Shown here in pieces: positions 1-64,000 of a stretch of 64,000 bases of DNA. The translations under genes and the position numbers were made by a program. Where the stretch lies: the NCBI RefSeq assembly GCF_900114705.1, contig NZ_FOTW01000011.1:62001-126000 (forward strand), given 5' to 3'. This DNA comes from Rugamonas rubra (GTDB lineage: Bacteria; Pseudomonadota; Gammaproteobacteria; Burkholderiales; Burkholderiaceae_D). The notes under the pieces are model-generated. The model did not search any database, had not been told where the DNA came from, and saw nothing but the letters and a program-made list of their open reading frames with translations. Numbering within the stretch: position 1 is the stretch's first letter; each line of letters starts with the position of its first letter.

Positions 1-18
1 CGGCGAGCCGCTCTACCG

Positions 19-100
19 CTGAGTCTGTGTCCGAATGTCGGCACTGACCCCGGTGGGCGCTGAGTCTGTGTCCGAATGTCGGCACTGACCCCGGTGGGCG
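19..100. repeat. Two tandem 41-bp REP-like units
   Basis: Two exact 41-bp copies lie head to tail (19-59 and 60-100). The core GTGTCCGAATGTCGGCACTG is the same sequence that bounds the transposase gene at 51.4-52.2 kb. The core can fold as CCGA-ATG-TCGG with an outer GTG/CAC extension and one bulged base, the usual shape of a REP. The codons just before the first copy (…GEPLYR, stop at 20-22) could be the end of an upstream gene, but too little is visible to call it. Confidence 0.8.
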
Positions 101-107
101 GTGGGGC

Positions 108-608
108 TTAGAAGGTGGCTTCGAGGATGCGCAGCAGCGATTCGATGCCGGCCAGGTCGTCGGCGTCGAAGCGGCCGGGTAGCGGGCTGTCGAGGTCGAA
201 CACGCCGATGACGGCGCCGCCGGCGCGCAGCGGCACCACCAGCTCGGAGCGCGAGTTGACGTCGCAGGCGATGTGGCCGGGGAAGGCGTGCACGTCGGCG
301 ACGACGATGGCCTCGCCCTGGTCGACGGCGCCGCCGCAGACGCCACGGCCGCGCTGGATGCGGATGCAGGCCGGCTTGCCCTGGAAGGGGCCGAGCACCA
401 GCTCGTCGCCCTGCAGGAAGTAGAAGCCGGCCCAGTTCAGGCCCGGCATGCTGTTGAACACCAGCGAGCTGAAGTTGGCGCTGTTGGCGACGCGGTCGGT
501 CTCGCCGGCGACCAGGCCCTGCAGCTGCGGCCGCAGGTCGTCGAACATGGCTTGCTTGGCGGCGGCGCTGTCGCTGCGGTAGGCGGTGTCGTTGAGGGTG
601 AAGGTCAT
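108..608 (-). CDS. msrC: Free methionine-(R)-sulfoxide reductase (GAF-fold fRMsr)
   Basis: This 166-residue single-GAF protein should reduce free L-methionine-(R)-sulfoxide in the cytoplasm with thioredoxin-type electrons. The family signature is clear: NWAGFY, LVLGPFQGKPAC, GVCG, and DVHAFPGHIACD followed by SRSE. The three conserved cysteines fall at 81, 91 and 115, matching the catalytic and resolving cysteines of the E. coli enzyme. Length is normal. It stands alone, convergent with nothing and followed by the window-edge REP repeats; the next gene upstream (LysR) is on the same strand about 125 bp away. The assignment is secure; the regulation is not visible. Confidence 0.93.
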   Translation of the reverse strand: MTFTLNDTAYRSDSAAAKQAMFDDLRPQLQGLVAGETDRVANSANFSSLVFNSMPGLNWAGFYFLQGDELVLGPFQGKPACIRIQRGRGVCGGAVDQGEAIVVADVHAFPGHIACDVNSRSELVVPLRAGGAVIGVFDLDSPLPGRFDADDLAGIESLLRILEATF

Positions 609-734
609 GGCGGTGGCGGCGGGAAATTGGTCAAGCCGCTATGGTAGCCGTTCCGGCCGCCGCCCGCGCGCCGGCCCGCCTGCCACGTGGCCAGCGCCGC
701 CGCCACCGCGCCGTCGCGCCCGGCCGCCCCATCT

Positions 735-1622
735 TTAGCCGAGGATGCGGGCGGCCAGGCCGTCGAGCAGGGCGCGCTGCGGGTGGCCGGGCGCCACCAC
801 CAGGCCCAGGCCGATGGCCAGCTCGTCGCCCTCGGCCAGCTTGCGGTAGGCCACGCCGCTGCGGCGCAGCGCGGCGAAGGACTGCGGCAAGAGGGCGATG
901 CCCTTGCCGGCGGCGATGTCGCTGAGCAGCACGTGGTGGTCGTGCGGCTCGCGGATGAAGGCCGGGGCGAAGGCGTGGCGCTGGAACACCTGGTCGCAGT
1001 GGTCGAAGAAGGCCGGCTGGCGGGCCCGCTCGAACCAGTAGACGGCCTCGTCGCGCAGGTCGTCCAGGCGCAACGTGCGGCGGCGCGCCAGCGGGTGGCC
1101 GCTGGGCAGGGCGGCGAGCATGGGCTGCGCCTTGAGCGGCAAGACATCGAGGCCGAACAGCCGGGTCGGCAGGGCGACGATGACGGCGTCCAGGCGGCGC
1201 GCGCGCAGCCCGGCCACCAGCTTGGGCGAGGGCGCCACGGACAGCTCCAGCGGCGCCGCGCCGAGCGCCTCGCCCAGCGCCGTGGTGAAGCCGCGGAACA
1301 GGTCGGCGTCGACCGAGACGGTCAGGCCCAGGCGCAGCCGGGCCGGCGGCGCGGCGCCGTCGCCGTGCAGCGCCTGCTCGGCGGCGTCGAGCAGGCCGAG
1401 GATTTGCCGCGCCAGCGGCAACAGCGCGACGGCGGCCGGCGTCAGCGCGACGTGCTGGGTGTCGCGCTCGAACAGCTTGACGGCCAGGCGGCGCTCCAGC
1501 TGGGCCACGGCGCGGCTCAGCGGCGGTTGCGTCATGTGCAGCTGCTCGGCGGCCTGGCGGAAGTTCAGGCAGTGGGCGACGGCGACGAAGATTTCCAGCG
1601 CGCGGGTGTCGAGTTTTCTCAT
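735..1622 (-). CDS. LysR-family transcriptional regulator
   Basis: A 295-residue LysR protein with an N-terminal winged HTH (ALEIFVAVAHCLNFRQAAEQ, then QPPLSRAVAQLE) and a C-terminal periplasmic-binding-like effector domain. An in-frame upstream start would add 14 residues, but the ATG at 1622 has a good GAGGAAA Shine-Dalgarno and gives the usual family start (MRKLDTRALEIFV). It is divergent from the aldo/keto reductase at 1726, and a T-N11-A palindrome lies between them, so it very probably controls that reductase and itself. The effector cannot be read from the sequence. Confidence 0.9.
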   Translation of the reverse strand: MRKLDTRALEIFVAVAHCLNFRQAAEQLHMTQPPLSRAVAQLERRLAVKLFERDTQHVALTPAAVALLPLARQILGLLDAAEQALHGDGAAPPARLRLGLTVSVDADLFRGFTTALGEALGAAPLELSVAPSPKLVAGLRARRLDAVIVALPTRLFGLDVLPLKAQPMLAALPSGHPLARRRTLRLDDLRDEAVYWFERARQPAFFDHCDQVFQRHAFAPAFIREPHDHHVLLSDIAAGKGIALLPQSFAALRRSGVAYRKLAEGDELAIGLGLVVAPGHPQRALLDGLAARILG

Positions 1623-1634
1623 GCTGGTTTCCTC

Positions 1635-1649
1635 ATACCAAAAAGGTAT
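1635..1649. promoter_or_regulatory. Likely LysR operator (T-N11-A palindrome)
   Basis: ATACC-AAAAA-GGTAT is a perfect inverted repeat in the 103-bp divergent spacer. It contains the T-N11-A arrangement typical of LysR-type binding sites (T at 1636, A at 1648). It sits just upstream of the regulator start and about 77 bp from the reductase start, as expected for an autoregulatory/activation site. Confidence 0.6.
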
Positions 1650-1725
1650 CACGATTTTGCTCATTCCACAACGTTGCGCCGCTCCCTACACTGGGCTTCG
1701 TTTTGCCAAACCAGAGGAGCCAAAC

Positions 1726-2838
1726 ATGAACGCAGCACAGCACGCCGACGCAGTTTCCACCGCCACCACCGCCACCACCGGCACCACCGGCACCATCAAC
1801 ACCAACAACACCATCCACAACAGCGGCGCCGCGCCGGCCGTCCTGCCGGCGCGCGCCATCGGTCCGTTCAGCGTCTCGGCGCTGGGCCTGGGTTGCATGG
1901 GCATGTCCGAGTTCTACGGCGCCACCGACGACGCCCAGTCGCTGGCCACACTGGAGGCCGCCTTCGAGCTGGGCGTCACCCTGTACGACACGGCCGACAT
2001 GTACGGCTCCGGCCACAACGAGCAGCTGCTCGGCCGCTTCTTGCAAGGCAAGCGCGCGCAAGTGAGGCTGGCCACCAAGTTCGGCCTGGTGCGCGAGCCG
2101 GGCCGCTACGCCCGCGAGGTCGACAACAGCCCGGCCTATATCCGCCGCGCCTGCGAGGCCTCGCTCAAGCGGCTCGGCGTCGAGCACATCGACCTCTACT
2201 ATATGCACCGGCTGAACCTGGCGCAGACGCCACTGGCCGAGTCGGTCGGCGCGCTGGCCGAGCTGGTGCGCGAGGGCAAGATCGGCGCCATCGGCCTGTG
2301 CGAGGTGTCGCCGGCAACATTGCGCGCCGCCGCCGCCGTCCACCCCATCGCGGCGGTGCAGAGCGAGTACTCGCTGTGGACCCGCGACCCCGAGCAAGGC
2401 GTGCTGCAGGCCTGCGCCGAGGTGGGCGCGGCGTTCTGCGCCTACAGCCCGCTGGGCCGGGGCTTCCTGACCGGCATGGTGGCCGAGGCCTCGCTGCACG
2501 ACGCCAGCGACGCGCGCAGCTTCAACCCGCGCTTCGCCGGCGAGAACATGCGCAGCAACCGGCGCATCGTCGACACCGTGCGCGCCATCGCCGCCGAGAA
2601 GGGCTGCACGCCGGCCCAGCTGGCGCTGGCCTGGCTGCTGGCGCAGGGCGGCGCCGGCCGGCCGGCCATCGTGGCCATCCCCGGCACCAAGCGGGTCGCC
2701 TACCTGCGCGACAACCTGGGCGCGCTCGAGGTCGCGCTGAGCGCGGCCGAACTGGCCCGCATCGCCGCCGCGCTTCCGCTCGGCATGGCCGCCGGCGCGC
2801 GCTACAGCGAGGAGGGCATGAAGGGCCTGAACGCCTGA
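1726..2838 (+). CDS. Aldo/keto reductase with Thr/Asn-rich N-terminal extension
   Basis: A 370-residue NAD(P)H-dependent oxidoreductase of the AKR superfamily (AKR13/YakC-like branch). The catalytic tetrad is visible: Asp and Tyr in YDTADMYG, Lys in ATKFG, His in YYMHR. The cofactor-binding C-terminal part includes IPGTK. The start at 1726 has a GAGGAGC Shine-Dalgarno. The core begins near residue 43 (ARAIGPFSVSALGLGCMGM). The 40 or so residues before it are unusual: low-complexity Thr/Ala/Gly/Asn built from repeated ACC-GCC-ACC/ACC-GGC-ACC codons, with no signal-peptide character. The substrate is unknown; control by the divergent LysR protein is likely. Confidence 0.9.
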   Translation: MNAAQHADAVSTATTATTGTTGTINTNNTIHNSGAAPAVLPARAIGPFSVSALGLGCMGMSEFYGATDDAQSLATLEAAFELGVTLYDTADMYGSGHNEQLLGRFLQGKRAQVRLATKFGLVREPGRYAREVDNSPAYIRRACEASLKRLGVEHIDLYYMHRLNLAQTPLAESVGALAELVREGKIGAIGLCEVSPATLRAAAAVHPIAAVQSEYSLWTRDPEQGVLQACAEVGAAFCAYSPLGRGFLTGMVAEASLHDASDARSFNPRFAGENMRSNRRIVDTVRAIAAEKGCTPAQLALAWLLAQGGAGRPAIVAIPGTKRVAYLRDNLGALEVALSAAELARIAAALPLGMAAGARYSEEGMKGLNA

Positions 2839-2889
2839 TGTTGGCCTGATGTTGGCCGGATGTTGGCCGGATCTTGGCCGGATGTCGCG
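2835..2889. repeat. 11-bp tandem repeat overlapping a stop codon
   Basis: Four near-perfect units of CTGATGTTGGC (variants CGGATGTTGGC and CGGATCTTGGC) run from 2835 to 2878, with a degenerate fifth to 2889. The first unit contains the stop codon of the aldo/keto reductase. An 11-bp period is not a codon multiple, so expansion would not have extended the protein in frame. Confidence 0.8.
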
Positions 2890-3007
2890 GCGTTGCGCGG
2901 CGGCGTCAACCATGCGCTGCCAAAGCGGCAAAAGCTGGTAGCATGGTCGCACATGTCGACGGGCTGGCCAAGGCGCCCGTCGGCCCGACCCGGCCCGCCG
3001 GCAACTG

Positions 3008-5749
3008 GTGCCGGCCGCCCCCATGTGCGACCGTAGCGAAGACCGATTTGTGACAGCTCCTCCCAACGTACCGCAGGCCGCCATGACGCCGCCCCCCGCC
3101 GCGCCAGGGCAGGCGGAGGCGCGCGCGGCCGCGCCCGCCGTGGCGGCGTCGGCGATCGTGCTGCCGGCGCCGACGCCGGCCGCCGACGCCGAGCTGCGCC
3201 GCCGCGCCGCCGCCGAGGAGCGCCTGCGCATGGCCCAGCAGGCCGGCGGCGTCGGCAGCTTCGAGTGGTTCCCCGACAGCGGCAAGCTGCTGGTGTCGGC
3301 CACCTACCGCCGGCTGTGGGGCCTGGCCGACGAGCAGGAGGTGACCGCCGAGCTGCTGCTCGGCCTGGTCGACGAGCGCGACCGCGAGCAGGTCGGCCAG
3401 TACAAGCTCGAGCGCGTCGACAATCCGCTCGAATACGCCGAGTACCGCGTGCGCCGGGCCGACGACGGCGCGCTGCGCTGGCTGGCGCGGCAGGGCGAGG
3501 TGCTGCCGGGCGCCACGCCGGGCAGCCGGCGCTATGTCGGCGTGTGCTTCGACGTCACCGAGCGCAAGCAGATGGAGCAGGCGCTGCGCGCCAGCGAGGA
3601 CCGGCTGGCGGCGATCTTCGGCCAGGCCGCCGTCGGCATGGCCGAGCTCGACCTGGACGGCAACTACCGCCGCGTCAACGAGGCGCTGTGCCGCATGCTG
3701 GCGCGCGGCGCCGAGCAGCTGCTGGGCCTGAACATGGACGACCTGATCCATCCCGACGAGCGCGCCGGCAACCGCGTGCTGCTGGTCCGCCTGGTCGAGC
3801 GCGGCGAGCCGTTCACGCTGGAGAAGCGCTACCGCAGGCCGGACCAGTCGTGGGTGTGGCTCTCGAGCAGCATCAGCCGGCTCGACGACGAGCAGGGCCG
3901 GCCGCTGGCGCTGATCGCCGTCAAGACCGACATCAGCGAGCGGCGCCGCATCGAGCAGGCCTGGCGCGAGCTGAGCGGCACACTGGAGCTGCGCGTGGCG
4001 CGCGAGGTGGCCGAGCGCAACAAGGCCGAGGAGCTGCTGCGCCAGGCGCAGAAGATGGAGGCGGTGGGCCAGCTGACCGGCGGCGTGGCGCACGACTTCA
4101 ACAACGTGCTGCAGATCATCTACGGCAACCTGCAACTGCTGCAGCAGGACGGCGCCGACCCGCGCTCGGCGCAGCGGCTGGAGACGGCCATCGGCGCCGT
4201 CGAGCGCGGCGCCAAGCTGTCGTCGCAGCTGCTGGCCTTCGCCCGCCGCCAGCCGCTGCGCCCGCAGGTGGTCGACCTGGGCCGGCTGGCCGTCGACATG
4301 GAGGGCCTGCTGCGCCGCGCCTTGGGCGAGGCGGTGGCGCTGGAGTGGCGCCTCGACCCGGGCCTGTGGAACACCCTGGTCGACCCGGGCCAGATGGAGA
4401 GTGTGATCCTCAACCTGGCCATCAACGCGCGCGACGCCATGGGCGGCAGCGGCCGGCTGCGCGTGCGCCTGGCCAACGTCGAGCTCGACGCCTCCTTCGT
4501 CGGCCAGCTGCCCGAGCTGCCGCCCGGCCAGTACGTCCGCCTGACCGTCAGCGACACCGGCTGCGGCATGTCGGCCGAGCTGATGCGGCGCGCCTTCGAA
4601 CCCTTCTTCACCACCAAGCCGCTGGGCGAGGGCAGCGGCCTGGGCCTGTCGATGGCCTACGGCTTCGTCAAGCAGAGCCACGGTCACATCAAGCTCGACA
4701 GCCGGCCCGGCCGCGGCAGCCGCGTGCGCATCTACCTGCCGCGCTCGGAGCAGGCGGCGCCGCGCCCGGCGGCGCCGGCGGCGGCCGAGCAGGTGGCCGG
4801 CGGCAGCGAGACGGTGCTGGTGGTCGAGGACGACGCCGGCGTGCGCGCCACCGTGGTCGACATGCTCGTCGCGCTGGGCTACCGCGTGCTGCAGGCCGGC
4901 AGCGGCGACCAGGCCTGGTTGTTGCTGCAGGCCGGCGCCCGCGTCGAACTGCTGTTCACCGACGTGGTCATGCCGGGCGCGCTGCGCAGCCCCGAGCTGG
5001 CGCGGCTGGCGCGCAGCGTGCTGCCCGACATCGCCGTGCTGTTCACCTCCGGCTATCCGCAGGGCGGCATCGTGCACGGCGGCCGGCTCGACGCCGGCCT
5101 GGAGTTGTTGAGCAAGCCCTACCGGCGCGAGGACCTGGCGCGCAAGGTCGGGCAGATGCTGGCCGGCCGGCGCGCCGAGTTGGCCCTGCGCGCCGGCGCG
5201 ATGGCCGCCGCGCCGGTGTTGCCGGCCGAGCCGGCGGAGCAGCCCAAGCCGGCCGGGCAGGCAGAGCCGGCTGAGCAGGCCGAACCGGCCGAACCGGCCA
5301 AGCCGAGTGGGCCGGCCGGGGCGTCCGCGCCCGCCGACGCCACCGCCGCGAGCGTAGTCGGCGTAGTGCGCGCCGTGGCCTCCGCCCCCGCGCCCGCCCG
5401 CCGGCCGCTGCGCGTGCTGGTGGTCGAGGACAACGCCGACTCCCGCCAAATGGTGTGCGAGGTGGTCGAGCAGTTGGGCCACACGGTCAGCGCCGCCGCC
5501 GACGCCGAGGCGGCCTGGGCCTGGCTGGCCGGGCGCGAGATCGACGTGCTGTTCACCGACGTCAGCCTGCCCGGCATGTCCGGCATCGGCCTGGCGCGCC
5601 AGTTGCTGCGGCGCAGCCCGGCCACCCGCGTCGTGTTCGCCAGCGGCTACGGCCTGGAGTCGCTCGAGGGCCTCGGCTTCCCCGCCGTCTTCCTGCGCAA
5701 GCCCTACGAGTTCGGCGAGTTGCAGCGGGCGCTGGAGGGTGCCGGGTAA
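3008..5749 (+). CDS. PAS-containing hybrid sensor histidine kinase with two receiver domains
   Basis: A 913-residue soluble hybrid kinase. Domains in order: Ala/Pro-rich N-terminus; PAS-PAC (about 75-190, ending FDVTERK); second PAS-PAC (about 195-320, ending KTDISERR); coiled linker; HisKA with phospho-acceptor His362 ([12 protein letters not shown]); HATPase_c with N box ([10 protein letters not shown]), DTGCGM and [13 protein letters not shown]; receiver 1 with Asp652 ([10 protein letters not shown]); an Ala/Pro/Glu linker; receiver 2 with Asp851 ([10 protein letters not shown]). No membrane segments are evident, so it probably senses a cytoplasmic signal through PAS. The start is uncertain: GTG at 3008, ATG at 3023 and ATG at 3083 are all possible. 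No cognate response regulator is adjacent; the C-terminal receivers may relay to an unlinked partner. Confidence 0.9.
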
Positions 5750-5955
5750 GCGACAAGCTGTCAACAATGGCCACCGCCGGCCACCGTCCCCCGGACTGCT
5801 CCTACACGCCTGCCTACCAACGTCCTATATTGTGTTGCCGATGATTGAACTACCATGACTGCTCCTCCTGCTCGTCAGTCCGCGCCGCAATGCGCGGCAG
5901 GTGGGCGGTGGCATGGGCAGTATTTTTCCAACGGCTACACATCAGGAGAAAGATC

Positions 5956-6366
5956 ATGGCTTCATCCAACCAAGGCGGTAAACAAGGTAGCGACCAAGGC
6001 GGCAAACAGGGCAGCGACCAAGGCAGCAAGCAAAGCGACACCAGCAAACGCGGTTTCGCTTCGATGGACCCGGAACAGCAGCGCGAGATCGCCAGCGAGG
6101 GCGGCCGCGCCGCCCATGAAAAGGGCACGGCCCACGAGTTCACCTCGGAGGAGGCACGCCGGGCCGGCAGCATGAGCCACAAGAACGACCAGGGCAGCAG
6201 CCAGAGCAGCACCCCCGGCGGCGCCTCGCGCTCGGGCGGCACGGCCGGCAACCAGGGCAGCGCGCGCGAGCGCGAAGAGGAAGACAAGCAACGCAGTGGC
6301 CAAACCGGCGGCCAAACCGGCGGCCAGGGCGGCAGCCGTTCCGGCGGTTCGGGGTCGAAAACCTGA
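5956..6366 (+). CDS. KGG-repeat stress protein (YciG/Con-10 type)
   Basis: A 136-residue very hydrophilic protein. The KGG signature is in the middle: RGFASMDPEQQREIASEGG, then AAHEKGTAHEFTSEEARRAG. It is flanked by Gly/Gln/Ser-rich tracts with repeats of the type GGKQGSDQ at the N-terminus and GQTGGQTGGQ at the C-terminus. The ATG at 5956 is preceded by AGGAGAAAG at normal spacing; an in-frame upstream start would add 37 unsupported residues. Proteins of this group are linked to general stress, desiccation or sporulation-like states in other bacteria; the biochemical role is unknown. It is a single gene with about 200 bp of non-coding sequence before it. Confidence 0.85.
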   Translation: MASSNQGGKQGSDQGGKQGSDQGSKQSDTSKRGFASMDPEQQREIASEGGRAAHEKGTAHEFTSEEARRAGSMSHKNDQGSSQSSTPGGASRSGGTAGNQGSAREREEEDKQRSGQTGGQTGGQGGSRSGGSGSKT

Positions 6367-6604
6367 GTCCGTTCCGACGGCGCGGGCTTGAAAACTCGAG
6401 TCCGTTCGCAGTCCGGCGCCGGGTCCATGCCGGGTTCGTGTTGACCGTTGGTTAGGCTGAGTTTGCCTGATCCGTCGCTCTGCGCGGCGTGGCAAGAAGA
6501 AGGGAAGTCGCGGCAAACGCCGCGCCTTCCCTTTTTTGCGTGGCCGCTTGGTGCCGAGCGGCCCGGGGGATTTGTATTGAATTGTGTCAATGAGGGATTC
6601 TCGA
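6367..6604. other. Intergenic stretch upstream of the Fur-regulated promoter
   Basis: No gene is supported here. It holds two short similar segments (GAGTCCGTTC at about 6366 and 6400) and a pair of short GC-rich arms around 6508-6545 (GCGGCAAACGCCGCGCCTTCC then a T-run) that may terminate the stress-protein transcript. The last 60 bp become clearly AT-richer as the downstream promoter begins. Confidence 0.5.
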
Positions 6605-6636
6605 TTGACTTCGCAAATGATAATCATTATCATTTG
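6605..6636 (+). promoter_or_regulatory. Sigma-70 promoter overlapped by a perfect Fur box
   Basis: TTGACT (6605-6610) and TATCAT (6628-6633) are spaced by 17 bp. Across the spacer and -10 lies TGATAATCATTATCA (6618-6632), a perfect 7-1-7 Fur motif. The dyad extends without mismatch to 6614-6636. Iron-loaded Fur bound here would block polymerase directly. The first gene downstream starts at 6706. Confidence 0.9.
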
Positions 6637-6705
6637 TCACTGATCGCGCCGCCGGCCCGCCGGCCGCCGCCGTTTCCACCTGTACCCATCACCAAAGGAT
6701 GTCCC

Positions 6706-7353
6706 TTGAGCGCACCACAAGCCGCGCCAGCCCGCAACGCCAGCCGCGCCGTCTGGCTGAAGAACCTGCACCAGTGGCACTGGATCAGCTCGGCGCTGTG
6801 CCTGCTCGGCATGCTGCTGTTCAGCGTCACCGGCATCACCCTGAACCACGCCGCGCAGATCGAGGCCAAGCCCAGCGTGACGCGCCAGCAGGCCGCCCTG
6901 CCGGCGCCGCTGGCGGCCAGCCTGGCGGCCTACGCCGCCGCGCACGACGGTGAGCGCGCCGCGCTGCCGGCCGCCGCCGAGCAGTGGCTGCGCGACACCT
7001 GGTCGCTGAAGGCCGGCGGCCGCCCGGCCGAGTGGTCGGCCGACGAGGTCTACCTGCCGCTGGCCAAGGCCGGCGGCGACGCCTGGGTGCGCATCGCCCT
7101 GCCGGACGGCGCCGCCGAGTACGAGAACACCGACCGTGGCTGGATCTCCTGGCTCAACGACGTCCACAAGGGCCGCAACACCGGCCCGGCCTGGAACTGG
7201 TTCATCGACATCTTCGCCGGCACCTGCCTGCTGTTCTGCCTGACCGGCCTGTTGATCTTGAAGTTCCACGCCGCCAACCGGCCGTTCACCTGGCCGATGG
7301 TCGGCCTGGGCATCCTGGTTCCGTGTGCGATCGCGCTGTTGTTCATCCATTGA
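6706..7353 (+). CDS. PepSY-associated transmembrane protein (PepSY_TM_like_2)
   Basis: A 215-residue inner-membrane protein. It has one N-terminal membrane helix (about 22-42, ALCLLGMLLFSVTGITLN), a periplasmic region of about 110 residues, and two C-terminal helices (about 160-180 and 190-213). Conserved His/Trp clusters (LHQWHW near the first helix, NDVHKGRNTGPAWNW before the second) are typical of the family and could bind haem or quinone. The start is TTG at 6706 with AAAGGA upstream; earlier in-frame codons lie within the promoter. It is the first gene of the Fur-controlled unit and probably carries electrons across the membrane to the periplasmic DUF2271 protein encoded next. That role is inferred from family and context. 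Confidence 0.85.
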   Translation: MSAPQAAPARNASRAVWLKNLHQWHWISSALCLLGMLLFSVTGITLNHAAQIEAKPSVTRQQAALPAPLAASLAAYAAAHDGERAALPAAAEQWLRDTWSLKAGGRPAEWSADEVYLPLAKAGGDAWVRIALPDGAAEYENTDRGWISWLNDVHKGRNTGPAWNWFIDIFAGTCLLFCLTGLLILKFHAANRPFTWPMVGLGILVPCAIALLFIH

Positions 7354-7383
7354 TTTTTCCATTCCTCTTTTGACAGGCACCCC

Positions 7384-7899
7384 ATGAAATTACGCTACTC
7401 CATCGCGCTCAGCATGCCGCTGATCAGCGCCTCGGCCATGGCGGCCGATCTGGCCCTCAAGCTCGAAGTCCCGCAACTGAACGTGGCCGAGTACCACCGT
7501 CCCTACCTGGCCGCCTGGCTGGAGAACGCCGACCAGAAGGTGGTGGCCAACCTGGCCGTGCTGTACGACGTCAAGAAGAAGGACAACGCCGGCACCAAGT
7601 GGCTCAAGGACATGCGCCAGTGGTGGCGCAAGAGCGGCCGCGACGTCGAGATGCCGCTCGACGGCGTCTCCGGCGCGACCAAGGCGCCGGGCGAGTACAC
7701 GCTGAGCTTCCCGGTCGCCAAGGCCGCGCTCGACAAGCTGCCGGCCGGCCAGTACCAGCTGGTCGTTGAAGCGGCGCGCGAGGCCGGTGGCCGCGAGGCC
7801 GTCAAGGTGCCGCTGCAGTGGCCGCCGAAAACCGCGCAGAGCCTGGCCGCCAAGGGCAAGGAAGAACTGGGCGCCGTCGTAGTTCAACTCAAGCCTTAA
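7384..7899 (+). CDS. Periplasmic DUF2271 protein with an ApbE-type flavinylation motif
   Basis: A 171-residue protein with a cleavable signal peptide (about 1-21, ending SAMAA) and a DUF2271 domain covering the rest. Residues 93-100 read DGVSGATK, matching the D-x-x-S/T-G-A-T/S consensus at which ApbE attaches FMN covalently; Thr99 is the expected acceptor. The ApbE gene lies two genes downstream, which supports the reading. It is thus probably a periplasmic flavoprotein electron carrier working with the PepSY membrane protein upstream. Spacing to both neighbours is short (30 and 9 bp), consistent with one operon. No direct evidence shows what it reduces; ferric complexes are the simplest guess given the Fur box. 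Confidence 0.87.
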   Translation: MKLRYSIALSMPLISASAMAADLALKLEVPQLNVAEYHRPYLAAWLENADQKVVANLAVLYDVKKKDNAGTKWLKDMRQWWRKSGRDVEMPLDGVSGATKAPGEYTLSFPVAKAALDKLPAGQYQLVVEAAREAGGREAVKVPLQWPPKTAQSLAAKGKEELGAVVVQLKP

Positions 7900-7908
7900 G
7901 GCCGGATC

Positions 7909-8733
7909 ATGAAAAAATTGAATAAACCGTTGTTGGCGCTGGCCTTGGCCGGCCTGGCCCTGAACGCCCAGGCGCACCGTCCCTGGCTGCTGCCGTCGTC
8001 GACCCAGGTCGACGCCAAGGAGGCCTGGGTCACCATCGACGCCGCCATCTCCGAGGGCCTGTTCGACATCGACCACCAGCCGCTCAAGCTCGACGGCATC
8101 GTCGCCACCGGCCCGGACGGCGCCCGCGTCAACCTCGACAACGCCAGCACCGGCAAGCTGCGCAGCACCTTCGACCTGCGCCTGGCCAAGCCGGGCACCT
8201 ACAAGATCAGCCTGGTGTCGCAGGGCGTGTTCGGCAGCTACAAGGACAAGGCCGGCGACATGAAGCGCTTCCGTGGCAGCGAGGAAAGCCTGGCCAAGGA
8301 CGTGCCGGCCGACGCCACCGACGTCAAGCTGACGCGCAACTACAGCCGCCTGGAAACCTTCGTCTCGACCGGCACGCCGAACGAGGCGGTGTTCAAACCG
8401 AGCGGCGTCGGCCTCGAGCTGGTGCCCGTCACCCACCCGAACGACATGCGCAGCGGCGAGCGCGCCACCTGGCGCTTCCTGCTCGACGGCAAGCCGGCGG
8501 CCAACCAGGCCTTCAGCCTGATCCCCGGCGGCGTGCGCCACCGCGGCACGCTGGGCGAGATCCGCCAGAGCACCGACGCCAAGGGCGAGATCAGCTTCGA
8601 GCTGCCGGCCGCCGGCATGTACATGGTCAGCAGCAGCTGGCCGGTGGCCGCCCCGGCCGCCGCCGGCACGCCGCCGGCGGCGCCGGCGCGCCGCGTGACC
8701 TACGCGGCCACCGTCGAAGTGCTGCCGCAATAG
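7909..8733 (+). CDS. Periplasmic DUF4198 protein
   Basis: A 274-residue exported protein: signal peptide 1-22 (LALAGLALNAQA), then a mature start HRPWLLPSST typical of DUF4198/CbiK-like proteins, whose N-terminal His is a candidate metal ligand. The rest looks like beta-rich Ig-like folds, with a Pro/Ala-rich tail. It begins 9 bp after the DUF2271 gene, and its stop overlaps the first base of the apbE start, so the genes are translationally coupled. Family members commonly accompany TonB receptors and metal-uptake genes; a role in binding the metal or holding the substrate near the flavoprotein is plausible but unproven. Confidence 0.85.
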   Translation: MKKLNKPLLALALAGLALNAQAHRPWLLPSSTQVDAKEAWVTIDAAISEGLFDIDHQPLKLDGIVATGPDGARVNLDNASTGKLRSTFDLRLAKPGTYKISLVSQGVFGSYKDKAGDMKRFRGSEESLAKDVPADATDVKLTRNYSRLETFVSTGTPNEAVFKPSGVGLELVPVTHPNDMRSGERATWRFLLDGKPAANQAFSLIPGGVRHRGTLGEIRQSTDAKGEISFELPAAGMYMVSSSWPVAAPAAAGTPPAAPARRVTYAATVEVLPQ

Positions 8734-9914
8734 TGGGCGCGGCGGGCATGGCGGGTGGGCCGGCGGTGGCGTCGGCCTTGTTGGCGGGGCCGGGCGAACG
8801 CCGCGTGCTGCTGCCGGCGCACATCGCCGAGCAGGCGGCGCCGGCGCACGGCGCCATCCGCGACTTCGCCGGCGTCAGCATGGGCACCGGCTGGTCGGTG
8901 CGGCTGGTCGACCACGGCCGCGCCGCCACCTTGCCGCCGCGTTTGCAACAGGGCCTGCAGGGCCAGCTCGACCAGGTGGTGGCGCAAATGAGCCACTGGG
9001 AGAGCGACTCCGACCTGGGCCGCTTCAACCTGGCCGAGGCCGGCAGCTGGCAGCGCCTGCCCGAGGAATTCTTCACCGTGCTGGCCTTCGCCATGCGCGT
9101 CGCCCGCGACACGGGCGACGCCTACGACCCCTGCGCCGGCGCCATGGTCAACCTGTGGGGCTTCGGCCCCGCCGGCGGCTTCGAGCGGCCCGGCTTCGCG
9201 CCGCCGGACGCCGCCCAGGTGGCGCGGCTGCTGGAGCGGCGGCGCCAGGCCAGGGTCGAACTCGACCATGCCGGCCGGCGCGCCCGCCAGCCGGGTGGCG
9301 TGCTGCTCGACTTGTCGGCCGTTGCCAAGGGCTACGGCGTCGACCGCTTGGCCGAGTACCTGGAGGCGCAGGGCATCCGCCACTACCTGGTCGAGGTCGG
9401 CGGCGAGCTGCGCGGCGCCGGCGTCAAGCCGGACGGCCAGCCGTGGTGGGTGGCGCTGGAACAGCCCGGAGCGAGCACGGCCGGTATGGCGCCGAGCGTC
9501 GCCGCCCTGTCCGCCGCTGCGCCGGCCGGGCCGGCCGCCGCCGCCGCGTCCGCCGGTGGCGAGCTGGTGCTGGCGCTGCACGGCTTGGCCGTGGCCACCT
9601 CGGGCGATTACCGGCGCTACTTCAACGCCGACGCGGCCGACCTGTCGTCGCCCGCGCATACCCAGCCGCAACGCTATTCCCACACCATCGATCCGCGCAG
9701 CGGCATGCCGATCACCAATCAATTGGCCTCGGTGACGGTGGTGCATGCCCAGTGCATGGCCGCCGACGCCTGGTCCACCGCGCTCACCGTGCTCGGCCCC
9801 GAGGCCGGCCTGGCGCTGGCCGACCGGCTCGGCCTGGCCGCCCGCTTCGTGCTGCGCACGCCGGACGGCTGCGCCGAACGCTTGAGCGCGGCCTTCCAAC
9901 AGATGCTCGCATGA
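8733..9914 (+). CDS. apbE: FAD:protein FMN transferase (ApbE)
   Basis: A 393-residue member of the ApbE family, which moves FMN from FAD to a Thr/Ser on exported proteins using Mg2+. Family marks in order: SMGTGWSVRL, DLSAVAKGYGVDRLAEYL, VEVGGELRGAG, LAVATSGDYRRYF, HTIDPRSGMPI and AADAWSTALTVLG. A Gly/Ala insertion of about 30 residues precedes ELVLALHG. The GTG start at 8733 overlaps the previous stop by one base; ATG at 8748 is an alternative. Export is likely, but the N-terminus is a weak signal sequence without a clear lipobox. Its probable substrate is the DUF2271 protein encoded two genes earlier. The stop overlaps the next start (ATGA). Confidence 0.93.
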   Translation: MGAAGMAGGPAVASALLAGPGERRVLLPAHIAEQAAPAHGAIRDFAGVSMGTGWSVRLVDHGRAATLPPRLQQGLQGQLDQVVAQMSHWESDSDLGRFNLAEAGSWQRLPEEFFTVLAFAMRVARDTGDAYDPCAGAMVNLWGFGPAGGFERPGFAPPDAAQVARLLERRRQARVELDHAGRRARQPGGVLLDLSAVAKGYGVDRLAEYLEAQGIRHYLVEVGGELRGAGVKPDGQPWWVALEQPGASTAGMAPSVAALSAAAPAGPAAAAASAGGELVLALHGLAVATSGDYRRYFNADAADLSSPAHTQPQRYSHTIDPRSGMPITNQLASVTVVHAQCMAADAWSTALTVLGPEAGLALADRLGLAARFVLRTPDGCAERLSAAFQQMLA

Positions 9915-11275
9915 ACTTCACCAACGATCCGACCCGGCTGCTGTTGCTGGCCGGCCTGGCCCTGGCCTACGCCCTGGTCTGCCTGCTGCCCTACCTGCGC
10001 CAGCGGCACAAACGCCGGGCCGCGCTGCTGGCGCGCGCCCAGGCCGGCCAGAGTCCGGCCTGGCTGGTGGCCTACGCCAGCCAGACCGGCAACGCCGAGC
10101 AGCTGGCGCGCCAAACCCACGCCACGCTGGCGTTGGCCGGCATCGCCGCCCGCCTGTGCGAGCTGTCCGAGCTGACGGCGGCCGAGCTGCAGGGCGCCGA
10201 GCGCGCGCTGTTCCTGGTCAGCACCTACGGCGAGGGCGACGCGCCCGACGCCGGCGCCGCCTTCGCCCAGCGCCTGCTGGGCGGCGAGCTGGCGCTGGGC
10301 CAGTTGCACTACGCCGTGCTGGCGCTGGGCGACCGCGCCTACAAGCACTACTGTGGCTTCGGCCGCGCGCTCGACCATTGGCTGGCCGGGCAGGGCGCCC
10401 GGGCGCTGTTCCCGCGCATCGAGGTCGACCGCAGCGCCGAGGCCGCCATCGCCCAATGGCGCCAGCAACTGAGCCACCTGGCCGGCACCAGCGACGCGCC
10501 CGACTGGGCCGCGCCGGCCTTCGCCGGCTGGCGCCTGGCCGAGCGGCGCCTGCTCAATCCGGGCAGCGCCGGCGCGCCGCTCTACCATCTGGAGCTGGAG
10601 CCGCAGTCGGGCGCGCTGCCGGACTGGCAGTCGGGCGACCTGGTGCAGGTGGCCGCGCCGGCCGAGCCGGACCGGCCGCGCGAATACTCGATCGCCTCGG
10701 TGCCGGCCGACGGCCGCGTGCACCTGCTGGTGCGCCTGCTGCGCCACCCGGACGGCACGGCCGGCCTGGCCTCCGGCTGGCTGTGCCTGCAGGCGGCGCC
10801 GGGCGAGGTGCTGCCGCTGCGCCTGCGGCCGCACCGCCGCTTCCGCCTGGAGGACAACGCCGAGCTGCCGCTGATCCTGATCGGCAACGGCAGCGGCATC
10901 GCCGGCCTGCGCGGCCACCTGCGCGCCTGCGCCCTGGCCGGCCGGGGCCGCGTCTGGTTGCTGTTCGGCGAGCGCAACGCCGCCTTCGACGCCCACTACG
11001 CCGACGAGCTGGCCGGCTGGCGCGAGACCGGCCTGCTCGAGCGCCTCGACCTGGTCTACTCGCGCGACCAGCCGCAGCGCCGCTACGTGCAGGACCGCCT
11101 GGCCGAGCAGGGCGCGGCGCTGCGCGACTGGGTCGCGCGCGGCGCCGCGCTGTACGTCTGCGGCAGCCTGGACGGCATGGCCGCCGGCGTCGACCGCGTC
11201 CTGCGCGAGCAGCTGGGCGGCGCCGCGCTGGACGCGCTGGCGGCCGCCGGGCGCTACCGGCGCGATGTCTACTAA
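9911..11275 (+). CDS. Membrane-anchored flavodoxin/FNR reductase (CysJ-like)
   Basis: A 454-residue diflavin reductase. An N-terminal helix (about 10-28, LLLLAGLALAYALVCLLPYL) followed by basic residues anchors it with the catalytic part in the cytoplasm. Flavodoxin domain about 48-190 (YASQTGNAEQLA, STYGEGDAPD, LGDRAYKHYCGFG). FNR domain about 205-454: FAD motif REYSIAS, NADPH motif GNGSGIAGLRGHL, YVCGSLDGMA, and a C-terminal aromatic residue (RRDVY). It resembles the flavoprotein of sulfite reductase, but no sulfite reductase haemoprotein is nearby. As last gene of the Fur-controlled unit it most likely feeds NADPH electrons to the PepSY membrane protein. ATGA overlap with apbE. Confidence 0.9.
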   Translation: MNFTNDPTRLLLLAGLALAYALVCLLPYLRQRHKRRAALLARAQAGQSPAWLVAYASQTGNAEQLARQTHATLALAGIAARLCELSELTAAELQGAERALFLVSTYGEGDAPDAGAAFAQRLLGGELALGQLHYAVLALGDRAYKHYCGFGRALDHWLAGQGARALFPRIEVDRSAEAAIAQWRQQLSHLAGTSDAPDWAAPAFAGWRLAERRLLNPGSAGAPLYHLELEPQSGALPDWQSGDLVQVAAPAEPDRPREYSIASVPADGRVHLLVRLLRHPDGTAGLASGWLCLQAAPGEVLPLRLRPHRRFRLEDNAELPLILIGNGSGIAGLRGHLRACALAGRGRVWLLFGERNAAFDAHYADELAGWRETGLLERLDLVYSRDQPQRRYVQDRLAEQGAALRDWVARGAALYVCGSLDGMAAGVDRVLREQLGGAALDALAAAGRYRRDVY

Positions 11276-11683
11276 TTGCAACAACGATAAAATCCGCGAT
11301 TCCATCTATACGGCTATTGCCAATAATCTAAAAATATTCTTCCGCGATTATATGGATATGCATATTTTGTATATGTAAAATGTAATTTCTCCAAACTTAT
11401 CATGTTTGTACTTATTTTGTATCCAAAATGTAAATAAAACGCGCAAAGTCGTTCACACATCGTGTCATTTTGGCGACATAATCGCCCGCTGTTGAGCAAT
11501 AGGGCGACTCTTGTCGCGCTGTGTCCTCTTCCTCGTCACACCCTCGAACCGCATCCGCTGGCGCCTTGCCCACAGAATGTCGTCGACATGGCAAGGCAGA
11601 CTGTTTCATGACCCCAGGTTCACCACCCAGGCGGCACGGCTATTGCTCTCGACTTTGTTATTCACACATCGGGAGTATTCTGA
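11276..11683. other. AT-rich intergenic region before the TonB receptor
   Basis: About 400 bp without a supported gene. The first 200 bp (to about 11490) are much more AT-rich than anything nearby, with runs such as ATATGGATATGCATATTTTG. The second half returns toward genomic composition. No Fur box as good as the one at 6618 was found. A GGGAG Shine-Dalgarno at about 11671 serves the receptor start. The promoter and any attenuator presumably lie here. Confidence 0.6.
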
Positions 11684-14434
11684 ATGGTTTTGCAACAAAA
11701 AATTGGCGTGCGTTCGGTCCGCCTCGCCCTGGGCGTCCTGGCGGGCACCGCCATCATCGCCGGCCAGGTCCGCGCGCAAGAGCAGCAGATTCAAAAAGTT
11801 GAAATCACCGGTTCGAGCATCAAGCGCATCGCCGTCGAAGGCGCGCTGCCGGTGCAGCGCCTGTCGCAGGAAGCCATCGCCAAGTCGGGCGCGACCAACG
11901 TCGCCGACCTGATCCAGGCGCTGCCGGCGATGCAGGGCTTCACCATCGCCGCCACCGCCGCCGGCTCCAATTCGGGCGGCCGTGTCTCGGCGTCGATCCA
12001 CAACATCGGCGAGCAGTACACCCTGGTCCTGCTCGACGGCCGCCGCATCGCGCCGTCCGACTCGGGCAGCACGATCAACCTGAATTCGATCCCGATGAGC
12101 GCCGTCGAGCGCGTCGAGATCCTGACCGACGGCGCCTCGGCCCTGTACGGCTCGGACGCCATCGCCGGCGTCATCAACTTCATCCTGAAGAAGAACCAGC
12201 GCGGCGGCACCGTCGAGGCGACCTACAACACCCCGACCGACAGCCGCAAGGGCCAGTCCTACAACACCAGCCTCACCTACGGCGCCGGCAACCTGGAAGA
12301 CGACCGCTTCAACATCATCGCCAGCTACCGCCACGACGAGGCCGGCCCGATCAAGGCGACCGACCGCGACTTCGCCAAGACCGCCTACATCCCGTTCAGC
12401 AACAACGGCAACAACTACATCTACGACCGCACCAGCCCGGTCACCGTGCCGGCCAACGTCGCCGTGGCGTACAAGGGAGACCAGCCGTCGTCGAGCTTCA
12501 GCCCCTACCTGCTGAAGAACGGCAACTGCCCGGCGCTCAGCTACGCCAGCCTGTCGAACAACGCCAACTCGCGCAACTGCTCCTTCGACTTCGCCTCGAC
12601 CGTCGAGATCGTGCCGCAAAACAAGCGCGACAGCTTCTTCACCAAGGCCACCGTCAAGGCCACCGACGACATCGCCGTCTTCGCCTTGGTGGCCCTGTCG
12701 CGCTACGACATGACCGCGCGCATCGCGCCGAACACGGCGCCGTTCGCCATCGACACCAAGTCGGCGCTGTACGCCAACAACGTGCTGCCCTTCCTGACGC
12801 CGGCCCAGGCGGCCGACGTGGCCAAGGTTTCGGGCAGCTACCGCACCTACGACTGGGGCACCCGCGACGCGCAAACCCTGACCGACTCCAACCACCTGGT
12901 GCTGGGCGCCGACGGCGAGATCGGCGCCTGGAGCTTCGGCACCGGCCTGACTTGGTCGCAGAACAAGATCGAGGAACGCTATGTCGGCGGCTACGCGCGC
13001 AGCAAGGAGTTCAAGTCGATGCTGGCCACCGCCGCCTTCGATCCGTTCGCGCTGATCGGCGGCCAGAGCGAGGCCACCAAGGGCCTGATCCAGAACTCGA
13101 AGTTCGTCGGTACGCTGCGCGAGGCCGCGACCACCCTGCGCGGCATCGACGCGCACGCTTCGCGCGAGGTGTTCACCCTGCCGGGCGGCGCCGCCAACAT
13201 CGGCCTGGGCGCCGACTATCGCAAGTACAGCTTCAAGCAGACCCCGGCCGACGCCGCCGTCAACAACGAGATCTACAACGTCAGCGCGCCGGGCGCCTAC
13301 GACATGAGCCGCAACAGCTACGGCCTGTTCAGCGAACTGATCGCCCCGGTGAGCAAGGACCTGGAACTGAGCATGGGCGTCCGCTACGACGCCATCGGCG
13401 CGATCGACGACGACCTGGCCCACCGCACGGTCGGCCAGAAGCAGTCGGCCGGCACCTACAAGGTGTCGGCGCGCTGGCAGCCGGCCAAGACCGTGCTGGT
13501 GCGCGGTTCCTACGGCACCGGCTTCAAGGCGCCGAGCATGTTGGAACTGGCCCAGCCGCTGGTCAGCGCCGGCGTCACCGCCTCGGTGCACGAGTGCCCG
13601 ATCGCCGACAAGGTGCTGTGCCGTCCGGGCGTGGTGCAGTACAACAAGATGAACCTTGGCAACGAGAACCTGAAGCCGGAAAAGTCCAAGCAATACTCGA
13701 TCGGTTTCCGCTACGAGCCGAGCTCGGCCTTCACCATCGGCGCCGACCTGTGGGACGTGCGCATCAAGGACGCCGTCGACTACGTCAGCGAAACGCTGAT
13801 CTTCAACGATCCGGTCAAGTACCGTTCGTTGTTGAGCACCTTCACCGAGCCGTCGACCGGCAACACCTACTGGGCCATGCAGTCGCCGCCGGTCAACCTG
13901 GGCGAGAAGCACAACCGCGGCATCGACTACGATCTGGTGGCACGCCATCGCTACAGCTTCGGCAACCTGACCGCCAACCTGAGCGGCACCTACCTGATGA
14001 AGTCGGAGTACACCGTGCCGGGCGATACCTCGGGCGCTTGGACCTCGAGCCTGAACTACTTCGGCGCGGATGACCAGGTCGCCTTCCGCCACGTCGTGCG
14101 CACCAGCCTGACGCTCGACACCGGCGCGTTGAGCAACACCTTGACGATGAACTACCGCAACGGCTACACCGACGCGGAAGCCTCGGTGCGCAACCTGGGC
14201 ACCAACAAGAACGAGAAGATCCGTTTGCAGGTGCCGTCCTACATCACGCTGGACTGGCAGGGCCGCTTCATGGTCACCAAGACCGCGTCGATCCGCGCCG
14301 GCATCAAGAACCTGTTGAACCGCGAACCGCCGCTGTCGCTGCGCAACTCGTCGGGCCACCAGGTCGGCTTCGATCCGCGCTACGCCGATGCGATGCTGCG
14401 TACCTTCTACGTTACTGGCAACTATCAGTTCTAA
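11684..14434 (+). CDS. TonB-dependent outer-membrane receptor
   Basis: A 916-residue receptor. Signal peptide about 1-31 (ending GQVRAQ), TonB-box/plug start (QKVEITGSSIKR), plug domain about 50-165 (GATNVADLIQALP, VLLDGRRIAP, VERVEILTDGASALYGSDAI, GVINFILKK), then a 22-strand barrel ending in NYQF with the terminal Phe needed for assembly. There is no FecA-type signalling domain and no adjacent sigma/anti-sigma pair. The substrate is not evident. Its position directly after the Fur-controlled reductase unit and opposite hemP suggests a ferric complex or haem. A strong terminator follows at once. Confidence 0.93.
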   Translation: MVLQQKIGVRSVRLALGVLAGTAIIAGQVRAQEQQIQKVEITGSSIKRIAVEGALPVQRLSQEAIAKSGATNVADLIQALPAMQGFTIAATAAGSNSGGRVSASIHNIGEQYTLVLLDGRRIAPSDSGSTINLNSIPMSAVERVEILTDGASALYGSDAIAGVINFILKKNQRGGTVEATYNTPTDSRKGQSYNTSLTYGAGNLEDDRFNIIASYRHDEAGPIKATDRDFAKTAYIPFSNNGNNYIYDRTSPVTVPANVAVAYKGDQPSSSFSPYLLKNGNCPALSYASLSNNANSRNCSFDFASTVEIVPQNKRDSFFTKATVKATDDIAVFALVALSRYDMTARIAPNTAPFAIDTKSALYANNVLPFLTPAQAADVAKVSGSYRTYDWGTRDAQTLTDSNHLVLGADGEIGAWSFGTGLTWSQNKIEERYVGGYARSKEFKSMLATAAFDPFALIGGQSEATKGLIQNSKFVGTLREAATTLRGIDAHASREVFTLPGGAANIGLGADYRKYSFKQTPADAAVNNEIYNVSAPGAYDMSRNSYGLFSELIAPVSKDLELSMGVRYDAIGAIDDDLAHRTVGQKQSAGTYKVSARWQPAKTVLVRGSYGTGFKAPSMLELAQPLVSAGVTASVHECPIADKVLCRPGVVQYNKMNLGNENLKPEKSKQYSIGFRYEPSSAFTIGADLWDVRIKDAVDYVSETLIFNDPVKYRSLLSTFTEPSTGNTYWAMQSPPVNLGEKHNRGIDYDLVARHRYSFGNLTANLSGTYLMKSEYTVPGDTSGAWTSSLNYFGADDQVAFRHVVRTSLTLDTGALSNTLTMNYRNGYTDAEASVRNLGTNKNEKIRLQVPSYITLDWQGRFMVTKTASIRAGIKNLLNREPPLSLRNSSGHQVGFDPRYADAMLRTFYVTGNYQF

Positions 14435-14463
14435 GCGCCTGCTAGGCGTCTAACGTCCCGACC

Positions 14464-14503
14464 AAAAAAAGCCCCGGCCGCTTGCGCGACCGGGGCTTTT
14501 TTT
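14464..14503. terminator. Bidirectional intrinsic terminator
   Basis: Stem GCCCCGG/CCGGGGC (14471-14477 with 14490-14496) is flanked by seven A on the left and seven T on the right. It therefore ends the receptor transcript and the convergent DUF2325 transcript. Confidence 0.92.
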
Positions 14504-14542
14504 CGTCCGCGCGGCACGGCCGCCGGCGGCCTGTTCGGCGGC

Positions 14543-15850
14543 CTATTCGGTGGCCGTCTCCAGGCCGCGCGCCAGGCTGGAGATGCTCGGGTTGTCGATG
14601 AACACGCAGCGCTTGCCGGTGCGCTTGCAGTGGTCCTTGACGCGCCAGTAGGCGCTGTGGCTGATGCAGCCGGTCTGGCAGATCACCAGGTCGGCCGCCG
14701 CCAGGCTGGCGTCGAGCTGGTTGGCGTTGTCCTCCAGGCCGCCGTCGTGGTGGGCGAACTGGGCGCCGCCGCGCTCGATCAGCTCGCGGTAGGTCGCCAC
14801 GTTGCCGCTGCGCCCGCCCACGCACAGCACGCTCTGGTCGCGCAGGCGCAGCGGCATGCGCACCACCTGCTCGGCCGGCGCCACGGCGGCCGGCGCCGGC
14901 GCCGCCGGACGCGCCGCCGGCTCGGCGCGCGCCGCCAGCTTCAGCTCGGTGATCTGCTCGCGCAGCGCGCGCTCGCGCTGCTCCATCTGCTGCAGCCGCT
15001 CGGCCAGGCGGGCGCGCGACGCCAGCCCGGGAATCGCGCCGCGCAGCTCGGCCAGCTCGGCGCGCAGCGAGTCGATCATGCTGTCCCGGCCGACCAGGTG
15101 GGCGCGCAGCTGCATCTGCTGGGTGGCGTGCAGCCCGGCCTGGGCGGTCTTCTCGGCCAGCAGGGCGGCGGCGCGCTGGCGCGCCTTGTCGAGCTGGTGC
15201 TGCAGCTCGCGGTTCTCGGCCAAGGTGGCCTGGAACTTGCCCAGGTCGGCGCGCACGCAGGCGCCGGCCTGGTGCTGCACCATGTGCAGGTCGCGGCACA
15301 TCTGCTCCTCCAGCTCGGCGCTGCAGCGCGGATGGCTGAGTCCGGCCCAGAAGGCGCCGGCGACGTCGCCCGCTTCCACGGCGGCGCGCCACAGCGCGGC
15401 CAGCTGGGCGCTGTCGCGCGCGCCGCGATAGCGCAGCAGCACCGCCGCGTAGCGCCGTTCCAGCTCCTTTTGCAGCGCCTCGGACAGACGGTTGCGGCTG
15501 CCGCACTCGGTCACCGCGCCAACGTGCACCTCGTAGTCGTCGGCCAGCACCTTGCCGCCGCTGACCTTGTCGACCAGCTTGCGCAGCACGCCCAGCGGCA
15601 GGCCGACGCCGACCAGCGGGCAGTGGCAGGCGTGGCCCAGCTCCCACAGGCGGCGCCGGCGCGAGGCCAGCGCCGGTTCGAGGGCGCTGGCGACGTTGTG
15701 GATCAGCGGCGCGCCGCTCGGGGCATCGCGCCGCGCGCCGCGCGGGGAGTCGGCTGGCCCGGCGTGTTTCTCGCCGTGCCGATGGGCGTGCTTATCATCG
15801 TGCTTATCGTCGTGATTATTGTCGTGATTCTTGTCGTGTTTATCGCACAT
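14543..15850 (-). CDS. DUF2325 protein with His-rich N-terminus and coiled coil
   Basis: A 435-residue cytoplasmic protein. Residues about 4-28 are a His/Asp/Lys/Asn-rich run (HDKNHDNNHDDKHDDKH and onward) that should bind transition metals. A helical region with several Cys (HACHCPLVGVG, SHPRCSAELEEQMCRDLH) follows. A long coiled coil spans about 215-310. The C-terminal DUF2325 domain (about 340-430) contains VLCVGGRSGN, HHDGGLEDN, ICQTGCISHSAYWRVKDHC and CVFIDNPSISS. The function is not established; DUF2325 proteins are often encoded next to hemP and iron genes. It is last in a unit behind hemP and a 110-residue protein and faces the TonB receptor. Confidence 0.85.
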   Translation of the reverse strand: MCDKHDKNHDNNHDDKHDDKHAHRHGEKHAGPADSPRGARRDAPSGAPLIHNVASALEPALASRRRRLWELGHACHCPLVGVGLPLGVLRKLVDKVSGGKVLADDYEVHVGAVTECGSRNRLSEALQKELERRYAAVLLRYRGARDSAQLAALWRAAVEAGDVAGAFWAGLSHPRCSAELEEQMCRDLHMVQHQAGACVRADLGKFQATLAENRELQHQLDKARQRAAALLAEKTAQAGLHATQQMQLRAHLVGRDSMIDSLRAELAELRGAIPGLASRARLAERLQQMEQRERALREQITELKLAARAEPAARPAAPAPAAVAPAEQVVRMPLRLRDQSVLCVGGRSGNVATYRELIERGGAQFAHHDGGLEDNANQLDASLAAADLVICQTGCISHSAYWRVKDHCKRTGKRCVFIDNPSISSLARGLETATE

Positions 15851-15859
15851 GGCCGGCCC

Positions 15860-16192
15860 TCACTGCGCCGGCCCGGCGCCACGGCCGCGGCCGATGATGC
15901 GGGCCAGGAAGTTGCCCTTGTCGGTGTCGGGCAGGGTGCTCTCGACCACGCCGGCCCACTGCTCGGACAGTTGCTGGCAGGTGGCGCGCAGCACCGGCGC
16001 CAGCTCGGGCAGGCCGGCCAGCGCCTTCAGGTGGCGCTCGATCACCGAGGCCAGCTTGACGCAGGCGCCCTGCTCGGCGGCGCTGGCGGTGTAGTGCGAC
16101 ATCAGGTGCAGCACCGCCGACAGCATCAGCTCCGGACGCGGCCCGCCATCCCTGGGGGCGAGGAAAATCGGATTGCTACGGTCTATGGCCAT
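15860..16192 (-). CDS. Small conserved-looking protein in the hemP unit
   Basis: A 110-residue, mostly helical soluble protein that I do not recognise. Its middle (AVLHLMSHYTASAAEQGAC, then IERHLKALAGLPELAPVLR) carries His and Cys residues; there is no signal peptide or membrane segment. ATG at 16192 has AGGAG at good spacing; an upstream TTG would add one residue. It lies 9 bp before the DUF2325 gene and 69 bp after hemP, so the three are likely co-transcribed from the Fur-type promoter. A role in haem or iron handling is inferred from position only. Confidence 0.7.
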   Translation of the reverse strand: MAIDRSNPIFLAPRDGGPRPELMLSAVLHLMSHYTASAAEQGACVKLASVIERHLKALAGLPELAPVLRATCQQLSEQWAGVVESTLPDTDKGNFLARIIGRGRGAGPAQ

Positions 16193-16261
16193 CAAACGCT
16201 CCTGGTTGGGGTGTTGGGCTGGCGGCGGGCTGGCGTGGGGAAGGGGGGCTGGCGGAACCGC

Positions 16262-16450
16262 TCAGGCGGTGAGGATCAGCTTGTTCAACTGGGTCACGCG
16301 CAGGCGGTAGATCTTGCCGCCGTGCTCGATCTCCAGCTCGCGCTGGCCCTGCATCAGGGCGGCGCTGTTGATGCGCGGCGCGGCCTGCACGGCCTCGCTT
16401 TGCGGGGCGCTGGACGCGTCGGACCGCACGGGGTTTGGGTGGGTGTGCAT
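16262..16450 (-). CDS. hemP: Hemin uptake protein HemP
   Basis: A 62-residue protein whose C-terminal 36 residues match HemP/HmuP strongly (INSAALMQGQRELEIEHGGK, then YRLRVTQLNKLILTA). Start at 16450 gives the usual family length; the longer frame would read into the promoter. HemP is a small regulator or accessory needed for expression of haem-uptake genes in several Proteobacteria. A promoter with a Fur-like box lies directly upstream, and two genes follow on the same strand. Confidence 0.92.
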   Translation of the reverse strand: MHTHPNPVRSDASSAPQSEAVQAAPRINSAALMQGQRELEIEHGGKIYRLRVTQLNKLILTA

Positions 16451-16470
16451 CACGTGGTGGGCTCCATAAA

Positions 16471-16519
16471 TAAGAATGATTCGCATTTGCATTATTGGTG
16501 AAGATGGCGGGAAATGCAA
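16471..16519 (-). promoter_or_regulatory. hemP promoter with Fur-like box
   Basis: On the minus strand TTGCAT (16519-16514) and AATAAT (16496-16491) are separated by 17 bp. Immediately downstream of the -10, TGCGAATCATTCTTA (16485-16471) matches the 7-1-7 Fur consensus at 11 of 15 positions. The start codon follows about 20 bp later. Confidence 0.7.
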
Positions 16520-16702
16520 GTCTTATTTGCGTCGCGGGGGCGGCGGCGGGGAGGCTGGGCGGGACGGCGGAGGCGCGACAAAAAAGACCCGACGCGGACG
16601 CCGGGCCAAGCTGGGTCTTGCGGGGGATTGCGCGGCTGGGCGGGGGCTGTGCGGGGTGGGCGGAGGGGAATGGGGCGCCGGGGTTTGGGGCGCCGCCGCC
16701 GC

Positions 16703-17566
16703 TCAGATCGCGGCCAGCAGCGGCAGCGTGGCCGCTTGCTCGGCGGCGGATTTGTTCTTGGCCGCCGCCAATTGTTTGGCGCGCGCGCGCGATGGCGGCA
16801 GGCGGCGCAGGGTTTTCAGGGCATCGGCGTCCTTGATGCCGATGGTGCGCTGGTCGACGCTGATCAGGCCGATCTCGTTGAAGGCCGACAAGGTGCGGCT
16901 GACCGTCTCCAGGGTCAGGCCCAGGTAGCTGCCGATCTCGTGGCGCGTCATGCGCAGGTTGAACAGCTTGCTCGAATAGCCCATCTGGGAGAAGCGCTCG
17001 GCCAGCGAGACCAGGAAGCGGGCCACGCGGGCCTCGGCGCTGAGGGCGCCGAGCATGCCGATCATGGCCTGCTCGCGCACCAGCTCGCGGCTCATCACGC
17101 CGTACATCATGTTCTCCAGCTCCAGGTGGATGCGGCCCAGCGCCGTCAGCTTCTTGAACGGCAGCAGGATCAGGTCGCAGTCCGACAGCGCCACGGCCTC
17201 CGACGAGTAGTGCCGCGTGTGGATGCCGTCGACGCCGAGCATGTCGCCCTTCATCGGGAAGCTGAGCACCTGCTCGTTGCCGAACTCGTCGATCAACACC
17301 GTCTTGAGGAAGCCCGAGTTGACGATGTACAGCGTGTCGAAGGGCTGGCCGATGGTGTGGATGCGCTGGCCGGTCTTGAACTGCACGTGTTGGAACAGCA
17401 GTTCCTCGGCGGTGATCGAACAGGCGGCGGGGATGTGCAGCAGGTCGCACACCTCCTTGAGGTTCGACCAGAGCCGGCCCTGACGCTGGCGGCCGGCTTC
17501 CATCGACGAGGACTGCAGGGCCGTCGTTGCGTTGGAGCGGATTTCAGGCGTTTGCGTAGACAGCAT
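16703..17566 (-). CDS. Crp/Fnr-family transcriptional regulator
   Basis: A 287-residue regulator: cyclic-nucleotide-binding-like beta-roll about 55-170 (FKTGQRIHTIGQPFDTLYIV, SFPMKGDMLGVDG), dimerisation helix, and C-terminal HTH (MTRHEIGSYLGLTLETVSRT) whose recognition helix ETVSR is of the FNR type expected to read TTGAT-N4-ATCAA. The classical N-terminal Cys cluster of oxygen-sensing FNR is not obvious; only a C-x8-C pair occurs near residue 43. ATG at 17566 has AGGAG; the open frame extends 58 residues further without support. The C-terminal tail is Lys/Ala-rich. It sits with a NarL-type response regulator and a universal stress protein, a grouping usual for low-oxygen control. Confidence 0.88.
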   Translation of the reverse strand: MLSTQTPEIRSNATTALQSSSMEAGRQRQGRLWSNLKEVCDLLHIPAACSITAEELLFQHVQFKTGQRIHTIGQPFDTLYIVNSGFLKTVLIDEFGNEQVLSFPMKGDMLGVDGIHTRHYSSEAVALSDCDLILLPFKKLTALGRIHLELENMMYGVMSRELVREQAMIGMLGALSAEARVARFLVSLAERFSQMGYSSKLFNLRMTRHEIGSYLGLTLETVSRTLSAFNEIGLISVDQRTIGIKDADALKTLRRLPPSRARAKQLAAAKNKSAAEQAATLPLLAAI

Positions 17567-17864
17567 GTTGATCTCCTGGTGACAGGTAAGTCGGGTTTCA
17601 TTGCGGCGAAGGGGGTACGGCCCGGCTGCGGCTGCGGCTGCCGCGAGCGGCGGATTGCACGGCAGCGCCCAGGCAAGGACGGGGCCCGGTGACGGGCTGA
17701 ACGGGGCGCGCCGGCCGGCGTGACCCGTTGCAACTTGCATCGGCTGGTTTCAGTATGCCAACTAGGGGGGGCGATTGATATCAGCAGGCGCTGAATATGG
17801 GCGTAGGACGCGGCGCGGCCTTGTAGGATTCGTCCTAACGGCGGCGCGCCGGTGGGAGGCGCGG
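17567..17864. other. Intergenic region upstream of the Fnr-type gene
   Basis: About 300 bp with no supported gene. It carries an AGGAG for the regulator, a GC-rich stretch (17620-17700) and a short AT-richer part with TTGATATCAG near 17776. That is only half of an FNR site, so I do not call an operator. Confidence 0.5.
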
Positions 17865-18509
17865 CTAGGTCTTGAAGGGCGACAACAGTCGGTGCGCGAC
17901 GGCATACTGCACCATCTCCGACAGCGAGTTCATGCCCATCTTTTGCATGATCCGGGTCTTGTGCGTGCTCACCGTCTTGACGCTCAGGTGCAGGCTGTTG
18001 GCGATCTCGGTGATCGACTTGCCGGCCACCAACAATGAAAACACCTCGAATTCGCGGTCTGAAAGTTGCTTGTGGAGCAAGCTTTCGTTGGGCATCATGA
18101 TGTTCAGCGCCAGCTGCTCGGCCACCTCGGTGCTGATGTAGGGCCGCCCCGAGGCGACCTTGCGGATCGCCCCGACCAGCTGGGTGCCGGCGCTCTCCTT
18201 GGTCAGGTAGCCCTGGGCGCCGGCGCGGATGGCGCGCACGGCGTACTGCTCCTCCTCGTGCATGGTGAGGATCAGGATGGCCAGCTTGGGCGCCTCGCCG
18301 CGGATCTGGCGGATCAGGTCGACGCCGCTGCGGCCGGGCATCGACAGGTCGAGCAGCAGCAGGTCGAAGCCGCCCTGGCGCACCTGGGTCAGCACCTCGA
18401 AGCCGTCGATCGCCTCGCCGACGATGTCGATGTCCGGCGCCCCGTCGAGGATGCGCTTGAGGCCTTCGCGCATGATGGTGTGGTCATCGGCTATGACGAT
18501 TCGGATCAT
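17865..18509 (-). CDS. NarL/FixJ-type response regulator
   Basis: A 214-residue two-component regulator: receiver domain about 1-120 with acidic pair Asp8/Asp9, phospho-acceptor Asp54 (LLLLDLSMPG), Thr in ILILTMHEE and Lys in GYLTKESAG; LuxR-type HTH about 147-205 (LSDREFEVFSLLVAGKSITE, then LHLSVKTVSTHKTRIMQKMG). No histidine kinase is adjacent. It lies 298 bp from the Fnr-type gene and 110 bp from the stress-protein gene, all on the same strand. The inferred role is redox or respiratory control, from company rather than from its own sequence. Confidence 0.92.
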   Translation of the reverse strand: MIRIVIADDHTIMREGLKRILDGAPDIDIVGEAIDGFEVLTQVRQGGFDLLLLDLSMPGRSGVDLIRQIRGEAPKLAILILTMHEEEQYAVRAIRAGAQGYLTKESAGTQLVGAIRKVASGRPYISTEVAEQLALNIMMPNESLLHKQLSDREFEVFSLLVAGKSITEIANSLHLSVKTVSTHKTRIMQKMGMNSLSEMVQYAVAHRLLSPFKT

Positions 18510-18619
18510 ATTGTGGCTGTCGGCAAAAAAGAGGCCCGCCTGGCGGCGGGCGTGGCTAGTGGGAAAAGCAATCCCCGGAATACTACTCTAAAACGGCGGC
18601 TTTTTTGCTTTTCCGTTAA

Positions 18620-19099
18620 TCATGTCGCATTTTCATGTCCTTGTGGTTCTTTGATCAGGCGGTGCACCAACACCGGGATCTTGGAATGCGACAAGACCTT
18701 GTTGGTGACGCTGCCCAGCAACAACTGGCCCCAGCCGCTGCGCCCGTGCGAGCCCATGAAGATCAGGTCGCAGTGCCGCTCGGCCGCCACCTCGACGATC
18801 TTCAGCGCCACGCTTTCGGCGAAGGCGGTGGCGCCGGCGCAGCGCAGGCCGCGCCGTTCGGCCGCCTCGACGATGGCCTGCAGGTGGCCCTGGCCGGCGC
18901 GCTGCATGGCGGCGCGGTATTCCTCCTCGCTGGGGTAGCTGGGCGGGATGATCTCGACATAGATCGGGTACTGGTACTCGGGCGCGACGAACAGGGCCAG
19001 CACCTCGGCGCCCATCTGCTCGGCGAAGTCGACGCCGGCGCAGGCCGTTTTATTGGAGACGGCCGAGCCGTCGGTGGTGATGAGGATTTTGCGGTACAT
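18620..19099 (-). CDS. Universal stress protein (UspA family)
   Basis: A 159-residue single-domain Usp. It starts MYRKILITTDGS and contains the ATP-binding motif G-x2-G-x9-G-S in GSHGRSGWGQLLLGS followed by VTNKVL, so it is of the nucleotide-binding type. Compared with the usual length it has a small insertion around YQYPIYVEIIPPSYPSEEEY. Usp genes beside Fnr-type regulators are common and are often induced by low oxygen. Confidence 0.9.
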   Translation of the reverse strand: MYRKILITTDGSAVSNKTACAGVDFAEQMGAEVLALFVAPEYQYPIYVEIIPPSYPSEEEYRAAMQRAGQGHLQAIVEAAERRGLRCAGATAFAESVALKIVEVAAERHCDLIFMGSHGRSGWGQLLLGSVTNKVLSHSKIPVLVHRLIKEPQGHENAT

Positions 19100-19575
19100 G
19101 GCTGGCCCCCGGCCTGGTGATGGTGGTGACGGTGGTGGTGCTTTGCGCGGCCGGCGTTGCGCCTGCGCCGTGGCTGCACCTGGCTTAATTTTAGCGCCGA
19201 TTCAGACTATTGTAAGTATGGAAAGACTTGATACTCCTCAATAAAGTCGATGATCGTGCGCAAGCCGGCACGCGGGGCGTGCTTTCCCCCGGATAAATTT
19301 GCACAGAAGCACTGGTTTTGTGTCCCGCCGCGTGCTTTGACGCGGTAAGCGATGTTAGTATCTGCAAATACAACGGTAAACTTGGCTTTTAACCCTTTGG
19401 GCGGGTGTGCCGGCCGGCTTTTCGGCCCTGGAGATTGAACAACCGGGCGGCCTCCTGCTACACTCGCGTAAGCGCGTTTTATTGCCGGGCGTCATCACTC
19501 CGGGGGCCGCACGCGGCGCCGGGTGGTAGCTAGTGTTAGGGCAGCAATTTTACAAATTATGGAGAAGCAGGGATT
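19100..19575. other. Intergenic region between divergent usp and cheZ
   Basis: About 475 bp with no convincing gene. The left third is GC-rich with GGTGATGG-type repeats just after the usp start (19116-19140); the centre (19190-19390) is AT-richer. A promoter for cheZ is visible at 19435-19464, and a GGAGAAGCAGGG Shine-Dalgarno region precedes the cheZ ATG. Confidence 0.55.
19435..19464 (+). promoter_or_regulatory. Probable cheZ-cheA promoter
   Basis: TTGAAC (19435-19440) and TACACT (19459-19464) are separated by 18 bp, giving a leader of about 105 nt to the cheZ start. Confidence 0.5.
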
Positions 19576-20412
19576 ATGACCAACGCCGCTGATGATTTCG
19601 ACGCACTATTTGATGAAGTGTCTGCGCAAAGCAAGACAGCAGCGCCCGCAGCCGCTCCCGCCGCCGCCCCCGTAGTGGACGATCTGGAAAGTCTGTTCGA
19701 CGAAGTCGCCGCCGCCCGTCCGGCCGAGGCCGCCCCCACCCCCGCTCCCGCCCCGGCCCCGGCCGCCGCCGCGCCGGCCGCCGCCGCCCCCGCCGACGAG
19801 GGCGACGGCGCCGGCGACAAGCCGATGTTCGAACGCCTGGGCGGCATCGTCCGCCTGCTGCACGACTCGCTGCGCGAGCTCGGCTACGACAAGGCGCTGA
19901 CCGAGGCCTCGTCGCAGATCGTCGACGCCCAGGACCGCCTCGAATACGTCGCCTCGCTCACCGAGCAGGCCGCCAACAAGGTGCTCAACACGCTCGACGA
20001 CGGCATGCCGGCGCAGGACCAGTTGTCGAAGAAATCCAAGGAGATGGAGAACCGCTGGAGCGAGCTGTTCGCCGGCAAGCTCAGCCTTGACGAGTTCAAG
20101 CAGCTGGCGGGCGACTCGAAGTCCTTCGCCCAGGCCGTCACCGAGGCCACCGAGGCGGAGAAGGCGCGCCTGCTCGAGATCATGATGGCGCAGGACTTCC
20201 AGGACATCACCGGCCAGCTGATCAAGAAGGTGGTGTCCATCACCAAGACGGTCGAGCACGAACTGGCCGAGCTGCTGCGCGACAACGCGCCGCCGGCCGT
20301 GCGCGAGAAGATCGCGCAAAAAGAGGTCAGCCTGATGCAGGGGCCGTCGGCCCCGGCCGTCGCGCTGAACCAGGACAATGTCGATGACCTTCTTGCCGAT
20401 CTGGGATTCTAA
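19576..20412 (+). CDS. cheZ: CheZ-family CheY-P phosphatase
   Basis: A 278-residue CheZ. The catalytic helix reads MAQDFQDITGQLIKKV, with Asp210 and Gln214 matching E. coli Asp143 and Gln147. The C-terminus NVDDLLADLGF is the CheY-binding tail. Compared with E. coli CheZ it has an N-terminal extension of about 80 residues: two similar acidic motifs (DDFDALFDEV at 6-15 and DDLESLFDEV at about 35-44) joined by Ala/Pro linkers, then the four-helix bundle. These N-terminal motifs look like the C-terminal tail and may also dock CheY. The stop shares one base with the next start, so it is coupled to the CheA gene. Confidence 0.9.
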   Translation: MTNAADDFDALFDEVSAQSKTAAPAAAPAAAPVVDDLESLFDEVAAARPAEAAPTPAPAPAPAAAAPAAAAPADEGDGAGDKPMFERLGGIVRLLHDSLRELGYDKALTEASSQIVDAQDRLEYVASLTEQAANKVLNTLDDGMPAQDQLSKKSKEMENRWSELFAGKLSLDEFKQLAGDSKSFAQAVTEATEAEKARLLEIMMAQDFQDITGQLIKKVVSITKTVEHELAELLRDNAPPAVREKIAQKEVSLMQGPSAPAVALNQDNVDDLLADLGF

Positions 20413-22331
20413 TGGATGATATGCTCAAGGATTTCGTCGTCGAGGCGATGGATCTCGCGGTCAATGTTGAGGAACACCTGCTGCGCCTCGAACGCGACCC
20501 GGAAAACAAGGAAACGCTGAACGCGGTGTTCCGCTCCTTCCACACCATCAAGGGCGGCGCCGGCTTCATGAGCCTGCCGGCCATGGTGGCCGCCTGCCAC
20601 CTGACCGAGAACCTGTTCGACGCGCTGCGCACCGGCGCCGCGCCGGTCACCCCGATCGCCATCGAGGCGGCGCTGCAGGCCTCCGGCTTCGTCGCCGACC
20701 AGCTGGCCGAACTGTCCAACGGCGCCGAGCCGGACAGCCTGGCCGCCATGCCCGCCTCGCTCGAGCAGATCCTCACCGACGCCATCGAGGGCAAGGCTTC
20801 GGCGCCGAAGGCGGCCCCGGCCCCGGCCGCCGCAGCGGCGCCGGCCCCGGCCGCCGCGCCCGCCGCCGCCCCGGCGGCGCCGCGCGCGCCGTCGGCCGAC
20901 GGGCTCGACTGGGAAGGCATGTACATGGCGGTGACGCCGGCCGGCACCTACACGCCGACGGCCGCCGCCGCGGCGGCCGCCGACAGCGCCCCGGCGCCGG
21001 CGCCGGCCGCCGCCGGCCTGTCGGCCGAGGCCTTGGCCGAGGGCGTGGCCGCCGCCACCGCCGCCGCCGCCGCCATCGCGCCGTCGGTGGCGCCGCGCCG
21101 CGCCGAGGGCGACAAACGCGAGGAGCACCGGCCCCAGGCCGCCCCCGTCAAGGAGGAGAGCATCCGCGTCGACGCCGTCAAGCTCGACGCCCTGCTCGAG
21201 GTGGCCGGCGAGTCCGTGCAGGCCGCCAACCAGGCCGCCGTGCTGCTCGAGCGCCTGCTGCAGTTCAAATTCGAGGGCCAGGCGGCGACGCTGATGGCGA
21301 CCCTGGCCGAGACGCTGGAACGCGCCTCGCGCTACTCCACCGAACTGCAGCGCGCCACCCTGGCGACGCGCATGCAGCCGGTCGGCCGCCTGTTCCAGAA
21401 GTTCCCGCGCCTGGTGCGCGAACTGGCCAAGGACCTGGGCAAGGACGTCGAGCTGACCATCGAGGGCGCCGAGACCGAGGTCGACCGCGTCGTCGTCGAC
21501 AGCCTGTACGATCCGCTGGTGCACATGCTGCGCAACGCCCTCGACCACGGCGTCGAGTCGCCCGAGGAGCGCATCGCCGCCGGCAAGTCGACCAAGTCCT
21601 ACATCTCGCTGAAGGCCTGGCAGGAAGCCAACAGCGTGATGATCGTGCTGCAGGACGACGGCAAGGGCATGGACCCGATGCGCCTGCGCAAGAAGGCGCT
21701 GGAGAAGGGCCTGATCACCGAGTCGGCCCAGTTGTCCAGCGACGAATGCTTCCAACTGGTGTTCCTGCCCGGCTTCTCGACCAAGGACGTGGCCTCCAGC
21801 GTGTCCGGCCGCGGCGTCGGCATGGACGTGGTGAAGACGGCGGTGGAGAAGAACCGCGGCGCCATCCACATCGACTCGGCGCTCGGCTTCGGCACCAAGT
21901 TCGCCATCCGCCTGCCGATCGAGTTGTCGATCGTGCCGACCATGCTGGTGTCGACCTCGGGCGCCGCGCTGGCCCTGCCGATGGCGGTGGTGCAACGCGT
22001 GGTCGAACTGCCCGAGGTGTTCCTCGAGGTGGGCGGCGCGCCGGTGCTCAAGGACCAGGGCCGGCCGCTGCCGGTGCGCTCGCTGGCCGCCTCGCTGGGC
22101 TACGAGAGCTGCCGCGAGAAGGTGGGCATTGTTGTCGCCGCGCCACAACCGTACATCCTCGCCGTCGAGGCCGTGGACGGCACCGCCGACCTGGTGATCA
22201 AGCCGATGACCGCCATCGCGGTCGAGGGCATCACCGGCACGGCGCGCTCGGCCGAGGGCGAGCTGGTGCTAGTGGTGGGCCTATCCTTCCTGATGGATGG
22301 CTGTCGGGGCAACGTACGCATGGCTGCCTAG
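20412..22331 (+). CDS. cheA: CheA-type chemotaxis histidine kinase
   Basis: A 639-residue kinase. Hpt/P1 domain with His44 (RSFHTIKGGAGFMS); an Ala/Pro-rich linker about 130-240 in place of a recognisable P2; dimerisation helices (about 255-330, VDAVKLDALLEVAGESV); HATPase_c with H box, N box HMLRNALDHGVESPEE, DDGKGMD, FSTKDVASSVSGRGVGMDVV; and a C-terminal CheW-like P5 domain. It lacks a receiver domain. It is co-transcribed with cheZ, but no cheY, cheW, cheR or receptor gene is in the window, so it belongs to a split or alternative chemosensory system. Confidence 0.9.
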   Translation: MDDMLKDFVVEAMDLAVNVEEHLLRLERDPENKETLNAVFRSFHTIKGGAGFMSLPAMVAACHLTENLFDALRTGAAPVTPIAIEAALQASGFVADQLAELSNGAEPDSLAAMPASLEQILTDAIEGKASAPKAAPAPAAAAAPAPAAAPAAAPAAPRAPSADGLDWEGMYMAVTPAGTYTPTAAAAAAADSAPAPAPAAAGLSAEALAEGVAAATAAAAAIAPSVAPRRAEGDKREEHRPQAAPVKEESIRVDAVKLDALLEVAGESVQAANQAAVLLERLLQFKFEGQAATLMATLAETLERASRYSTELQRATLATRMQPVGRLFQKFPRLVRELAKDLGKDVELTIEGAETEVDRVVVDSLYDPLVHMLRNALDHGVESPEERIAAGKSTKSYISLKAWQEANSVMIVLQDDGKGMDPMRLRKKALEKGLITESAQLSSDECFQLVFLPGFSTKDVASSVSGRGVGMDVVKTAVEKNRGAIHIDSALGFGTKFAIRLPIELSIVPTMLVSTSGAALALPMAVVQRVVELPEVFLEVGGAPVLKDQGRPLPVRSLAASLGYESCREKVGIVVAAPQPYILAVEAVDGTADLVIKPMTAIAVEGITGTARSAEGELVLVVGLSFLMDGCRGNVRMAA

Positions 22332-22614
22332 CCGACACTCTGAAAAGTAGTCCCAAATGCCTGCGTACACCGCAGGCATTTTTTTTGTTTTTTCGGTAGG
22401 CAGGACCCCGCCGCCGGCGCCCGCGCCCGCATGGATGCTGGGCCGCGCGGCGGGCTTAGTTTGGACGAATTTTTTATAGGAGTCATACCAGGTGTATCAC
22501 TACCCAAGTCCGTATCGGCTCACGAGGCCGGGGCGCGGCCTTGGTTTTGCATTGCACAAATATGGCATAATCAAAGTGGACCACTCACACAGGCTGTAGC
22601 AGCAAGCACAAATC
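22332..22614. other. Intergenic region between cheA and leuC
   Basis: About 280 bp. It contains the cheA terminator (22356-22386) and about 220 bp of leader before leuC. No leucine-rich leader peptide could be found, and the Shine-Dalgarno before leuC is weak. Confidence 0.5.
22356..22386 (+). terminator. Intrinsic terminator after cheA
   Basis: Perfect 10-bp stem AATGCCTGCG/CGCAGGCATT with loop TACAC, followed by eight T and a further T-rich run. Confidence 0.93.
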
Positions 22615-24018
22615 ATGATGAAGACGCTTTACGACAAACTCTGGGAATCCCACGTGGTGCGCGCCGAGGAAGACGGCACCACCATCCTCTATATCGACCG
22701 CCACCTGGTGCACGAAGTGACCAGCCCGCAGGCCTTCGACGGCCTGCGCGCCGCCGGCCGCGCGCCCTGGCGCGTCTCGGCCAACCTGGCCGTGGCCGAC
22801 CACAACGTGCCGACCACCGACCGCGCCGACGGCATCGCCGACCCGGTCTCGCGGCTGCAGGTCGAAACGCTCGACAGCAACGCCAAGGCCTACGGCCTGA
22901 CCTACTTCAACATGAACGACAAGCGCCAGGGCATCGTCCACGTCATCGGACCGGAGCAGGGCGCCACCCTGCCGGGCATGACGGTGGTCTGCGGCGACTC
23001 GCACACCTCGACCCACGGCGCCTTCGGCTGCCTGGCGCACGGCATCGGCACCTCGGAGGTCGAGCACGTGCTGGCCACCCAGACCCTGCTGGCGAAGAAA
23101 TCCAAGGCGATGCTGGTGCAGGTGGACGGCGCGCTGCCGGCCGGCATCACCGCGAAGGACATCGTGCTGGCCGTGATCGGCAAGATCGGCACCGCCGGCG
23201 GCAACGGCTACGCCATCGAATTCGGCGGCTCGACCATCCGCGCCCTGTCGATGGAAGGCCGCATGACGGTGTGCAACATGGCGATCGAGGCCGGCGCCCG
23301 CGCCGGCATGGTCGCCGTCGACGACACCACCATCAACTACGTCAAGGGCCGCCCCTTCTCGCCGGTCGGCCCGCACTGGGACCGCGCCGTCGACTACTGG
23401 CGCACGCTGCACTCGGACGCCGGCGCCCGCTTCGACCTGGTGGTCACCCTGAACGCCGCCGAGATCAAGCCGCAGGTCACCTGGGGCACCTCGCCCGAGA
23501 TGGTCGTCTCGGTCGACGGCCGGGTGCCCGACCCCGACCTGGAAAAGGACAGCGTCAAGCGCGACGCCATGGAAAAGGCGCTGGTCTACATGGCGCTGAC
23601 GCCGAACACGCCGATCACCGACATCCGCATCGACAAGGTCTTCATCGGCTCCTGCACCAACTCGCGCATCGAGGACTTGCGCGCCGCCGCCGAGGTGGTG
23701 CGCGGCAAGCACCGGGCGTCGAACGTCAGGCTGGCGCTGGTGGTGCCGGGCTCCGGCCTGGTCAAGGACCAGGCCGAGCGCGAGGGCCTGGACCGCATCT
23801 TCAAGGACGCCGGCTTCGAATGGCGCGAGCCGGGCTGCTCGATGTGCCTGGCGATGAACGCCGACCGGCTCGAGCCGGGCGAGCGCTGCGCCTCGACCTC
23901 GAACCGCAACTTCGAGGGCCGCCAGGGCCAGGGCGGGCGCACCCACCTGGTGTCGCCGGCGATGGCGGCGGCGGCGGGCATCGCCGGCCACTTCGTCGAC
24001 ATCCGCACGCTGCGCTGA
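22615..24018 (+). CDS. leuC: 3-isopropylmalate dehydratase large subunit
   Basis: A 467-residue aconitase-family subunit that, with LeuD, isomerises 2- to 3-isopropylmalate in leucine synthesis. The [4Fe-4S] cysteines are present: Cys347 (GSCTNSR), Cys408 and Cys411 ([10 protein letters not shown]). Other marks are [22 protein letters not shown] and [12 protein letters not shown]. Two adjacent ATGs (22615 and 22618) both fit. It is followed by a small lipoprotein gene, then leuD and leuB, the usual betaproteobacterial order. Confidence 0.97.
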
Positions 24019-24115
24019 GCCGCCACACCGCATTTTTGATCGCAACAAGGCGGGGGCGCGCCCCCGCCGCGCCACCGGCGCGCCGAACCACCCGTCCCAA
24101 CGAGAGCACACCATC

Positions 24116-24238
24116 ATGAAAAAACTATTCGCCCTGTCCTTCATCGCCCTGGTCCTGAGCGGCTGCAACACCATCGCCGGGGTCGGCAAGGACGTGCAAA
24201 AAGTCGGCCAGGTGGTCGAAGGCGCCGGCAAAAAATAA
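24116..24238 (+). CDS. Entericidin-like small lipoprotein
   Basis: A 40-residue peptide too short for most gene finders: [17 protein letters not shown] is a type II signal peptide with lipobox LSGC, leaving a 24-residue lipidated peptide [20 protein letters not shown] ending GKK. This matches the entericidin A/B family. It sits between leuC and leuD with an AACGAGAG sequence upstream and is presumably co-transcribed. Entericidins form a bacteriolytic lipoprotein/antidote pair in enterics; the role of a lone copy inside a leucine operon is unknown. Confidence 0.88.
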
Positions 24239-24291
24239 TCAGCGATGCCGCGGGCCCGACGGTCCGTCGTCGCACAACCCGAACGAGAATC

Positions 24292-24939
24292 ATGGATAAA
24301 TTTATCATCTACGAAGGCCTGGTGGCCCCGCTCGACCGCGCCAACGTCGACACCGACGCCATCATCCCGAAGCAGTTCCTCAAGTCGATCCACCGCACCG
24401 GCTTCGGCCCCAACCTGTTCGACGAGTGGCGCTACCTCGACCACGGCGAGCCGGGCCAGGACAACAGCCGCCGCCCGCTCAACCCGGACTTCGTGCTCAA
24501 CGAGGCGCGCTACCAGGGCGCCTCGATCCTGCTGACCCGCAAAAACTTCGGCTGCGGCTCCTCGCGCGAGCACGCCCCCTGGGCGCTCGACCAGTACGGC
24601 TTCCGCGCCGTCGTCGCGCCGTCCTTCGCCGACATCTTCTTCAACAACTGCTACAAGAGCGGCCTGCTGCCGATCGTGTTGCCAGAAGCGCAGATCGATC
24701 ATCTGTTCAACGAAGTCAAGGCCTTCCCCGGTTACCGTCTGGTGGTCGACCTTGAACAGCAGCGTATTTCCACCAGCAACGGCAGCGTCTCCTACCCCTT
24801 CGAGATCGACGCCTTCCGCAAGTATTGCCTGATGAACGGACTCGACGATATCGGCCTGACCCTGCGCCACGCCGACGCCATCCGCGGCTTCGAAGAGCGT
24901 CATCTGGCCACCCAGCCCTGGCTGGCCAACGTCATCTAA
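24292..24939 (+). CDS. leuD: 3-isopropylmalate dehydratase small subunit
   Basis: A 215-residue small (swivel-domain) subunit partner of LeuC. Family marks are [58 protein letters not shown]. Length and start (ATG after GAACGAGAATC) are normal. It lies 17 bp upstream of leuB. Confidence 0.97.
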
Positions 24940-24956
24940 TTTCTCGATCGAACAAC

Positions 24957-26027
24957 ATGAAAATTGCAATCCTCCCGGGCGACGGTATCGGCCCGGAAAT
25001 CATCGCGCAGGCCGTCAAGGTCTTGAACGTGCTGGGCGAATCCTTCGAGCTGGAGACCGCCGCCGTCGGCGGCGCCGGCTACGCCGCCCACGGCCACCCG
25101 CTGCCGGAAGGCACGCTGGCGCTGGCCAAGGCGGCCGACGCGGTGCTGTTCGGCGCCGTCGGCGACTACCAGTACGACACGCTGGAACGCGCGCTGCGCC
25201 CCGAGCAGGCCATCCTCGGCCTGCGCAAGCAGCTCGGCCTGTTCGCCAACCTGCGCCCGGCCATCCTGTATCCCGAGCTGGCCAACGCCTCGACGCTGAA
25301 ACCCGAGGTGGTCTCCGGCCTGGACATCCTGATCATCCGCGAACTGACCGGCGACATCTACTTCGGCCAGCCGCGCGGCGTGCGCGAGTGCCCGGACGGC
25401 GCCTTCAAGGGCCAGCGCGAGGGCTTCGACACCATGCGCTACGCCGAGGGCGAGATCCGCCGCATCGCCCACGTCGCCTTCCAGGCGGCGCAGAAGCGCG
25501 ACAAGCGCCTGACCAGCGTCGACAAGGCCAACGTGCTCGAGACCTTCCAGTTCTGGCGCGACATCGTCACCGACGTGCACAAGGAATACCCGGACGTGGC
25601 GCTCGAACACATGTACGTCGACAACGCCGCGATGCAGCTGGTGCGCGCGCCGAAGAAGTTCGACGTGCTGGTCACCGGCAACATGTTCGGCGACATCCTG
25701 TCCGACCAGGCCTCGATGCTGACCGGCTCGATCGGCATGCTGCCGTCCGCCTCGCTCGACGCCAACAACAAGGGCCTGTACGAGCCCTCGCACGGCTCGG
25801 CGCCGGACATCGCCGGCAAGGGCATCGCCAATCCGCTGGCGACCATCCTGTCGGCCGCGATGATGCTGCGCTACTCGCTGAACCGCGCCGAACAGGCCGA
25901 CCGCATCGAGAACGCCGTCAAGGCCGTGCTGGCGCAGGGTCTGCGCACCGGCGACATCTACGAGGCCGGCACCACCAAGGTGGGCACCGAACAGATGGGC
26001 GACGCGGTGGTCAAGGCGCTGCTGTAA
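24957..26027 (+). CDS. leuB: 3-isopropylmalate dehydrogenase
   Basis: A 356-residue NAD-dependent enzyme that oxidises and decarboxylates 3-isopropylmalate. Seen are the N-terminal [15 protein letters not shown], the substrate-binding [14 protein letters not shown], the Lys/Asp active-site segments ([29 protein letters not shown]) and the cofactor loop [15 protein letters not shown] longer frame exists upstream, but it overlaps leuD; ATG at 24957 gives the normal length. Confidence 0.97.
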
Positions 26028-26070
26028 AACTATATAAACGATATATATAAACGATTTTGAGGGAATTGCG

Positions 26071-27198
26071 ATGAAACTAGTAGGCTTGGTAGGTTGGCGC
26101 GGCATGGTCGGTTCGGTCCTGATGCAGCGCATGCAGGAAGAGGGCGATTTCGCCCACATCGAACCGGTGTTCTTCACCACCTCGAACCCGGGCGGCGCCG
26201 CGCCGGCGATGGCCAAGAACGAGACCGTGCTGAAGAGCGCGAGCGACATCGACGAGCTGAAGAAGTGCGAGATCATCGTCTCCTGCCAGGGCGGCGACTA
26301 CACCAGCGAGGTGTTCCCGAAACTGCGCGCGGCCGGCTGGAACGGCTACTGGATCGACGCCGCCTCGACGTTGCGCATGGAGAAGGACGCCGTCATCGCG
26401 CTCGACCCGGTCAATCTGCACGTCATCAAGGACGCGCTGGGCAAGGGTGTGAAGAACTACATCGGCGGCAACTGCACCGTCTCGTGCATGCTGATGGGCC
26501 TGGGCGGCCTGTTCCAGCACAAGCTGGTCGAATGGATGACCTCGATGACCTACCAGGCGGCCTCGGGCGGCGGCGCGCAGCACATGCGCGAGCTGCTGAC
26601 CCAGTTCGGCACCATCAACAGCTCGGTCAAGCACCTGCTCGACAACCCGGCCTCGGCGATCCTCGAGATCGACCGCCAGGTGCTGGCTACCCAGCACGGC
26701 TTGAGCGCCGAGGAGACCAAGCAGTTCGGCGCGCCGCTGGCCGGCAACCTGATCCCGTGGATCGACAAGGACCTGGGCAACGGCCAATCGAAGGAAGAGT
26801 GGAAGGGCGGCGCCGAGACCAACAAGATCCTCGGCCTGGGCGCCGACTTCGGCTCGACAGCGATTCCGGTCGACGGCCTGTGCGTGCGCATCGGCGCCAT
26901 GCGCAGCCACTCGCAGGCGCTGACCATCAAGCTGAAGAAGGACGTGCCGATCGACGAGATCCACGACATCATCGCCGCCAACAACCAATGGGTCAAAGTG
27001 GTGCCGAACACGCGCGAAGCGTCGGTGCGCGACCTGTCGCCGGCCGCCGCCACCGGCAGCCTGACCATCCCGGTCGGCCGCCTGCGCAAGATGAGCATGG
27101 GTGACGACTACCTGTCGGCCTTCACCGTCGGCGACCAGCTGCTGTGGGGCGCCGCCGAACCGCTGCGCCGCATGCTGCGCATCGTGCTCGAAGGCTAA
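26071..27198 (+). CDS. asd: Aspartate-semialdehyde dehydrogenase
   Basis: A 375-residue enzyme making aspartate semialdehyde for lysine, methionine and threonine. The Rossmann start is [18 protein letters not shown]; catalytic Cys135 lies in [15 protein letters not shown], at the same number as in E. coli; the substrate-binding [15 protein letters not shown] and the downstream His ([15 protein letters not shown]) are present. It is of the Gram-negative type. It follows leuB by 43 bp across a short AT-rich gap. Confidence 0.96.
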
Positions 27199-27512
27199 GC
27201 GCCGGGCAGCTGCAATGAGGCAAGCCGGTGGCCAGCGTGCCGCCGGCGGCAAAACAGGGTCAGACCCTAGGGTCTGACCCTACAGTCCGCCCCAGCCGTT
27301 CCGGCCTCCCGGACTCGGCGAAACATCCCCCGCCCCATAGGCAAACCCCGCCTCCGCCCGACCGGATATTTGTCAAATCCCGGCCAAATTCAACAACCAG
27401 CTTACATATCCCCCGCCATAGGGGAACAAAGCGCGCGCAAAGCTTGCATGGTCTAGTGCATGATGATATGTTGGGACCTCCGGAAAGTAACATTTTTCCT
27501 CTGACAACCACT
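27199..27512. other. Intergenic region between asd and fimV
   Basis: Just over 300 bp without a gene. It contains a perfect 26-bp REP-like palindrome (27256-27281), a Pro/Arg-type GC-rich stretch, and the fimV leader, where sequence becomes AT-richer (27455-27510). No clear terminator for asd was seen. Confidence 0.5.
27256..27281. repeat. Perfect 26-bp palindrome, REP-like (copy 1)
   Basis: Two half-units AGGGTCAGACCCT and AGGGTCTGACCCT abut to form a perfect 26-bp dyad. Each half is itself a small inverted repeat (GGGTC-A-GACCC). An identical 26-bp copy is at 49210-49235, and a related 30-bp palindrome is at 33081-33110. Confidence 0.9.
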
Positions 27513-30242
27513 ATGCCATCCACTATGCCAGCAACCACCCGTCCCAGCATCGTTTCGTTCGCGTTGAACACACTGACCAGCGCCGTCGCCTGCGCAGTGT
27601 TCCTGTCTCCCGCAGCAAACGCCGCCGGGCTCGGCAAGCTGACGGTGCTGTCGGCCCTCGGCCAGCCGCTGCGCGCCGAGATCGAACTGACCGCCGTCGC
27701 GCCCGACGAGGCGGCCGGTCTGGTGGCCAAGCTGGCGCCGGCCGAGGCCTTCCGCCAGGCCAACATCGATTTCAACCCGACCCTGCTGTCGCTGCGCTTC
27801 GAGGTCGAACAGCGCAACGGCCGCCAGCTGATCCGCGTCAGCTCCAGCCAGGCCGTCAACGAGCCCTTCGTCGACATGCTGCTGGAACTGAGCTGGACCG
27901 GCGGCCGCCTGGTGCGCGAATACACCTTCCTGCTCGACCCGGCCGAGATGCGCAGCACCCAGTCGGCCCAGGTGGCCGCGCCGGTCGACGTGCCCAACAA
28001 CCGCAACGCCGCGCCCGCCGCCGCCCAGGCCGCCGCACCCGCGCCCGCCGCCGCGCCGTCGCCGGCCGCCGCGCCGGCCCCGGCCCCGGCCCCGGCCCCG
28101 GCGCGATCTGCGCGCGCGGCGCGCCCGGCCGCGCCGGCCGCCGAGGACGGCTACAAGGTCAAACCGGGCGACAGCCTGGGCCGCATCGCCAGGCAGCTCA
28201 AGCCGGTCGACGTCTCGCTCGACCTGATGCTCGTCGCCCTGTACCGCGCCAACCCCGAGGCCTTCATGGGCAAGAACATGAACCGCCTGAAGTCCGGCCA
28301 GATCCTGGCGCTGCCGGACGCCGACGCCATCCGCGCCGCCGCCTCGGACGGCGAGGCGCACGGCGTGGTGGTGGCCCACGCCGCCGACTTCAACGCCTAC
28401 CGCAACAAGCTGGCCGGCCAGGTCGCCACCAGCGCGCCGGCCAAGGAGGCCGAACCGGCCAAGAGCGCCGGCGGCAAGATCACCGCCAAGGTCGAGGAGC
28501 GCGCCACCGCCGCCAACGAGGCCAAGGACCAGCTCAAGCTGTCGAAGGCGACGCCGCCGGCCGGCGGCAAGGCCGGCGCCAGCCTGGAAGACAAGATCGC
28601 CAAGGAACAGCAGATGGCCGAGGCGGCCGCCCGCGTCAAGGAGCTGGAGAAGAACGTCAGCGACCTGGAGAAGCTGATGGCCGTCAAGAGCAAGGCCGCC
28701 GCCGAGAAGGCCCCGGCCTCCGCCTCGGCCGGCGCCTCGGTCAAGGCCACCACGCCGACCATCGAGCTCAATCCGCCGGCCACGCCGGAGGCCAAGCAGC
28801 CGCCGCCGATCAAGACCGTGGTCGTGCCGCCGCGCTCGCTCGAGCCCAGCCTGGCCGACACCGTCATGGAGAACCTCAACACCATCGGCGTGGCCGCCGC
28901 CGCGCTGCTGGCCGGCCTTGGCGCCATCGTCTACTCGCGCCGCCGCAAGCAGCAGGGCGAGGCCGCCGCCGAGCCCAGCCTGCTGGGCGACCCGGCGCCG
29001 GCCGCCGCGCCGCCGGTGGCCCCCGCCGGTGGCGAGAACGTCGACACCAGCAACAGCGTGTTCAACTCGAACTTCGCGCCCTCGGCCAGCCAGCTCGACA
29101 CCAACGAGGTCGACCCGGTCGCCGAGGCCGACGTCTACATCGCCTACGGCCGCGACGCCCAGGCCGAGGAGATCCTCAAGGAGGCCCTGCGCAGCCATCC
29201 CGACCGCAGCGCCGTGCGCCTGAAGCTGCTGGAAATCTACGCCACCCGCAAGGACCCGCGCGCCTTCGAAACCCAGGCCAGCGAGCTGTACGCGCTGACC
29301 CGGGGCGAGGGCGAGGAATGGGCCCAGGCCGTCGCGCTGGGCCTGGCGCTCGACGCGTATAACCCGCTGTACGCCGCCGGCCCGTCGGTCGCCGCCGTCT
29401 CGGCCGCCGCCGCCACCCCGGCCGAGCGCCTGCCCGAGCCGCAGGACTCCGCCGCGCCGTTCGACGACGGCATGGACTTCGGCCTCGACCAGCAGCTCGA
29501 CACGGCGCTGCCGGTGGCGCCCGCCGCCGCGCCGGCCCCGGCCGAGTTCGCCAGCTCCGGCAGCGACAATCTGCTCGACTTCGACCTGGGCGGCCTGAGC
29601 CTGGACCCGGTGCCGGCCGCCGCCGTCGCCGACCAGCCGTCGGCCGCCGTCACCTCCGAGGAGTCGGCCTTCGACCTGGCCTTCGACAGCCCGGCCCCGG
29701 CCCCCGCGCCGGCCCCGGCGGTGATCACCGACGAGCCGAGCATGGACTTCGGCATCGACCTGCCGGAGGACCGCGCCGAGGCGCCGGCCGCCAGCGCGCC
29801 GACGGCGCTGCCCAGCGTCGGCAGCGACCCGCTGGCCGACCTCGACATGATGGACTTCGACCTGCCGTCCAGCCCGGCCCCGGCCCCTAGCGCCGCGCCG
29901 GCCCCGGCCCCGGCCTCCTTCGCCAGCGACTTCGCCGACCTCGAGCTGCCCGACATGGGCCTCGGCGGCGCGGCCAAGGCCGACGGCGCCGCGCCCGAGT
30001 TCGACCTGTCCGACATCAACCTCGACCTCGACCAGAAGCAGGGCGGCGGCGCCGCCCCGGCCGTCAAGGAGGAGCAACTGTCGGCCATCCACATGGAGAT
30101 GGACACCAAGCTCGACCTGGCCATCGCCTACCAGGAGATCGGCGACAAGGAGGGCGCCCGCGAGCTGCTCGACGAGGTGCTGCGCGGCGGCAGCGACGAC
30201 CAGGTGGCCAAGGCCAACGCCATGCGCGCCCTGCTGGGCTGA
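27513..30242 (+). CDS. fimV: FimV/HubP-family polar hub protein
   Basis: A 909-residue inner-membrane protein. A signal-like segment (about 20-37) precedes the FimV N-terminal domain (GLGKLTVLSALGQPLRAEIE). Then come an Ala/Pro linker, a LysM domain (about 210-270, DGYKVKPGDSLGRIARQLK) that should bind peptidoglycan, a coiled coil (about 360-395), one membrane helix (about 452-470, NTIGVAAAALLAGLGAIVYS), and an acidic Ala/Pro/Asp-rich cytoplasmic part with a TPR-like segment (AEADVYIAYGRDAQAEEILK). The FimV C-terminal TPR motif (DTKLDLAIAYQEIGDKEGAR) ends it. It organises type IV pili and chemotaxis proteins at the pole. ATG at 27513 is chosen because the longer frame runs through the palindrome. 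Confidence 0.92.
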   Translation: MPSTMPATTRPSIVSFALNTLTSAVACAVFLSPAANAAGLGKLTVLSALGQPLRAEIELTAVAPDEAAGLVAKLAPAEAFRQANIDFNPTLLSLRFEVEQRNGRQLIRVSSSQAVNEPFVDMLLELSWTGGRLVREYTFLLDPAEMRSTQSAQVAAPVDVPNNRNAAPAAAQAAAPAPAAAPSPAAAPAPAPAPAPARSARAARPAAPAAEDGYKVKPGDSLGRIARQLKPVDVSLDLMLVALYRANPEAFMGKNMNRLKSGQILALPDADAIRAAASDGEAHGVVVAHAADFNAYRNKLAGQVATSAPAKEAEPAKSAGGKITAKVEERATAANEAKDQLKLSKATPPAGGKAGASLEDKIAKEQQMAEAAARVKELEKNVSDLEKLMAVKSKAAAEKAPASASAGASVKATTPTIELNPPATPEAKQPPPIKTVVVPPRSLEPSLADTVMENLNTIGVAAAALLAGLGAIVYSRRRKQQGEAAAEPSLLGDPAPAAAPPVAPAGGENVDTSNSVFNSNFAPSASQLDTNEVDPVAEADVYIAYGRDAQAEEILKEALRSHPDRSAVRLKLLEIYATRKDPRAFETQASELYALTRGEGEEWAQAVALGLALDAYNPLYAAGPSVAAVSAAAATPAERLPEPQDSAAPFDDGMDFGLDQQLDTALPVAPAAAPAPAEFASSGSDNLLDFDLGGLSLDPVPAAAVADQPSAAVTSEESAFDLAFDSPAPAPAPAPAVITDEPSMDFGIDLPEDRAEAPAASAPTALPSVGSDPLADLDMMDFDLPSSPAPAPSAAPAPAPASFASDFADLELPDMGLGGAAKADGAAPEFDLSDINLDLDQKQGGGAAPAVKEEQLSAIHMEMDTKLDLAIAYQEIGDKEGARELLDEVLRGGSDDQVAKANAMRALLG

Positions 30243-30291
30243 GTCGGCGGCGGTATAATGCGCTGACTCAGAACAACAGATCGGGCAGCAA

Positions 30292-31095
30292 TTGAAACGC
30301 ATAGCAATCGGCGTCCAGTATGACGGCAGCGCCTGGCACGGCTACCAGAAGCAGGAAGACGGCCACACCGTGCAGGACCAGCTGGAACAGGCGCTGGAGA
30401 AGTTCGCCCGGGTGCGCCTGGCCACCACCTGCGCCGGCCGCACCGACACCGGCGTCCACGCGCTGGAGCAGGTGGTCCACTTCGACACCGAACTCGAGCG
30501 CGAGCCGCACTCCTGGCTGCGCGGCGTCAACGCCTTCCTGCCGCCGTCGATCGCCGTGCGCTGGGCCAAGCAGCTGGCCGGCGACCCCGGCGTCGACGAC
30601 TTCTTCCATGCCCGCTTCAGCGCCCGCGCCCGCACCTACCACTACGTGCTGTACAACAACCCGACCCGCTCGCCGCTGCTGGAGGGCCGCGCCGGCTTCT
30701 GCTTCCGCCCGCTCGACGTCGAATTGATGCGGGCCGCCGTGAAGCCGCTGCTCGGCTGGCACGACTTCACCGCCTTCCGCGCCGCCCAGTGCCAGGCCAA
30801 GTCGCCCGTCAAGCTGATGCACGACATCCAGATCCGCCGCCACGGCGAGCTGGTGGTGTTCACCATCACCGCCAACGCCTTCCTGCACCACATGGTGCGC
30901 AACCTGGTCGGCTCGCTGGTCTACATCGGCACCGGCCGCCAGCCGCCCGAATGGCTGGGCCAGCTGCTCGAGGCGCGCGACCGCCACGAGGCCGCGCCCA
31001 CCTTCATGCCCGACGGCCTCTACCTGGCCAAGATCGACTACGACCCGAAATGGCAACTGCCGCTGGAAACCACCAGCCCGCTGCCCTGGTTCTAG
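30292..31095 (+). CDS. truA: tRNA pseudouridine(38-40) synthase
   Basis: A 267-residue TruA that modifies U38-U40 in the anticodon arm. Catalytic Asp52 is in [20 protein letters not shown]; other marks are [31 protein letters not shown] and [14 protein letters not shown]. The start is TTG at 30292; no ATG is available near the family start [25 protein letters not shown] at 30254-30259 could give it its own transcript. It is followed 31 bp later by trpF, the usual order. Confidence 0.95.
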
Positions 31096-31126
31096 CGGTC
31101 CCACCGAACCCACCGAGGAGCAGCCC

Positions 31127-31805
31127 ATGCAACAGCGCACCCGCATCAAGATCTGCGGCCTGACCCGCGCCGAGGACGTCGCCGCCGCCGTCGCCGCCGG
31201 CGCCGACGCCATCGGCTTCGTCTTCTACCCGAAGAGCCCGCGCCACGTCACGCCGGCCCGGGCCGCCGCGCTGATCGCCGCCGTGCCGCCGTTCGTCGGC
31301 TGCGTCGGCCTGTTCGTCAACGCCAGTCCGGAGGAGGTGGCCGCCACCTGCGCCATCGCGCCGCTGAGCCTGATCCAGCTGCACGGCGACGAGACGGTGG
31401 CCGAGAGCGCCGCCATCGCCGCCGCCTGCGGCCGACAATTCCTGCGGGTTTTCCGCGTCAAACCCGACACACGGCCCGCCGATTTGCTAGAATACGAACA
31501 GCTATGCCGCGCCGCCAGTCCCTTGTTCTCGAGCCTGTTGCTCGACACCTATGTGGACGCCTATGGCGGTGCAGGAAAGGTATTTGATTGGTCTCTCATC
31601 CCAAAAGAACTCGCGCCTCGGGTCGTTTTAAGTGGTGGCTTGAGCGTAAACAGCGCGACTGACGCGGTGGTGCGCGTACGTCCCTACGCCGTCGACATCA
31701 GCAGTGGTGTCGAGGCCGCCAAGGGAATCAAGGACGCCCGCAAGATCGCCGACTTCGTCGGCGCCGTGCGGGCCGCCGATACCATCATCGAGAGAGAACA
31801 CCATC

Positions 31806-31822
<17 letters not shown>
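31127..31822 (+). CDS. trpF: Phosphoribosylanthranilate isomerase
   Basis: A 231-residue TIM-barrel enzyme of tryptophan synthesis. The catalytic Cys is in [13 protein letters not shown] and the catalytic Asp in [24 protein letters not shown] and [16 protein letters not shown] bind phosphate. The middle of the gene (31430-31640) is less GC-rich than the rest. Its last 17 bases overlap the start of trpB. Confidence 0.96.
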
Positions 31823-33053
<1,231 letters not shown>

Positions 33054-33080
33054 GCCGCCGAAGCGCCACCCCGTAAAACC

Positions 33081-33110
33081 GGGGTCAGACCCCGTACGGG
33101 GTCTGACCCC
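33081..33110. repeat. Perfect 30-bp palindrome, REP-like
   Basis: GGGGTCAGACCCCG and CGGGGTCTGACCCC flank a central TA, making a perfect 30-bp dyad between trpB and trpA. It is a longer variant of the identical palindromes at 27256 and 49210, and its head GGGGTCAG is shared with the repeats that bound the transposase at 51.4 kb. Confidence 0.9.
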
Positions 33111-33191
33111 CAGCCGCAGGCCGACGCATGCCGCGCGGCGGTTTGCGGGGTTCGCCGCACCACTGCCACCCAATTTGAAAAGACTATCGCC

Positions 33192-33989
33192 ATGTCCAAA
33201 ATCACCGCCACCTTCGCGGCCCTGAAGGCCGCCAACAAGACCGCCCTGATCACCTTCATCACCGCCGGCGATCCGGCGCCGGAACTGACCGTGCCACTGA
33301 TGCACGCCCAGGTCGCCGGCGGCGCCGACATCCTCGAGCTCGGCGTGCCGTTCTCCGACCCGATGGCCGAGGGCCCCGTCATCCAGCGCGCCTGCGAGCG
33401 CGCGCTGGCCTTCGGCATCGGCATCCACGACGTGTTCGCCTACGTCGCCGAGTTCCGCAAGACCAACCAGCACACCCCGGTGGTGCTGATGGGCTACGCC
33501 AACCCGATCGAGCGCATCGGCGCCGCCGCCTTCATCGCCGCCGCCAAGGCCGCCGGCGCCGACGGCGCCATCGTCGTCGACTATCCGCCCGAGGAGTGCG
33601 AGGAGTTCGCCGCCGCCATGCGCGCCGCCGAGCTGGACCTGATCTTCCTGCTGGCGCCCACCTCGACCGAGGAGCGCATCGCCCAGGTGGCCAAGGTCGG
33701 CGGCGGCTTCAGCTATTACGTGTCGCTGAAGGGCGTCACCGGCGCCGGCAACATCGACACCGCCCAGGTCGCCGAGCGGCTGGGCGCGATCCGCCAGCAC
33801 GTCAAGCTGCCGATCGGCGTCGGCTTCGGCATCCGCGACGGCGCCACCGCGCGCGCCGTGGCCGAGGTGGCCGACGCCGTCGTCATCGGCAGCCGCATCA
33901 TCCAGGAGATCGAAAACGCGCCGAAGGAGGGCGCCGCCGCCGCCGTGCAAACCTTCGTCGCCGGCATCCGCTGCGCGCTGGACGCCTGA
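33192..33989 (+). CDS. trpA: Tryptophan synthase alpha chain
   Basis: A 265-residue TIM-barrel subunit that releases indole from indoleglycerol phosphate. Catalytic Glu is in [20 protein letters not shown] and catalytic Asp in [29 protein letters not shown] and VIGSRIIQ bind phosphate. It is separated from trpB by 138 bp that hold a REP-like palindrome, an unusual gap for this pair. Confidence 0.97.
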
Positions 33990-34081
33990 TTCGCACGAAA
34001 AATATCCCTATTCGGAGATAGATCCCTCCGTATGTGGAGCCAGGATGCGGCTTCCGACCCGTCCGGAGCTTGCTCCCCATC

Positions 34082-34142
34082 AAAGCCGCCTCGCCGTTTC
34101 ATTGTTGCAGTGCAACTATGTGACGGCCGGGCGGCTTTTTTC
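34082..34142 (+). terminator. Likely compound terminator after trpA
   Basis: AAAGCCGCC (34082-34090) can pair with GGCGGCTTT (34130-34138), followed by a T-run. Inside the long loop a second perfect hairpin GTTGC-AGT-GCAAC forms, so the whole folds as a branched or stacked structure. Confidence 0.6.
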
Positions 34143-34260
34143 AACGCGCCTCCCGCCGCAGGGGCGCGCCGCCCGGGGCGCCGGCGCCGCCGAGTAGTGG
34201 ATTTCTTCTAAAATTACAAACCGCGCATGCCGGATTTGTGAAATTGTTGTATTGCAATGT

Positions 34261-34289
34261 TCGACAGGGGGGCGATAAACGGCTACACT
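34261..34289 (+). promoter_or_regulatory. Probable accD promoter
   Basis: TCGACA (34261-34266, one mismatch to TTGACA) and TACACT (34284-34289) are spaced by 17 bp, about 30 bp before the accD start. Confidence 0.55.
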
Positions 34290-34319
34290 TCCGCCACTAG
34301 TTAGCAGCAAGGAGATATG

Positions 34320-35192
34320 ATGAGTTGGTTAGAAAAGCTTCTGCCCCCAAGAATTCAGCGTTCGGACGCTGCGGCACGCAAGACCATGCCCGAAGGCCTG
34401 TGGGTCAAATGCCCCTCCTGCGAGGCCGTGTTGTACCGCACCGATCTGGAATCGAACCTGCACGTTTGCCCGAAGTGCGACCACCACATGCGCATCCGCG
34501 CCCGCGAGCGCCTCGACGGCCTGCTCGACGCCGGCGGCCGCTATGAAATCGGCCAGGAAACCCTGCCGGTCGACACGCTCAAGTTCAAAGATAGCAAAAA
34601 ATACCCCGACCGCCTGAAGCAGGCGATGGAAGCGACCGGCGAGACCGACGCGCTGATCGTCATGGGCGGCGCCATCATGAGCCTGCCGGTCATCGTCGCC
34701 GCCTTCGAATTCGAATTCATGGGCGGCTCGATGGGTTCGGTGGTCGGCGAGCGCTTCGTGCGCGGCGCCCAAGCCGCGCTGGAACAAAAAGTGCCGTTCA
34801 TTTGCATCACCGCCACCGGCGGCGCGCGCATGCAGGAAGGCCTGCTGTCGCTGATGCAAATGGCCAAGACCACCGCCATGCTGACCAAGCTGTCGGAGAA
34901 GAAGCTGCCCTTCATCAGCGTGCTGACCGATCCGACCATGGGCGGCGTGTCCGCCTCCTTCGCCTTCATGGGCGACGTGGTGATCGCCGAGCCGAAGGCG
35001 CTGATCGGCTTCGCCGGCCCGCGCGTGATCGAAAACACCGTGCGCGAGAAGCTGCCGGAAGGCTTCCAGCGCGCCGAGTTCCTGGTCACCAAGGGCGCCG
35101 TCGACATGATCGTCGACCGCCGCAAGATGCGCGAAGAAATCGCCCGTCTGCTGGCCCTGCTGCAGAACCAGGCCGTCGAGGTTCTGGCGTAA
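34320..35192 (+). CDS. accD: Acetyl-CoA carboxylase carboxyltransferase subunit beta
   Basis: A 290-residue subunit of the first enzyme of fatty-acid synthesis. A four-Cys zinc ribbon (Cys31, Cys34, Cys50, Cys53) precedes the crotonase-fold carboxyltransferase domain with [22 protein letters not shown] and [10 protein letters not shown]. There are two adjacent ATGs; the second, at 34320, gives the standard [10 protein letters not shown] start and better spacing to AAGGAG. Confidence 0.96.
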
Positions 35193-35269
35193 GCTAGCCC
35201 CGCTTTATTTCGCGGCGCGCAAGCGGGTTACGATCCGCTGCGCGCCGCGCTCATTTCCAAGTGTGCCCC

Positions 35270-36559
35270 ATGTCTACTCTCCCAACTACCCTGCCAGAAT
35301 GGCTCGCGCTGCTCGAATCGCGCCACGCCGAAACCGTCATCAACATGGGCCTGGACCGCGTGCGCGCCGTCAAGGAGCGCCTGGCGCTGCAGTTTAGCTG
35401 CCCCGTCGTGATGGTGGCCGGCACCAACGGCAAGGGCTCGACCTGCGCCATGCTCGAATCGGTGCTGCTGCGCGCCGGCTACAAGGTGGGCCTGTACATC
35501 AAGCCGCACTTCCTCGACTTCAACGAGCGCGCCCGCGTCAACGGCGAGCTGGCCAGCGACGCGGCCCTGGTGGCCGCCTTCAACGCCGTCGAGGCGGTGC
35601 GCGGCGACACCGTGCTGACCTACTTCGAGTTCACCACCCTGGCCATCATGCAGCTGCTGGCCGGCGCCGGCATGGACGTGGTGATCCTGGAGGTGGGCCT
35701 GGGCGGCCGGCTGGACGCCGTCAACGTCATCGACGCCGATGTCGCCATCGTCACCAGCGTCGACATCGACCACACCGACTACCTGGGCGACACGCGCGAG
35801 GCGATCGGCTTCGAGAAGGCCGGCATTTTCCGCGCCGGCAAAACGGCGATCTGCAGCGACCCGGTGCCGCCGCAGTCGCTGATAGCCCACGCCGAGGCCA
35901 TCGGCGCCGACCTGTGGCTGATGGGCCGCGACTTCAACTACTCGGGCGACAAGCAGCAGTGGAACTACGGCGGCCGTTCGCAGCGGCGCAATTCGCTGGC
36001 CTACCCGAGCCTGCGCGGCGCCAACCAGATCCTCAACGCCGCCGCCGTGCTGGCCGCGCTCGAGGCGCTCAAGCTGCAACTGCCGGTCGGCGCGCAGGAA
36101 GTGCGCACCGGCCTGGTGACGGTGGAACTGCCGGGCCGCTTCCAGGTGCTGCCGGGCCGTCCGACGGTGATTTTGGACGTGGCGCACAACCCGCACGCCG
36201 CCTCGGCGCTCAACCAGAACCTCGGCAACATGGGCTACCACGCCTACACCTACGCCGTGTTCGGCTCGATGCACGACAAGGACATCGACGGCGTCATCGC
36301 CGCCATGGGCGAGCACGTCGACCACTGGTGCCTGGCCACCTTGCCGTCGCCGCGCGCCGCCAGCGCCACGGAACTGGCCGGCCGCGTGCAGGCCGTGCAG
36401 CCGGAAAGAGACGAACGCACCATCAATATCTTCGACGATCCGGCGCAGGCTTACGCAAATGCGCTGAGCCGAGCCGGGGAGAATGATAGAATTGTGGTCT
36501 TTGGGTCCTTCCTGACCGTCGCCGGCGTCATGGCGGCACGAAAATCCTCACTCCACTGA
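35270..36559 (+). CDS. folC: Folylpolyglutamate synthase / dihydrofolate synthase
   Basis: A 429-residue Mur-ligase-type enzyme that adds glutamate to dihydropteroate and folates. The P-loop GTNGKGSTCAMLES, the IKPHFLDFNERARVNG segment, EVGLGGRLDAVN and the C-terminal DVAHNPHAA are present. ATG at 35270 (MSTLPTTLPEW) is preferred to the GTG nine bases earlier. It is followed 11 bp later by the SPOR gene, as in related genomes. Confidence 0.95.
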   Translation: MSTLPTTLPEWLALLESRHAETVINMGLDRVRAVKERLALQFSCPVVMVAGTNGKGSTCAMLESVLLRAGYKVGLYIKPHFLDFNERARVNGELASDAALVAAFNAVEAVRGDTVLTYFEFTTLAIMQLLAGAGMDVVILEVGLGGRLDAVNVIDADVAIVTSVDIDHTDYLGDTREAIGFEKAGIFRAGKTAICSDPVPPQSLIAHAEAIGADLWLMGRDFNYSGDKQQWNYGGRSQRRNSLAYPSLRGANQILNAAAVLAALEALKLQLPVGAQEVRTGLVTVELPGRFQVLPGRPTVILDVAHNPHAASALNQNLGNMGYHAYTYAVFGSMHDKDIDGVIAAMGEHVDHWCLATLPSPRAASATELAGRVQAVQPERDERTINIFDDPAQAYANALSRAGENDRIVVFGSFLTVAGVMAARKSSLH

Positions 36560-36570
36560 AAATATCGCGC

Positions 36571-37677
36571 ATGGGCTTGTTCTCGAAACTCTTTAAAAAC
36601 AAGCAAGATACCGCTGGCAAAGACAGCGGCTACTACTCCAGTTCAGACGACCAGGCCGCCAGCGAGCGCGCGCGCTCCAAGCGCGCCTCGTCGGCCGACG
36701 GCGGCGCCAAGCGCGGCCGTGCGGCGGCCAAGGAGTCGGACGACCCCGTCTTGCCCGAGAAGAAACGCGCGCGCCGCCGCCTGGTCGGCGCCATCGCGCT
36801 GGCGCTGCTGGTGGCCATCGGCCTGCCGATGGTGCTCGACTCCGAGCCCAAGCCGCTCGCTGCCGACATCGACATCAAGATCCCGTCCAAGGACAAGCCG
36901 GCCGAGCCGGCCGCCAGCGCTTCGTCGCGCGTAGCGGCCAGCGCCGCCCTGGACAACTCCGAGGAAATCGTCACCGAGGCACCGAAGGCCGCCGCCAAGC
37001 CGGCCGCGCCGGCCGTCGCCGCTGTCGCCCCGGCACCCGTCGCCGCCAAACCGTCGCCGGCCATCGTCGCGCCCGTGGTGGCCGAGCTGAAGGTTGGCAG
37101 CGAGGCCGCCAAGCCGGAGTCGAAGGAAGCCATCAAGGCCAAGGCTGTGGCCGAGGCCGAGGCCAAGGCCATGGCCGTGGCAGAGGCCAAGTTCAAGGCG
37201 GACGCCAAGGCGGAAGCCGAAGCCAAAGCCAAAGCCAAGGTCAAGGCCGAGGCCAAGGCCGAGGCGGACGCCAAACTGGCCAAACTCGAGCACAAGACGG
37301 AAGCCAAGCCCGAGCACGCCAAGCAGGAGGCCAAGCTCGCCGACAGCAAGCCGGCCGCCAAGCCGGCCGACGACGCCAGCCGCGCCCTGGCCATCCTGGA
37401 GGGCAAGGCCGCCGCCAAGCCGGCCGCCGAGTCGTCCGCCGCCGGGCAGAAATTCGTCGTCCGTGTCGCCGCCCTGGCCACCCACGAAAAAGTCGACCAG
37501 TTGCAGGAAAAACTCAAGGAGGCCGGCATCCATTCCTTCACGCAGAAGGTGTCGACCCCGTCGGGCGAACTGACCCGCGTCAGCATCGGCCCCTTCGCCA
37601 ACAAGGAAGAGGCCGAAAAAGTGCGCGCCAAGCTGGCCAAGCTGGGCCTGGGCGGCAGCCTGGTGCCGCAGTCGTGA
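36571..37677 (+). CDS. SPOR-domain membrane protein
   Basis: A 368-residue bitopic inner-membrane protein: basic cytoplasmic N-terminus (about 1-68), one membrane helix (about 70-90, LVGAIALALLVAIGLPMVLD), a long periplasmic Ala/Lys/Glu-rich region with KAEAEAKAKAKVKAEAKA-type heptad-like repeats (about 185-270), and a C-terminal SPOR domain (about 290-365, KFVVRVAALATHEKVDQLQE) that binds denuded septal peptidoglycan. This folC-SPOR-cvpA-purF order is conserved. A role in late division is likely; it is DedD-like in layout. Confidence 0.9.
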   Translation: MGLFSKLFKNKQDTAGKDSGYYSSSDDQAASERARSKRASSADGGAKRGRAAAKESDDPVLPEKKRARRRLVGAIALALLVAIGLPMVLDSEPKPLAADIDIKIPSKDKPAEPAASASSRVAASAALDNSEEIVTEAPKAAAKPAAPAVAAVAPAPVAAKPSPAIVAPVVAELKVGSEAAKPESKEAIKAKAVAEAEAKAMAVAEAKFKADAKAEAEAKAKAKVKAEAKAEADAKLAKLEHKTEAKPEHAKQEAKLADSKPAAKPADDASRALAILEGKAAAKPAAESSAAGQKFVVRVAALATHEKVDQLQEKLKEAGIHSFTQKVSTPSGELTRVSIGPFANKEEAEKVRAKLAKLGLGGSLVPQS

Positions 37678-37702
37678 TGCTTGCGCAGCGCTAGGTCCGG
37701 CC

Positions 37703-38191
37703 GTGACGATTTTCGATTATCTGGTGATCTTCGTGTTGATCGCCTCCGTTGTCATCAGCACCATGCGCGGCCTGGTGCGGGAAATGTTGTCGCTGGTCAG
37801 CTGGATCGTCGCCTTCGTCGTCGCCAACGCCTACAGCACCCAGCTGGCCGCGTTGCTGCCGGCCATGGTGCCGGGCGAGGTGCTACGCCTGATCCTCGCC
37901 TTCATCGTGCTGTTCGTCGGCGTGCGGATTTTGATGGGCATACTCATGCTGGCGCTCGACGCCTTGGTCAAGGCCGGCGGCCTGGGCATGGCCGACCGCG
38001 GCCTGGGCGGCTTGTTCGGGTTGGGCCGTGGCCTGGTGATCGTGCTGGCCGCCGTCATATTGTGCGGGATGACCTCGGTCCCGCAACAGGATTTTTGGAA
38101 GAACGCGCTGCTGAGTCCTCTCGCCGAGGCCGGGGTGCGTACGGTGAAACCCTTCCTTCCAGCTGCGTTCGCGCAGTACGTGCATTTTTGA
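37703..38191 (+). CDS. cvpA: CvpA family membrane protein
   Basis: A 162-residue protein with four predicted membrane helices (FDYLVIFVLIASVVISTMRG; LVSWIVAFVVANAYS; LILAFIVLFVGVRILMGIL; GLGRGLVIVLAAVILCG). The GTG start at 37703 lies 25 bp after the SPOR gene. Its place just before purF is the classical colicin-V-production locus. The molecular function remains poorly defined; links to envelope homeostasis are known in enterics. Confidence 0.92.
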   Translation: MTIFDYLVIFVLIASVVISTMRGLVREMLSLVSWIVAFVVANAYSTQLAALLPAMVPGEVLRLILAFIVLFVGVRILMGILMLALDALVKAGGLGMADRGLGGLFGLGRGLVIVLAAVILCGMTSVPQQDFWKNALLSPLAEAGVRTVKPFLPAAFAQYVHF

Positions 38192-38228
38192 ATTTTTTAA
38201 ATCAGTAGCACCAGTCTAGGAGCACACC

Positions 38229-39752
38229 ATGTGTGGCATCGTCGGCGTCGTTTCCCATCAACCAGTCAATCAACTGCTGTATGACGCATTGCTGTTGTTG
38301 CAGCATCGCGGTCAGGACGCGGCAGGGATCGCGACCAATCACAGCAGTATGTTTTCCATGCACAAGGCCAACGGCCTGGTGCGTGACGTCTTCCGCACCC
38401 GCAATATGCGTTCGCTGCAGGGCAACTCGGGCATCGGCCACTGCCGCTACCCGACCGCTGGCTCGTCGAGCGAGGAAGAGGCGCAACCGTTCTACGTCAA
38501 CGCCCCGTTCGGCATCACGCTGGCGCACAACGGCAACCTGACCAACTGGGAACAGCTCAAACAAGAGATGTTCAAGAACGACCGCCGCCACATCAACACC
38601 GACTCCGACTCGGAAGTGCTGCTCAACGTGCTGGCCCACGAGATCCAGAACGCCACCAGCGGCCTGGTGCTCGACCCGGACGCCATCTTCAAGGCCGTCG
38701 CCGTGCTGCACCGCCGTGTGCGCGGCGGCTACGCCGCCGTGGCGCAGATCGCCGGCGTCGGCCTGCTGGCCTTCCGCGACCCGTTCGGCATCCGTCCGCT
38801 GTGCCTGGGCATCAACGAGACCGAGCAGGGCGCCGAATACCTGATCGCCTCCGAATCGGTGGCGCTCGAAGGCATGGGCTTCCGCTTCGTGCGCGACATC
38901 GCGCCGGGCGAGGCCGTCTTCATCGACGCCGACAAGCAGTTGCACAGCCGCCAGTGCGCCGACAACCCCAGCCTGAACCCATGCGTGTTCGAGTTCGTCT
39001 ACCTGGCCCGCCCGGATTCGATCATCGACGGCGCCTCGGTCTACGCCACCCGCCTGAAAATGGGCGAATACCTGGCCGCCAAGATCAAGCGCGAATTCAA
39101 GGACGGCGAGATCGACGTGGTCATGCCGATTCCCGACTCGTCGCGTCCGGCCGCCATCCAACTGGCGCTGGCGCTCAACATCGAGTACCGCGAAGGCTTC
39201 ATCAAAAACCGCTACATCGGCCGCACCTTCCTGATGCCCGGCCAGGCGATGCGCAAGAAGTCGGTGCGCCAGAAGCTCAACGCCATCGTCTCCGAGTTCA
39301 AGGACAAGGTCGTGCTGCTGGTCGACGACTCGATCGTGCGCGGCACCACCAGCCGCGAGATCGTGCAGATGGCCCGCGAGGCCGGCGCCAAGAAGGTGAT
39401 CTTCGCCTCGGCCGCGCCGCCGGTGATCTACCCGAACGTGTACGGCATCGACATGCCGACCCGCGACGAGCTGATCGCCTACGGCCGCACCACTGAGGAA
39501 GTCTGCCGCGAGATCACCGCCGACGCCCTGGTCTACCAGGACATCGACGCGCTCAAGCGCGCCATCTCCGACGTCAACCCGGAGCTGAAGAACTTCGAGG
39601 CCTCGTGCTTCGACGGCATCTACGTCACCGGCGACATCTCGCAGGACTACCTGGACAAGCTGGAATACGCCCGCCACAACCCCAAGGCCCCCGGCCCGGA
39701 GGACGCCGGACGCTCCCAGCTGAACCTGAACCTGGCCACCACCGAAGGGTGA
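38229..39752 (+). CDS. purF: Amidophosphoribosyltransferase
   Basis: A 507-residue class II glutamine amidotransferase that makes phosphoribosylamine, the first step of purine synthesis. The N-terminal nucleophile Cys2 (MCGIVGVVSHQP), RHRG-type motif LLLQHRGQDAAGI and the PRPP-binding VVLLVDDSIVRGTTSREIV are intact. Length is normal. A terminator follows. Confidence 0.97.
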   Translation: MCGIVGVVSHQPVNQLLYDALLLLQHRGQDAAGIATNHSSMFSMHKANGLVRDVFRTRNMRSLQGNSGIGHCRYPTAGSSSEEEAQPFYVNAPFGITLAHNGNLTNWEQLKQEMFKNDRRHINTDSDSEVLLNVLAHEIQNATSGLVLDPDAIFKAVAVLHRRVRGGYAAVAQIAGVGLLAFRDPFGIRPLCLGINETEQGAEYLIASESVALEGMGFRFVRDIAPGEAVFIDADKQLHSRQCADNPSLNPCVFEFVYLARPDSIIDGASVYATRLKMGEYLAAKIKREFKDGEIDVVMPIPDSSRPAAIQLALALNIEYREGFIKNRYIGRTFLMPGQAMRKKSVRQKLNAIVSEFKDKVVLLVDDSIVRGTTSREIVQMAREAGAKKVIFASAAPPVIYPNVYGIDMPTRDELIAYGRTTEEVCREITADALVYQDIDALKRAISDVNPELKNFEASCFDGIYVTGDISQDYLDKLEYARHNPKAPGPEDAGRSQLNLNLATTEG

Positions 39753-39759
39753 TGACCAG

Positions 39760-39792
39760 CCCGGCGCCGCAGTAGCGACGCCGGGTTTTTTT
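39760..39792 (+). terminator. Intrinsic terminator after purF
   Basis: Stem CCCGGCG/CGCCGGG (39760-39766 with 39779-39785) followed by seven T. Confidence 0.9.
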
Positions 39793-39830
39793 ATGCCTGG
39801 CGGCCTTGTTCCGCCGGCGCGGAATAGACC

Positions 39831-41075
39831 ATGAACGACAAGAAAAACTACGGCTTCACCACCACCATCCTGCACAACGACCGGCAGAAGGGCATCGAGC
39901 ACGGTTCGCTGCACAAGCCCATCCACACCTCGGTGGCCTTCGGCTACAACGACGCGCGCCAGCTCGCCTCCGTGTTCCAGGGCAAGGAGCCGGGCTTCCG
40001 CTACGGCCGCCAGGGCAACCCCACCGTCTCCGCGCTGGAAGACAAGGTCAACCAGATGGAGCAGGGCGTCGGCACGCTGTGCTTCGCCACCGGCATGGGC
40101 GCCATCGGCGCCGTGTTCCAGTCGCTGCTGCGCGCCGGCGACCACGTGGTCTCGTCGTCCTTCCTGTTCGGCAACACCAACAGCCTGTGGCAGACCGTCG
40201 CCGGGCAGGGCGTGGACGTCTCCTTCGTCGACGCCACCGAGGTGGCCAACGTCGCCGCCGCGCTGACGCCGGCCACCCGCATCGTCTTCGTCGAGACCAT
40301 CGCCAACCCGCGCACCCAGGTCGCCGACCTGCGGCGCATCGGCGAGCTGTGCCGCGAGCGCGGCATCCTTTACATCGTCGACAACACCATGACCACGCCC
40401 TACCTGTTCCGGCCCAAGTCGGTCGGCGCCGGCCTGGTGGTCAACGCGCTGACCAAGTCGATCTGCGGCCACGGCAACGCCCTGGGCGGCAGCCTGACCG
40501 ACACCGGCGCCTACGACTGGAACGCCTACCCGAACATTGTCGAGAACTACAAGAAGGCGGCGCCGGCGCAATGGGGCCTGGCGCAGATCCGCGCCAAGGG
40601 CCTGCGCGACTTCGGCGCCTCGCTGGGGCCGGAGGCGGCCCACCACATCGCCGTCGGCGCCGAAACGCTGGCGCTGCGCATGGAGCGCACCTGCGCCAAC
40701 GCCGCCGCGCTGGCCAAGCTGCTGGAGGCCGACGAGCGCGTCGCCGCCGTCCACTATCCCGGCCTGGCCTCGCACCCGCAGCACGCCCTGTGCGGCGAGC
40801 TGTTCCGCAGCTACGGCTCGCTGCTGAGCTTCGAGCTGAAGGACGGCATCGACTGCTTCGACTTCCTCAACCGCCTGAAGCTGGCCATCCCCGCCAGCAA
40901 TCTGGGCGACACGCGCACGCTGATTATCCCGGTGGCGCACACCATCTTCTACGAGATGGGCGCCGAGCGCCGCGCCAGCATGGGCATCGCCGAGTCGCTG
41001 ATCCGCGTCTCGGTCGGCATCGAGGACACCGCCGACCTGCTCGACGACTTCAGCTGCGCGTTGGAAGGCTGCTAG
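39831..41075 (+). CDS. metZ: PLP-dependent O-succinylhomoserine sulfhydrylase / cystathionine gamma-synthase
   Basis: A 414-residue Cys/Met-metabolism PLP enzyme. The PLP lysine is Lys209 (NALTKSICGHGNALGG); other marks are RYGRQGNPT, CFATGMGAIGAVF, FVETIANPRTQV, IVDNTMTTPYLF and RVSVGIEDTADLL. Gene position after cvpA-purF is typical of metZ in Pseudomonas and Burkholderiales; exact substrate choice (H2S or cysteine) cannot be read. Its last 70 bp recur in diverged form 711 bp downstream. Confidence 0.9.
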   Translation: MNDKKNYGFTTTILHNDRQKGIEHGSLHKPIHTSVAFGYNDARQLASVFQGKEPGFRYGRQGNPTVSALEDKVNQMEQGVGTLCFATGMGAIGAVFQSLLRAGDHVVSSSFLFGNTNSLWQTVAGQGVDVSFVDATEVANVAAALTPATRIVFVETIANPRTQVADLRRIGELCRERGILYIVDNTMTTPYLFRPKSVGAGLVVNALTKSICGHGNALGGSLTDTGAYDWNAYPNIVENYKKAAPAQWGLAQIRAKGLRDFGASLGPEAAHHIAVGAETLALRMERTCANAAALAKLLEADERVAAVHYPGLASHPQHALCGELFRSYGSLLSFELKDGIDCFDFLNRLKLAIPASNLGDTRTLIIPVAHTIFYEMGAERRASMGIAESLIRVSVGIEDTADLLDDFSCALEGC

Positions 41076-41388
41076 GCGCTAGCCCGCAGTCGTAACGCCA
41101 AAAGGCAGCGCGGTGCGAACCGGGCTGCCTTTTTTGCTGCTTGGCGTGCCGAACCATCGATCTTGATAGGTAAGATTCTGCGTGCGAGCCTTGCTGGCAG
41201 ATTGTCCAGCAAATGCTCGCTTACTGAACAGTGGTTGACACGCCCCAATTCGATTTGGTGAAGCCTGGCCAACAATGCCTTTGGTACCCATTTGTCGTTC
41301 TGATCTATTTTTAACTACCCTAGTGTTCTGGCTGCCGCCGGGATGATCCGTCACGACGGCCGTTTTCACGTGCTGCTACGAGGTTGAG
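41076..41388. other. Start of the metZ-lexA accessory pocket
   Basis: Just over 300 bp without a gene. It opens with the metZ terminator and then has lower GC content than the flanking operons. No repeat or tRNA-like structure was seen. Confidence 0.5.
41101..41136 (+). terminator. Intrinsic terminator after metZ
   Basis: Stem AAAGGCAGC/GCTGCCTTT (41101-41109 with 41124-41132) followed by a T-run. Confidence 0.9.
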
Positions 41389-41766
41389 ATGCGAGTGATG
41401 ATATGGCTGTCCTTCGGCGCCCCAGTGCTTCTTTCTCTGGCCTATGCCGCCGCCCCACCGGCTGCCTGGAAGCCATTTCATGCGAGCTTCACAATCTTCT
41501 CCGGCCAACAGCTTGCGGAGCGTGGCGCGCCGACGGCGACAGACCGCAAGCTGGCCATCGCAGTTGAAGGACTGCCTGCGAAAGAGATTTTTGATTCGAT
41601 TGGCCCAGATCGCCATCCGACATGTAGTCAGAAGAGGGGCGATCGTCAACGCCGCAAGGGAGGTGCTCAGTGCACCTATAGCCCGGAGGGAGATGGAAAC
41701 GGCTACCGGTGCTGGATCGGGCTCAATCTCCGAACTGGTGAGAGCACCCCGACTGTGAGTTGCTAG
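41389..41766 (+). CDS. Small secreted Cys-containing protein
   Basis: A 125-residue protein with a signal peptide (about 1-21, LLSLAYAAAPP). The mature part ends with a Cys-containing block, CSQKRGDRQRRKGGAQCTYS then YRCWIGLNLRTGESTPTVSC, with four Cys that could form two disulfides. I recall similar small secreted proteins in other Proteobacteria, but no function is known to me. It lies between metZ and a diverged copy of the metZ 3' end, on sequence less GC-rich than the core genes. Confidence 0.7.
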   Translation: MRVMIWLSFGAPVLLSLAYAAAPPAAWKPFHASFTIFSGQQLAERGAPTATDRKLAIAVEGLPAKEIFDSIGPDRHPTCSQKRGDRQRRKGGAQCTYSPEGDGNGYRCWIGLNLRTGESTPTVSC

Positions 41767-41786
41767 CCAAGTTTGTCGGCAAGCAG

Positions 41787-41856
41787 CGTCTCGGTCGGCA
41801 TCGAGTGCACCGCCGACATGCTCGGCGACTTCAACTGCGCGTTGGAGGGCTGCTAG
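41787..41856 (+). pseudogene. Diverged fragment of the metZ 3' end
   Basis: These 70 bp align without gaps to the last 70 bp of metZ (41006-41075), with 6 mismatches, and share its stop codon. The reading frame still gives VSVGIECTADMLGDF then NCALEGC. Substitutions such as Asp to Cys show it is not under the same constraint. There is no start or upstream metZ sequence. Confidence 0.88.
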
Positions 41857-41891
41857 GTGGTATTTTTGCCAGCGGGCGTATAATCGACCGC

Positions 41892-42101
41892 ATGCCATTG
41901 CTCAACTTAAAAGCCATTGACCCGGCGGAATTGATGCCGCTCCCCGAAGTTCCGGAAAGCTACGGCCCGCGGAACGAGGAGGAGAAGCGTGTTTATGAAC
42001 TGGTCAAGGAAGCGCTCGACAGCGGCCCCGGCATGACTTACGCCAGTGTGGCCGACCTCATTGCGGACCTACGCGCCGGCATCCCGGGCCTGGATACGTA
42101 G
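41892..42101 (+). CDS. Putative antitoxin of a ParE-type pair
   Basis: A 69-residue acidic protein (MPLLNLKAIDPAELMPLPEV…) starting 36 bp after the metZ fragment and ending 4 bp before the toxin start. Its helical C-terminal half (EKRVYELVKEALDSGPGMTY) could dock on the toxin; no classical DNA-binding fold is obvious. The call rests on position and size relative to the ParE-like gene. Confidence 0.7.
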   Translation: MPLLNLKAIDPAELMPLPEVPESYGPRNEEEKRVYELVKEALDSGPGMTYASVADLIADLRAGIPGLDT

Positions 42102-42105
42102 GCGA

Positions 42106-42447
42106 ATGCTCAAACTGCATTTGCGCTCGTCGGCTTCTGCTGACTTAGCCGAGGCACTCGCATACTATGCCGAGGTGGCGCCTGGATTGCCGGACACCTT
42201 CCTGGAACAGCTCTCCATAGCGCTGACCTTGCTGCGGGAGCATCCCAACGTCGGCTCCCGACGTTTCGCCCACCTCTTCCCCGGAATCGATCTGCGCACC
42301 TGGTCACTCGACCGTTTTCCGTTTCGGATCTTTTACATGATCGAAGGCGACACCTTGCACGTGCTAAGGGTCGATCACGAACGGAGAAACGTCACGACCA
42401 AGACCATCGGTCCGCGCGGGCGCACGAAAAAAGGCGGCGGCGAATAG
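42106..42447 (+). CDS. ParE/RelE-family toxin
   Basis: A 113-residue basic protein of the RelE/ParE superfamily: ASADLAEALAYYAEVAPGLP, LLREHPNVGSRR, FPGIDLRTWSLDRFPFRIFY and DTLHVLRVDHERRN give the usual helix-hairpin-beta pattern with a C-terminal basic tail. The frame is open further upstream, but ATG at 42106 places it directly after the antitoxin stop. ParE proteins poison gyrase; RelE proteins cleave mRNA, and the target here is not decided. Confidence 0.85.
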   Translation: MLKLHLRSSASADLAEALAYYAEVAPGLPDTFLEQLSIALTLLREHPNVGSRRFAHLFPGIDLRTWSLDRFPFRIFYMIEGDTLHVLRVDHERRNVTTKTIGPRGRTKKGGGE

Positions 42448-42497
42448 GGCGGGGAGGGCGTGCTTGACGTGGGGAGTGGCTGCACGAAACTTGGCAC

Positions 42498-42561
42498 TTA
42501 GTACCAAGTACGCTTCACGCCCACCGCCAAGCCCTCGAGAGCGAATTCGTCGGCCTCCGGG
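42498..42561 (-). pseudogene. Diverged fragment of the lexA 3' end
   Basis: From 42499 to 42561 the sequence aligns without gaps to 43431-43493, the 3' end of lexA, with 7 mismatches in 63. On the minus strand it still reads [20 protein letters not shown] and a stop, against [20 protein letters not shown] in the intact gene. Similarity ends abruptly after 42561. Confidence 0.88.
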
Positions 42562-42664
42562 GTGCTGCGCTCAATCGCTTTGATCGAAATCTAACGCCGC
42601 CTTTCGCAAACGTCATAAGTTAGGACGTCGCAGATCAGTGCTGAATTAACCTATGGGTTAAAAA

Positions 42665-43057
42665 ATGTCCTATTATGTGCTTGCGAAAGATACGTTTACG
42701 GTCGCTGCGCTTGTGGATACGGCGGATGAATGGCGCATCACTTGTCCGATTCTTGAATTCTTGCACAGATCAAGCATGAACCGAGCTACTGCGGCAAGTT
42801 GCCGAGGATTTAAAGCCATTTTTGGCCGCTATGCGGAGAATGGTCCGTCGAGTTTGACGTCCGCAATGATGCATGAGGCGAACAAAGCAAACTCGATTTT
42901 GGAGCTCATCAAGGGAGACCTGCGTTTGCTGTGCTTTATCGATGGTGAAACACTGTGTTTGACGAACGGCTACCTGAAGAAGGCGCAGAAGGCTGACATG
43001 GCTGAGGTGGCAAAAGCCATCAAGGCCAAGAATGAATTTTTGTCGAGGAGTAGGTAG
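42665..43057 (+). CDS. Gp49/HigB-type toxin-like protein
   Basis: A 130-residue protein of markedly lower GC than the core genes. The second half (RLLCFIDGETLCLTNGYLKK, AQKADMAEVAKAIKAKNEFL) matches the phage-derived Gp49-like branch of RelE/HigB toxins, in which a hydrophobic strand is followed by LTNGFxKK and an A-R/K helix. The stop lies directly before the start of the HTH gene, the toxin-first order usual for higBA-type modules. Start ATG at 42665 has no strong Shine-Dalgarno. Confidence 0.78.
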   Translation: MSYYVLAKDTFTVAALVDTADEWRITCPILEFLHRSSMNRATAASCRGFKAIFGRYAENGPSSLTSAMMHEANKANSILELIKGDLRLLCFIDGETLCLTNGYLKKAQKADMAEVAKAIKAKNEFLSRSR

Positions 43058-43372
43058 ATGGATGCGGACTTGTTGAAGCAGTGGTTCGACGCGCTTCCGG
43101 TTGATCCGGCGGACACCGTCAAGCTGGAGTTTGCTGTCGCCCTTGATCTTGCGATCCGTGAACTCGGTTTGAGCCGAAAGCAGGTGGCTGAACTGCTGAA
43201 AACTTCGCCGGCCTGGGTTACCAAGGTTCTACGTGGGGACGTCAACCTGACTATCGAAAGCATGGTGAAGCTGTGCGATGCCGTCGGCCACCAGCTTCAA
43301 ATCAGTATCGTCAAGAAGAATGCAATTCCGTTGCGCACCGCAGCGCCCCGGAAAACGGCTCATTCCGGTTAG
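43058..43372 (+). CDS. XRE-type HTH antitoxin
   Basis: A 104-residue helix-turn-helix protein (VALDLAIRELGLSRKQVAEL, then SPAWVTKVLRGDVNLTIESM) that begins immediately after the preceding toxin-like gene. It should neutralise that toxin and repress the pair. GC content is low like its partner's, indicating common acquisition. It ends about 60 bp from the lexA stop, with which it converges. Confidence 0.82.
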   Translation: MDADLLKQWFDALPVDPADTVKLEFAVALDLAIRELGLSRKQVAELLKTSPAWVTKVLRGDVNLTIESMVKLCDAVGHQLQISIVKKNAIPLRTAAPRKTAHSG

Positions 43373-43389
43373 TTGGAGGGGGAGTGCGC

Positions 43390-43410
43390 CGCTGCGGATC
43401 AACCGCAGCG
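43390..43410. terminator. Possible terminator between the HTH gene and lexA
   Basis: CGCTGCGG-ATCAA-CCGCAGCG forms a perfect 8-bp stem between the convergent genes. A strong T-run is missing on either side, so termination is only possible. Confidence 0.4.
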
Positions 43411-43429
43411 CGCCGCTCTTCTTGGTTGC

Positions 43430-44068
43430 CTAGTGCCAGGTACGCATCAAGCCCACCGCCAAACCCTCGAGCGCGAACTCGTCGGCCTCCGGGTCGACCT
43501 TGATGATCTTGAAGTCGGGGTTCTCCGGCAGCAGCTCGATGGTGTTGCCGGTCTTGCGGTAGCGTTTGACGGTGACGTCGTTGCCGATGCGGGCGACGAC
43601 GATCTGGCCGTTCTTGGCGCTGTCGACCTTTTTCACCGCCAGCAGGTCGCCGTCCATGATGCCGGCGTCGCGCATCGACTCGCCGCGCACCTTGAGCAGG
43701 AAGTCCGGCTTGGCCGAGAACAGCGCCGGGTCGACGTTGTAGCTGGCCTCCAAATTCTCCTGCGCCAAAATCGGCGAACCGGCGGCGACGCGGCCGATCA
43801 ACGGCAGCGACATCATCAGCGAGGCCGGGATCTTCGAGGCCGGCGCCTCGGCGTGCACGCCGAGCAGGCGGATGCCGCGCGAGGTGCCGGCGGCGATCTC
43901 GATGGCGCCCTTGCGCGCCAGCGCCTGCAGGTGCTCCTCGGCGGCGTTGGCCGACTTGAAGCCGAGCTCGTTGGCGATCTCGGCGCGGGTCGGCGGGAAG
44001 CCGGTGTTTTCGATCGCATCCTTGATCAGGTTGAGAATTTGTTCTTGACGTGCGGTGAGCTTGATCAT
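43430..44068 (-). CDS. lexA: LexA repressor
   Basis: A 212-residue SOS repressor with N-terminal winged HTH ([20 protein letters not shown], then [20 protein letters not shown]) and C-terminal S24 peptidase domain. The self-cleavage site is Ala96-Gly97; catalytic Ser131 ([11 protein letters not shown]) and Lys168 (VTVKRYRK) are intact. ATG at 44068 gives the family length; the frame extends upstream through the SOS boxes. Two SOS boxes precede it, so it is autoregulated. It ends in GLMRTWH. Confidence 0.97.
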
Positions 44069-44081
44069 CGGTGCCTGGGGA

Positions 44082-44114
44082 CTGTGGATATAGACAGTCT
44101 GTATTTTTGTACAG
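44082..44114. promoter_or_regulatory. Two adjacent SOS (LexA) boxes
   Basis: CTGTGGATATAGACAG (44082-44097) and CTGTATTTTTGTACAG (44099-44114) both fit CTGT-N8-ACAG exactly and are separated by a single base, 13 and 30 bp upstream of the lexA start. Confidence 0.93.
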
Positions 44115-44283
44115 TGGGCGTCCGAATGCAAGGGTATTTCTTGCTTTCGACGAAATAATGCACAAATCACCGCCCCGGGCGGACCCGGCCGGACCCGGCT
44201 CTAGCCCGGCGGCAACGACGGCATTGAGCTTTGCGCGAAAAGCTGATATAGTAGCCGGCTTACCTCTTCCCACACTTGTCTTG

Positions 44284-44299
44284 ACGCCAAGGTGGGCGT
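44284..44299 (+). promoter_or_regulatory. Possible S6:S18 leader hairpin before rpsF
   Basis: ACGCC-AAGGTG-GGCGT can pair in the rpsF leader, 24 bp before the start. Leaders of rpsF operons often bind the S6:S18 complex, but I cannot confirm the conserved bulge, so this is tentative. Confidence 0.3.
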
Positions 44300-44322
44300 T
44301 TATCCGTCCTTAAGGAGTTTGC

Positions 44323-44712
44323 ATGCGTCACTATGAAATAGTATTTATCGTCCATCCGGACCAGAGCGAGCAAGTGCCCGCCATGATCGAACGTTACAAA
44401 GCCAGCGTAACCACCCGCGGCGGTTCCGTTCACCGTGTTGAAGATTGGGGCCGTCGTCAAATGGCTTACTCGATCCAGAAACTGGCCAAAGCACACTACA
44501 TCTGCCTGAACATCGAATGCGACAACGAGACCCTGGTCGAGCTGGAAACCGCCTTCAAATTCAATGATGCCGTGTTGCGCCACCTGACCGTTCGTATGAA
44601 GAAAGCGGAAACCGCTCCTTCGCCGATGATGAAATCGGTACAACGCGAAGATGCAGCGAAATCCCATCGCGCTGAAGCCCCAGCAGCTGCTCCTGCTCCT
44701 GCAGCGGCCTAA
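44323..44712 (+). CDS. rpsF: 30S ribosomal protein S6
   Basis: A 129-residue S6: [40 protein letters not shown] and [19 protein letters not shown] are typical. The C-terminal tail is Ala/Pro-rich. It is preceded by TTAAGGAG and heads the operon rpsF-priB-rpsR-rplI, divergent from lexA. Codon use is less GC-extreme than in neighbours, as usual for highly expressed genes. Confidence 0.97.
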
Positions 44713-44729
44713 TTGTCCGGGAATCTGAG

Positions 44730-45038
44730 CTGAACCAGCTCCAGTTCATCGCCCTCATCGCCGAACGGGACGCCTTGCGCTACACCCCGGCCGGCATGCC
44801 GATCGTCAATGCTGTTCTACAGCACCGGTCGCAGCAGATGGAGGCGGGCATCGCCCGGTTGAGCGAGTTCGAAATTTCCGCGGTCGCCGCGGGCGAAATT
44901 TCGGGCCGCTTCAGCCAGACGCCGCTGGGTGGACTGTACCAGTTCACCGGATTCCTGAACAAGAAGACGCGCAATAGCAAAAGCCTGGTGTTTCACATCA
45001 TTGATTTTAGTGCTGTCCAAGACAGCGCACCTATTTAG
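44730..45038 (+). CDS. priB: Primosomal replication protein N (PriB), non-AUG start
   Basis: A 102-residue OB-fold protein that helps restart stalled forks by loading DnaB. Family homology begins at (M)NQLQFIALIAERDALRYTPA, where the first codon is CTG at 44730; the nearest ATG is 22 codons in and would remove the first strand. No ATG, GTG or TTG lies in frame between the rpsF stop and this point. The rest (QHRSQQMEAGIARLSEFEIS, LYQFTGFLNKKTRNSKSLVF) fits the fold. It lies between rpsF and rpsR, the standard place. Confidence 0.9.
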   Translation: MNQLQFIALIAERDALRYTPAGMPIVNAVLQHRSQQMEAGIARLSEFEISAVAAGEISGRFSQTPLGGLYQFTGFLNKKTRNSKSLVFHIIDFSAVQDSAPI

Positions 45039-45053
45039 ATACAGGAGCCTAAA

Positions 45054-45344
45054 ATGGCATTCGGTAAAAAGTTCGACAAAAACAAGCTCAAGCTGAAAGA
45101 AAAGCGCAAGCAACAAAATCCACTGTTCAAACGTAAGAAGTTCTGCCGCTTCACCGCAGCGCACGTTGAACAAGTCGATTACAAAGACGTCGACACGCTC
45201 AAAGATTTCGTCCAGGAAAACGGCAAGATCATGCCAGCACGTCTGACCGGTACCAAGGCGCACTATCAGCGTCAAGTTGACACCGCAATCAAGCGCGCTC
45301 GCTACCTCGCGCTGCTGCCTTACACCGATCTGCACCACGCTTAA
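45054..45344 (+). CDS. rpsR: 30S ribosomal protein S18
   Basis: A 96-residue S18 with a basic N-terminus and the core [56 protein letters not shown]. It is preceded by AGGAGCC. It begins 15 bp after priB. Confidence 0.97.
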
Positions 45345-45377
45345 TCGCGTTGCTCAGATAAGATCCTGGAGAGAACT

Positions 45378-45830
45378 ATGCAAATCATTCTGTTAGAAAA
45401 AGTCGTTAATCTCGGCAACCTCGGCGAAGTCGTCAAAGTCAAAGACGGTTACGCACGTAACTTCCTGATTCCGCAAAAAATGGCCCGTCGTGCAACCACT
45501 TCCGCAGTGGCTGAGTTCGAAGTCAAACGCGCTGAACTGGAAAAAGCTGCCGCCATCAAACTGGCCGCCGCTCAAGCCCAAGGCGAGAAACTGAACGGCA
45601 TGACCGTTTCCGTTTCGCAAAAAGCTGGCGTCGATGGCCGTCTGTTCGGCTCCGTCACCAACTTCGACATCGCTGAAGCGTTGACCAAAGCTGGTTTCGC
45701 TGTTGAAAAAGCAGCCGTGCGCATGCCTACCGGCCCGCTGAAGACCACCGGCGAGCACGCCGTGTCGGTCGCACTGCACACCGACGTCGTGGTCGAAGTG
45801 ACCATCGCCGTCGTGGGCGAAGCAGCCTAA
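45378..45830 (+). CDS. rplI: 50S ribosomal protein L9
   Basis: A 150-residue L9: [40 protein letters not shown], a long connecting helix and the C-terminal RNA-binding domain ([20 protein letters not shown]). It is last in the rpsF operon and followed by a terminator. Confidence 0.97.
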
Positions 45831-45877
45831 GTTCGAACCGGGCAGCAATGCCCGCTTGACACGCCGCACACATAGAG

Positions 45878-45903
45878 AAGCCGGGCTTGCCCGGCTTTTT
45901 TAT
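45878..45903 (+). terminator. Intrinsic terminator after rplI
   Basis: Perfect 9-bp stem AAGCCGGGC/GCCCGGCTT with a TT loop, followed by a T-run. Confidence 0.92.
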
Positions 45904-45971
45904 CGTCTGTGGCTCTTTGGTTTGGGAAAGTTTTTTCTCGCCAGATTTTTTTTGCCGAGCGACTAAGCAGG

Positions 45972-45977
45972 TATAAT
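45972..45977 (+). promoter_or_regulatory. -10 element of dnaB, start codon at about +1
   Basis: A perfect TATAAT lies 7 bp before the dnaB ATG, with a T-rich stretch but no good -35 hexamer upstream. Transcription would begin at or within a base or two of the start codon, and no Shine-Dalgarno is present. Confidence 0.5.
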
Positions 45978-45984
45978 TCGCGCC

Positions 45985-47370
45985 ATGAACGCCCCCTCAG
46001 ATCCACAAGTAGATTCACTCCGCATTCCGCCGCATTCCATCGAAGCAGAACAGTCCGTCATCGGCGGCCTGCTGCGCGACAATGCGGCGTTCGACCGCAT
46101 CGCCGACTTCATGCATGCGGAGGACTTCTACCGCTACGACCACCGCATCATCTTCGAGCAGGTCGTCAAGCTGATCAACGCCTCCAAGCCGGCCGACGTG
46201 ATCACCGTGTTCGAGGCGCTCACCTCGCTGGGCAAGGCGGACGACATCGGCGGTTTGGCGTACTTGAACGCGATGGCGCAAAACACGCCATCGGCGGCCA
46301 ACATCCGCCGCTACGCCGAGATCGTCCGTGATCGTGGTATTTTACGCAAGCTTATCACGGTCGCCGACGAGATCTCCGGCCAGGCCTTCAGCCCGCAGGG
46401 CAAGGAGGTCAAGCAGATGCTCGACGAGGCCGAGTCGAAGATCTTCGCCATCGCCGAGCAGGGCGCCCGCGGCGCCCAGGGCTGGGTCGCCGTGCAGCCG
46501 CTGCTGACCCAGGTGGTCGAGCGCATCGACGAGCTCTACAGCCGCGAGAACCAGAGCGAGATCACCGGCGTGCCGACCGGCTTCATCGACCTCGACCGCA
46601 TGACCTCGGGCCTGCAGGCGGGCGACCTGGTGATCGTCGCCGGCCGCCCCTCGATGGGCAAGACGGCGTTCTCGGTCAACATCGGCGAGAACGTGGCGAT
46701 CGAGGCCGGCCTGCCGGTGGCGATCTTCTCGATGGAGATGGGCGGCGCCCAGCTGGCCATGCGTATGCTCGGTTCGGTCGGCCAGCTCGACCAGCACCGC
46801 CTGCGCACCGGCCGCCTCAACGACGAGGACTGGCCGCGCCTGACCCACGCCATCCAGAAGATGAACGACGCCCAGTTGTTCATCGACGAGACGCCGGCGC
46901 TGAACCCGATCGAGCTGCGCGCCCGCGCGCGGCGCCTGTCGCGCCAGTGCGGCAAGCTCGGCCTGATCATCGTCGACTACCTGCAACTGATGACCGGCAG
47001 CCAGCCCGGCGACAACCGGGCCTCGGAGATCTCCGAGATCTCGCGTAGCCTGAAGGGTCTGGCGAAGGAGTTGCAGTGTCCGGTCATCGCCCTGTCGCAG
47101 CTGAACCGCTCGCTGGAGCAACGCCCCAACAAGCGGCCGGTGATGTCCGACTTGCGCGAATCGGGTGCTATCGAGCAGGATGCCGACGTCATCATCTTCC
47201 TCTACCGCGACGAGGTCTACAACCCCGACTCGCCCGACAAGGGCACCGCCGAGATCATCATCGGCAAACAGCGTAACGGCCCGATCGGCGCCGTGCGACT
47301 GACCTGGGTAGGCCAATACACCAAGTTTGGCAACTACGCCGGCAATCTGGCGCTCTACCAAGGCGACTAA
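45985..47370 (+). CDS. dnaB: Replicative DNA helicase
   Basis: A 461-residue RecA-fold hexameric helicase: N-terminal DnaB domain (PPHSIEAEQSVIGGLLRDNA), Walker A VAGRPSMGKTAFSVNIGENV, Walker B IIVDYLQLMTG, and the arginine-finger segment SDLRESGAIEQDADVIIFLY. Length is normal and no intein is present. It stands apart from the rplI operon by a terminator and its own -10. Confidence 0.97.
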   Translation: MNAPSDPQVDSLRIPPHSIEAEQSVIGGLLRDNAAFDRIADFMHAEDFYRYDHRIIFEQVVKLINASKPADVITVFEALTSLGKADDIGGLAYLNAMAQNTPSAANIRRYAEIVRDRGILRKLITVADEISGQAFSPQGKEVKQMLDEAESKIFAIAEQGARGAQGWVAVQPLLTQVVERIDELYSRENQSEITGVPTGFIDLDRMTSGLQAGDLVIVAGRPSMGKTAFSVNIGENVAIEAGLPVAIFSMEMGGAQLAMRMLGSVGQLDQHRLRTGRLNDEDWPRLTHAIQKMNDAQLFIDETPALNPIELRARARRLSRQCGKLGLIIVDYLQLMTGSQPGDNRASEISEISRSLKGLAKELQCPVIALSQLNRSLEQRPNKRPVMSDLRESGAIEQDADVIIFLYRDEVYNPDSPDKGTAEIIIGKQRNGPIGAVRLTWVGQYTKFGNYAGNLALYQGD

Positions 47371-47440
47371 TCCTCTTTGCGCCGTCCGGACCACCGGGCG
47401 GCCATCAGCAGTAACCACGAATCAATGAACGGAGAATGAC

Positions 47441-48067
47441 ATGTTTGGACGCTTGATGCCCACCGAGGGCAAATTTTTTGACTTGTTTAACCAGCACGCC
47501 GACCTGTGCGTCAAGGGCGCGAAAGAGATGCTGGCCCTGATGACCAACTTCGACGATCTGGAAAACCGCGTGCACGCGATCGAAAGCATCGAGAAACAAG
47601 CCGACAAGATCACCTACGCCACGGTCGACATGTTGCACAAGACCTTCATCACGCCGATCGACCGCGACGACATCCACAAGCTGATCACCCGCATGGACGA
47701 CATCCTCGACCTGATGGAAGACGCCGGCCAGACCGTCTCGCTGTACGACCTGCACTCGGTGACGCCGGAGGCCAAGCGCCTGGCCGAGCTGGTGCTGGCC
47801 TGTACCGAGAAGGTGCGCGACGCCGTCGCCCTGCTGCACAACATGGACAACTCGCGCCAAATCGTCGCCATCTGCGAAGAGATCGACCGCCTCGAGTCGG
47901 ACGCCGACCACGTCATGCGCGCCGCCATGTCCAAGCTGTTCCGCGACGAACCGGACGTGCGCAACCTGATCAAGATGAAGGCGATCTACGAGATTCTGGA
48001 AACGGTCACCGACCGCTGCGAGGATGTGGCCAACATCATCGAAGGCATCATCGTCGAGAACGCGTAA
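47441..48067 (+). CDS. DUF47/PhoU-like phosphate transport accessory protein
   Basis: A 208-residue all-helical protein of the DUF47 (Pit accessory) family: GRLMPTEGKFFDLFNQHADL, a D-x-E metal-binding pattern in IESIEKQADKITYATVDMLH, RDDIHKLITRMDDILDLMED, and a C-terminal repeat with IVAICEEIDRLESDADHVMR. It lies 40 bp upstream of the PiT transporter and is thought to modulate its activity as PhoU does for Pst. Confidence 0.93.
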   Translation: MFGRLMPTEGKFFDLFNQHADLCVKGAKEMLALMTNFDDLENRVHAIESIEKQADKITYATVDMLHKTFITPIDRDDIHKLITRMDDILDLMEDAGQTVSLYDLHSVTPEAKRLAELVLACTEKVRDAVALLHNMDNSRQIVAICEEIDRLESDADHVMRAAMSKLFRDEPDVRNLIKMKAIYEILETVTDRCEDVANIIEGIIVENA

Positions 48068-48107
48068 GCGCCGGCCCCCGAATCTGTCCAAGCGAAAAGA
48101 ATAATCC

Positions 48108-49118
48108 ATGCACACCCTCACAATCAGCATCTACGTCCTCGGCCTGTTGATCGCCCTGGCGCTGGTGTTTGACTTCATGAACGGCTTCCACGACGCCGCC
48201 AACGCGATCGCCACGGTGGTCTCGACCGGCGTGCTCAAGCCGCAGGCCGCCGTCGCCATGGCCGCCGTCTTCAACTTCATCGCCATCTTCGTGGTCGGCC
48301 TGGGCGTCGCCGCCACGGTCGGCAAGGGCACCATCGCCCCCGGCGTGGTCGACCAGTACGTCATCTTTGGTGCCCTGGTCGGCGCCATCGTCTGGAACCT
48401 GTTCACCTGGTACTACGGCATCCCCTCGTCGTCCTCGCACGCGCTGATCGGCGGCCTGGTCGGCGCCGCCGTCGCCAAGTCCGGCACCGGCGCGCTGGCC
48501 GGCGGCGGCCTGCTCAAGACGGTCGAATGGATCGTGTTGTCGCCGCTGCTCGGCTTCATCTTCGGCTCGATCATCATGCTGATCGTCTCGTGGATCTTCG
48601 TGCGCTCGACGCCGCGGCGGGTCGACAAGTGGTTCCGCCGCCTGCAACTGGTGTCGGCCGCCAGCTACAGCCTGGGCCACGGCGGCAACGACGCGCAAAA
48701 GACCATCGGCATCATCTGGATGCTGCTGATCGCCGCCGGCCACAGCTCGGTGGCCGACAAGTCGCCGCCGTTGTGGGTGATCATCTCCTGCTACGCGGCG
48801 ATCAGCTTCGGCACGCTGTTCGGCGGCTGGCGCATCGTCAAGACCATGGGCCAGAAGATCACCAAGCTCAAACCGGTGGGCGGCTTCTGCGCCGAGACCG
48901 GCGGCGCGCTGACCCTGTTGATGGCCAGCTTCTTCGGCGTGCCGGTGTCGACCACCCACACCATCACCGGCGCCATCGTCGGCGTCGGCTCGGCGCAGAA
49001 GATGTCGGCGGTGCGCTGGGGCGTGGCGGGCAACATCGTCTGGGCCTGGGTGTTCACGATTCCGGCCTCGGCCTTCGTCGCCGCCATCGCCTGGTGGGTC
49101 GGCCACCACATCATGTAA
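48108..49118 (+). CDS. pit: Low-affinity inorganic phosphate transporter (PiT family)
   Basis: A 336-residue membrane protein with about ten helices and the two PiT signature repeats: DFMNGFHDAANAIATVVSTG near the N-terminus and GGNDAQKTIGIIWMLL in the second half, plus WYYGIPSSSSHALIGGLVGA and GVPVSTTHTITGAIVGVGSA. It moves metal-phosphate with protons. Co-transcribed with the DUF47 gene; a terminator follows. Confidence 0.95.
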   Translation: MHTLTISIYVLGLLIALALVFDFMNGFHDAANAIATVVSTGVLKPQAAVAMAAVFNFIAIFVVGLGVAATVGKGTIAPGVVDQYVIFGALVGAIVWNLFTWYYGIPSSSSHALIGGLVGAAVAKSGTGALAGGGLLKTVEWIVLSPLLGFIFGSIIMLIVSWIFVRSTPRRVDKWFRRLQLVSAASYSLGHGGNDAQKTIGIIWMLLIAAGHSSVADKSPPLWVIISCYAAISFGTLFGGWRIVKTMGQKITKLKPVGGFCAETGGALTLLMASFFGVPVSTTHTITGAIVGVGSAQKMSAVRWGVAGNIVWAWVFTIPASAFVAAIAWWVGHHIM

Positions 49119-49148
49119 TTGTTTGTCCATCCGCCGCTGGCGGACGTG

Positions 49149-49178
49149 AAAAAAGGGAGCCGTTCGGCTCCCTTTTTT
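49149..49178. terminator. Bidirectional intrinsic terminator after pit
   Basis: Stem GGGAGCCG/CGGCTCCC (49155-49162 with 49165-49172) flanked by six A and six T, between convergent pit and ycaO. Confidence 0.92.
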
Positions 49179-49209
49179 ACTGCGCGCCCATGTGCCGGCG
49201 GCGGCATTG

Positions 49210-49235
49210 AGGGTCAGACCCTAGGGTCTGACCCT
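49210..49235. repeat. Perfect 26-bp palindrome, REP-like (copy 2)
   Basis: Identical over all 26 bases to 27256-27281, with unrelated flanks. It lies between the pit terminator and the ycaO stop. Confidence 0.9.
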
Positions 49236-49263
49236 GATTCCGTGCCGGTGGCTCGGCGCTGAA

Positions 49264-50997
49264 CTACGCCGCGTCGGCGGCGAACAGCTTGTCGTAGGCG
49301 GCCAGCAGGGTCTGGTGCATGGCGCTGCCCTCGAAGTCCGGGCCCAGGGTGTCGAGGCCGAAGAAGCGCTCGCTGCCGTCGAGCAGGGCCTCGGCCAGCT
49401 GCAGCGTTTCGGCGCCGAACAGCAGGGCCAGCGAGCGGGTGTAGTTCTCCGACTCGTCGTCCTCGTCGAGCTTGACGATGGCCTCGACGCAGCGGTACAC
49501 CAGGCGGCGCGCCGGCGCCAGGTCCTTGAAGTGGTGGATCCAGTCGCAACCCTCGAGGATCGCCTCCTGGTCGCCCACCACCAGGGCCAGCAGGGTTTTC
49601 AGCTCGCCGATGCGCAGCTGCTTCCACGGCGTGCCCAGCGGGATGGCCAGGCCGAGGATCTCCCACAGCGGGCGCTCGTCGTTCAGGTTCGAGGTCTGCA
49701 GGTCGGCCAGCAGGCTGGTGCATTCCTGCACGCTCAGATCGTGCAGGCGCACCAGCAGCGGACGCAGCTCGTTGCCGATGCTGTTGTTCTCCCACTCCAG
49801 GTCCTCGACCGGGTAGATCTCCGAGAAGCCCGGCACCAGGATGCGGCAGCTGTAGGCGCCCTGTTCGCTGAAGTCGGCCACGTAGATGTCCTTGCCCTCG
49901 GCGTGGACGGCGTCGACCAGCCACTGGTAGTCCTCGTCGGTGGTGCTGCTGAAGTTCCAGTCGCAGAAGGGGAAGTCCGGCGTGTCGCTCATGAAGTTCC
50001 AGCTGATCACGCCGCTCGAGTCGACGAAGTGGATCTCCAGGTTGGCCACGGCGTTGATCTCGCTCATGTCGAAGCCCGGCTCGGGGAAGCCCTCGAGCGA
50101 GTCGAGGGCGCGGCCCTGCAGCAGCTCGGTCATGGCGCGTTCCAGCGCGATCTCGAAGCGCGGGTGCGCGCCGTAGCTGGAGAACACGCCCTGGTCCTTG
50201 GGATGGACCAGGGTGACGTTCATCACCGGGTACTTGCCGCCCAGCGAGGCGTCCTTGACCAGGATGCCGAAGCCGGCCTTGCGCAGGCCGGCGATGCCGG
50301 CGGCGATGTTGGGGTAGCGGGCGACGACGTCGTCCGGCACCTCGGGCAGGCACAGGCCCTCGGCGATGATGCGGTACTTGATGGCGCGCTCGAAGATCTC
50401 CGACAGCGCCTGGCTGCGCGCCTCCTTGACGGTGTTGCCGGCGGCCATGCCGTTGCTGACGTACAGGTTGCCGATGATGTTGACCGGGATGTAGGCGGTG
50501 CTGTCGTCGCGCAGGCGCTTGTACGGCAGGGCGCAGATGCCGCGCTCGACGTTGCCCGAGTTCAGGTCGACCAGCACGCTGCCGTCGATCTCGCCGTCCG
50601 GGTTGTAGAAGGCGTGCAGCTCGGCGTTGAGCATCTCGGCCGGCCATTCGCCGTCGGCGCCGGGCTGGAACCATTTCTCCTGCGGATAGTGGACGAAGGG
50701 ACGGGCGGCGCGGGTCGCGCCGAGGTTGAAGTGGGTCCAGAAGTAGTGCGTGCCGAGGCGCTCGAAGAACTCGCCGTAGGCGCTGGCGCGGGCGGCCAGC
50801 TCGGTGGCGCCCTTGCCGTTGGAGAACAGCATCGGACACTCGCTGTCCTTCATGTGGGTCGACCAGATGCCGTCGACCTCGTGCAGCAGCGACGACTCGT
50901 TGAGCTTGAAGCCGCGCTTGGCCAGCTTGGCCTGCATGGTGGCGATGGTCGTTTCGAGGGCGGCATCTTTGCCGGGGATAAAGGTTTCAGTAGTCAT
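49264..50997 (-). CDS. ycaO: YcaO cyclodehydratase, ribosomal S12 methylthiotransferase accessory
   Basis: A 577-residue YcaO protein of the E. coli YcaO type rather than a peptide-natural-product cyclodehydratase: it opens TTETFIPGKDAALETTIATM and has SNGKGATELAARASAYGEFF, ERLGTHYFW, PVNIIGNLYVSNGMAAGNTV, EARSQALSEIFERAIKYRII and the C-terminal TPR-like region. The ATP-binding Glu-rich motifs are intact. In E. coli it helps RimO modify S12, though its own chemistry is unclear. No rimO or precursor-peptide gene is adjacent. ATG at 50997 is chosen over a TTG one codon earlier. Confidence 0.93.
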   Translation of the reverse strand: MTTETFIPGKDAALETTIATMQAKLAKRGFKLNESSLLHEVDGIWSTHMKDSECPMLFSNGKGATELAARASAYGEFFERLGTHYFWTHFNLGATRAARPFVHYPQEKWFQPGADGEWPAEMLNAELHAFYNPDGEIDGSVLVDLNSGNVERGICALPYKRLRDDSTAYIPVNIIGNLYVSNGMAAGNTVKEARSQALSEIFERAIKYRIIAEGLCLPEVPDDVVARYPNIAAGIAGLRKAGFGILVKDASLGGKYPVMNVTLVHPKDQGVFSSYGAHPRFEIALERAMTELLQGRALDSLEGFPEPGFDMSEINAVANLEIHFVDSSGVISWNFMSDTPDFPFCDWNFSSTTDEDYQWLVDAVHAEGKDIYVADFSEQGAYSCRILVPGFSEIYPVEDLEWENNSIGNELRPLLVRLHDLSVQECTSLLADLQTSNLNDERPLWEILGLAIPLGTPWKQLRIGELKTLLALVVGDQEAILEGCDWIHHFKDLAPARRLVYRCVEAIVKLDEDDESENYTRSLALLFGAETLQLAEALLDGSERFFGLDTLGPDFEGSAMHQTLLAAYDKLFAADAA

Positions 50998-51351
50998 CAA
51001 GACGTCTCGTAAAGAAGGGACGGGCGGGCGCGAACGGGGCGCCCGGCGATAGGGTGGAACAGTGACGCCGGTGGCGCGCGTCGGGCATGGCGGAGGCTAG
51101 TTGCTGGCCCGGAACGGCGCGTGCCGCTGGGCAGGGTGGTCAATGCGGATGCGCGTGCTGCTCACCCGAAGCATACCATTGCCGGCGCTTGCGCGACAGC
51201 GGGCGCGGCGATTTGGCGGGGCGTGCGTCCAGGCCGTCGGCGCCGGCCCGACCTTGTCGCAAGGGCAATTCTGCGCTATGTTGGCGGCATGGAAAAGCTT
51301 GAGTACACAACTATTGTCGCGCAGGAAGACCCGGACACGGCGGACGCGTAA
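50998..51351. other. Intergenic region with possible truncated ORF
   Basis: About 350 bp. No full gene is supported. A short ORF at 51291-51350 (MEKLEYTTIVAQEDPDTADA) resembles the first strand of a HicB-like or similar small protein and ends just before the transposase-bounding repeat. It may be a gene truncated by insertion, or chance. Confidence 0.4.
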
Positions 51352-51381
51352 GGCGGGGTCAGTGCCGACATTCGGACACGA
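51352..51381 (+). repeat. Left 30-bp inverted repeat of the RAYT element
   Basis: Begins GGCGGGGTCAGTGCCGACAT and is the exact reverse complement of 52329-52358. Internal dyad GTGCCGA-CAT-TCGG-A-CAC with one bulged A gives the REP hairpin. Confidence 0.92.
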
Positions 51382-51383
51382 CC

Positions 51384-52244
51384 TCAACAATGGCGCTCGG
51401 ATGCCAGTAGCGCTTCGAATTTTTGTACGGCGCGGCCAACCGTCTTGTATGACACACCGAATTGTTCGCCGATCTGCCGCATGGTGAAGGCGGTCGAATA
51501 GTATGCCTGGGCCATCGCCTCGTCGCGACTGGCGTACTTCTTCTCGTACTCGCCCAGCGGCAAAGCGAGTGAACGTCTCTGCACTTTGGACACTGCGCGA
51601 ATGAGATCTGGCTGTGGCGGTTGGCGATGGTGCGCGATGAAGGCCTCGTCGCCCAAGAGTACTTGGTGAGAAGTCTTGTTCAGGGGATTGGATAGGCCGT
51701 GGCCCGCAACAACAAAATTCTCATAGGCCGACATGGCTTCCTGGCGGGACGCGCCGAATTGATTGAGTAGCCAGTCGGTGTTCAGCCAAGTGGGTGCGGC
51801 TGTGCGACCCATCGTGAAATGGTGGCTACTCCATGGCCAGTCGCCCAGTTTTTTCACCACGTTCGCCCTCAAAGGATTCAGCACGATATAGCGCGCCAGC
51901 TCCAATAGGTAGCTGTCCTTCTGAACGAGGATGGCTTTATAGCGCCCTTGGAAAAGATGGCCGACTACCCCATGACGTCGGTTGAAGTGCTGCGAATACA
52001 GGCCGTTCAATTGCCGCATTCCCTGTGATAGGTTTCCTTCCCTGGTTTCAAGCAACAGATGGTAGTGGTTGCCCATTTGGCAGTAGGCATGGACCACGAA
52101 GTTAAATCTTGCGGCGGTCAATCCCATTATTTCTAACCAGGCGTATCGGTCGCCGGTATCGCAATAGATGTCCTCGCTACGATCGCCCCGTGAGGTGACG
52201 TGGTATAGCGCGCCGGGAAATTCCAGTCTGAGAGGTCGGGTCAT
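51384..52244 (-). CDS. REP-associated tyrosine transposase (RAYT, Y1/HUH)
   Basis: A 286-residue single-strand transposase. N-terminal PLRLEFPGALYHVTSRGDRS is typical of the group. The HUH pair is His60-Tyr61-His62 (MGNHYHLLLET); the catalytic tyrosine is probably Tyr83 (LNGLYSQHFNRRHG), followed by VGHLFQGRYKAILVQKDSYL and LARYIVLNPLRANVV. A C-terminal HTH (TMRQIGEQFGVSYKTVGRAV) should recognise the repeats. All active-site residues are present, so the protein may be functional. The gene stops 3 bp from the left inverted repeat. Confidence 0.92.
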   Translation of the reverse strand: MTRPLRLEFPGALYHVTSRGDRSEDIYCDTGDRYAWLEIMGLTAARFNFVVHAYCQMGNHYHLLLETREGNLSQGMRQLNGLYSQHFNRRHGVVGHLFQGRYKAILVQKDSYLLELARYIVLNPLRANVVKKLGDWPWSSHHFTMGRTAAPTWLNTDWLLNQFGASRQEAMSAYENFVVAGHGLSNPLNKTSHQVLLGDEAFIAHHRQPPQPDLIRAVSKVQRRSLALPLGEYEKKYASRDEAMAQAYYSTAFTMRQIGEQFGVSYKTVGRAVQKFEALLASERHC

Positions 52245-52328
52245 TGTGTGAGCCTAACTGTAGGCCGAGCTGGCGGAGGTGATCCAGCTCAGGGAAATGG
52301 CAGTTTGGATTCTTAGCTACAGTCGAGC

Positions 52329-52358
52329 TCGTGTCCGAATGTCGGCACTGACCCCGCC
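52329..52358 (-). repeat. Right 30-bp inverted repeat of the RAYT element
   Basis: Exact reverse complement of 51352-51381; its core GTGTCCGAATGTCGGCACTG is in the same orientation as the tandem copies at 19-100. Confidence 0.92.
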
Positions 52359-52396
52359 GTTCTGAGGTCACAACTTGTGACCTCATTCCCGCTGGA

Positions 52397-54745
52397 CTAT
52401 TTGATGCACACCGCCCGCACCATCTTGATGTCGGTGATGCCCAGCAGCACCTTCTCGATGCCGTCCATCTTCAGCGTCAGCATGCCGTCCTCGAGCGCGG
52501 CGGCGAGCAGCTGGGCGACCCGGCTGTGCTCCTGCAGCAGGCGCTTGACCTTGTCCGTGCCGAGCATCAGCTCGTGCAGGCCGACGCGGCCCCGGTAGCC
52601 CTTGTTGCAGGCCGCGCAGCCGACGGCGCGGTACAGCGTGAAGCGGCCGTCGCGGTCGGCGTAGCGCTGGCGCCAGCCGGCCAGCACGGCGCCGCGCCCG
52701 GCCGCCGCGTCGGCCTGGAAGGCGGCGGTGTTGAGCAGCTCCTCGCAGTATTCGTCCAGCAGCAGCTCGAGCTCGGCGGCGTCCGGCTGGTAGGCCTGCT
52801 TGCAGTCGCCGCACAGGCGCTTGGCCAGCCGCTGCGCCAGGATGCCGAGCAGGGCGTCGGCGAAGTTGAACGGGTCCATGCCCATGTCGAGCAGGCGCAC
52901 GATGGACTCGGGCGCGCTGTTGGTGTGCAGGGTGGCGAACACCAGGTGGCCGGTCAGCGAGGCTTCGATGCCCATGCCGACGGTCTCCTTGTCGCGCATC
53001 TCGCCGACCATGATGATGTCCGGGTCGGCGCGCAGGAAGGCGCGCATGACGGTGGCGAAGTCCATCCCCGCCTTGCGGTTGACCTGCACCTGGCGCAGCC
53101 CCTTCTGGGTGATCTCGACCGGGTCCTCGGCGGTCCAGATCTTGGTCTCGGGCGTGTTCAGGTGGTGCAGCACCGAGTGCAGCGTGGTGGTCTTGCCCGA
53201 GCCGGTCGGGCCGCAGACGAAGAACAGGCCGTAGGGCTTCTCGATGGCGCCGCGCAGCCGCGCCAGGTTGAACGGCAGCACGCCGAGCTGCTCGAGCGGG
53301 ATCGGCTCGCCGGCCGCCAGGATGCGCATGACGATGTCCTCGACGCCGCCGGCCGAGGGGATGGTGGCGACGCGCAGCTCGATGTCGAGCGGGCCGTATT
53401 TCTTGAACTTGATCTTGCCGTCCTGCGGCTTGCGCCGCTCGGAGATGTCGAGGTCGCACATGATCTTGACGCGCGCCGCCAGCGCGCTGCGGTAGCTGGC
53501 CGGGATCTCGATGTAGGGCACCAGCGTGCCGTCCTTGCGGAAGCGGATGCCGGTCTTGCCCTTGCCCGGCAGCGGCTCGATGTGGATGTCGGAGACGCCC
53601 TGGCGGTAGGCGTCGACGATGATCTTGTTGAGCAGCTTGACCAGCTCGTTCTCGACCGCCTCGGACACCTCGCCGCCGCCGCCGTCCTCCTCGTCGTCGC
53701 CGTCCATGCCCGACAGCAGGTCGCCGACGCTGCCCGAGTCGGCGGCGGCGCCGTAGAACAGCTCGACCATCTGGCCGAACTCGCGGCCGCTGGTGACGCG
53801 GTAGTGCTCCTTGGCCTTGGGGAAGATCTGCTTGACGATGTGGGCCTGCGCCACCCGCTCCGGGTCGAGCGCCACCACCAGCAGGCCGTCCTTGCCGTCC
53901 TCCAGCGGCAGCCAGCCGTTCTCCTCGATGTACTGGCGCTTCAGGTGGCGCAGCAGCTCGACCGGCTTGAGCCGCTCGGCCCGGTGCGGCTCGTAGGGCA
54001 CGCCGTAGAAGCCGGCCAGCGCGCGGCCCAGCGCGGCCGGCTTGAGCTGGAACTGCTCGACCAGCACTTCTTCGATGTCGCGCCCCTGCTGGCGCGCCGT
54101 GCGGGTGGCCTGCTCCAGCTCGGCGGCCGACAGCAGCGCCTCGGCGACCAGCCCGTCGTACTTGCCGCGCACCAGCTGCGGCGGCCCGAGGCGCTGGCTG
54201 AGGGCCACCGACAGCGTGTCGCACAACTGCTCGACGCCGTCGACGGCGATGGCGGGGAAGGGGCCGCCGCCCCGGTGGTTGATGAACTGCACCACGCCGA
54301 GCAGCTCGTGCGACTGCACCGCCAGCAGCGGCGCCACCAGCATCTGCCGGGTGCGGTAGCCGGTGCGCTGGTCGACGCCGCGCTGGAAGCGCAGCTCGGT
54401 CGAGTGGCGGCGCAGCTCGGCCTCGTCGTAGACGTCGGCCAGGTTGACGGTGCGCAGCGTCTGGGCGACGTAGCCGGCGATGCTGTGCGGACCGATCGGC
54501 AGCTTCAGGTCGCGGAAGGTGGTCAGCCCGGTCTTCACCTTGGAGACGATATGCTCGCCGTCGATGGCGTACAGGGTGAAGCGCTCGCAGTTGAACAGGT
54601 CGCAGAACTCCATGCCCAGGTCGAGCATGATCTCGTCGAGCTGCCGGGTGGCGTGGATCTTGGTGCTCACCGCCTGCAGCTTTTGGAGGAAGGCCAGGCG
54701 CAGGTCGAGCTCGCTGGGCGGGACGCGGTTGGCGGTGTCGTTCAT
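52397..54745 (-). CDS. GAF-domain GspE/PilB-type secretion ATPase
   Basis: A 782-residue fusion. GAF domain about 20-185 (QLDEIMLDLGMEFCDLFNCE, LLGVVQFINHRGG); GspE N-terminal domain about 205-345 (LLSAAELEQATRTARQQGRD); GspE ATPase from about 385: SDIHIEPLPGKG, Walker A GPTGSGKTTT (Lys518), Asp box, Walker B DPDIIMVGEMRD, His box LTGHLVFATLHTNSAP, and a four-Cys zinc site (LCGDCKQAY, CAACNKGYRG). The start at 54745 has AAGGAG. No other type II secretion or pilus gene is near. The GAF domain suggests that a small ligand such as a cyclic nucleotide controls the motor. Confidence 0.9.
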   Translation of the reverse strand: MNDTANRVPPSELDLRLAFLQKLQAVSTKIHATRQLDEIMLDLGMEFCDLFNCERFTLYAIDGEHIVSKVKTGLTTFRDLKLPIGPHSIAGYVAQTLRTVNLADVYDEAELRRHSTELRFQRGVDQRTGYRTRQMLVAPLLAVQSHELLGVVQFINHRGGGPFPAIAVDGVEQLCDTLSVALSQRLGPPQLVRGKYDGLVAEALLSAAELEQATRTARQQGRDIEEVLVEQFQLKPAALGRALAGFYGVPYEPHRAERLKPVELLRHLKRQYIEENGWLPLEDGKDGLLVVALDPERVAQAHIVKQIFPKAKEHYRVTSGREFGQMVELFYGAAADSGSVGDLLSGMDGDDEEDGGGGEVSEAVENELVKLLNKIIVDAYRQGVSDIHIEPLPGKGKTGIRFRKDGTLVPYIEIPASYRSALAARVKIMCDLDISERRKPQDGKIKFKKYGPLDIELRVATIPSAGGVEDIVMRILAAGEPIPLEQLGVLPFNLARLRGAIEKPYGLFFVCGPTGSGKTTTLHSVLHHLNTPETKIWTAEDPVEITQKGLRQVQVNRKAGMDFATVMRAFLRADPDIIMVGEMRDKETVGMGIEASLTGHLVFATLHTNSAPESIVRLLDMGMDPFNFADALLGILAQRLAKRLCGDCKQAYQPDAAELELLLDEYCEELLNTAAFQADAAAGRGAVLAGWRQRYADRDGRFTLYRAVGCAACNKGYRGRVGLHELMLGTDKVKRLLQEHSRVAQLLAAALEDGMLTLKMDGIEKVLLGITDIKMVRAVCIK

Positions 54746-54810
54746 GCTGGCACTCCTTGGCAGGGAAGGCGCGACAAGATGCGGAAAAGGCCCGACCGGC
54801 GGCCCGGATT

Positions 54811-54967
54811 GTGTAGTGTTGCGTTCTTGGGGGCGCAAATAAAAATGATGCGTTTGCCCGCCAGGCTAGGCGCACACCGGAGCGATAGCGGGCTATCGCG
54901 AGGATTTGCAACGACGCATGGCTGGCAAAGGCGCATTTTTATGCGCCAACAAGAACGTAACACTGCA
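54811..54967. repeat. 157-bp imperfect inverted repeat (MITE/REP-like)
   Basis: The left arm (54811 to about 54865, GTGTAGTGTTGCGTTCTTGG… AAAAATGATGCGTTTGCCC) is nearly the reverse complement of the right arm (about 54915-54967). A perfect palindrome GCGATAGC-GG-GCTATCGC (54882-54899) lies between the arms. The whole could fold into a long hairpin. It fills the gap between the GspE-type gene and the MBL gene. Confidence 0.8.
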
Positions 54968-55864
54968 CTAGTGCAGCTCGACCTCCAGCCCCTCGTAGGC
55001 GAGGAACACCTGCAGCCCGCCGGGCAGCGGGGCGTGGCGGGCGATGACGTCGGCGAACACCGCCTCGAGCTCGTCGTCGCCGCGGGTCGGCTCGTGGTGG
55101 GTGCAGTACAGCCGCTTGGCGCCGGTGCGCGCCGCCAGCGCCAGCGCCGCGTCGAAGGTGCCGTGGCCCCAGCCCTGCTTGGCCGGATACTCCTCGCGGG
55201 TGTAGGAGCAGTCGACGATCAGCGCGTCGACGCCGCGCACCACGGCGTCGATGGCGGCGCTGCGCTGCTCGATGTGGGCCTGGTAGGCGGCGTGCTCGGG
55301 GTGGCCGGGCGGGTGGATGTTGTAGAAGGGCTCGTGGTCGCCGGTGAAGAAGAGCGAGCGGCCGTTGCACTCGACCCGGTAGCCGAGGTCGGTCACCGGG
55401 TGGTTCATCAGCACGTTGTGCACCACCGCGTCGCCCACGGCGATCGGCGCGCCGACGGCCAGGGTGGTGTATTCGATGGTGGCGTCCATCTGCGTCTCGC
55501 TGACCGGGAAGTAGCTGTTTTGCAACTGCACGCCCATCACGTGCTCGATGCCGTTGCCGGTCACCGGGTCGGTGGCGCCGTGCAGGCGCACCCGGCTGCC
55601 GCGGATGAACAGCGGCGAGAAGAAGGGCAGGCCGTGGATGTGGTCCCAGTGGCTGTGGGTGATGAAGATGTTGGCCTGCACCGGCGCGCGGCCGCGCGCC
55701 AGCAGCGACTGCGCCAGCGCGAAGATGCCGGTGCCGCCGTCGATGACGATCAAGGTGCCGTCGTCGCTGCGCACCTCGATGCAGGTGGTGTTGCCGCCGT
55801 AGCGCGCGGTGCGCGGCCCGGGCGAGGGGATGGAGCCGCGCACCCCCCAAAATTTGAATTTCAT
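54968..55864 (-). CDS. MBL-fold metal-dependent hydrolase
   Basis: A 298-residue metallo-beta-lactamase-fold enzyme. The metal site HSHWDH (His70, His72, Asp74, His75) is followed by a further ligand in FFTGDHEPF and a C-terminal His in YCTHHEPTRGDD. The start MKFKFWGVRGSIPSPGPRTA is that of a subgroup close to RNase Z/phosphodiesterases. The stop codon lies in the palindrome CTGCACTAGTGCAG. It is divergent from the HD-GYP/cyclase pair. A cyclic-nucleotide phosphodiesterase role is an attractive guess from context but not shown. Confidence 0.85.
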   Translation of the reverse strand: MKFKFWGVRGSIPSPGPRTARYGGNTTCIEVRSDDGTLIVIDGGTGIFALAQSLLARGRAPVQANIFITHSHWDHIHGLPFFSPLFIRGSRVRLHGATDPVTGNGIEHVMGVQLQNSYFPVSETQMDATIEYTTLAVGAPIAVGDAVVHNVLMNHPVTDLGYRVECNGRSLFFTGDHEPFYNIHPPGHPEHAAYQAHIEQRSAAIDAVVRGVDALIVDCSYTREEYPAKQGWGHGTFDAALALAARTGAKRLYCTHHEPTRGDDELEAVFADVIARHAPLPGGLQVFLAYEGLEVELH

Positions 55865-56259
55865 GCTGTGTCCCTGTCGCCCATGCGGCCCGTTCCCTCT
55901 ATCGTTGTGGGTGCCGCCACGCGGGCGGCCCGATCTGTTGGCCCCGCCGCATCAACATGGTGGAATAGGCAAGGCGCGATCCCCCCGATCATAGCCTCTT
56001 TTTCGCCGCGCCTGCGGGCAAACTGCGCCCGGCCCGGCACAGTCGGTCCGTCCGGCGCGGCCGCGTGCGGCACAACAGGGGCGAATTCGGTGGCAAATTG
56101 CGACATGTCGAGCGACATTTCGCGGCCGCCGGCGCCGGCCGGCGCAATTGTCGATGTACAGGCGCTTGCGCTGCGGCTACACTTCCCATCAGCATGTCTA
56201 GGATTGCGATTTGTCAAATCCGCGGCCGCTTCCCCACCTCTACGGGCACGATCACCACC
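55865..56259. other. Divergent intergenic region, MBL / HD-GYP
   Basis: About 395 bp. No separate gene is supported. A TACACT at 56178-56183 is a candidate -10 for the HD-GYP gene, leaving a leader of about 70 nt to ATG 56260. An earlier ATG at 56194 lies right after that -10 and has no Shine-Dalgarno. Confidence 0.5.
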
Positions 56260-57876
56260 ATGCAAGAGTTGAACCACATCCGGATCGCCGAGCGGCTGGA
56301 CCTGTTGACCGAGCTCAGCGTCGAGCTGGGCAGCGGCCACGACGTCGACTCGCTGCTCGAGCGCATCCTGCTGGTGGCCAAGGGCATGACCGGCGCCGAC
56401 GGCGGCACCCTGTACCGCCCCAGCGCCGACGGCCGCCAGCTGTGCTTCCACATCTCGGTCAACGACAGCCTGGGCCTGCGCCTGGGCGGCGCCAGCGGCG
56501 CGGCGGTCGACATCCCCGGCGTGCCGCTGTACGACGCCGCCGGCGAGAAGAACCTGGCCTCGGTGGCGGCCTACGCCGCCAACTTCGGCCAGTCGGTCAA
56601 CATCGAGGACGTCTACCAGGCCGACGTCTTCAACTTCTCCGGCATGCGCTCGTTCGACCAGCACTACGGCTACCACTCGCAGTCCTTCCTGACGGTGCCG
56701 ATGACCGACCACGAGGGCGAGCTGGTCGGCGTGCTGCAACTGATCAACGCCAAGGACGGCGAGAGCGGCGCCATCCACGCCTTCTCCAGCACCGACCAGC
56801 GCTTCATCGAGGCGCTGGCGGCGCAGGGCGCGGTGGCCATCACCAACCAGCGCCTGATCCTGCAGCTCGAGCAGCTGCTCGAGTCGCTGGTCAACCTGAT
56901 CAACATCGGCATCGACGAGAAGTCGCCCTACACCGGGCGCCACTGCCAGTTCGTGCCGGAGCTGACCATGCTGCTGGCCGAGGCGGTGCACGACACCGAG
57001 AGCGGGCCGCTGGCCGAGTTCCGCATGAGCGAGGCCGACCGCAAGGAGCTGTGGCTGGCCGGCCTGCTGCACGACTGCGGCAAGATCACCACGCCGGTCC
57101 ACGTGGTCGACAAGGCGACCAAGCTGGAGACCATCTTCGACCGCATCGGCATGATCGACACCCGCTTCGAGGTGCTGCGCCGCGACGCCGAGCTGGCCGC
57201 GCTGCGCGCCCAGTGCGGCGGCGCCGACCCGGCCGGCTGCGCCGCCGGGCTGGCGGCGCGCCTGGCCCAGCTCGACGGCGACCGCGACTTCCTGCGCCAG
57301 GCCAACATCGGCGGCGAGGGCATGGCGGCGGCCGACCAGCAGCGCGTGCGCGAGATCGCCGCCTACCGCTGGCGCGGCCCGGACGGCGGCGAGCAGGACT
57401 TCCTCTCGGCCGAGGAGGTGGCCAACCTGACGATCCGCTACGGCACCCTGACCGAGGCGGAGCGCAAGGTGATCAACAACCACATCGTGGTGACCATCCG
57501 CATGCTCGAGGCGCTGCCCTGGCCCAAGCATTTGCAGCACGTCGCCGAGTACGCCGGCGGCCACCACGAGCGGATGGACGGCAAGGGCTATCCGCGCGGC
57601 CTGGTCAAGGCGCAGATGTCGGTGCAGGCGCGGGTGATGGCGATCGCCGACATCTTCGAGGCGCTGACGGCGCGCGACCGGCCCTACAAGAAGGGCAAGA
57701 CGCTGTCGGAGTCGCTGCGCATCCTCGGCAACTTCAGCCTGAACGGCCACATCGACCCCGACCTGTTCGACATCTTCATCCGCCGCAAGGTGTACCAGGC
57801 CTTCGCCGACAAGAACATGGACCCGCGCCAGATCGACGCCGTCGACGAGGCGCTGATCCCGGGCTACCGGCCCTAG
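56260..57876 (+). CDS. GAF/HD-GYP protein, probable cyclic-di-GMP phosphodiesterase
   Basis: A 538-residue protein. GAF domain about 18-195 (SLLERILLVAKGMTGADGGT, FLTVPMTDHEGELVGVLQLI). HD-GYP domain with His271-Asp272 (LLHDCGKITTP), NNHIVVTIRMLEALPWP, His435-His436 (HHERMDGKGYPRGL) and AIADIFEALTARDRPYKKGK. About 160 residues separate HD from HHE, some 100 more than in most HD-GYP proteins; the insert has DRDFLRQANIGGEGMAAADQ and more. Start uncertain (ATG 56260 preferred, 56194 possible). It is followed 36 bp later by a CHASE2 cyclase gene. Confidence 0.88.
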   Translation: MQELNHIRIAERLDLLTELSVELGSGHDVDSLLERILLVAKGMTGADGGTLYRPSADGRQLCFHISVNDSLGLRLGGASGAAVDIPGVPLYDAAGEKNLASVAAYAANFGQSVNIEDVYQADVFNFSGMRSFDQHYGYHSQSFLTVPMTDHEGELVGVLQLINAKDGESGAIHAFSSTDQRFIEALAAQGAVAITNQRLILQLEQLLESLVNLINIGIDEKSPYTGRHCQFVPELTMLLAEAVHDTESGPLAEFRMSEADRKELWLAGLLHDCGKITTPVHVVDKATKLETIFDRIGMIDTRFEVLRRDAELAALRAQCGGADPAGCAAGLAARLAQLDGDRDFLRQANIGGEGMAAADQQRVREIAAYRWRGPDGGEQDFLSAEEVANLTIRYGTLTEAERKVINNHIVVTIRMLEALPWPKHLQHVAEYAGGHHERMDGKGYPRGLVKAQMSVQARVMAIADIFEALTARDRPYKKGKTLSESLRILGNFSLNGHIDPDLFDIFIRRKVYQAFADKNMDPRQIDAVDEALIPGYRP

Positions 57877-57912
57877 CCCGATGGCGCGTCCGCACACGAC
57901 AGGGGAGGCCGC

Positions 57913-60201
57913 TTGCGCCTGATCCCGCCCCGCTGGGCCAAGCGGCTGCGCAAGCACGGCGCGCGCTGGGCGCTGGGCCTGCTGCTGACCGCGCTGGCGG
58001 CGCTGTACACGCTGGACTACCTGCCGCTGGCGGCGCCGGCCCACCTCGACACCTTCCTGTCGGACCAGCGCATGCGGCTCGAGCCGGCCGTGCTCGACCC
58101 GCGGGTGGTGATCGTCGACATCGACGAGAAGAGCCTGAGCGAGGTCGGCCGCTTCCCCTGGAGCCGCGACGTGATGGCGCGCCTGGTGGCGCGGCTGGCC
58201 GGGCACTACCAGGCCGGCGCGATCGGCTTCGACATCTCCTTCCCCGAGCCGGACACCTCGTCCGGCTACGCCGTGCTGCAGCGCCTGGCGCAGGGGCGGC
58301 TCAAGGACGTGGCCGGCTTCGAGGCCAGCCTGGCCGGGCTGAAGGCCGAGCTGGACTACGACGGCCTGCTGGCGGCGGCCATCGCCGGGCGCCCGGTGGT
58401 GCTCGGCTACAACGTGTCGGACAAGCAGCTCAAGGGCGTGCTGCCGGCGCCGGCCTTCACCGTCGCCGGGCTCAACGGGCGCGCCGTCAGCGCCTACACG
58501 GCGCGCGGCTACGAGGCCAACATCGCCCGCCTGCAGCAGGCCGCGCGCGGCGCCGGCATCTTCACGGCGATGACCGACGGCGACGGCGTGGTGCGCTCGT
58601 CGACCCTGCTGCAGCGCATCGGCGACGGCTACTACCCCTCGCTGTCGCTGGCCGTCTGCGCCGTCTACCTGAACGCGCGCGCCATCGCGCCGTATTTCGA
58701 CGAGACCGCCGACAGCCTGTCCGCCGCCGAGCTCGACAACGGCGGCCTGGACTACATCAGCCTGTTCGTCGACGGCCCGCGCGGCAGGGGGCAGATCGGC
58801 ATCCCGGTCGGCGAGGGGCTGACCACCACGGTGCAGTTCCGCGGCCGGGGCGGACCGGAGGGCGGCGCCTTCCGCTACGTGTCGGCGGCCGACGTGCTGG
58901 CCGGCAAGGTCGCGCCGGCCCTGCTGAAGGACGCCATCGTGCTGGTCGGCACCACCGCGCCCGGCCTCAACGACGTGCGCGCCACCCCGGTCAACGCCGA
59001 GTACCCGGGGGTCGAGGTGCACGCCAACCTGATCAAGTCGATCCTCGACAACAGCTTCAAGTCGCGCCCCTCCTACGCCCTGGCGCTGGAGTTCCTGCAG
59101 GTGGTGGCGCTGGGCCTGCTGCTGACGGCGGCGCTGGCCGTGCTGTCGCCGCTGCCCTCGGTGCTGCTGGCGCTGGCGGCGACGGCCGCCGTCGTCGGCT
59201 TCAACTACTACCTGTACAGCGCGCAGGACGCCGTGCTCAACATGGCCGCCGCGCTGCTGTTGGTGTCCGCGCTGTTCATCGTCAACCTGGCCTGGGGCTA
59301 TTTCTTCGAGGTGCGCCGCGGCCGCGCGCTGGTGTCGCGCTTCGGCGAGTACGTCGCCCCCGAGCTGGTCGCCGAGATGGCCGACGACCCGGAAAAATAC
59401 ACCATGGAGGGCGAGAGCCGCGAGCTGACCGTGTTGTTCGTCGACGTGCGCGGCTTCACCACCATCTCCGAGGGGCTGACGCCGAAGGCGCTGCGCGAAT
59501 ACATCAACCTGTACCTGACGGCGATGTCGGAGGACATCCGCGACAGCCACCGCGGCACCCTCGACAAGTACATCGGCGACGCCGTCATGGCATTCTGGGG
59601 CGCGCCGGTGGCCTTCGCCGACCACGCCAGCCGGGCCGTCGCCACGGCGCTGCTGATGCAGGCCAGCGCGGCGCGGCTGAACCTGGACTTCATCGCGCGC
59701 GGCTGGCCGCCTTTGAGGATCGGCATCGGCGTCAACAGCGGCCTGATGCACGTGGGCGACATGGGCTCGAAGATCCGCCGCGCCTACACGGTGATGGGCG
59801 ACGCGGTCAACCTCGGTTCGCGGCTGGAGGGCATCACCAAGGTCTACGGCGTCGGCATCGCGGTGGGCGAGTCGACGCGGGCGGCGGCGCCGGAGTTCGC
59901 CTACCGCGAGCTGGACCTGGTGCGCGTCAAGGGCAAGCACGAGCCGGTCGCCATCTACGAGCCGCTGGCGCCGGCGGACCAGCTCGACGCCGCCACCTTG
60001 GCCGAGCTGGCGCGCTGGGACGCGGCGCTGGCCGCCGTGCGGGCGCAGGACTGGGACCAGGCCGAGCGCCTGCTGGCCGAGCTGGGCGCGGCGGCGCCCG
60101 AGCGCGGCCTGTACGCGCTGTACGCCGGCCGCGTGGCGTGGTTGCGCGCCCACCCGCCCGGCCCCGGCTGGGACGGCGTGACCACCTTCGACACCAAGTG
60201 A
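57913..60201 (+). CDS. CHASE2-domain class III adenylate/guanylate cyclase
   Basis: A 762-residue membrane cyclase: N-terminal helix (about 17-35), periplasmic CHASE2 sensor (about 40-380; VVIVDIDEKSLSEVGRFPWS, AIGFDISFPEPD), three helices (about 393-465), and a cytoplasmic class III cyclase domain (about 505-680). Metal-binding Asp residues are in LFVDVRGFTTISEG and KYIGDAVMAFWG; VNSGLMHVGDMGS is the transition-state region. A C-terminal helical segment follows. The TTG start at 57913 follows GGGGAGG at good spacing. Most relatives make cAMP. The gene lies behind the HD-GYP gene, probably in one transcript. Confidence 0.9.
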   Translation: MRLIPPRWAKRLRKHGARWALGLLLTALAALYTLDYLPLAAPAHLDTFLSDQRMRLEPAVLDPRVVIVDIDEKSLSEVGRFPWSRDVMARLVARLAGHYQAGAIGFDISFPEPDTSSGYAVLQRLAQGRLKDVAGFEASLAGLKAELDYDGLLAAAIAGRPVVLGYNVSDKQLKGVLPAPAFTVAGLNGRAVSAYTARGYEANIARLQQAARGAGIFTAMTDGDGVVRSSTLLQRIGDGYYPSLSLAVCAVYLNARAIAPYFDETADSLSAAELDNGGLDYISLFVDGPRGRGQIGIPVGEGLTTTVQFRGRGGPEGGAFRYVSAADVLAGKVAPALLKDAIVLVGTTAPGLNDVRATPVNAEYPGVEVHANLIKSILDNSFKSRPSYALALEFLQVVALGLLLTAALAVLSPLPSVLLALAATAAVVGFNYYLYSAQDAVLNMAAALLLVSALFIVNLAWGYFFEVRRGRALVSRFGEYVAPELVAEMADDPEKYTMEGESRELTVLFVDVRGFTTISEGLTPKALREYINLYLTAMSEDIRDSHRGTLDKYIGDAVMAFWGAPVAFADHASRAVATALLMQASAARLNLDFIARGWPPLRIGIGVNSGLMHVGDMGSKIRRAYTVMGDAVNLGSRLEGITKVYGVGIAVGESTRAAAPEFAYRELDLVRVKGKHEPVAIYEPLAPADQLDAATLAELARWDAALAAVRAQDWDQAERLLAELGAAAPERGLYALYAGRVAWLRAHPPGPGWDGVTTFDTK

Positions 60202-60245
60202 GGTAAGATTGGCGGCATGCTAAGGCTGATTGAAGGGAAACTTGT

Positions 60246-60536
60246 ATGAAGCCATCCATTGCCCTGCAACTGCATCGCGAAGCCATCCGGCGCATCGTCG
60301 CGTCTCACCGCGCCGGCAATGCCCGCGTCTTCGGTTCCGTGGTACATGGCAACGACACCGAGAACAGCGATCTCGACATCCTGATCGACCCGACGTCTGA
60401 AACGACCTTGTTCGATATCGGCGCCATCCGGCACGAGTTGTTGCAACTGCTGGGCGTTCCTGTCGACGTGTTGACGCCGAAGTCGCTCCCCGAAAAATTC
60501 CGTTTCGCCGTGCTTGCCGAGGCGTTGCCGGTATGA
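60246..60536 (+). CDS. mntA: MntA-type nucleotidyltransferase antitoxin
   Basis: A 96-residue minimal nucleotidyltransferase with the G-S-x10-D-x-D motif (FGSVVHGNDTENSDLDILID; Gly30, Ser31, Asp42, Asp44). In characterised pairs MntA adds AMP to a Tyr of the HEPN toxin to silence it. Overlaps hepT by ATGA. GC content is lower than in the cyclase gene upstream. Confidence 0.9.
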   Translation: MKPSIALQLHREAIRRIVASHRAGNARVFGSVVHGNDTENSDLDILIDPTSETTLFDIGAIRHELLQLLGVPVDVLTPKSLPEKFRFAVLAEALPV

Positions 60537-60922
60537 GCCGCGACCAGCAACGGCTGGTTGATTACTTGGCGCATATTCTCCAAGCCATCGAGCGTGTCGG
60601 TCGCTATACCGAACTGATGGACGAGTTGACGTTTTTGAACAACGAACTGGTGCAAGACGCCGTGATTCGCAATTTTGAAATCATTGGCGAAGCGAGCAAC
60701 AACGTGGAGCGACATTTCCCCGACTTCGCGGCGAGCCATCCAGAATTGCCGTTGGCTTTCGCATACCAAATGCGTAACGCGGTGGCACATGGCTACTTCA
60801 AGGTGGACTTCGAAATCGTCTGGAAGACGATTCAGAACGACCTGCCAGGATTGCGAAGATTAGTGAGTACGTTGGCAAATGACTTGTCAAACGATAACGC
60901 TATGTCGAGGCCGAGGCCGTAG
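60533..60922 (+). CDS. hepT: HepT-type HEPN RNase toxin
   Basis: A 129-residue DUF86/HEPN protein. The R-x4-H-x-Y motif is RNAVAHGY (Arg81, His86, Tyr88); Tyr88 is the expected AMPylation target of MntA. Helices around VDYLAHILQAIERVGRYTEL and QDAVIRNFEIIGEASNNVER are typical. Coupled to mntA by a 4-bp overlap. Confidence 0.9.
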   Translation: MSRDQQRLVDYLAHILQAIERVGRYTELMDELTFLNNELVQDAVIRNFEIIGEASNNVERHFPDFAASHPELPLAFAYQMRNAVAHGYFKVDFEIVWKTIQNDLPGLRRLVSTLANDLSNDNAMSRPRP

Positions 60923-61308
60923 TCATATCGCCGCGCCGCCCGCAGTGCGTCTGCCTCGACAACCCGGGGATCGCACGGAAGTTGCTGGCGAGGCGGGCAA
61001 AGCAGGCTAGACTCCGGCTAACAACAATTTCCTCCGGGCTAGTTTTGCGCGATGGCGCCGGCCGGCAGGACTCGGCCGTGCCCGCGGCCCGTCCCGCCCG
61101 GCAAAGCCGCCGGGCCGCTTCCTCGCGCCGCAGCAGGCGCGCAGCAGCATGGCGTCGCCGGCCGCCTTGTTTTTGAGATGGCGCAAGCGCTTCGTCACAA
61201 TTGAAAAGTGTTGCCTCTGGACACTAAATGCAAGGCGGGAGGGGTTTTTCCGTGCCCCACTATGCTAGCATCGGAGCAGGCAACTTCATCCACAGCGCAA
61301 GAAAATCC
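60923..61308. other. Intergenic region before the two-partner secretion genes
   Basis: About 385 bp without a supported gene. It is GC-rich in the centre (61050-61160), AT-richer toward the end (GAAAAGTGTTGCCTCTGG), and contains no clear terminator for hepT. The Shine-Dalgarno before the transporter gene is weak. Confidence 0.5.
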
Positions 61309-62901
61309 ATGACCCGACATTTGACACTGCACCTGCTGAGCTTGCTCGCGGGCTCCCTGCTGGCCACCGCGTCGGCGCCGGGCTGGAGCGCCGGGGCCGA
61401 CGCGCCCATCCGTTTCGACATCAGCCGTTTCGACGTCAGCGGCAACACCCTGCTGCCGGCGGCGCAGATCGAGCAGCTGCTGGCCCGCTACACCGGCAAG
61501 GAGCGCGACTTCGGCGACGTCCAGCGCGCCCTCGAGGCGCTCGAGGCGGCCTACCACGCGCGCGGCTACAAGGTGGTCACCGTCGAACTGCCGGAGCAGG
61601 AGCTGAACCGGGGCGTGGTGCGCTTCAAGGTGGTGCAGACCAGCATCGGCCGGGTCGGCGTGAAGAACAACCAGCACTTCGACGAGGCCAACATCCGCCG
61701 CAGCCTGCCGGCGCTGCGGGAGGGCCAGGTGCCCGACCTGGGACAGATTTCCACCGAGCTCAGGCTGGCCAACGAGAACCCGGCCAAAAAGGTCAACCTG
61801 AAGCTGCAAAGCGGCGAGCGCGACGACGAGGTCGACGCCGTGCTGGAGGTGGCCGACGAGCGCCGCTGGAAGGCCATGCTCAACCTGGACAACACCGGCA
61901 GCGAGCAGACCGGCAAAACCCACGCCGGCGTGGTGCTGCAGCACGCCAACCTGTGGGGCCGCGACCACGTCGCCAGCCTGCAATACACCACCACGCTGGA
62001 ACACCCCAGCCGGGTCAAGGTGTACGGCGCCGGCTACCACATCCCCCTGTACGCGCTGGGCGACGCGCTCGACCTGTACGCCAGCTATTCGAACGTCGAC
62101 TCGGGCACCGTCAGCGCCGGCGTGTTCGACCTGGCCGTCAGCGGCAAGGGCGCGGTGTACGGCGCGCGCTACACCCACAACCTGGCCAAGCGCGGCAACT
62201 ACGAGTCGCGCCTGCTCTACGGCGTCGACTACAAGGCCTTCAAGAACAGCGTCGAGCTGCTCGGCCAGCAGCTCGGCAACGACGTCACGGTGCGCCCGCT
62301 GAGCCTGGGCTACCTGGGCATCTGGACGCTGGACAAGGGCGAGGCCAGCGCCTCGCTGACCCTGCTGCGCAACATTTCCGGCGGCGCGAACGGCGGCCAA
62401 GGCGCCTTCACGCTGGCGCGCGCCGGCGCCAGGGCGGACTACACGGCGCTGCGCTTGGCCGCCAGCGCCAGCCGCGCCCTGGCCGGCGACTGGCAGCTGC
62501 GCGCCATCGTCAACGGCCAGTACAGCGCCGACGCGCTGATCCCCGGCGAGCAGTTCGGCGCCGGCGGTTCGAGCTCGGTGCGCGGCTTCGCCGAGCGCGA
62601 GATCTCCAACGACAGCGGCCTGGGCGCCAACCTGGAGGCCTACACGCCCAACCTGTGCGCCGGCAGGGAGGGCTGGAACTGCCGCCTGCTGGCCTTCTAC
62701 GACAACGCCTGGGTGCGCCGCAGCCACGCCCTGCCGGGCGAGTTGGACAGCACCTCGATCGCCAGCGCCGGCCTCGGCCTGCGCTGGCTGGTCGGCAACA
62801 ACCTCAATCTGCAAATCGACTACGGCCATGTGCTGCGGGCCGGCGCCACCGCGCGCGCCGACGCCAACCGTCTGCATCTGCGCCTCGGCCTGTCTTACTA
62901 G
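61309..62901 (+). CDS. TpsB outer-membrane transporter (ShlB/FhaC/HecB family)
   Basis: A 530-residue two-partner secretion pore. Signal peptide about 1-27; POTRA domains (about 35-185; RFDVSGNTLLPAAQIEQLLA, ALEALEAAYHARGYKVVTVE); a 16-strand barrel with the family motifs VRGFAEREISNDSGLGANLE (the V-R-G-F/Y loop-6 tip) and a C-terminal RLGLSY with terminal aromatic residue. ATG at 61309 is chosen because it begins the signal peptide. It exports the TpsA protein encoded 24 bp downstream. Confidence 0.93.
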   Translation: MTRHLTLHLLSLLAGSLLATASAPGWSAGADAPIRFDISRFDVSGNTLLPAAQIEQLLARYTGKERDFGDVQRALEALEAAYHARGYKVVTVELPEQELNRGVVRFKVVQTSIGRVGVKNNQHFDEANIRRSLPALREGQVPDLGQISTELRLANENPAKKVNLKLQSGERDDEVDAVLEVADERRWKAMLNLDNTGSEQTGKTHAGVVLQHANLWGRDHVASLQYTTTLEHPSRVKVYGAGYHIPLYALGDALDLYASYSNVDSGTVSAGVFDLAVSGKGAVYGARYTHNLAKRGNYESRLLYGVDYKAFKNSVELLGQQLGNDVTVRPLSLGYLGIWTLDKGEASASLTLLRNISGGANGGQGAFTLARAGARADYTALRLAASASRALAGDWQLRAIVNGQYSADALIPGEQFGAGGSSSVRGFAEREISNDSGLGANLEAYTPNLCAGREGWNCRLLAFYDNAWVRRSHALPGELDSTSIASAGLGLRWLVGNNLNLQIDYGHVLRAGATARADANRLHLRLGLSY

Positions 62902-62925
62902 GCGGCCCGGCCACACCAGGACACG

Positions 62926-64000
62926 ATGATGAAAAACCTCTACAGCCAGCACCCCCTCCGGTCCGCCAACACGGCGGCCTCCCTGCATCTGCGCCGCAAA
63001 CTGCTGGCGGTGGTGGTGGCGGCCTGCTTCAGCACGGCGCAGGCCAACCCCGTCTCGCCGCAGGTGGTGCACGGCCAGGCCACGTTCAACCAGCAGGGCG
63101 CGCTGTTCTCGATCACCAACACGCCCAACACCATCATCGACTGGAAGAGCTTTTCAATCAATCCGGGCGAGCTGACCCGTTTCATCCAGCAGGGCGGCGA
63201 CAGCCGGGTGCTCAACCGCATCACCGGCCAGGACCCCAGCCAGATCCTCGGCGCGCTGCAGTCGAACGGCAAGGTGTTCCTGATCAACCCGAACGGCGTG
63301 CTGTTCGGCAAGGACTCGCGGGTCGACGTCAACGGCCTGGTGGCCTCCAGCCTGGCGATCTCCAACGCCGACTTCCTGGCCGGCAAGAACAACTTCGTCG
63401 CCGGCGCCAACGCCGGCAAGGTGGCCAACGCCGGCGCCATCACCACGCCGGGCGGCGGCCAGATCTTCCTGCTGGCGCCCGAGGTGGAGAACAACGGCCT
63501 GGTCACCGCGCCCAACGGCGAGGTGGTGCTGGCGGCCGGGCGCAGCGTGCAGCTGGTCGACTCGAGCAATCCGGACGTGCGCGTGCTGCTGGCGGCGCCG
63601 GCCGACCGCGCCCTGAACCTGGGCGCCATCGTCGCCAGCGGCGGCCGGGTCGGCATCTACGGCGCGCTGGTCAGCCAGCGCGGCAGCATCAACGCCGACA
63701 CGGCGGTGCGCGGCGCGCAGGGCCAGATCATCCTCAAGGCCAGCGGCAGCACGCTGCTCGAGGCCGGCAGCAGCACCAGCGCCGTCAACGCGGCGGGGCA
63801 GGGCGGCCACATCGAGCTGCTGGGCCGCCAGGTCGGCCTGAACGGCAACGCCCTGGTCGACGCCAGCGGCGCGGCCGGCGGCGGCAGCGTGCTGGTCGGC
63901 GGCGACTACCAGGGCGCCAACGCGGCTGTGCAGAACGCGCAGCAGACCTTCGTCGCGCCGGCGGCGCAGATCCGCGCCGACGCGCTGGCGCGCGGCGACG
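62926..64000 (+). CDS. TpsA filamentous haemagglutinin-type exoprotein (partial)
   Basis: At least 358 residues, running off the window end with no stop. An extended signal peptide (about 1-42, RRKLLAVVVAACFSTAQA) is followed by the TPS secretion domain: QVVHGQATFNQQGALFSITN, NTIIDWKSFSINPGELTRFI, VLNRITGQDPSQILGALQSN and the hallmark NPNGVLFGKDSRVDVNGLVA. Beta-helix repeats begin after about residue 190 (GQIILKASGSTLLEAG, GGHIELLGRQVGLNGNALVD). It is the substrate of the TpsB pore just upstream. Adjacent ATGs at 62926 and 62929 both fit. Confidence 0.93.
   Translation, partial: MMKNLYSQHPLRSANTAASLHLRRKLLAVVVAACFSTAQANPVSPQVVHGQATFNQQGALFSITNTPNTIIDWKSFSINPGELTRFIQQGGDSRVLNRITGQDPSQILGALQSNGKVFLINPNGVLFGKDSRVDVNGLVASSLAISNADFLAGKNNFVAGANAGKVANAGAITTPGGGQIFLLAPEVENNGLVTAPNGEVVLAAGRSVQLVDSSNPDVRVLLAAPADRALNLGAIVASGGRVGIYGALVSQRGSINADTAVRGAQGQIILKASGSTLLEAGSSTSAVNAAGQGGHIELLGRQVGLNGNALVDASGAAGGGSVLVGGDYQGANAAVQNAQQTFVAPAAQIRADALARGD

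Follow-up and report, generated by a model that had tools for sequence, protein, structure and literature searches.

Positions 6605–11275 of a 64,000-nucleotide stretch of the Rugamonas rubra genome (the window) form a tight five-gene operon coding for PepSY, DUF2271, DUF4198, ApbE and a membrane-anchored diflavin reductase (Table 1). Control of the five genes by the iron-starvation switch Fur is supported, with direct Fur binding known from the Caulobacter ortholog, and we consider it likely that this Fur-repressed operon serves to reduce ferric iron, or ferric chelates, in the periplasm when iron is short. The operon type is already known from Caulobacter and hence is not a new system. A widespread, little-characterised flavinylation cluster is now tied to iron starvation across the genus sample, and comparative evidence points to the diflavin protein as electron donor and to the neighbouring TonB receptor as dispensable.

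Table 1. Features of the operon and of the receptor downstream (window positions)
Feature	Position	Strand	Evidence or remark
Sigma-70-type promoter TTGACT-17-TATCAT	6605..6633	+	10/12 matches; Fur box overlaps
Fur box, perfect 23-bp palindrome	6614..6636	.	upstream in 57/57 genus loci
PepSY_TM_like_2 membrane protein, TTG start, 3 TM helices	6706..7353	+	PF16357 3.3e-78
DUF2271, exported flavinylation substrate	7384..7899	+	PF10029 1.6e-50; export-type N-terminus
SGAT flavinylation motif, residues 96-99, predicted acceptor Thr99	7669..7680	+	T99 invariant in 35 aligned
DUF4198, exported beta-sandwich, predicted metal-binding	7909..8733	+	PF10670 2.8e-48; mature N-terminal His at 7975-7977
ApbE flavin transferase, GTG 8733 or ATG 8748	8733..9914	+	PF02424 1.1e-76; no recognisable export signal
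ApbE N-terminal RVLLP motif	8802..8816	+	pattern R[VIT][LVI][LIV]P
Membrane-anchored NADPH diflavin reductase, flavodoxin + FNR-type domains	9911..11275	+	PF00258 4.4e-27, PF00175 8.4e-08
408-bp gap before receptor	11276..11683	+	45% GC (window 67%), no Fur box
TonB-dependent receptor	11684..14434	+	Plug 5.3e-21, TonB barrel 1.3e-41; syntenic but dispensable neighbour

The operon and its Fur box

An earlier note on this DNA had claimed an operon of these five genes behind a perfect Fur box. Pfam profiles confirmed the operon, all six genes (the receptor included) being present with the domains first claimed, and the junctions between the five operon genes measured 30, 9, -1 and -4 bp. The perfect box was confirmed as well, as a palindrome inside the promoter. 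It differed from a hand-entered consensus at 2 of 19 positions, and 0 of 100 shuffles gave a match. Across the 6.83-Mb genome, 15 places fitted the palindromic Fur pattern with at most 3 mismatches, with zero mismatches at the operon box alone, and a reversed-pattern control found no place in the same genome. A Fur matrix was built from 13 training sites in this genome, with the window's own site and the C81 site excluded. The operon scored 30.3 and the weakest training site 21.0; the promoter null set for these scores still had other strong sites among its windows.

In a sample of 60 genomes of the genus, the five genes and the Fur box were found together at 57 of 57 loci of the main type (type I). 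The comparison of DUF2271–ApbE neighbourhoods for linked Fur boxes, as proposed earlier, came out positive. Among the other type I loci of a phylum sample, 24 of 61 had all five genes, as did 66 of 80 named loci. Fur control, also claimed before, is upheld by this conservation and by the Caulobacter ortholog, reported to be bound by Fur and derepressed (PMC3751524).

Electron route, flavin carrier and metal site

In the mechanism we propose, NADPH would feed the membrane-anchored diflavin reductase, and electrons would cross the inner membrane via PepSY, probably through b-hemes, to the FMN covalently bound to Thr99 of exported DUF2271, which would in turn reduce Fe(III). DUF4198 would bind the metal or hand it on, and a transporter for ferrous iron, such as Feo, would take in the Fe(II); this genome has a Fur box with feoA and a tonB gene on its flanks. 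ApbE, apparently without an export signal, would attach the FMN, and the downstream TonB receptor would not be a required component. The sequence supplied the genes, operon spacing, Fur box, motifs, conservation and the PepSY–diflavin fusion in a paralogous type, while others have reported, for orthologs, Fur regulation (PMC3751524), fitness in EDTA (PMC12004947) and flavinylation of DUF2271 (PMC8238504). We infer the heme content, the direction of electron flow, the reduction of ferric iron with Fe(III) as acceptor, the topology and the metal handled by DUF4198.

The diflavin reductase has a transmembrane segment near residue 7, and its nearest solved chain is CysJ. It carries an SRD..YVQ motif, and the NADPH-type SR..YVQ motif was found in 54/57 genus, 31/33 other and 70/73 named diflavin proteins. 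A second type of DUF2271 locus (type II), of which one also occurs in this genome, encodes a PepSY–flavodoxin–FNR fusion in 21 of 22 cases, as judged by open reading frames and helices, with Pfam confirmation on 2 loci. Because its counterpart is fused to PepSY in these loci, we take the diflavin reductase to be the electron donor; together with the NADPH-type motif, the fusion bears out the electron route proposed earlier, with the diflavin protein as dedicated donor. Several His residues were invariant among 41 aligned PepSY proteins, and PepSY is a putative heme electron conduit. In a natural PepSY–DUF2271 fusion (L151), the positive-inside reading places DUF2271 in the periplasm. The A. 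ursilacus DUF2271 was reported to be flavinylated at the SGAT-type motif when co-expressed with its own ApbE in E. coli (PMC8238504), and by analogy covalent FMN is predicted on the Rugamonas protein.

Some members of the DUF4198 family bind metal, and the operon protein is itself predicted, from its model, to do so. The model fold matched metal-binding IsDUF4198 (PDB 9GCB) and Zcp (PDB 9MHI-9MHO; a paper on Zcp was not found in our literature search), at 18–20% identity, whereas 9gcb was not among the sequence-profile matches at E<=0.1. IsDUF4198 lies in a Ni neighbourhood, unlike the Rugamonas protein in its operon. A mature N-terminal His was present in 114/114 aligned type I DUF4198 proteins, with cleavage taken after the preceding Ala. 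As to a Ni-type His brace, mature residue 18 is Trp by a simple count, in place of the Ni-ligand His18 of IsDUF4198. With His1 invariant and His34 near-invariant, these two could still form a metal site.

ApbE and the place of flavinylation

Judging from its N-terminus, the operon ApbE seems to stay in the cytosol, though its DUF2271 substrate is exported. By simple hydrophobicity tests, used in place of SignalP, no export or lipobox signal was recognisable at the N-terminus of this ApbE and most of its relatives. Because the first signal test misses weak signals (20 of the 57 genus DUF2271 proteins passed), a second was written; it reads ATG starts only, and ApbE rows without M numbered 4/57, 12/34, 13/74 and 5/19 in the genus, other, named and a fourth set. 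One further ApbE signal check was independent of the start codon. At a laxer limit of 10 residues, the second test was passed by 1/57, 5/34, 12/74 and 1/19 ApbEs. The window's own ApbE is the one genus protein that passed, with 13 residues read from the internal ATG at 8748; this core has no preceding positive residue and Arg-Arg behind it. The passing rows at L111, L112, L118, L225, L248 and L263 overlap the ApbE domain. The L125 ApbE is a convincing lipoprotein and counts against a strict leaderless rule, and the A. ursilacus ApbE is called 'signal peptide-truncated' in PMC8238504, which conflicts with the leaderless reading.

The pattern R[VIT][LVI][LIV]P was found in 57/57 genus, 10/34 other and 45/74 named type I ApbEs, and in 0/25 type II and fused ApbEs; through this conserved RVLxP stretch near its N-terminus, ApbE may dock to a partner. 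We tentatively propose, giving it somewhat less than even weight, that DUF2271 systems have an ApbE clade of their own, mostly leaderless, which adds FMN to DUF2271 while the latter is still in the cytosol, and that the flavin is carried across the membrane already linked covalently to this protein. If true, this would reverse the usual order, in which export is followed by flavinylation by a periplasmic ApbE, and periplasmic FAD would no longer be needed. A leaderless ApbE with an exported substrate is unremarked in the literature searched, and if the localisation holds, it raises the directly testable question of how a non-exported enzyme supplies an exported protein with flavin.

Two other ApbEs of this genome have export-type N-termini, and Klebsiella is reported to have an ApbE that, like its target, is cytosolic (PMC12052999); one of the exported enzymes might thus flavinylate DUF2271, leaving the operon ApbE to an unknown cytosolic target. 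We regard this as improbable, since DUF2271 alone of the five operon proteins carries [ST]GA[ST], ApbE is its neighbour in 57/57 genus loci, type I and type II ApbEs fall into a single clade of the sampled tree, and fused ApbE–DUF2271 proteins exist. Slightly less credible still is a role in handling a metal other than iron (Ni, Zn, Cu or Co), in which DUF4198 would be its chaperone, the electron chain would set its redox state and Fur control would be secondary. Ni and Zn need no reduction, and residue 18 of DUF4198 is not the Ni-ligand His by the simple count above. The constant Fur box at 57/57 loci also speaks against this reading, as do the iron-responsive expression and Fur binding reported in Caulobacter (PMC3751524).

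The adjacent receptor could instead make this a ferri-siderophore uptake locus, importing the complex that DUF2271 reduces, which is how the earlier note read it. The receptor does come next after the operon, as the earlier note had it, but not directly, the 408-bp, 45% GC gap lying between. Its clade (at least 59% identity) lay near the operon in 22/23 cases and 20/21 genomes among the matches listed (15 candidates scored per genome, E<=1e-200). Receptors also stood upstream of the operon in 8/61 other type I loci and, in the named set, in 3 Herbaspirillum and 2 Stutzerimonas loci, and PMC8238504 reports 231 PepSY clusters with a TonB receptor, although the Pfam entry it cites for this, PF03544, is TonB_C. 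The neighbourhood check proposed for TonB receptors yielded a clade tightly linked to the operon, but a receptor at only 20 of 55 evaluable loci, with about 11 gains or losses on the operon tree while the operon stays. The receptor label was more clustered on this tree than in most shuffles (4/500 as low), as shared ancestry would give, and since the whole neighbourhood is syntenic, adjacency is expected. The best Fur score in the gap was -3.3 against 30.3 at the operon, and across 20 receptor gaps it was 12.4, below the weakest training site. The full-length receptor scored 72.3 bits on the siderophore model TIGR01783 (cut-off 223.5) and 127 on TonB-hemin (cut-off 316.9); four incomplete receptors of this genome that have Fur boxes scored 123–208 on TIGR01783, also under the cut-off because they are partial. 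Clade linkage had favoured the receptor as dedicated partner, but synteny, gain and loss and the missing Fur box weakened that claim, and we no longer hold it. The receptor is probably not integral to the system and only a neighbour, and the siderophore reading is unlikely.

Relation to known systems

Caulobacter crescentus CC_3059–CC_3063 (CCNA_03155–03159) is reported to hold the identical five genes in identical order (PMC3751524; PMC12004947). There, Fur binds (EMSA) and represses the operon, which is iron-repressed by lacZ data (PMC3751524), and transposon disruption causes fitness loss in EDTA (PMC12004947). Both operons run PepSY–DUF2271–DUF4198–ApbE–diflavin from one promoter, with a Fur site overlapping -35/-10. 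The regulation and fitness data belong to the ortholog and not to the Rugamonas strain; by analogy with the EDTA phenotype, a role in iron assimilation is likely. All five genes were also recovered at C. segnis locus L265 which, unlike the Rugamonas locus, has no detectable TonB receptor within 5 kb.

The operon shares PepSY, DUF2271, DUF4198 and ApbE with the PepSY-like flavinylation clusters of Meheust et al. 2021 (PMC8238504), for which iron reduction was proposed and a TonB gene is sometimes present. By their definition, we found a PepSY_TM (PF03929/PF16357) gene within 5 genes of ApbE or DUF2271, and a flavinylation substrate that carries both the [ST]GA[ST] motif and an export-type N-terminus. 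Those clusters are described with NAD-binding domains within PepSY genes, whereas Rugamonas has a separate anchored diflavin protein, and that paper's account of PepSY clusters makes no mention of a leaderless ApbE with DUF2271. For FoxB-type membership of PepSY, defined by the FoxB fold with two bis-His heme sites, the fold match was weak and the sequence profile gave no match. Like the ferric or siderophore reductases FoxB, VciB and HiuB, of which HiuB is reported to be Fur-regulated (PMC12424826), the Rugamonas operon combines a PepSY membrane electron carrier with a likely role in iron uptake.

A Fur-boxed operon and its conservation

The earlier note had proposed a Fur-controlled flavin electron-transfer locus, and this proved real and mostly correct. 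The five genes, coding for PepSY, DUF2271, DUF4198, ApbE and a membrane-anchored diflavin reductase, all gave clear Pfam matches, and, judged by spacing (junctions of 30, 9, -1 and -4 bp), they are a single predicted transcription unit. A palindromic predicted Fur box spans the promoter. With up to three mismatches, the Fur pattern was found at 15 places in the whole genome and the reversed pattern at none; among these 15, the operon's site is the sole one with zero mismatches.

Features of the window and of related loci
Feature	Position	Strand	Remark
KGG stress-motif protein	5959-6366	+	immediately 5' of operon
Promoter	6605-6633		
Predicted Fur box	6614-6636		palindromic
Five-gene operon	6706-11275	+	
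TonB-dependent receptor	11684-14434	+	
DUF2325 protein	14543-15850	-	downstream; near 53/57 genus loci
Second DUF2271 system of this genome	G000:C27 (L101:6803-10426)	-	DUF2271 with SGAS motif
Fur-boxed PepSY_TM protein	G000:C53:156648 (L013)		elsewhere in this genome
Three tandem receptors	L071:10207-19412		closest relative in genus sample

Beside the other 14 Fur sites, we scanned 15 chosen neighbours at 11 sites, leaving out L008, L009 and L017. Receptors adjoin L004, L006, L007, L010, L014 and L016, FeoA and TonB lie beside L005, a sigma factor beside L011, a di-haem peroxidase beside L012, and a PepSY_TM protein beside L013. Pfam gave no match for the scanned neighbour at L015 or for one ORF at L010, NCBIfam gave none for another L010 ORF, and one ORF at L013 had a weak kinase match. 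Since the scanned neighbours include receptors, FeoA, TonB and a sigma factor, the sites recovered by the matrix make a credible Fur regulon. The PepSY_TM protein at L013 is a possible separate siderophore reductase.

DUF2271 is present in 58 of the 60 genus genomes (62 matches). We fetched 60 genus regions, 56 of the main, operon-like type (type I) and four of the second, divergent type (type II), and the window brought the main-type loci to 57. All five genes were found in 57/57 (the diflavin gene of L097 being cut by a contig end), as was a Fur score of at least 24.8 in front of PepSY; for comparison, the lowest score among the training sites is 21.0, and at least 20 is reached in 1.4% of 3,466 random 430-bp windows from the surveyed loci. 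In the phylum sample of 397 genomes, 81 had a DUF2271 match, 75 of them above the cut-off. The 78 over-cut-off loci outside this genome were fetched together with one genus locus, and 61 were type I, including seven fusions. PepSY was nearby in 55 of these 61, DUF4198 in 56, ApbE in 40, the diflavin gene in 34 and the complete set in 24, with Fur scores of at least 20 in 17/61 and at least 15 in 32/61. Among the named loci (best 80 of 413, a sample skewed toward close relatives), the five genes stood together in 66/80 and a Fur score of at least 15 in 58/80.

The neighbouring TonB-dependent receptor

The receptor had also been taken as a dedicated part of the locus, and here the evidence speaks against the earlier note. 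The block of KGG protein, operon, DUF2325, FNR and response regulator is kept with and without a receptor after the operon: DUF2325 accompanies 19/20 receptor-bearing and 34/37 receptor-less genus loci, and the KGG protein is near 15/20 and 32/37, respectively. As the block is conserved regardless, the adjacency of receptor and operon follows from synteny. The receptor occurs in 20 of the 57 genus loci, or 20 of the 55 evaluable ones, L097 and L105 (both without receptor) having been excluded because they end before its slot. On a quick tree built from the concatenated sequences of these five operon proteins, its presence changes 12 times over the 57 loci, 11 of these forced by well-supported branches, and 11 times over the 55. 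No Fur box was found in any of the 20 operon-receptor gaps (best score 12.4). Hence, the receptor should not be counted integral to the operon.

Among the matches listed, the receptor is matched at E<=1e-200 in 39/60 genus genomes, and its clade comprises 23 proteins of at least 59% identity from 21 genomes, the next matches reaching at most 46%; of these 23, 22 lie near the operon, the exception being that of genome G007. Against TIGR01783 the full-length window receptor scored 72 bits, and four partial receptors with Fur boxes from this genome reached 123 to 208. This genome holds 43 receptor-related matches, some being pieces of one protein. At L071, three tandem receptors occupy the position of the window's single one, and the last of them shares 97% identity with the window receptor.

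Flavinylation compartment and probable electron donor

In a start-independent test, a hydrophobic 12-residue stretch lay near the N-terminus of 7/91 type I ApbEs. A core test, which used ATG starts and counted a hydrophobic core of at least 12 residues as export-type, passed 1/57 genus ApbEs, namely that of the window by way of an internal ATG, compared with 57/57 for both DUF2271 and DUF4198. The corresponding figures were 5/74 against 77/80 and 79/80 in the named loci (best 80 of 413), and 4/34 against 45/54 and 52/53 in the other type I loci; type II ApbEs gave 0/19 and fused ApbE-DUF2271 proteins 6/6. A stricter signal test, which also fails many DUF2271 proteins, passed ApbE in 0/57 genus, 4/34 other, 6/74 named (best 80 of 413) and 0/19 type II cases. 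DUF2271 is read as periplasmic, because of its export-type N-terminus and because in the PepSY-DUF2271 fusion L151 the DUF2271 part comes after the third helix.

An N-terminal R[VIT][LVI][LIV]P motif is present in type I ApbEs (57/57 genus, 10/34 other, 45/74 named, best 80 of 413) and was found in 0/25 type II and fused ApbEs and 0/2,320 control windows. This genome has five ApbE matches; of the others, those on C43 and C78 have export-type N-termini and that on C46 does not. A quick tree of 66 rows, 38 of them type I and with most genus rows omitted, unites type I and type II ApbEs in a single clade, outside which fall the fused proteins and this genome's three other ApbEs; long branches make the placement of these outsiders uncertain. 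The lipoprotein signal on the ApbE of L125 is convincing, and hence both arrangements are found; this ApbE is nested within the mostly leaderless clade, its signal possibly regained. In the passages covered by the literature search, figures and supplements aside, there was no mention of a leaderless ApbE paired with an exported DUF2271. According to a review, some ApbEs are cytosolic, and in Klebsiella the target is cytosolic as well (PMC12052999).

Type II DUF2271 was found in 22 fetched loci, including L101 on another contig of this genome, whose system also has a single-chain PepSY-flavodoxin-FNR protein and an ApbE without signal. In 21/22, a longer ORF carries the diflavin domain at its C-terminal end, preceded by membrane helices; at L178 there are none. 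The two ORFs scanned (L101 and L167) carry PepSY_TM, Flavodoxin_1 and NAD_binding_1 in this order. One protein in type II and two in the operon, this fusion is a strong sign that PepSY and the diflavin reductase work together. The SR..YVQ motif, which we take to be NADPH-type, occurs in type I diflavin proteins (54/57 genus, 31/33 other, 70/73 named, best 80 of 413) and in just 9/21 type II fusions, so the latter may use a different cosubstrate. A helix lies close to the N-terminus in 75/91 type I diflavin proteins. Those of many relatives (several of L107-L128 and L211-L264) align to the window's in two pieces, with additional sequence separating the flavodoxin from the FNR part; the window protein lacks this sequence.

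Known counterparts

In PDB 9MHI-9MHO, metal-binding Zcp chains carry the molecule name phosphoribosylglycinamide formyltransferase, apparently a mislabelling. Meheust et al. described PepSY clusters that contain DUF2271, DUF4198 and ApbE, are repressed by Fur and occasionally include TonB genes; they also demonstrated flavinylation of one DUF2271 (PMC8238504). Section 11 of that paper gives 'TonB receptor (PF03544)' in 231 PepSY clusters; as PF03544 is the TonB_C family in Pfam, this count may reflect TonB proteins rather than receptors. The same DUFs are reported in iron-responsive loci of Alteromonas (PMC7190382). Caulobacter CC_3059-3063 is annotated as transporter, DUF2271, DUF4198, ApbE and sulfite reductase flavoprotein; its promoter depends on iron and Fur, Fur binds in vitro, and the Fur site overlaps -35 and -10 (PMC3751524). 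EDTA lowers the fitness of transposon mutants in this locus (PMC12004947). The locus is thus already described in essence from Caulobacter, and the window operon is a further member of already described systems.
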